A stretch of 20,054 nucleotides of DNA from positions 1 to 20,054 of IMG/VR virus record IMGVR_UViG_3300034096_000137; one strand, given 5' to 3'. Positions 1-20,054 of the stretch are shown piece after piece. Origin of the DNA: a virus. Numbering within the stretch: position 1 is the first letter of the stretch; every line of letters begins with the position of its first letter. A program made the position numbers and the translations under genes. The notes below the pieces were generated by a model that ran no database searches, was not told the DNA's origin, and was given only the letters and a program-made list of their open reading frames with translations.

Positions 1-424
1 CCATCATCTCATTATAAGAGCCTTCATCAACTGCGCGGTATGATAACTTGCTTGATCTTTTAGCAAACTCAGCTACAAGAACATTGATAACATTAGGTAT
101 AATTGGGTAGAACTTTAACTCAAGTGCCGATGCATCCTCTTTAGTAAGCGTCTCAATGATATCTCTGTAGTCATTATCTTCTTCTACAATGTAATCAGAT
201 TTATCTATGACACCTTTGGCTAACTTATAATTTTTCATTAACCTACGCGCATTCCTCTTGATCTGTTTAAGACCATTCCATTCTAACCAGTCAAGATTCC
301 ATGCAGCCCACTTGTCATCTTTTTCCTTTTTAGGGATAAACTGTAATGGTTGAGTAATACTACCTAATCTATTATGTTCTGTTTTGGCTCCTTTTTTGAG
401 CTGTAAAGCATTGAAAACCTGCAT
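1..424 (-). CDS. Portal protein, N-terminal part (runs off left edge)
   Basis: An ATG at 422-424 opens a frame that stays open for 141 codons to the window edge. The first residues are MQVFNALQLKKGAKTEHNRL, followed by a Trp-rich stretch (W39, W42, W46, W49) and the segment FYPIIPNVINVLVAEFAKR at about residues 105-123. That segment resembles the early part of crAss-like portal proteins, and a portal next to the large terminase is the usual order in tailed phages. The portal forms the dodecameric ring at the capsid vertex through which DNA is packaged. The start lies one base after the stop of the GIY-YIG gene. The identification is recalled family resemblance plus synteny. The C-terminal part is not in the window, so clip and stem domains cannot be checked. 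Confidence 0.75.
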   Translation of the reverse strand, partial: MQVFNALQLKKGAKTEHNRLGSITQPLQFIPKKEKDDKWAAWNLDWLEWNGLKQIKRNARRLMKNYKLAKGVIDKSDYIVEEDNDYRDIIETLTKEDASALELKFYPIIPNVINVLVAEFAKRSSKLSYRAVDEGSYNEMM

Positions 425-425
425 G

Positions 426-1070
426 TTATAAAAATTTTAAATTAAATTTATTAGCTTTAATAAGCCTTGTCATATGACTTGGTGATTTTTTAAAAATATC
501 AGCCACCTCTTGAATTGAATTATAAATGATATTATTAACTGTATCCACAACTTTTTTTCTAGTTTTTGAATAAATTTTTTCTTTTTCTTCTTGTGTTTTT
601 ACACGACCTATTTGAGCCTTACTTATAATTGTTTTTTGATTTTGGGATATAGTTTTACCAAAATTGGGATTATTTTTACCTGTCATACGGTTTATCATAT
701 TTTCTCTTTTTTCTATTGACCAGGATTTACCATACATAGGATTTTTATTTCCCTTTTTACTTTCTGATATTTTTTTAATAATATCAATATCTGGTTCAAA
801 CAAGCCTTCACCACCACTTGTTAAATTTACTAATTTTATATTGCATGACTTATAAAGTTTAATAAATTCTTTTTCTTTTTTACAAGCAGTTTCCCAAGTT
901 ATATCAGTAAGTAATATATCCACGCTATACTCAATTTTATTAGTTAAATTTTTCCAATACTTATTTCTATTATGCTTTGAGTGTGCTCTTTTAAAAAAAG
1001 TATCAGAACCTATACCAATATAAAATGGTAAATTTGTATCTTTTCTTATATGTCTATACAAATATGGCAT
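426..1070 (-). CDS. GIY-YIG homing endonuclease with NUMOD3 motifs
   Basis: The 214-aa product begins with a GIY-YIG nuclease core. YLYRHI at residues 3-8 and FYIGIG at 16-21 give the paired strands. R28 is the candidate catalytic Arg, a Glu near 66-68 (KEKEF) the candidate metal ligand, and VNLTSGGEG at 81-89 closes the domain. Two NUMOD3-type DNA-binding motifs follow: GNKNPMYGKS at 107-116 and GKNNPNFGKT at 131-140. A C-terminal segment (about 172-212) has the NUMOD1-like pattern of a short beta hairpin and helix-turn-helix. Such free-standing endonucleases cut intronless target alleles and spread by repair. The gene sits between the large terminase (6 nt gap) and portal (1 nt gap) genes and looks more T/A-run-rich than both, consistent with recent acquisition. 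No intron boundaries are visible in the flanking genes. Confidence 0.9.
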   Translation of the reverse strand: MPYLYRHIRKDTNLPFYIGIGSDTFFKRAHSKHNRNKYWKNLTNKIEYSVDILLTDITWETACKKEKEFIKLYKSCNIKLVNLTSGGEGLFEPDIDIIKKISESKKGNKNPMYGKSWSIEKRENMINRMTGKNNPNFGKTISQNQKTIISKAQIGRVKTQEEKEKIYSKTRKKVVDTVNNIIYNSIQEVADIFKKSPSHMTRLIKANKFNLKFL

Positions 1071-1076
1071 ATTTTT

Positions 1077-3281
1077 TTATTTTAAATTCTTAAACGGTGA
1101 TCTATTTAACTTTTGATTTGGACCAAGACCACTTCTTCCCATATGTCTAAAAGGACTACTCTTTAATTTATACAAATTTTCAGACTTTTGCAACTTTTTA
1201 CTTGCATCATCCATTACAACTCTCTTAGTATAACCTAGATTAGCTTGTTGAATTTTAACAAAAGATACTAGTGCAGCAAAAGCTACGAGTCTATCCACGT
1301 TGAGTCCATCCTGATAAGCTTGCATTTCTTTAAGCAACATGATGTCTGGAATTCTTTCTACACCATAGTGTATTTTTACTGTAGTACCATCATCTTTTTG
1401 TATATGATCTATTTCTTCAGTAAGATACTCAATAGTATAACTAAGCATGTGATTCTTGAATAATGTACCTGTATTTCTCCAACCATATTCCTGGAATACG
1501 TTAGCATTAGCTCCAACATCTTTTAAGAATACTATTTGATTTCTAGGTACCAAATATCTTTGTTTTTTTCTAGTTATCATATGATTGATAAACTGAGATA
1601 TATTGTTCTCTACTATTGTCCAGGCATTATACCATTCAATAATAAGTTCTAATCTTTCATGTGTTTTATTGATGTCATCAAATCTACCACACCATGCAGC
1701 TACAATTTTATCTCTTTCTATAAAAGTCTCTGCTTCACCGTTAGTAACTTTAGTTACTTCAACCGGTGCTTTCATTACATATATAGAACATAGTGATTCT
1801 GAGGTAGTTGTCTTACCTTCTGCCACGGGGTCAATTGATGCATAGTACATTCCAAATGTTGGATCAGGTACTGGTCTTTCCCATACTACTAATGTACCAG
1901 TTTTATCTTCTGTCTTTTTAGATATAGGAAACTCTGCTATAGGTAGTTTATTAGTTGACTTAACTTTTACTTTACCTGTTTCATCTCTAGATATATCTAG
2001 ATACTCTGAAGAGTATTCTTTCTCCTCTATTCTTTTTACTTGTGCATTAACAAGATGTGGAGGAAACTTAGATGCTTTTCTAAATGCAAAAGCTTCTTCT
2101 ATATTTCTTGGATGCTGAGACACCTCAAGCTGGTAATCTTTAGCTTCTTTATTCTTTTTGATTTCAGCAAAGAATTCATCAAGAGCTACTAATGCTTCTT
2201 CTACCTGGCTATTTCCATAGTTATCTATGTATGGAGGCATAGACCATTGTTCAGGTATAAACAAACCTGACTTACCTATTGTACCATCTTTATCTATAAG
2301 ATTAGTCTCAACGGCATATATATCATTGCTTAATGGATCCAGTATCATTTTCTTTAAGGGCTCACACTGATCCAAATCCCCTACAGATCCTGCAGCAATA
2401 AATAATCCGGTAGTAATCATACCTGATTTAAGTGCGGGTTTAATATATCCAAATGTTGTATCCATCTTGGGAGCAATTCCTGCTTCTTCATGGAAGAAGT
2501 ATTTTACTGGACCCCCTACACCATTTGTTGGATCTTTCTCAAAAGACATACCTTGCATAGTTCCTTTTAAACCTGCTTCAGTTTTTCTGTCTCCTTTTCT
2601 GACCTCAATCTTTTGTTGCCACATCATTACTTTGTCTGGAGACATTGGACGGTACCATGCTGTATGCTCATTCAGGAAAGCTGCATATTCAGATAAGAAT
2701 TTCCAGGTCCCTTTCTCATTAATGTAATCCTTAAGTGATGCACCCATCTTTAAAGTAACACCGGCCTCAAACCATAACTGATTAATAAGCTTACCTGCAT
2801 GAAAGTATGATGATGCTATCTGACGTTTTTTAAGAATAGCTACGTGCATGTAGTTTATTTCTGCAAGTATTTCATATAACGCCATGTGATATTGCGCATC
2901 CCTGATTTTTGCAAATCCAAAGTTCTGCTCCTCCTTATCAAAGATAGGTAAGAAGTTTAACCACATGTAATAATCCCTTGTGAGGTACCAAGTATTAGCT
3001 CTATCTTTAATAATGAGCCCTAATCTACACTTAGCTTTCTGGTCATCCCAGTAATTAATAAAATCCTTAGATTTAAAAGGAGCAATACAGTATACTTTAT
3101 TTCTATTGAATCTTGTAGACTCAGAATTAAATAGCTGATTACTTATCTCATTAAAATTATACTCACCAGGTTCTTTAAATATTGATAAGACAAAGTCACC
3201 AAAGTCTTTTCTAGATTCAAAAGATGTAGTAGTCCAAGTACCATTATCCCAAGTAGGTATATCTGAATATATATTTTCCAT
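1077..3281 (-). CDS. terL: Terminase large subunit
   Basis: The 734-aa product is the predicted packaging motor ATPase and headful nuclease, acting at the portal vertex. A degenerate Walker A region is at about 151-163 (KKRQIASSYFHAG). Walker B is at 261-268 (YFFHEEAG, two adjacent acidic residues), and a coupling-type segment FIAAGSVG is at 294-301. The C-terminal RNase H-like nuclease has D484 in YYASIDPVAEG, E558 in WTIVENN, and D663 in GLNVDRLVAFAALVSF, in the expected order. A basic tail follows residue 685. Length and the weak P-loop fit the crAss-like terminase branch as I recall it. The start is 8 nt after the stop of the 171-aa gene. The AT-rich leader AATAAATAATTAT precedes the ATG. 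Confidence 0.9.
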   Translation of the reverse strand: MENIYSDIPTWDNGTWTTTSFESRKDFGDFVLSIFKEPGEYNFNEISNQLFNSESTRFNRNKVYCIAPFKSKDFINYWDDQKAKCRLGLIIKDRANTWYLTRDYYMWLNFLPIFDKEEQNFGFAKIRDAQYHMALYEILAEINYMHVAILKKRQIASSYFHAGKLINQLWFEAGVTLKMGASLKDYINEKGTWKFLSEYAAFLNEHTAWYRPMSPDKVMMWQQKIEVRKGDRKTEAGLKGTMQGMSFEKDPTNGVGGPVKYFFHEEAGIAPKMDTTFGYIKPALKSGMITTGLFIAAGSVGDLDQCEPLKKMILDPLSNDIYAVETNLIDKDGTIGKSGLFIPEQWSMPPYIDNYGNSQVEEALVALDEFFAEIKKNKEAKDYQLEVSQHPRNIEEAFAFRKASKFPPHLVNAQVKRIEEKEYSSEYLDISRDETGKVKVKSTNKLPIAEFPISKKTEDKTGTLVVWERPVPDPTFGMYYASIDPVAEGKTTTSESLCSIYVMKAPVEVTKVTNGEAETFIERDKIVAAWCGRFDDINKTHERLELIIEWYNAWTIVENNISQFINHMITRKKQRYLVPRNQIVFLKDVGANANVFQEYGWRNTGTLFKNHMLSYTIEYLTEEIDHIQKDDGTTVKIHYGVERIPDIMLLKEMQAYQDGLNVDRLVAFAALVSFVKIQQANLGYTKRVVMDDASKKLQKSENLYKLKSSPFRHMGRSGLGPNQKLNRSPFKNLK

Positions 3282-3289
3282 ATAATTAT

Positions 3290-3805
3290 TTATTGATCAT
3301 AAGCCATACCAATGCCTCCACGTACCTTACTTGATTGCTCATCCTGTAAGTCTTTGTATACACCTTTAAATGAAGCTCTAATCTGGTCAAAGTTTTTAGC
3401 TGCTGCAACAAGTGAATTAATATTACCATCTCTCCCTGCTGTAATAGGTGTTGTCTCCATATATCTTGCTAATCTATCTAGCATTGAACCCATACCTTTG
3501 TATGCTCTAGATGTGGGAGTACTATACATATCCTCACAGAATCTTAATGCTTGCCTGATTGCTTCATCTTCTGTAGAAAAATCTGCTTCTATCTCTTCTA
3601 GAATGATTTCTTCTTTATCTACTTCAGGAGTGTGAAAGAATGGGTTAGAATCTGGATTAGGACAAGTCATGTAAAATAAATACTGATATATCTTAAGATG
3701 ATTATCCTGATATTTATCCATTATGTTCTTTAAAGTGCGCAGTGTATAACAGTGTTCCGTTGGTACTACAACACCATTCTGTATGTCAAATAATTTAGTG
3801 TACAT
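3290..3805 (-). CDS. Conserved-looking phage protein, candidate small terminase subunit
   Basis: The 171-aa protein has no motif I can name. It is mostly helical by composition, with an acidic stretch (EEIILEEIEADFSTEDEAIRQ, about residues 66-86) and a C-terminal half rich in K/R/D/Q helices ending in a Gly-rich tail. It lies directly upstream of the large terminase gene in the same operon, 8 nt apart. That is the usual place of the small terminase subunit, which recognises phage DNA and regulates the motor. No helix-turn-helix is convincing by eye, so the role rests on position only. It could equally be a head-completion or scaffold-type protein. Confidence 0.5.
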   Translation of the reverse strand: MYTKLFDIQNGVVVPTEHCYTLRTLKNIMDKYQDNHLKIYQYLFYMTCPNPDSNPFFHTPEVDKEEIILEEIEADFSTEDEAIRQALRFCEDMYSTPTSRAYKGMGSMLDRLARYMETTPITAGRDGNINSLVAAAKNFDQIRASFKGVYKDLQDEQSSKVRGGIGMAYDQ

Positions 3806-3806
3806 G

Positions 3807-4100
3807 TTAAAAAGGATTTATTACTTTTGGTTTAGAGTTTATATTTAATAGTTTTTTTAAACCATCTATAAATCCAGTAGCAATATATGGATTAAAAAAT
3901 AAATTTTCATTATTAACTACAACATACCCTTTTAAGTATATTTCATTACTTTCTGAATAGTTCCTAGTTAATTGTTTATTAGGTTTAATCTTTACAAGTA
4001 TTTTACCTTTATATCTAAATAATACTAAACCTGAATAACCTAATATAACTGTTCTACCTGGGTAGTTCTTGTCATAATGTCTTACTTGATAAAGTTTCAT
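3807..4100 (-). CDS. Hypothetical protein, beta-rich, basic
   Basis: The product is a 97-aa basic protein with alternating hydrophobic strands (TVILGYSGLVLFRYKGKILV, about residues 17-36). A short Phe/Asn-rich second half ends in KPKVINPF. I do not recognise a family. Strand-like segments and many Lys/Arg residues would suit a small OB- or SH3-like barrel that binds nucleic acid or protein, but that is a guess. It is 1 nt from the following 171-aa gene and 6 nt after the preceding one, so it is clearly co-transcribed with the packaging genes. Its upstream region ACAATAAAAAATT is the A-rich initiation signal seen throughout the window. Confidence 0.6.
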   Translation of the reverse strand: MKLYQVRHYDKNYPGRTVILGYSGLVLFRYKGKILVKIKPNKQLTRNYSESNEIYLKGYVVVNNENLFFNPYIATGFIDGLKKLLNINSKPKVINPF

Positions 4101-4106
4101 AATTTT

Positions 4107-4349
4107 TTATTGTTTGGATTTAATAAATATATCAAGAAATTCAGCATAGGGTGTATCAATACATAATGTAGTTCCCATATCTGTATAGAGTACAGTATAG
4201 TCTTCCAGGTCACCATCATTATTTATTGATTGTCTAATACTTGTTATGTAAGATAAGTCAATACAAGCAGGTACAAGAATTAAATGCTCTGATCCAGTTA
4301 TCTCATTTAATCTTGAATTCTCTAATACACCATTACATATATGAATCAT
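4107..4349 (-). CDS. Hypothetical small beta-rich protein
   Basis: The product is an 80-aa acidic protein. The core reads LILVPACIDLSYITSIRQS (about residues 23-41), then DYTVLYTDMGTTLCIDTPYAEFLDIF (about 51-76). The rhythm of two short beta hairpins and a final amphipathic helix faintly recalls FlbD-type or other small SH3-like proteins. I would not assign it on that. It is 1 nt downstream of the PD-(D/E)XK nuclease gene and in the same operon. Three Cys residues are present but not arranged as a metal site. Confidence 0.6.
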   Translation of the reverse strand: MIHICNGVLENSRLNEITGSEHLILVPACIDLSYITSIRQSINNDGDLEDYTVLYTDMGTTLCIDTPYAEFLDIFIKSKQ

Positions 4350-4350
4350 A

Positions 4351-5157
4351 TTATAAATTTTTTAAAATTGCTATTACTTCTTCTTTTAAGTATGGAATCT
4401 CCATAGGTACAACTTGTTTGATAACAGGATCACCATTATCATCATACTTAGTAATTGGGTACCCATATTCATCTTCACCTTCTAAATCAAATGTAACATG
4501 ATGAATAAACATTTTACCTGGTTTTAATCTAGGATTATGTTTAAGCATGATATACATGTAGATACTTAACTGTAGAGCATAGTGATTAAAGTTACAGTCA
4601 TCCAAGTGTGATACAGGTTCTTGCAATTTATCACTAATACCATCCCAGTCTTTATATGATTCTGTATCAATTTTTTTATTAGTCTTGTAATCAATGATGT
4701 TGATTTTATCATTTACTACTTCAACTAAATCTGACTGACCACATATACCTGCAGACTTTAAAAATACCATATGCTCAGGATACACTCCTGGTTCAAGTTT
4801 TTGACTAGGTGCATATTTTAAATTATTTACTTCAGGTACAGGAGGTACAATAGGAATAATTACACCATCAACTTCTAATGAAGATAGACTGCATAAATCT
4901 GCTTCTCTTTGATTATGGTAGTAAGTACCAAGAGTAGTAGCTCTAAGAGCCTCATTATCCCATATCTTAATGATATCTTCAGGTTTAATCCCGTACCACT
5001 TAGACTTTTTATTTTTAGAAACCTTTTTAGCTACTCCTTCTTTATCAAAATGCTTCTTAAGTTTTGATATAAGACTTGTTACACTAGTCCATTTGATTTG
5101 TTCTTCACCTTCAATACTAGTGTAACTGTGATCATCTGCTTTAAATACTATACTCAT
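4351..5157 (-). CDS. PD-(D/E)XK (Cas4/RecB-like) nuclease
   Basis: The 268-aa product has the ordered motifs of a RecB/Cas4-type exonuclease: H81 in GTYYHNQRE, E128 in YPEHMVF, D143 in CGQSDLVEV, D156-x-K158 in IIDYKTNKK, and the helix Q196-L-S-x-Y200. These bind metal and cut DNA. No Cys cluster for an iron-sulphur centre is evident, unlike typical Cas4 or AddB. The gene overlaps the previous one by ATGA (5154-5157), implying translational coupling. Position in the packaging operon suggests trimming or resolving DNA during maturation or recombination. Related nucleases occur in crAss-like genomes as I recall. No ATPase or helicase partner is visible in this window. Confidence 0.85.
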   Translation of the reverse strand: MSIVFKADDHSYTSIEGEEQIKWTSVTSLISKLKKHFDKEGVAKKVSKNKKSKWYGIKPEDIIKIWDNEALRATTLGTYYHNQREADLCSLSSLEVDGVIIPIVPPVPEVNNLKYAPSQKLEPGVYPEHMVFLKSAGICGQSDLVEVVNDKINIIDYKTNKKIDTESYKDWDGISDKLQEPVSHLDDCNFNHYALQLSIYMYIMLKHNPRLKPGKMFIHHVTFDLEGEDEYGYPITKYDDNGDPVIKQVVPMEIPYLKEEVIAILKNL

Positions 5158-5468
5158 GTTGTCTCAAGATTATCAATTATTTCTTTAGCTAATATTACAG
5201 ATGCTTCATCATTTGATTCCAACATAGCTTTTAAATTAGCACATTCTTCTTTAGTCATTTTATTTTCAAGCTCTATAATACGTATACTTTGTTTATATAT
5301 TTTTAACCCAAGTTTCTGAATATAAACATTTAGACCACCATCTGCAAACTTACTATTCATAGTTGCAAAATCAGTACTGGTATTTGAAACTGTATTAAGG
5401 TTAATTGATGTATTACGGTCAGATGACCAGTAAGTACCTTGTGTTGTTAAATTTCCTAGAGTTGCCAT
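5154..5468 (-). CDS. Hypothetical protein with C-terminal coiled coil
   Basis: The product has 104 aa. The first half is rich in Thr/Ser/Asn (GNLTTQGTYWSSDRNTSINL, residues 5-24) and looks extended or beta-structured. The second half (about residues 50-104) is amphipathic helix with heptad-like hydrophobics: IQKLGLKIYKQSIRIIELEN, then a Glu/Lys-rich tail. I do not recognise a family. It starts 2 nt after the zinc-ribbon-like gene and overlaps the nuclease gene by 4 nt, so it belongs to the same translationally coupled run. Start MATLGNLT is preceded by an A/T-rich leader with no Shine-Dalgarno sequence. Confidence 0.6.
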   Translation of the reverse strand: MATLGNLTTQGTYWSSDRNTSINLNTVSNTSTDFATMNSKFADGGLNVYIQKLGLKIYKQSIRIIELENKMTKEECANLKAMLESNDEASVILAKEIIDNLETT

Positions 5469-5470
5469 AA

Positions 5471-5770
5471 TTATAATGCGTTAAGTTTATCTTCCTCTTC
5501 TTCTGTAAGTAGTGCATGCCATCTTAAATCAGGACATTCTGCAGATAGTGCTCTTATCTTAAATGCTAATGAACATCCACATAGATTACAACATGGTTGT
5601 GTACCTGGTACAACACATGATGATCCCTCATCATCTTTTCTCACACATGACTTACATAATTCTAATCTTTGAGCTGCAATTTCTTCTACAAACTCATCTC
5701 TAATTACAGAGTTTATTACACCCTCCATTATCTGTTTTCTATTCTTCCAGATCTTTGCTAGTCTTCCCAT
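5471..5770 (-). CDS. Cys-rich zinc-ribbon-like protein
   Basis: The 99-aa product has eight Cys residues: C39-x2-C42, C52, C60-C61-x2-C64-x-C66 and C79. This is enough for one or two zinc sites, flanked by a basic N-terminus (KIWKNRKQIMEGV) and an acidic C-terminus (LLTEEEEDKLNAL). This suggests a small metal-stabilised DNA- or protein-binding factor. I recall similar Cys-rich proteins next to IHF-like genes in crAss-like phages, but cannot name a function. The chosen start overlaps the upstream IHF-like gene by 32 nt, which is unusual here. An internal Met at residue 15 (start at 5728) would remove the overlap but lose the basic KIWKNRKQI segment, so I keep the longer form. Confidence 0.75.
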   Translation of the reverse strand: MGRLAKIWKNRKQIMEGVINSVIRDEFVEEIAAQRLELCKSCVRKDDEGSSCVVPGTQPCCNLCGCSLAFKIRALSAECPDLRWHALLTEEEEDKLNAL

Positions 5771-6128
5771 CTGCTTTATCTTTTAAAAATTTATTTTTTA
5801 ACTCTTTCTCTTGTTGCAATACTAACTTGATAGCATTCATCTTACCAAGTTTAGTTTCAATATTTTTTTTGTCAAAGTAGTTACTAAAGGTTTTAGTATC
5901 CGCTTTCTCCATTCTAGCATTATACTTGTTGATTAAGCCATCTATAGTTCTCTCTTTTACTACTAGTTGACCTAAACCATCAATATTGATTCTAGTGTAG
6001 CTTAAATCACTTAAAAGTCTTCTTACCTCTTTGTAGTAGAATGTCATAAAAGTATCTACTAATGATTCTGGTAAATCTAAATCTTCAGCAACTTGCTTAT
6101 ATAATACTTTAGGTTTCTTTGGAATCAT
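5739..6128 (-). CDS. IHF/HU-like DNA-binding protein
   Basis: The product has 129 aa. Residues about 8-70 follow the HU/IHF plan: two helices (VAEDLDLPESLVDTFMTFYY and EVRRLLSDL), then a strand-turn INIDGLGQLVVKE at 47-59, equivalent to the GFGTF signature strand of HU proteins. The usual long DNA-clasping arm is not obvious. A Lys-rich, probably helical extension (about 70-129) takes its place. HU/IHF proteins bend and compact DNA. In phages they can serve packaging, replication or transcription, and IHF-like proteins are a recalled hallmark of crAss-like genomes. The gene overlaps its upstream neighbour by ATGA at 6125-6128. Confidence 0.75.
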   Translation of the reverse strand: MIPKKPKVLYKQVAEDLDLPESLVDTFMTFYYKEVRRLLSDLSYTRINIDGLGQLVVKERTIDGLINKYNARMEKADTKTFSNYFDKKNIETKLGKMNAIKLVLQQEKELKNKFLKDKADGKTSKDLEE

Positions 6129-6487
6129 TTGCCTAAAAACTTATAGTCTAATAATATATCACCTTCAGTTTGTACTTTTAAACCTGGGTTTAATTTAATC
6201 ATTTTTTTATCAGTATCATCTTTAATCACTAACATGTTTTTCATTGCTTTATTAATTGCATTTCTAACTGTCTGTGGAGATTTAAAAATCATATGATCAT
6301 CTGATGAAGCATCATAACAAAAATGAGTTAATTCAATAGGTCCTGTCATACTCAGTAATGTTAAACAGTTTAAGTCAGATTCACTCACTGTTATACGGTT
6401 AATATAACAGTGAGATAAAATCTGAAACTTTACAATTTCCCATTTAGGCATCACAGCACGTTTCTGTACTTGTATTACTAATGCCAT
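6125..6487 (-). CDS. Hypothetical protein, winged-helix-like pattern
   Basis: The product has 120 aa. Helical segments (SESDLNCLTLLSMTG, about residues 35-49; SPQTVRNAINKAMKNMLVIK, about 70-89) are followed by a short strand pair (KKMIKLNPGLKV and DILLDYKFLGK). The SxQTVRNAINKAMK segment resembles a recognition helix followed by a wing, as in winged helix-turn-helix proteins. I recall related small proteins in crAss-like genomes ending in a similar LLDYKFLG motif, without assigned function. A DNA-binding role beside the IHF-like gene is plausible but inferred. The stop overlaps the IHF-like start by 4 nt. Confidence 0.6.
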   Translation of the reverse strand: MALVIQVQKRAVMPKWEIVKFQILSHCYINRITVSESDLNCLTLLSMTGPIELTHFCYDASSDDHMIFKSPQTVRNAINKAMKNMLVIKDDTDKKMIKLNPGLKVQTEGDILLDYKFLGK

Positions 6488-6493
6488 ATCTAA

Positions 6494-6784
6494 TTATTTT
6501 TGTCCTTGCTCAGGAATGTTTGGAGAATTATCAATATCATGATCTGAACCTGCTGGTTGTTCTTGCTGCTCTTGCTGCTCTTGCATCATCATTGCATACT
6601 GATACTGGATTGTATTTCTTTTGAATCTTGCCTCATCAATTTCAAGTAGTGCTTTTTCATACTCTGCTTGTGCTTTTAAATAAGGTAATGATTCAGTGTA
6701 GAACTTCATCATCTGTTCTTTTCTCTCAGCTAACTCTTCTGCTGTTAACTCTACTTCTTGCTCATGTTGGTTTACATTTTCCAT
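6494..6784 (-). CDS. Hypothetical acidic, helical protein (first gene of the packaging operon)
   Basis: The 96-aa protein is highly charged. A long predicted helix runs from about residue 14 to 75 (ELTAEELAERKEQMMKFYTE, then YLKAQAEYEKALLEIDEARF). A Met/Gln/Glu-rich segment follows (MMMQEQQEQQEQPAG), then a disordered acidic tail. No catalytic motif is seen. The composition suits a scaffold-, chaperone- or auxiliary-structural type protein. It is the first gene after the terminator at 6842-6877 and lies 24 nt downstream of a TATATTTG box, so it probably heads a transcript running through IHF-like, nuclease, terminase and portal genes. Confidence 0.6.
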   Translation of the reverse strand: MENVNQHEQEVELTAEELAERKEQMMKFYTESLPYLKAQAEYEKALLEIDEARFKRNTIQYQYAMMMQEQQEQQEQPAGSDHDIDNSPNIPEQGQK

Positions 6785-6807
6785 TGTATATACTTTTAAT
6801 GTTTATA

Positions 6808-6815
6808 CAAATATA
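6808..6815 (-). promoter_or_regulatory. Candidate Bacteroidota-type -7 promoter element
   Basis: On the minus strand this reads TATATTTG, matching the Bacteroidota -7 consensus TAnnTTTG. It lies just downstream of the terminator at 6842-6877 and 24 nt upstream of the first codon of the packaging operon, which is where a promoter is needed. No clear TTTG (-33) element is present 19-21 nt upstream, so it may need a phage factor or be fortuitous in AT-rich DNA. Confidence 0.4.
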
Positions 6816-6841
6816 CATAATAAGTTTAAACTTTTATTATT

Positions 6842-6877
6842 TAAACAAAAAAACTCAGATGAGTAATCACCTGAGTT
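6842..6877 (-). terminator. Rho-independent terminator of the lysis operon
   Basis: Arms 852-858 (AACTCAG) and 871-877 (CTGAGTT) are perfectly complementary. After one A-C mismatch, three more pairs (TGA at 860-862 with TCA at 867-869) close on a GTAA loop. On the minus transcript the hairpin is followed by TTTTTGTTT (851-843), the classic U-tract. It lies 22 nt after the last gene of the lysis cassette. On the plus strand no U-tract follows, so it acts in the minus direction. Confidence 0.85.
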
Positions 6878-6898
6878 AGAATATAAATATGGAAAGGG

Positions 6899-7084
6899 TT
6901 ATCTATTTTTAATAGTAAAGTTTAAAATAGTCAACATATAAAATGTTCTATCAATATCTATTTCAATTGTAAAAAAATCAATAGCTCCAACTCTTAATCT
7001 TACACAAACCTTATCCCATTGTTTGTGTTTTATTTTCCATGCATTTCTTATTTTCATGTGGTTATATATTAGTTTGTAAACCAT
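6899..7084 (-). CDS. Small hypothetical protein, last gene before the terminator
   Basis: The 61-aa frame overlaps the endolysin stop by 16 nt if it starts at 7084. A second ATG at 7057 (residue 10, MKIRNAWKIKHKQW) gives 52 aa with a 12-nt gap after the endolysin and may be the true start. The basic N-terminal half is followed by FFTIEIDIDRTFYMLTILNF, with alternating charged and hydrophobic residues that look like real beta strands. I recall nothing certain about its function. Its position at the end of the lysis operon, just before a strong terminator, supports it being a gene. Confidence 0.55.
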   Translation of the reverse strand: MVYKLIYNHMKIRNAWKIKHKQWDKVCVRLRVGAIDFFTIEIDIDRTFYMLTILNFTIKNR

Positions 7085-7716
7085 GAGTAATACTTCTTAG
7101 TTAAAGCTAATCTTTCCTTTAAACCGTTAGTACCACCATTAACTCTTTTACTTATACGTGTAATTGTTGAGTCATCAACTTTAGTTGCTAGTGACCATAA
7201 TTTATTCTTAGCAAAGAAAAACATTGCAGAATCAATATAGTATTTTGTAGCAACTAAATCAGGATCACTCATGACTAGTGAATCTTTAATAAAATCTGCA
7301 AAAGCTTGATAGTTTGCTCTACCTGTTAATTGTAGTGCTCCACGTCCACGGAATTTGTAACCATCTCCTGATGCTTCATTACCATTGCCATTTTGATTAG
7401 CATATACAAAGTTAGCTAATCCAATTGGGTTACGTGTAAGTGATTTTGCTTTAGTTAATTCTACAGCATTTATTTGTCTGTCATTATTCATATCAATGTC
7501 AGATCTAAATACCTGTACAATTCTTTCAGCTTTAGTATAGTTTAAGTTTTCACTAGATTTAGTAAACTCTACAGATTCTACAGCGCACTGTCCAAAGAAG
7601 TGAGCAGCTTGCTCTTTAGAGATTTTATAAAAATCCATTGCTTTTTGGATTGTCTGTTTCCCAAATACACCATCAGGTGCTGCACCAATTTTTACTTGAA
7701 AATCTTTTAAACTCAT
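7069..7716 (-). CDS. Endolysin, GH19 chitinase/lysozyme-like, with EF-hand-like loop
   Basis: The 215-aa product is predicted to cleave the glycan strand of peptidoglycan at lysis. A short peptidoglycan-binding-like repeat opens the protein (FQVKIGAAPDGVFGKQTI, residues 6-23). The GH19-like domain has E47 in FFGQCAVES (candidate acid), E56 in SSENLNY, the signature GDGYKFRGRGALQLTGRANY (117-136), and RVNGGTNGLKER (191-202). Between the two catalytic blocks is DMNNDRQINAVE (75-86), with D75, N77, D79, Q81, N83 and E86 at the six ligand positions of an EF-hand loop. This suggests calcium binding. There is no signal peptide, so export would depend on a holin. Confidence 0.9.
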   Translation of the reverse strand: MSLKDFQVKIGAAPDGVFGKQTIQKAMDFYKISKEQAAHFFGQCAVESVEFTKSSENLNYTKAERIVQVFRSDIDMNNDRQINAVELTKAKSLTRNPIGLANFVYANQNGNGNEASGDGYKFRGRGALQLTGRANYQAFADFIKDSLVMSDPDLVATKYYIDSAMFFFAKNKLWSLATKVDDSTITRISKRVNGGTNGLKERLALTKKYYSWFTN

Positions 7717-7723
7717 AATTTAT

Positions 7724-8218
7724 TTATTTAATTACTACTTCATAAAAGAAATTAGCTTTACACCAATCATATAAATCTTGAGGAGAAAATCTGTATGCTT
7801 TTTCTACACCATATACCCAAGCAACATATTCAGAACAATACATTACTTTAGTTGTATCTCCTTTCTCAATCCATTTACCAGTAATTAATTCAATTGGTTG
7901 TCTTACAAGTAAACCTTCAAAATCATATCCGGTATGTCCTACTTTTGTAAGAGCTCTTTGAGCAAATGTTTTCTCATTAACAAGATCAGTTGATCTATGT
8001 ACAACAATATCATAGTTGTATTTTTCTTGCCATTCATCCCATGGTCTTACATTGATGCCATCATTTTGAGCATCAATAACATAAGGTTGCCCCCATATCT
8101 CTATAAATAGTGCAGTATGACTAAATTTAGATCTTGTTGCTTTTTTAATTAATCTACTGATTAATCTTTTCCCACTACAATGTAGTATGTCTCCTGTTTT
8201 TAATGCTGTTGCATTCAT
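7724..8218 (-). CDS. Permuted papain-fold hydrolase (YiiX/NlpC-P60-like)
   Basis: The 164-aa product has the circularly permuted papain-like order, with the His before the Cys. GDILHCSG is at 9-16, the catalytic His is H34 in FSHTALFI, a candidate third residue is near D49 (VIDAQNDG), and the Cys is C128 in MYCSEYVAWVYG. A conserved-looking YDFEGLL segment (98-104) precedes it. This fold includes peptidoglycan amidases/peptidases and some lipid or acyl hydrolases. Beside the endolysin a role in opening the cell envelope is most likely, but the substrate is not visible in the sequence. It overlaps the upstream coiled-coil gene by ATGA and lies 7 nt before the endolysin. Confidence 0.8.
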   Translation of the reverse strand: MNATALKTGDILHCSGKRLISRLIKKATRSKFSHTALFIEIWGQPYVIDAQNDGINVRPWDEWQEKYNYDIVVHRSTDLVNEKTFAQRALTKVGHTGYDFEGLLVRQPIELITGKWIEKGDTTKVMYCSEYVAWVYGVEKAYRFSPQDLYDWCKANFFYEVVIK

Positions 8219-8529
8219 TTAGCGTTTTGTTTTATTTGATATGTTACAAGTTCACCAACAGTATCAGATAGTTTCCCTATTTGAGAAGCCATGTTTTTGA
8301 TCTCTTGTTGAGTAGTTTCTTGAATCAACTGATACTTAAGCCTATGTTCTTGCTCAAGCAATTCAAGTTTACCTTTCAACTTACCGTGATCTTCCCTGTG
8401 TTCTTGAAATTCCTTACTGATAGTTGTAAGATCTGTAGTAATTGTTTTGTAAGAGCCTTTAATAAAAAACCCTATAATTGTGATTATTGTTCCTGAAACA
8501 AATAATATCACTGTTAGCATTGAATCCAT
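8215..8529 (-). CDS. Single-TM coiled-coil membrane protein (spanin- or holin-accessory-like)
   Basis: The product has 104 aa. One strong transmembrane helix lies at about residues 3-24 (LTVILFVSGTIITIIGFFI). A long charged helix with coiled-coil character follows at about 30-100 (KEFQEHREDHGKLKGKLELL, then a Gln/Glu/Lys-rich run). This topology resembles inner-membrane spanins or hemolysin-XhlA/Bdr-type phage membrane proteins. No lipobox-bearing outer-membrane partner is visible nearby, so a full two-component spanin is not shown. It lies between the putative holin and the papain-fold hydrolase, and is translationally coupled to the latter, consistent with a lysis role. Confidence 0.65.
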   Translation of the reverse strand: MDSMLTVILFVSGTIITIIGFFIKGSYKTITTDLTTISKEFQEHREDHGKLKGKLELLEQEHRLKYQLIQETTQQEIKNMASQIGKLSDTVGELVTYQIKQNAK

Positions 8530-8587
8530 CTATTATTTTTTATAAATATATACATATAATATACTAAAAAAAATAATAAGATTTAAT

Positions 8588-8809
8588 TTATTCAACAGTT
8601 AATTGTGATAAAGTTGCAGTTACTGATCCTGCTAACAATAAATAACCACCTGCTGATACAATTATTGCAGGTAATGCAACAGGAGATGCTGCTAAAACTC
8701 CACCGATTGCTCCAGCAACTATACCTATTCTTTGTACTTTTTTCCAAAATGTTGGTGTCTTACCATTCCATCTTGTTTTTAATTCTGTTGTAGTTTTTAC
8801 CTTAGTCAT
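8588..8809 (-). CDS. Putative holin
   Basis: The 73-aa product has a basic N-terminus (MTKVKTTTELKTRWNGKTPT) and two hydrophobic, Gly/Ala-rich helices at about 27-45 (RIGIVAGAIGGVLAASPVA) and 47-67 (PAIIVSAGGYLLLAGSVTATL), with a short C-terminus ending VE. Small size, two membrane segments and location at the head of a cassette with coiled-coil protein, papain-fold hydrolase and endolysin fit a class II holin that forms lysis holes in the inner membrane. The assignment rests on topology and context. A small membrane protein of other function cannot be excluded. Confidence 0.7.
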   Translation of the reverse strand: MTKVKTTTELKTRWNGKTPTFWKKVQRIGIVAGAIGGVLAASPVALPAIIVSAGGYLLLAGSVTATLSQLTVE

Positions 8810-8826
8810 AATATTTATTTTTAAAG

Positions 8827-9066
8827 TTATTTACTTAATTGTATTTTTACTACATCTCCTGTATATGTCCAATTATCTACTTTAGGATATATATCTTTTA
8901 TATGAGTTTCTATTGTAGTTACAATTGTATTTAAGTTTGTTAAGTTATATGTAAAGTTTGACAATACAATTAAAAAGTTTATATCTGATTCACCAGATGT
9001 GTTGCAAAAATCTACTGTTGATATTGCTGATAAGTTTATGTTTGCTTGTTCTATATTCATAATCAT
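8827..9066 (-). CDS. Small hypothetical protein between fibre and lysis genes
   Basis: The 79-aa product begins MIMNIEQANINLSAISTVDF. The second half is Asn/Thr/Ile-rich (NFTYNLTNLNTIVTTIETHI, about residues 37-56) and looks helical and amphipathic. I do not recognise it. It is coupled to the preceding beta-domain protein by a TAATG overlap (9064-9068), and 17 nt separate it from the holin. It could be an accessory to the fibre gene or the first member of the lysis operon. Confidence 0.5.
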   Translation of the reverse strand: MIMNIEQANINLSAISTVDFCNTSGESDINFLIVLSNFTYNLTNLNTIVTTIETHIKDIYPKVDNWTYTGDVVKIQLSK

Positions 9067-9674
9067 TAATAGTTAAAATATACTAGAAGAGGGAAATTGT
9101 TTCTTGTACCATTTCCTGTTGGAAATGCTCCATCAGCACCTTTATACATTCCTTTAGATACTACGTTAGCGCATTGCGCAGTACCATATCCTGAAGCCCA
9201 TGAACCGTCATAGTTTTTCCATACAAATAATAAGTTATTAGTATTATCATAACAGTAAGGAGTATCAAAAGTTAAGGTTACCCAAGATCCATTGGTAACT
9301 GAAAAGTTGAATGGACCTTTTACCTTAACCAGTGGTGATGTAAAAGTTAAATCAGAAAAGTTAACTGCTGGAGTAGTTGTTGGAAAAGTACTATTTGATA
9401 CTTGACCCATCCAGATTTCTTGTGCATTTACTGTGTAAGGTAAAGTAAAACTTTGTTGATAAATCTGAACTCCTGTAATCTGCTTTGTTGATGAACCTAA
9501 ATTAGAAGTTGAATACAATGAAGCATTTATAGAATACCCGTATAGTCCATAAAATGGAGCAAAACTGGAGTTTGTTGAAAAAACTCCAGATAAAATACTT
9601 GAACCAATAACTGCATAAGGACAACTACTTGCTGCACTATTGTTTCTTATAACTCCATGTGTAGCTAAAAACAT
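9066..9674 (-). CDS. Beta-domain protein resembling secreted Bacteroidota proteins (probable receptor-binding component)
   Basis: The 202-aa product is rich in Ser/Thr/Asn/Tyr and aromatic residues. The central part reads ITGVQIYQQSFTLPYTVNAQ (about 66-85), EIWMGQVSNSTFPTTTPAVN (about 86-105), GSWVTLTFDTPYCYD and NNLLFVWKNYDG (about 128-156). This is a pattern I recall from a repeated beta-sandwich domain of secreted Bacteroidota proteins: iyLG-type strand, then w-x-x-i-x-x-d-x-P-F-x-Y-d-g-x-x-N-L-l. No signal peptide is visible. Its place at the end of the fibre cluster suggests a distal adhesin or tip acting on the host surface. It has few charged residues, unlike the neighbouring small genes. 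Family assignment is from memory. Confidence 0.6.
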   Translation of the reverse strand: MFLATHGVIRNNSAASSCPYAVIGSSILSGVFSTNSSFAPFYGLYGYSINASLYSTSNLGSSTKQITGVQIYQQSFTLPYTVNAQEIWMGQVSNSTFPTTTPAVNFSDLTFTSPLVKVKGPFNFSVTNGSWVTLTFDTPYCYDNTNNLLFVWKNYDGSWASGYGTAQCANVVSKGMYKGADGAFPTGNGTRNNFPLLVYFNY

Positions 9675-9677
9675 AAA

Positions 9678-10013
9678 TTAAACAGTTAAGTTACCAAAAG
9701 CATCCCATTCATCAGTTGCTACTTTTATTAAAGTTACCGCTTGTTTAGTAGCTGAAATTTTTAATCCTGTAGCATTGATAGTTACACCACCTGTTGCAAC
9801 TATTGTAGTTTGTCCCGCACCTATTTGAGCAACTAAAAGTTGCGTTCCAATAGGAAAAGGTACACTAGAATTTAAAGGCACAGTGTAATTGTTTGCACTT
9901 GCACTCGTCATTCTAGTAATAGTATCAATTTCCCAATCAGTAATCGTTGCAGTATAGTCTCCTGCCTGATTATTGATTCTTAATGCTGTTGTGAAATACG
10001 TACCTCTACTCAT
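9678..10013 (-). CDS. Small tail-fibre-type beta domain protein
   Basis: The product has 111 aa. ASANNYTVPLNSSVPFPIGT (about residues 38-57), then LLVAQIGAGQTTIVATGGVT (about 59-78) and TKQAVTLIKVATDEWDAFGN (about 89-108), match a small beta domain common as a C-terminal module of phage tail fibres and appendage proteins. Here it stands alone with its own start, 3 nt before the next gene. It may be a fibre tip, a decoration protein or the detached tip of a neighbouring fibre. No enzymatic motif is seen. Confidence 0.65.
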   Translation of the reverse strand: MSRGTYFTTALRINNQAGDYTATITDWEIDTITRMTSASANNYTVPLNSSVPFPIGTQLLVAQIGAGQTTIVATGGVTINATGLKISATKQAVTLIKVATDEWDAFGNLTV

Positions 10014-10016
10014 ATC

Positions 10017-10364
10017 TTAAACTATTTCAATATCATTAACAGAAATGTTAAACTTTTCAGCCATCTTAACTTTCATACCTAAATAATATAAATACAAAGT
10101 TGAATCAGTATAAGAAAGTCCTGTTGGAACTTGAGATTTAACCAATTCATATAAAGCATTAGTTTCTTCTTTTGTAACTATAAAAAGGCTGTTTTCAATT
10201 ACATAACCATCTTCAGTTTTATATTCATAAGCATATGCAGAATCAAATTGATCCTCAAATCTGAATTGCTGATTGTCTGAAAATAAATTACCTTCAATTA
10301 TTCCTGTTGTTAATGTATTTACACTATTTGCGTATGTTACAGGTATTTTTGTTATTAGTTTCAT
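10017..10364 (-). CDS. Hypothetical protein in fibre cluster
   Basis: The 115-aa acidic product has mixed secondary structure: an N-terminal strand segment (MKLITKIPVTYANSVNTLTT), an aromatic acidic middle (DNQQFRFEDQFDSAYAYEYK, about 30-49), and helices (KEETNALYELVKSQV; LGMKVKMAEKFNI). I cannot name it. Similar-sized non-repeat proteins alternate with fibre genes here (11654-11944, 16075-16293, 19351-19581), which may mean dedicated fibre assembly factors or connectors. The start is preceded by AAAAAATAAAAACTT, a clear A-rich initiation signal. Confidence 0.5.
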   Translation of the reverse strand: MKLITKIPVTYANSVNTLTTGIIEGNLFSDNQQFRFEDQFDSAYAYEYKTEDGYVIENSLFIVTKEETNALYELVKSQVPTGLSYTDSTLYLYYLGMKVKMAEKFNISVNDIEIV

Positions 10365-10383
10365 AAGTTTTTATTTTTTAAAA

Positions 10384-11652
10384 TTATGCGTAAATTACTT
10401 CACAACTATCTAAAGTTGCAGTCCATTGAATATTTGTTGTTGTAGCCCCTGTTACTTTAATTGAAGCATATCCTCTTGCTGTGTCAGCTGTAATAGTTGG
10501 AGTTCCCCAAGCAGGAACATTTGTTACAACATTTACATTTGAAACTACAACTGAAGTAGTCCCAACACCAACACCTCTAACTATTACATAATCAAAATCC
10601 CAAGCAGCTATGTTTGTTGAACCACTTTGTTTTCCAATTATAGAACCTTTTACCCTCATCCCCATATTATCAGAACAAGTCATTTGTGCTCTTAAATCAA
10701 CCCCACCACCTTGAAAAGCAATCTCAGTAGGGGTATTGCTAGTTGTTCTAGTTGTTTGAACTAATAAACCTTTTTGAGAAGAACCTAATGTAGCACCGCC
10801 ACCACCTATAGCCCATTTCCCCCAAGTTGTTCCTGTATTAGCATTTAAGCCCCTAGCATTTGAATAATCTGATGAAGCAGTATTTGTTGAGTTTAAAGAA
10901 ACTGTATAACTACCCGAAGCAATATTTGATTCACCATAAGCAAATCCCCTACTTCCAGAAGCAGTACAACTGTTCCCACCTGCAAATGTATAACTAGATG
11001 ATGCTATGTTTCCAAAACCGTTTATTGCAGTTCCATATAATCCTGATGCTGTATTATTCTGACCGTTTCCTATAAACGAATAACTACCTGATGCTGAATT
11101 TAATTGACCGTTTAAAATAGTCGCATTTCCGCCTGATGATGTATTCCTAAAACCATTTAAAACAGTATCCTGACTAGCAGATGCTGTATTTCTTGAACCT
11201 CCAATTATAGCTGAATAATTACCTGAAGCTACTTCAGTTGGTGAGTTTGATGTACCAAATCTTTGTAAATCTAAGGCATATTGTCCTCTCTTATTTCCAC
11301 CAATGTTTGGAACTGTTGCAGTATTGTTAGGTATGCTACATAAAATTGCTCCTGTACCTTTTGGTTGAATAGCAAAATCAGCATCAGTTGTAGTTGAAAC
11401 AGCTGTTAAACTATTTGCATAAACTGTAGCATTTGGTGCAGCAGTTGATTGTGCTTCAGTAAAGTAGGTTAATCCACCTGCTGAAAATATTTCTAAAACT
11501 AAACCTGCTGAATTTTTATAATGTACAAGTTTATCAGCTTTATCATAGAAGTATGTGCTATTAGGTACTGATGCCCAATCTGCTGATGTATCAGTTACAT
11601 ATGTGTAATTGATAGCACCTGCCATTGTTGTTGTTATTGCTGTTGCTGCCAT
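10384..11652 (-). CDS. Tail fibre with YadA-head-like repeats
   Basis: The product has 422 aa. The N-terminal part (about 1-110) resembles phage fibre shaft modules (STYFYDKADKLVHYKNSAG). Residues about 142-272 hold nine 14-15-residue repeats of the trimeric autotransporter (YadA) head type, such as ASGSYSFIGNGQNNT and ASGSRGFAYGESNI, with small residues at set positions. The C-terminal 120 residues (QKGLLVQTTRTTSNTPTEIA onward) resemble a receptor-facing beta domain seen at the ends of other phage fibres (WDFDYVIVRGVGV; IQWTATLDSCEVIYA). The expected form is a trimeric, left-handed beta-roll shaft with a globular tip. It starts 1 nt after the stop of the preceding 96-aa gene. Confidence 0.75.
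   Translation of the reverse strand: MAATAITTTMAGAINYTYVTDTSADWASVPNSTYFYDKADKLVHYKNSAGLVLEIFSAGGLTYFTEAQSTAAPNATVYANSLTAVSTTTDADFAIQPKGTGAILCSIPNNTATVPNIGGNKRGQYALDLQRFGTSNSPTEVASGNYSAIIGGSRNTASASQDTVLNGFRNTSSGGNATILNGQLNSASGSYSFIGNGQNNTASGLYGTAINGFGNIASSSYTFAGGNSCTASGSRGFAYGESNIASGSYTVSLNSTNTASSDYSNARGLNANTGTTWGKWAIGGGGATLGSSQKGLLVQTTRTTSNTPTEIAFQGGGVDLRAQMTCSDNMGMRVKGSIIGKQSGSTNIAAWDFDYVIVRGVGVGTTSVVVSNVNVVTNVPAWGTPTITADTARGYASIKVTGATTTNIQWTATLDSCEVIYA
10837..11229 (-). repeat. YadA-head-type protein repeats (14-15 aa period)
   Basis: This stretch encodes about nine consecutive units beginning AS(G/S)-x-(Y/x), each 42-45 bases long. The protein repeats are clear while nucleotide identity between units is only moderate, so the array is old or under diversifying drift. 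Confidence 0.75.
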
Positions 11653-11653
11653 C

Positions 11654-11944
11654 TTATAAAGTATTTGCTTGTTCTACAAATGAATCAAATTCTAGTTGTT
11701 GCTCTGGTGTCATATCAGCATAAGGATATTCTACAAATTCAGCAGTAATACCTAAACCATTTATTTCAGTAAATTTAATAACCCTTTTAATTGGATTATT
11801 AATATTGAATGTAAATAATTTTGCACCATTTAAATAACTAAAATCTACACCTGTGAATTGTGATAATTCAAGTGTTTTAATAAGTTCATACTCCTCATTG
11901 TAGCAATAAACTTGTGTATCTATTATATCTATTTTCTCTATCAT
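11654..11944 (-). CDS. Hypothetical acidic protein in fibre cluster
   Basis: The 96-aa product opens with beta strands (MIEKIDIIDTQVYCYNEEYE) and ends in an acidic helix (YADMTPEQQLEFDSFVEQAN). It has no recognisable motif. It is coupled to the upstream beta-helix fibre by a TAATG overlap (11942-11946) and followed 1 nt later by the next fibre, so it is sandwiched between two fibre genes. A fibre-specific chaperone or connector role is possible by position only. Confidence 0.5.
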   Translation of the reverse strand: MIEKIDIIDTQVYCYNEEYELIKTLELSQFTGVDFSYLNGAKLFTFNINNPIKRVIKFTEINGLGITAEFVEYPYADMTPEQQLEFDSFVEQANTL

Positions 11945-13917
11945 TATATTAAAATATTTCCTTGGTTATCTTCTGTGTTTGTTATTCCTTGAATTATGTT
12001 AGTTGAATTAACAGCGGTTGTTGATCCTTTATACACGTTGCCTGCATATTTCCAAGTTGATCCTATATAACCTGTAATACAATAAGCTGAAGCATTTGTT
12101 ACCTCTAAGAATGAATTTAAAATTTCCCTAGGACCTAAAGCATTTGTTGATGTGCAATGTCCTGAAGCATTATCCCATAAGCATCTTACAGTAGAATTAT
12201 AAATACTTGAAGAATTGGTAGCAACAGATGAAACTGAGTGAGTATAACTATTGTATAATGTAGCAGTAGCTCCATAATTACTAGATGATATTAAGGTTGA
12301 TTCATAAAAAATACCACTACCACCAACTCCTGAAGTTGAAATACCTATACAATTTCTACCTTGAGCGGTAACAGATGCACCAGTTCCAGAAGTAGAAATA
12401 CCTATACAGCCAGTAAATGTTTGACCGCTTATTCCAACCCCTGAAGTTGAAATACCTGTACCGTTTAAGTGCGTTCCATTACCTGCTATTCCAGCACCAC
12501 TTACAGCAATACCCATACAATTTACTGAATAAGTAGAAAATATGCCACTTCCAGTACCAGTTGATTCACCTATACAATCATAGTGTCTAGCATTTTCATA
12601 TAAAACTGAAAAGCCATCTAAATACCCTATAGCGTTTAATCCATATATTGCAATACCATCAAATACAGCTGTTCCGTAAGTGTTTTGCATTATTACACCA
12701 TTAGCCTTAAATGTACCACCTGTACAATTTAAAACATAACCACCAAGTCCATTAGCTCTACCTGTTCTTACAACTTTCCAATTAAATGCTTCAAATGTAG
12801 ATGAAGCACAGGTTAAGGCACTAGTATTGTCATTTACACTTAATGTATATGTATGACCGTTTCCATTAATTTTAACGCCATTTTTTAATGCGATTGCCAC
12901 ACTACCTGTTTCAACAATATCAGAAAATAATTCAATTGTATTTCCGCTAACTGCTGCTGTCATAGCGAGAGTTAAAGTAGCATAATAAGTATAAACACCA
13001 CTTGAATTAGCTATTCCTATTATACCACTTGAGCTAGTTGCATAATTAGGAATGTTTAATGTACTACCAACTAATGTTGCTGCACCTGATGTTCCTGTAG
13101 TTGTAAGTGTAATAGCATTTTGTTTACCATTAAATGTAGACCAATCAATAGATGATAAATAACCATCTACACTACCTGTTGCAGCTGGAATACTTATAGC
13201 TGGAGTTGTTCCTCCAGATGATACTATTGGTGCACTACCAGTAACTGAGGTAACTGCACCAGTTGGTATTACTTGATTTAATGTAGTTGTCCCAACAGAA
13301 TAATGAGCTGATCCCTCAGTAATCATGTGTATTGTTTGAGAACCTGTACCAGTATTTGTTGCTACTACTTTTACAACTATTCTATCTGTAGTTAATAAAC
13401 TTGTATTAGGAAACACACCATCTAATAAATACATCTGAGTAATTGAAGTTGTTGTTATACTACCAACATCTGTAGTAAATATTAAACTTTCAACGGCTGA
13501 AATATCTCTTTTATATACTTCTACATAAACATCCCAACTATCAATAGCTCCAGAATAAAAATGTAAAAAGAATTGCCATAAACCTGCTGGAATAGTTGTT
13601 GTATTAGGTGTACCTGCTGGAGTTTGATAAGCTCCAATAACACTTGTTGCACCTACACTGATTGTTGTAGGTGTATCTTGTTCAGTTGTACTTGTTGGTA
13701 AAGATGAAAATTCTTTATAAGGGCTTTCTGTAACTGATTCATTTAAATAATAAGCTGTAGCTCCAATAGAACCTGGTACATTAACTGTAACTTCTTCGCC
13801 TACTGCACTTGCAGTAACACCTGCGCCAACAAAGTTTATATTTGATGTGTCTGTAGTAATTGGTGTACCTTCTTCTTTTACACCAAGTTTTTTCTTTATA
13901 TTAATTTCTGTACTCAT
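11944..13917 (-). CDS. Multi-domain tail fibre/spike with beta-helix domain
   Basis: The product has 657 aa. Residues about 25-50 are a common phage appendage N-terminal segment (NFVGAGVTASAVGEEVTVNV). Residues about 52-212 form a beta-sandwich-like module seen in other phage appendage proteins (IPAGLWQFFLHFYSGAIDSW; EGSAHYSVGTTTLNQ). Residues 218-290 are a linker of the VTGSAPIVSSGGTTPAISIP type found in Bacteroidota phage fibres. From about 297 a right-handed beta-helix begins (VSGNTIELFSDIVETGSVAI), continuing with 18-19-residue rungs at 447-540. The C-terminus (about 545-657) is Ser/Thr/Asn-rich and may be the trimerised tip. Glycan binding or cleavage is possible, but no catalytic acid pair can be assigned. 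Confidence 0.75.
   Translation of the reverse strand: MSTEINIKKKLGVKEEGTPITTDTSNINFVGAGVTASAVGEEVTVNVPGSIGATAYYLNESVTESPYKEFSSLPTSTTEQDTPTTISVGATSVIGAYQTPAGTPNTTTIPAGLWQFFLHFYSGAIDSWDVYVEVYKRDISAVESLIFTTDVGSITTTSITQMYLLDGVFPNTSLLTTDRIVVKVVATNTGTGSQTIHMITEGSAHYSVGTTTLNQVIPTGAVTSVTGSAPIVSSGGTTPAISIPAATGSVDGYLSSIDWSTFNGKQNAITLTTTGTSGAATLVGSTLNIPNYATSSSGIIGIANSSGVYTYYATLTLAMTAAVSGNTIELFSDIVETGSVAIALKNGVKINGNGHTYTLSVNDNTSALTCASSTFEAFNWKVVRTGRANGLGGYVLNCTGGTFKANGVIMQNTYGTAVFDGIAIYGLNAIGYLDGFSVLYENARHYDCIGESTGTGSGIFSTYSVNCMGIAVSGAGIAGNGTHLNGTGISTSGVGISGQTFTGCIGISTSGTGASVTAQGRNCIGISTSGVGGSGIFYESTLISSSNYGATATLYNSYTHSVSSVATNSSSIYNSTVRCLWDNASGHCTSTNALGPREILNSFLEVTNASAYCITGYIGSTWKYAGNVYKGSTTAVNSTNIIQGITNTEDNQGNILI
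12298..12579 (-). repeat. Beta-helix rung repeats with stacked Cys
   Basis: Five protein units of 18-19 residues, such as CIGISTSGTGASVTAQGRN and CIGISTSGVGGSGIFYEST, put Cys at residues 448, 467, 504 and 523. A Gly takes the equivalent place near 486. The spacing is that of single turns of a parallel beta-helix with one residue stacked rung over rung. Confidence 0.7.
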
Positions 13918-13928
13918 TTTTTATCTTT

Positions 13929-15191
13929 TTAATAAATTTCTCTCCATTGCATTGAAACACCTGCTTCAGTTGTAGTACTTCCTACATTTGTTGCATATAT
14001 TACATATATTTCAGAGTCTGTACTTGTATAATTTTGTACTATATAATTTTTCTTAGCTGCAGATGGATTTGAGTTATTAGCAATTCCTTCTTTACCTGAT
14101 GCTGATGCTGGAACATATCCTGATGCAATTACATCTCCTCCTGAAAATGCAGTAGCTCCAATATTATATTCTACTCCTGAATCTGTATCTACAGTTAACC
14201 ATGCTGTTCCGGTAGTTAATGCAGCAGCATTTGGTAGTTTAACTACTTGATATACAAGTGGTTCTTTAGTAGAAAAGATATTGTAATTATCTAATCTCAC
14301 TATCATTCTATTACTGTATGTATTAAAAGTATTTTTTAATCTTATAGCAAATAATGGTAAACTTGCACCTGAAGCCATACTTCTTAAAGTAGTATTTAAT
14401 GCTGACCAGTTTTGACCTGATTCAACATATCCACCTTCAGATAGTACAGTAGAACAAATTTGATCAAAATATGCTACAGGATTAGAACCTACACTTGTTA
14501 TCTCACATCTAACTGGAAGATTAGGATTACTCATATAAACTACATCTAGTACGTTATCATGATTAAATTCATGTGCGGTAACAAATGCTCCGTCATGTAC
14601 AAACCCTAACTTTACAGTACCAACACCTAACCATTGAAATTGAATAAATAATATTTGAGTTTTATCTACAAGAAAATTAAAACCTGAAGGACCTGTACCA
14701 TTACACTTATCTACATTCCAATTTGATTGTGTTACTCTTTCTGATTCAGTAGGTGTACCTGATGTACTAGTTCTTATTACAAAACTTAAAGTACCGTTAC
14801 CTGCTTGTTCTAGATATATACCATTATAATCATCAAAATAACCTGTTCTTTTAGTAACTCCTGATACAGCATTATATAAATTAAATGTGCTATATATCAA
14901 TTGAGATTTACCAGGCATATACTGATGATAAAACTTAGTTTGATGAACTGCAAAACTATTACTAGTAGTTGATGTAGTTAATCTTGCACAAGCTTTATTT
15001 GGTTGAAATATTATTGTACCACCATTACCAGTGTTATCAATAAAGTTAGGATCAAGGCCATATAAGTTTTTATAATCCCCAAGTGTATAAGGTTCTGATA
15101 CGCGTAATCTCCCAAAGGCATCAGCCAACATTGGGTAACTAGTAAATAATGGTTCACTTGGTAAACCTGCTATGGTAACTTGAGTACTCAT
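13929..15191 (-). CDS. Phage virion/tail appendage protein
   Basis: The 420-aa product begins with DAFGRLRVSEPYTLGDYKN at about residues 24-42. I recall this sequence type (GRLRVSxPYTLFDSK) from structural proteins of many large marine and gut phages. The rest is beta-rich: a Thr/Asn-rich core with QNWSALNTTLRSMASGASLP (about 262-281) and RLKNTFNTYSNRMIVRLDNY (about 284-303), and no enzymatic motif. It probably forms part of the tail or a fibre base. It is the second gene after the promoter-like element at 15889-15897, 3 nt from the first. Virion location is inferred from family memory and neighbours. Confidence 0.65.
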   Translation of the reverse strand: MSTQVTIAGLPSEPLFTSYPMLADAFGRLRVSEPYTLGDYKNLYGLDPNFIDNTGNGGTIIFQPNKACARLTTSTTSNSFAVHQTKFYHQYMPGKSQLIYSTFNLYNAVSGVTKRTGYFDDYNGIYLEQAGNGTLSFVIRTSTSGTPTESERVTQSNWNVDKCNGTGPSGFNFLVDKTQILFIQFQWLGVGTVKLGFVHDGAFVTAHEFNHDNVLDVVYMSNPNLPVRCEITSVGSNPVAYFDQICSTVLSEGGYVESGQNWSALNTTLRSMASGASLPLFAIRLKNTFNTYSNRMIVRLDNYNIFSTKEPLVYQVVKLPNAAALTTGTAWLTVDTDSGVEYNIGATAFSGGDVIASGYVPASASGKEGIANNSNPSAAKKNYIVQNYTSTDSEIYVIYATNVGSTTTEAGVSMQWREIY

Positions 15192-15194
15192 TTA

Positions 15195-15842
15195 TTATGA
15201 ATTATAAATAATGATTAACTCAGTTCCTGTAGCATCATAATCAAATGTATTTATTGGATATGTATTGTTTAGTGAACCTGCATCAAAGTTAATTGTTTCT
15301 CCTGGTTTAAGTATAGCTCCTAATACTGTAGCATCAGCTGATCCAACATTAGAAAATGATATACTGTATATTGTTTGTGCTATTGTAAATGCTCCTGAAA
15401 CCCTGTAAAAATTAGGAGTTCTTGTTTTAAAGTCTACACGAGTAGCAATTTTACCAGCTTTATCGTCAATATCAGTTAATACAATAAGCATTTGTGCCAA
15501 ATAACTATTTGGATTTACATATGTAATTGGATCTACTGGAGTACCTGGTACATTACTACCTGCTTGAAAATAAACAGGTGGATTAAATGTTCCTGTATCA
15601 GGATTATATATTCTCACCTCTAACCATGTAACATCATTACTATCAATTACTAAAGCTGCTTCATAATCTGCTCCTCCTTGAATTGCAGCAAGTATTTGAT
15701 TAAGTAATGAATCTACATTTGTTGTATTTGCATTTATTTCAGAAAGGCTATTTGCAGCACTCTCTTGACCAAATAACATGTTTAATTGCCATGGTAAGTT
15801 AGTCCCTTTACCACCATATGTTTTTAAATTTCCTACAGACAT
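15195..15842 (-). CDS. Phage structural protein (first gene of second fibre operon)
   Basis: The 215-aa product from the ATG at 15840-15842 begins MSVGNLKTYGGKGTNLPWQL. I recall this opening (MSVGNLK..G..G.NfPWQlkmL) in structural-cluster proteins of other phages, often beside the GRLRVSxPYTL protein as here. The frame is open 24 codons further upstream (to 15914, MWLFFFIFAYIESF), but that stretch reads through the U-tract of a terminator and the promoter-like box, so it is not coding. The middle (ADYEAALVIDSNDVTWLEVR, about 78-97; ARVDFKTRTPNFYRVSGAFT from about 154 on) is beta-rich. Probably a connector or assembly protein of the tail or fibres. Confidence 0.65.
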   Translation of the reverse strand: MSVGNLKTYGGKGTNLPWQLNMLFGQESAANSLSEINANTTNVDSLLNQILAAIQGGADYEAALVIDSNDVTWLEVRIYNPDTGTFNPPVYFQAGSNVPGTPVDPITYVNPNSYLAQMLIVLTDIDDKAGKIATRVDFKTRTPNFYRVSGAFTIAQTIYSISFSNVGSADATVLGAILKPGETINFDAGSLNNTYPINTFDYDATGTELIIIYNS

Positions 15843-15888
15843 AATAATTGATTTATATATAATAATATACAGAAAACTTTCTATATAA

Positions 15889-15897
15889 GCAAATATA
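15889..15897 (-). promoter_or_regulatory. Candidate Bacteroidota-type -7 promoter element
   Basis: On the minus strand this reads TATATTTGC, a full match to the Bacteroidota -7 consensus TAnnTTTGC, in the U-tract of the terminator just upstream. It lies 47 nt before the ATG at 15842. No TTTG -33 element is seen at the expected distance. A promoter immediately following a terminator is the expected arrangement for restarting transcription. Confidence 0.5.
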
Positions 15898-15924
15898 AAA
15901 AAGAAAAGCCACATCTCTGTGGCT
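15896..15924 (-). terminator. Rho-independent terminator after the first fibre module
   Basis: Arms 907-913 (AGCCACA) and 918-924 (TGTGGCT) form a perfect 7-bp stem with a TCTC loop. On the minus transcript it is followed by TTTCTTTTTT (906-897). It lies 7 nt after the stop of the 48-aa gene and ends the module covering 20054-15932. Confidence 0.85.
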
Positions 15925-15931
15925 CTTGCTT

Positions 15932-16078
15932 TTAATTTTCTTGAACTAATTCAGGTCCTGTAAATAAGACTCCTAATGCTTGTGTAATCATTGCTGCATC
16001 TTGTAAACTAAATGCTCCTTTAAGGAATGCTTGATTTAAAGCTTGTTCAACTACTTGTTTAGCTTGCTCTGGACTCAT
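15932..16078 (-). CDS. Small helical protein (48 aa)
   Basis: An ATG at 16076-16078 opens a 48-aa frame that stops at 15932-15934, beginning MSPEQAKQVVEQALNQAFLK and continuing with SLQDAAMITQALGVLF. It is predicted to be two amphipathic helices. The start overlaps the stop of the 72-aa gene as ATGA, which strongly suggests coupled translation, and it ends 7 nt before a terminator. Ala/Gln-rich composition and two Pro at helix starts look like a genuine small protein. Function is unknown. It may pair with the adjacent 72-aa protein in fibre assembly. Confidence 0.75.
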   Translation of the reverse strand: MSPEQAKQVVEQALNQAFLKGAFSLQDAAMITQALGVLFTGPELVQEN

Positions 16079-16293
16079 ATTTTAGACAATTCAGTTTTTT
16101 GTGCTTTTGTTAATCCTGCTACAAACCAGTCTTTAGTTAACATAATTCTAATGTGCTCTTCATTACGTGTTACTGTTGCTGTTTCTTCTTCAGTTAAAGT
16201 TTCTTTTGCTTTTAACTCAGTAATTAATGCTACACTATCATAAGCTGCTGTTACTGATTTTGCTACTTGTTCCGCTGTTAATTCTAATGCCAT
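16075..16293 (-). CDS. Small helical hypothetical protein
   Basis: The 72-aa product is almost entirely helical: ALELTAEQVAKSVTAAYDSV (2-21), ALITELKAKETLTEEETATV (22-41), then RNEEHIRIMLTKDWFVAGLT and a basic end. It has no membrane segment or motif that I recognise. It is followed by the coupled 48-aa gene and preceded by AAAAAATAAAAATC before its ATG. The pair between fibre genes and a terminator could be tail-fibre chaperones or connectors. That is inference from position. Confidence 0.6.
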   Translation of the reverse strand: MALELTAEQVAKSVTAAYDSVALITELKAKETLTEEETATVTRNEEHIRIMLTKDWFVAGLTKAQKTELSKI

Positions 16294-16332
16294 GATTTTT
16301 ATTTTTTGTAAAGTTATTATTTTATTTAATTA

Positions 16333-17145
16333 TTATGCTATTTGTAATGGAATTTTATAATCAACACCATTGATTTTTACTGTCCAAGATACTGTAGGTG
16401 TTAGTGCTTCAGTAGCAATTGTACCTGCATTGGTTCCAGAAGATCCTACTACAAATTGATTATTAGCTGTTGCTTGAGCTTGTTTTCCTAATATTATACA
16501 ATTATTATAATTTTGATTATTAATAGCAGATCCTATCATAATATTATACTGACCTGTTGTATTACTGTTTCCAGCAGATGCACCGATTGCAATATTATAC
16601 TGACCTGTTGTATTTGCATATAATGAATTTTCACCAATAGCTATATTTCTTTGTCCAGTTGTGTTGTAAAATAATGTTGAAATTCCTAAGCATGAATTAC
16701 TATTACCACTGATATTAAAATACAAAGAATTATTTCCAACTGAAGCATTACCAATTCCATTTATATTATTGTATGATGAATTGACACCAATTGCTGTATT
16801 TTCAGAACCTGTTGTATTAGAATATAATGCAGTTCTTCCAATTCCAGTATTGTAAACTTGATTTGTCCCTGTATAACCTGCTCTCCATCCAAAAAAAGCA
16901 TTCGCTGACCCACTAATATTATCTGCAAAAGCATCTTCACCGACAAACGTATTTTCTAAAGCATCAGTTGGAGGAACTGGAGCTGGTACCAAATCTAAGA
17001 AATCAGTTACTGAGATTGCACCAGGTAAATATCCATCATCTCTTCTTGGATCTTTTAATCCTAGTGGGATTAATGTTTGAGATGCATCTACTGTTGTTAC
17101 TTGTCTCTTGCTCTTAAGCCAAGAGATGATATTTAAAACATCCAT
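16333..17145 (-). CDS. Tail fibre with shared anchor, 17-aa repeats and shared C-terminus
   Basis: The product has 270 aa. Residues 1-50 (MDVLNIISWLKSKRQVTTVD, then GLKDPRRDDGYLPGAISVTD) closely match the start of the 158-aa fibre protein at 18869-19345 and, more loosely, the 561-aa fibre. This points to a common virion-attachment segment. Residues about 64-220 hold nine or so 17-residue units of the type NTTGQYNIAIGASAGNS, related to trimeric adhesin head repeats. The last 50 residues (ATANNQFVVGSSGTNAGTIA, then SWTVKINGVDYKIPLQIA) are shared with the 561-aa fibre. Probably a short trimeric fibre. Confidence 0.75.
   Translation of the reverse strand: MDVLNIISWLKSKRQVTTVDASQTLIPLGLKDPRRDDGYLPGAISVTDFLDLVPAPVPPTDALENTFVGEDAFADNISGSANAFFGWRAGYTGTNQVYNTGIGRTALYSNTTGSENTAIGVNSSYNNINGIGNASVGNNSLYFNISGNSNSCLGISTLFYNTTGQRNIAIGENSLYANTTGQYNIAIGASAGNSNTTGQYNIMIGSAINNQNYNNCIILGKQAQATANNQFVVGSSGTNAGTIATEALTPTVSWTVKINGVDYKIPLQIA
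16445..16467 (-). repeat. 23-bp direct repeat, copy 1 (shared fibre C-terminus)
   Basis: This copy is identical over 23 bases to 17276-17298 and encodes the same peptide around NNQFVVGS. The copies are 831 bp apart, a multiple of three, in the same frame of two adjacent fibre genes. Confidence 0.8.
16486..16956 (-). repeat. 51-nt coding repeats (17-aa fibre repeat)
   Basis: About nine tandem units encode NTTG-x-x-N-(I/T)-A-(I/V)-G patterns. Two units share an identical 24-nt stretch at 16540-16563 and 16591-16614, exactly 51 bases apart, so recent unit duplication or homogenisation has occurred. Confidence 0.75.
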
Positions 17146-17169
17146 TTTTATTTATTTTTAAATTAATTA

Positions 17170-18855
17170 TTATGCTAATAAAATTTTTCTTGCTACACCA
17201 TTAATAACTACATTCCATACTTGAGTAGATGAGTTAACTTCTGATACTACAGAACCTGCTGCTTCAACATTTGAACCTACTACAAATTGATTATTAGCAG
17301 TAGCTGCGGCATAACTTCCAAGAATAACTGAACCACTGAAGTTACCAGTTGCTATTTGATGTCCTACACCTACATTTCTATTTCCAGTAACGCAATCACC
17401 ACCAGCACTATAACCTATAAAGTTATTTTGATAAGCAGTTGTTATTGCTGCTCCTGAATTTTGACCAATAGAATTATTATGGAAACCTGATGTAAGAGAA
17501 CTTAATGCTGATGAACCCATTGCATTATTTGATAAACCTGTGGTACAATTGTAAAGAGCATATCCACCTATTGCATTATTGTAACTTCCTGATACATTAT
17601 TTGATAAAGTATTATATCCAAAAGAACCATTTGATGAACCAGTATTATTCTTAGTTAAAGTACCTACACCAACTGCTGTATTATTATTTCCATTAGTATT
17701 AAGGCTCAATGAGTCATTACCTAATGCAACATTAAAATTACCAGTTGTATTACTATTTAATGTATTACTACCTATTCCTGTATTATAAGAACCAGTTGTA
17801 TTATTATACATTGCTGACGTACCTATTGCAATATTATGTTGACCAGTATTGTTATATAATGTGTTATATCCAATTGCAACATTATAAAATACTGCTGTTC
17901 CTGTTTTTAATGCTTGTGAACCAATAGCAATATTTTCTCTACCAGAAATATTTCCTGACATTGCTTCAGGACCGATTGCAAGATTTAGTCTACCTGTTGT
18001 ATTTGCTCGTAATGTATTAAGTCCAATTGCTGTATTTTCATAACCAGTAGTATTAGATTCTAAAGCTCTATAACCTATTGCTGTACTAGCAAATCCTGTA
18101 GTTTGACTGTATAATGCACGGTATCCAATAGCTAATTCTCCACCTGGATTTGTATCAGTAACTAAAGCTTGACATCCTATTGCTATATTTCCAAAACCTG
18201 TTGTATTGTTAGATAAAGCTGATAAACCAACAGCTGTATTATCATTACCTGTAGTATTACTTGTCAATGAAGCTCCCCCAACTGCAACATTATTTGTACC
18301 GGTTGTGTTACTTATTAAACTGAATCCACCGATAGCTAAAACATTTGAACCAGTAGTATTACTTAGTAATGCATTTCTTCCTATTGCAATACTAGAATTT
18401 GTTGTAGTGTTGTACAGGGTAGCTGTACCAATTGCTATATTATCTGAACCTGTAGTATTTAATCTAAGTGCAGATGCACCAATTCCAACATTACTAAATC
18501 CAGTTGTATTATTAGTTAACGTATTATAACCAAGTGCAACATTCTCACTACCTATTGTATTTACACTTAACGCTGATGGACCAAATGATATATTACTAGT
18601 AACATTACCACTACCATTATTCCATACAGTAAGATCACTTTCATTATACTCAAACCAATAAGGTAATGATGTAGGAGGAGGTAATAAACTAGCAATACTA
18701 CTAACTAAATCAGTAGTAGTTATTAATGCTGGTTGATAATTACCATAAAAATTTAAGTCTCTTACACCTACCGTGAATAAATCTGTTGCTTCTAGTATTG
18801 TTCTAACCTTACCATTAGAGATAAGATTAGAATAGTTTGTTATATTATTTAACAT
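17170..18855 (-). CDS. Long repetitive tail fibre (YadA-head-like)
   Basis: The product has 561 aa. Residues 1-55 are a diverged copy of the neighbouring fibre anchors (VRTILEATDLFTVGVRD aligned with VTTVDASQTLIPLGLKD). A Pro-rich hinge and SLPYWFEYNESDLTVWNNGS follow. Residues about 85-515 contain roughly 25 units of 17 residues, such as NTTGTNNVAVGGASLTS and NTTGSNVLAIGGFSLIS, typical of trimeric adhesin-like fibre shafts. The last 45 residues (AAATANNQFVVGSNVEAAGS, then VWNVVINGVARKILLA) match the C-terminus of the 270-aa fibre. No chaperone-type autoprotease is visible. Probably the longest fibre in the window. Unit number may vary between isolates. Confidence 0.8.
   Translation of the reverse strand: MLNNITNYSNLISNGKVRTILEATDLFTVGVRDLNFYGNYQPALITTTDLVSSIASLLPPPTSLPYWFEYNESDLTVWNNGSGNVTSNISFGPSALSVNTIGSENVALGYNTLTNNTTGFSNVGIGASALRLNTTGSDNIAIGTATLYNTTTNSSIAIGRNALLSNTTGSNVLAIGGFSLISNTTGTNNVAVGGASLTSNTTGNDNTAVGLSALSNNTTGFGNIAIGCQALVTDTNPGGELAIGYRALYSQTTGFASTAIGYRALESNTTGYENTAIGLNTLRANTTGRLNLAIGPEAMSGNISGRENIAIGSQALKTGTAVFYNVAIGYNTLYNNTGQHNIAIGTSAMYNNTTGSYNTGIGSNTLNSNTTGNFNVALGNDSLSLNTNGNNNTAVGVGTLTKNNTGSSNGSFGYNTLSNNVSGSYNNAIGGYALYNCTTGLSNNAMGSSALSSLTSGFHNNSIGQNSGAAITTAYQNNFIGYSAGGDCVTGNRNVGVGHQIATGNFSGSVILGSYAAATANNQFVVGSNVEAAGSVVSEVNSSTQVWNVVINGVARKILLA
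17276..17298 (-). repeat. 23-bp direct repeat, copy 2 (shared fibre C-terminus)
   Basis: This copy is identical to 16445-16467. Together the copies mark a homologous block at the ends of two adjacent fibre genes. Confidence 0.8.
17311..18603 (-). repeat. 51-nt coding repeats of the long fibre
   Basis: Tandem 17-residue units run with NTTG turns and A-(I/V)-G strands. At the nucleotide level units are similar but not identical, with recurrent CCTGTTGTATT/CCAGTAGTATT blocks. A few units deviate (TDTNPGG, NISG, a CTTG variant), suggesting diversification rather than recent expansion. Confidence 0.75.
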
Positions 18856-18868
18856 ATCTTTTTATTTA

Positions 18869-19345
18869 TTAGTTACCGCTTCTTGTTTTAACTACTGTGA
18901 AAGTAAATGGTCCTGTCATGTTATCTACATTAGTCCATTCATATCCGTTTGATGCCATAGCAAGTGTACTATTACATGGTCCTGCCACTACATTTGTATA
19001 TCCTAATAATACACCATCACCACCACCAGCAATCCAAGTTTCAACTCTACCGTCATAATGGTCATTAACAATAAGCATTCCTGAAAAGTTATCAATTAAA
19101 TGTGAAGCACCATTAGCTACAGCAACTGTATCATTAGATGAGTCAGCTACAATTAAGTTACCTTCAGCATCTATAACTGGCTCAGTAATTTGTGCTGCAA
19201 AGTTTTCTACTGTGATAACACCTGCAAGATATCCATCATCTCTACGGTCATCCTTTAAACCAATTGGCATTAATGTTGTTGCTGGATCAACACTTGTTAC
19301 ATATCGTTTATTTTTTATCCAGCTAATAATATTTAAAATATCCAT
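18869..19345 (-). CDS. Short tail-fibre protein with shared anchor and distal beta domain
   Basis: The product has 158 aa. Residues 1-48 (MDILNIISWIKNKRYVTSVD; GLKDDRRDDGYLAGVITVEN) nearly repeat the start of the 270-aa fibre. The remainder has no 17-residue units and forms a different domain: SGMLIVNDHYDGRVETWIAG (about 88-107), GDGVLLGYTNVV and TGPFTFTVVKTRSGN. This is a pattern I recall at the ends of other phage fibres. This is the clearest evidence that one anchor is joined to interchangeable distal parts. The gap to the following fibre gene is 13 nt. Confidence 0.7.
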   Translation of the reverse strand: MDILNIISWIKNKRYVTSVDPATTLMPIGLKDDRRDDGYLAGVITVENFAAQITEPVIDAEGNLIVADSSNDTVAVANGASHLIDNFSGMLIVNDHYDGRVETWIAGGGDGVLLGYTNVVAGPCNSTLAMASNGYEWTNVDNMTGPFTFTVVKTRSGN

Positions 19346-19350
19346 AATAA

Positions 19351-19581
19351 TTATTTGTAAAGTTCTTCAACTCTAGCAATTACATCTGCATCAGTCCATT
19401 GACCAATTGCATCATAAGCAGCTCCTGCCCAAAGAGTTATAACACCTAATTCTCTAGTATGTGCTTTTACTTCTTTTCTTGAGTTGCTATCAATAAGTTC
19501 TACAATTGTTAATTCTTCAATAGTTCTTTTTAACTCTTGAACTACTACTATTTCTTTTGGTGTTTCAAATGTGATTTTCAT
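19351..19581 (-). CDS. Small hypothetical protein in fibre cluster
   Basis: The 76-aa product has a strand start (MKITFETPKEIVVVQELKRT), a middle EELTIVELIDSNSRKEVKAH, and an end ELGVITLWAGAAYDAIGQWT followed by a short helix (DADVIARVEELYK). I have a vague memory of similar small proteins beside phage fibre genes, ending in the WxGxAYDAIGQWTD motif. It is 20 nt from the partial fibre gene and 5 nt before the 158-aa fibre gene. Possibly a connector or fibre-assembly protein. Confidence 0.6.
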   Translation of the reverse strand: MKITFETPKEIVVVQELKRTIEELTIVELIDSNSRKEVKAHTRELGVITLWAGAAYDAIGQWTDADVIARVEELYK

Positions 19582-19601
19582 AATATATTTTATTTAATTT
19601 A

Positions 19602-20054
19602 TTAAAGTCTTACTGCCTCTATGGCAAAAGTTGTTTGATTATAATATAAATACGTATTTCCTGCTATTGCTCCGTTAAGTACAGTGATTGCTGTAGTTGC
19701 TGCTGCTCTATCAACATAAGATGGTAATGTTGCATTAGCAAAAACTGTTTGTCCTGATAATGATCCACCTTTATGTGCTCTATAACCAAAAGCATTTACG
19801 TTATTTCCTGAAGAGTTCATACCTGCTTCTCTTCCAAAGAAATTAGAATTATTTGCACTTGGTGCATCTTTACCTGCTTCACGTCCTATAAAATTAGAGT
19901 AAGATGCATTAGTAGCTCTTAGTCCTGCACTGTCTCCAATAAAGTTTGAGTTACTAGCATTAGTAGCACTGTCTCCAGAAGATGATCCTATAAAAATTGA
20001 GTTATAAGCATTAACTGCATTTATCCCAGAGAAAGGACCAATGAATGTTGAATA
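19602..20054 (-). CDS. Tail fibre, C-terminal part (runs off right edge)
   Basis: The frame has no stop from 19602 to the window edge, so the gene starts outside. An internal ATG at 19820 is not the start, because the upstream frame continues the same repeats: NFIGDSAGLRATNASYS, NFIGREAGKDAPSANNS, NFFGREAGMNSSGNNVN. These are 17-residue fibre units with a different consensus (NFIG-x-x-AG) from those of the other fibres. The C-terminal part (GQTVFANATLPSYVDRAAAT, then a beta hairpin ending TFAIEAVRL) is a compact tip. Probably another trimeric fibre of the same array. Confidence 0.8.
   Translation of the reverse strand, partial: YSTFIGPFSGINAVNAYNSIFIGSSSGDSATNASNSNFIGDSAGLRATNASYSNFIGREAGKDAPSANNSNFFGREAGMNSSGNNVNAFGYRAHKGGSLSGQTVFANATLPSYVDRAAATTAITVLNGAIAGNTYLYYNQTTFAIEAVRL
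19780..20054 (-). repeat. 51-nt coding repeats of partial fibre gene
   Basis: At least five 17-residue units follow the pattern (N/S)-x-x-(F/I)-(I/F)-G-x-x-(A/S)-G. They continue beyond the window edge, so copy number is unknown. Confidence 0.7.

What the first reader, a model, noticed from the sequence alone, without database searches (positions are those of the whole stretch)
16333..19345. Three adjacent fibre genes share one anchor but carry different distal parts
The proteins at 16333-17145 and 18869-19345 begin almost identically (MD(V/I)LNIISW..K.KR.VT.VD, GLKD.RRDDGYL). The one at 17170-18855 has a diverged version of the same segment. Beyond about residue 55 they differ: 17-aa repeats of different length in two, an unrelated beta domain in the third. 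Seen directly: shared starts and different ends. Inferred: the start is a virion docking domain and the phage displays several fibres competing for, or occupying, equivalent sites. That would widen host range or allow switching.
Basis: partly seen in the sequence, partly recalled or inferred. Interest (0 to 1): 0.65.

Follow-up and report, generated by a model that had tools for sequence, protein, structure and literature searches.

The report
Phage fibre genes sharing one anchor
An uncultured relative of the crAss-like phages carries a row of at least four fibre genes that begin with the same short, probably virion-docking segment but end in exchangeable tips, and many related environmental phages show tips and docking segments being reshuffled by recombination.

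Summary
All genes lie on the minus strand. A (16333-17145) and C (18869-19345) share 33 of 54 N-terminal residues. B (17170-18855) has a diverged, co-linear version. A fourth gene, D (19602-20054, cut by the window end), carries the anchor in near-identical contigs. A and B also share a homologous C-terminal cap; only C's tip is unrelated.

The anchor was not found in Pfam, PHROGs, NCBIfam, PDB sequences or named phages, but a profile finds 449 places in IMG/VR. In 71 non-redundant loci, 146 anchored ORFs carry 133 unique distal parts in about 16 families. AlphaFold gives the anchor as helix-hairpin-helix; distal parts are YadA-head-like beta-rolls or beta knobs. Swapping is directly visible: identical anchors with different tips, identical tips with different anchors, and C's knob on unrelated N-termini. 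All ten large contigs checked have crAss-like terminase and capsid genes.

Best reading: several co-expressed fibres dock by one anchor fold, and recombination re-tips them. Docking, head or tail location, and which fibres are in virions are inferred. Slot-specific anchor subtypes and an operon-like arrangement favour parallel fibres over a genetic switch. Verdict: an undescribed anchor family, a new variant of the known multi-receptor-binding-protein design.

The parts
16333..17145 (-). Fibre gene A, 270 aa: anchor + 17-residue beta-roll repeats + cap
   Evidence: ORF; AF2 beta-roll pLDDT about 80-97; PDB fold hits are YadA-like adhesin heads
16984..17145 (-). Anchor of A (residues 1-54)
16336..16512 (-). 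C-terminal cap of A, homologous to that of B
   Evidence: z = 19.5
17170..18855 (-). Fibre gene B, 561 aa: diverged anchor + long beta-roll repeat array + cap
   Evidence: ORF; PHROG virion structural/tail spike hits on the repeats, down to 1e-77
18694..18855 (-). B-type anchor (MLNNITNY...)
   Evidence: hhalign to A/C anchors, probability 83%, E 9e-6; B-type family in 26 loci
17173..17343 (-). C-terminal cap of B
18869..19345 (-). Fibre gene C, 158 aa: anchor + beta knob
   Evidence: ORF; AF2 mean pLDDT 80.8
19184..19345 (-). Anchor of C (residues 1-54): helix 3-11, hairpin 25-31/39-45, helix 46-52
   Evidence: pLDDT about 75-90
18872..19174 (-). Exchangeable beta knob of C (about residues 58-158)
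   Evidence: found on other N-termini in L060, L061, L062, L057/L063; fibre/spike-like fold matches in BFVD
19602..20054 (-). Fibre gene D, C-terminal 150 aa only (cut by the window end); complete homologue is 363 aa with the anchor
   Evidence: L009:3914-5005, 100% over 150 aa
19351..19581 (-). 76-aa ORF between D and C, conserved in the array, no anchor; function unknown
   Evidence: 79% in L041
1077..3281 (-). Large terminase, crAss-like; places the phage

Best explanation
A-D are four co-transcribed virion fibre proteins of a crAss-like phage. Each has a ~50-residue N-terminal anchor (helix, beta-hairpin with an invariant R-x-D turn, short helix) that docks it to a constant part of the particle, then a linker, then a distal part: a left-handed beta-roll stalk like a YadA adhesin head with a C-terminal cap (A, B; D by its repeats) or a compact beta knob (C). 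Recombination at or inside the anchor swaps distal parts between genes and genomes, so the phage renews what it displays while keeping the attachment. Shown by sequence: the modules, the array and the swaps. Predicted: the folds. Inferred: docking, trimerisation, simultaneous display and a role in receptor binding.
For: Anchor far above chance in A, B and C and in D; 449 IMG/VR matches; 146 anchored ORFs with 133 unique distal parts in about 16 single-linkage families, anchor starting at residues 1-4 in 133 of 146. 152 pairs have anchors at least 85% alike with unrelated distal parts; 37 pairs have anchors at most 65% alike with distal parts at least 70% alike. DNA junctions: C versus L011, 83-93% identity for 150 nt, then about 46-70%; A versus L017, 60-76% for 90 nt, then 90-100% to the end. 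C's knob sits on a B-type anchor in L061 and on unrelated N-termini elsewhere; L011's second gene has an A-like anchor but a B-like cap. M1, L4, N5, R35 and D37 are invariant in 46 anchors under 80% alike, R35/D37 lying in the predicted hairpin turn. Fold and family matches are adhesin heads, tail spikes and tail fibres. Ten of ten large contigs carry crAss-like TerL and MCP. Precedent: crAss001 fibres gp21, gp29 and gp22 attach by N-terminal residues 1-38, 1-58 and 1-26 (PMC10172136).
Against: No virion data. No complex or trimer model could be made. The anchor shows no detectable similarity to crAss001 gp21, gp22 or gp29, so the docking site is unknown. Anchor confidence is low in the model of A (36-57). 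B's anchor similarity is modest. The 16-family count depends on BLAST thresholds and low-complexity masking.
Confidence: 0.7

Rival explanations
1. The anchor is a trimerisation or registration element (foldon-like), or a contact between fibre proteins forming one branched or composite fibre, and only one member touches the virion.
For: In CBA120-like and RaK2-like phages conserved N-terminal domains mostly join fibres to each other, with a single anchor protein (PMC11414711; PMC10253068). In crAss001 gp22 docks and other fibre proteins build on it (PMC10172136).
Against: Here all four paralogues carry the anchor at the N-terminus, and none carries an extra larger platform domain (no Pfam domain in A, B or C). 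A purely internal foldon would not need the invariant extreme N-terminus MD(I/V)LN.
Confidence: 0.17
2. The array is mainly a reservoir: one or two products are used in the virion and the others are silent or decaying cassettes kept for recombination.
For: Frequent swaps and array rearrangement between relatives.
Against: All ORFs are intact, co-directional and closely spaced, with no stop codons in anchors of relatives; anchor subtypes keep their positions across genomes.
Confidence: 0.08
3. The shared start is only the footprint of recent duplication, with no function of its own.
For: The genes are adjacent and alike at one end.
Against: A and C anchors differ at 35% of bases, 12 of 33 identical residues use different codons, and anchors are nearer to other genomes' anchors than to own paralogues (126 of 129): old duplicates under constraint.
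Confidence: 0.03

Closest known systems
PhicrAss001 fibres gp21 (head, trimer), gp29 (head, dimer), gp22 (tail) - PMC10172136
   Same: crAss-like virion; short N-terminal segments (38, 58, 26 residues) attach fibres; several fibre types on one particle
   Different: No detectable sequence homology of anchors; crAss001 anchors differ from each other, whereas here one anchor family is shared by a tandem array. crAss001 fibres lie between portal and MCP; here the array lies upstream of TerL
Ackermannviridae/CBA120 tail spikes TSP1-4 - PMC11414711
   Same: Adjacent multiple receptor-binding proteins with conserved N-terminal and variable C-terminal parts; conserved 5' ends proposed as recombination sites
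   Different: Large T4 gp10-like XD domains build a branched complex with one anchor protein (TSP4); here a ~50-aa anchor is on every member and no XD-type domain was found
Alcyoneusvirus (RaK2, phiK64-1) fibre complex - PMC10253068
   Same: Many fibre proteins, modular N-terminal domains, lineage-specific anchor without homologues elsewhere
   Different: Hierarchical branched fibres, depolymerases; a single 105-aa anchor protein gp528
Trimeric autotransporter adhesin heads (CbpF, BoaA, YadA-like)
   Same: Predicted beta-roll fold of A
   Different: Phage protein without signal peptide or membrane anchor; sequence repeats differ; a fold-level resemblance only

Membership tests
Crassvirales-like phages | crAss-type large terminase | tested here: met
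   Window TerL hits Crassvirales and Flavobacterium Fpv phages at ~25% identity over 85-91%
Crassvirales-like phages | crassvirus major capsid protein | tested here: met
   Not in the window; in relative L142 MCP = Pfam Crass_capsid PF23898, E 2e-32; MCP match in 10 of 10 anchored large contigs
Crassvirales-like phages | TerL-portal-x-MCP gene order | tested here: met
   L142: portal-size 917 aa, 418 aa, MCP 538 aa directly after TerL, as in cr130_1 and Fpv3
crAss001 gp21/gp22/gp29 anchors | sequence homology of the N-terminal attachment segment | tested here: not met
   HMM against crAss001 virion proteins no hit; hhalign to gp22 N-terminus probability 0.9%
Multi-receptor-binding-protein arrays with a conserved N-terminal module | adjacent genes, shared N-terminus, variable C-terminus, exchange at the junction | tested here: met
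Multi-receptor-binding-protein arrays with a conserved N-terminal module | N-terminal module binds the virion or a sister fibre | not testable with these tools
   No complex prediction or proteomics available
CBA120-type branched tail spikes | T4 gp10-like XD domains | tested here: not met
   No Pfam domain in A, B or C; AF2 models of A and C show no such domain
YadA-like head (trimeric adhesin) fold | left-handed parallel beta-roll | tested here: inconclusive
   Top PDB matches are CbpF and BoaA heads, best E 8e-4, TM about 0.3; trimer not modelled
Switchable fibre cassettes (invertible) | inverted repeats flanking an alternative orientation | tested here: not met
   No long, well-matched inverted repeats at 15800-20054; all genes in one direction
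Diversity-generating retroelement targets | reverse transcriptase with template/variable repeats | not tested
   The remainder of this genome is not held

The most novel reading that the evidence does not exclude
The anchor is a capsid docking peptide like crAss001 gp21/gp29, so A-D share the many hexon pockets of one head and every particle displays a mosaic of tips whose mixture is set by expression and renewed by recombination at the anchor.
Probability: 0.22. Interest if true: 0.65.

Novelty: new variant of a known kind. Interest (0 to 1): 0.48.

Why it matters
It defines an undescribed but common anchor in crAss-like environmental phages, gives a sequence handle (MD[IV]LN[FI]IS...R-x-D) for finding and delimiting receptor-binding candidates in otherwise unannotated contigs, and shows natural fibre re-tipping with visible junctions. 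It also makes a structural question testable: can one short N-terminal peptide serve several parallel fibres on one particle?

Tried and rejected
Anchor by sequence in named phages, species genomes, Pfam, PHROGs, NCBIfam and PDB (only melittin's ISWIKRKRQ, a 10-residue coincidence): nothing meaningful. Anchor against crAss001 fibres: no homology, despite a similar helix-then-hairpin order by eye in gp22. Knob of C in PDB: no confident match (T7 gp17 tip only a weak lead). Secretion signal reading of the anchor: rejected by inspection, no hydrophobic stretch followed by a cleavage site. Inversion switch: rejected. First alignments for C misplaced L057 and were replaced. hhalign A7 versus A2 is not used as evidence because A7 holds a B-type sequence.

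Full report
Observation. A (16333-17145, 270 aa) and C (18869-19345, 158 aa) share 33 of their first 54 residues (z = 37 against 2000 shuffles); B (17170-18855, 561 aa) is diverged (z = 9 to A, 5 to C). Identity is 65% at DNA level and 12 of 33 identical residues use different codons, so this is not a very recent copy. Profile comparison aligns B's segment over 50 of 53 columns (probability 83%, E 9e-6). Two things were missed. A and B also share a C-terminal cap (z = 19.5). A fourth member, D, begins beyond the window: the 150 residues at 19602-20054 are 100% identical to the end of a 363-aa protein in L009 that starts with the anchor.

What the phage is. The window is a 20,054-bp IMG/VR record. 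Its terminase matches Crassvirales and Flavobacterium Fpv phages at about 25% identity. Ten large anchored contigs (68-136 kb) all carry this terminase at 73-95% and a crAss-type capsid gene. In one of them (L142) the order after the terminase is a homing-endonuclease-like ORF, a portal-sized ORF, one ORF, and the MCP, and the MCP matches Pfam Crass_capsid at 2e-32. The closest named phage by MCP is Leptolyngbya phage Lbo-JY46 (28.5% over 99%). The host is not known.

The anchor. Searches found no relative in Pfam, PHROGs, NCBIfam, PDB sequences, the named-phage collection or the species genomes. A profile of 15 anchors found 449 relatives in IMG/VR, of which the best 80 were kept. The search pattern MD[IV]LN[FI]IS limits what can be found, so the true range is wider. 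In 71 non-redundant loci there are 146 anchored ORFs; in 133 the anchor starts at residues 1-4. In 46 anchors less than 80% alike M1, L4, N5, R35 and D37 are invariant and D2 and Y39 nearly so. AlphaFold with 41 sequences places residues 1-50 of C with pLDDT about 75-90 as helix 3-11, hairpin 25-31/39-45 and helix 46-52. The model of A, with 15 sequences, shows the same elements at 36-57. R35 and D37 lie in the turn. Constant polar residues at an extreme N-terminus, in front of unrelated distal parts, fit a surface that binds a constant partner; that it binds the virion is inference, with crAss001 gp21, gp29 and gp22 as precedents (PMC10172136) but no sequence homology to them.

The distal parts. 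A and B have a 17-residue period. The A model is a beta-roll whose best PDB matches are the CbpF and BoaA adhesin heads (best E 8e-4), a suggestive fold match. C's distal part is a beta knob with no confident PDB match; most of its named viral matches are tail spikes and tail fibres, at modest scores. Across the loci, 133 unique distal parts fall in about 16 single-linkage families.

Shuffling. Among 8911 pairs of anchored proteins, 152 have anchors at least 85% alike and unrelated distal parts, and 37 have anchors at most 65% alike and distal parts at least 70% alike. Two junctions involve the window's own genes. C and L011:8001-8840 are 83-93% identical in DNA for the first 150 nt and then fall to about 46-70%. 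A and L017:11714-12526 are 60-76% identical for about 90 nt and then 90-100% to the end, so a crossover fell inside the anchor. Distal parts also cross anchor classes. C's knob sits on a B-type anchor in L061 (67%) and on unrelated N-termini in L060, L062 and L057/L063. L011's second gene has an A-like anchor (34/54) but a B-like cap (38/55). This makes it likely that the two anchor classes do the same job. The exchange is at DNA level and between genomes.

Parallel fibres or a switch. The genes are co-directional with gaps of 5-24 nt inside the array, and no convincing inverted repeats or terminator separate them. Anchor subtypes follow position: in the window's nearest relatives the order is an a2 type, then a variable second slot, then B, then an a0 type. 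Within one locus paralogous anchors have a median identity of 59%, the best match in another locus 96%, and 126 of 129 are nearer to another genome's anchor (near relatives in the set inflate this). The fibres therefore look like long-kept, distinct parts that are probably all made. Whether they use equivalent sites is open.

Known kinds. Several receptor-binding proteins with conserved N-terminal and variable C-terminal parts are known from Ackermannviridae (PMC11414711) and alcyoneusviruses (PMC10253068), and recombination at conserved 5' ends has been proposed there. What differs here is one short anchor carried by every member of a tandem array in a crAss-like lineage, and the anchor family itself. 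I rate it a new variant of a known kind.

Noticed in passing
window 13929-15191 and L009:9417-10082: The window and L009 are 99.3% identical at 15180-20054 and 95.6% at 12860-13918, but the gene between is replaced: a 420-aa protein in the window, an unrelated 221-aa protein in L009, with junctions at the gene ends. An allelic swap of a structural gene between near-identical phages.
   Followed up: partly
window 13929-15191: Residues 24-420 are 49% identical to a virion structural protein of Cyanophage S-RIM32 and hit many Synechococcus myoviruses, while the first 23 residues do not match: another N-terminus/body exchange, across distant phages.
   Followed up: no
L060:222-5303: A different phage contig has four nearby ORFs sharing another N-terminus (SP-[DE]-x-x-L-[GN]-...-GD-x-x-[LV]-AR-x-[GA]-H), one of them ending in C's knob: the same design with a different anchor family.
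   Followed up: no
window 11944-13917; L009:9417 and 10082: A second recurring N-terminus (MST..I...DEG/EEG...INF.G.GV..S.VG) on neighbouring fibre-like genes, perhaps a second anchor family.
   Followed up: no
window 426-1070: Homing-endonuclease-like ORF (NUMOD3) directly after the terminase gene; relative L142 has a similar ORF between terminase and portal.
   Followed up: no
window 19351-19581: A conserved 76-aa ORF without anchor sits between D and C in several relatives; a possible fibre chaperone or adaptor, function unknown.
   Followed up: no
L142:4995-6611: The family's MCP is nearest to that of Leptolyngbya phage Lbo-JY46, whose host is a cyanobacterium, so the host may not be a Bacteroidota; unresolved.
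   Followed up: partly
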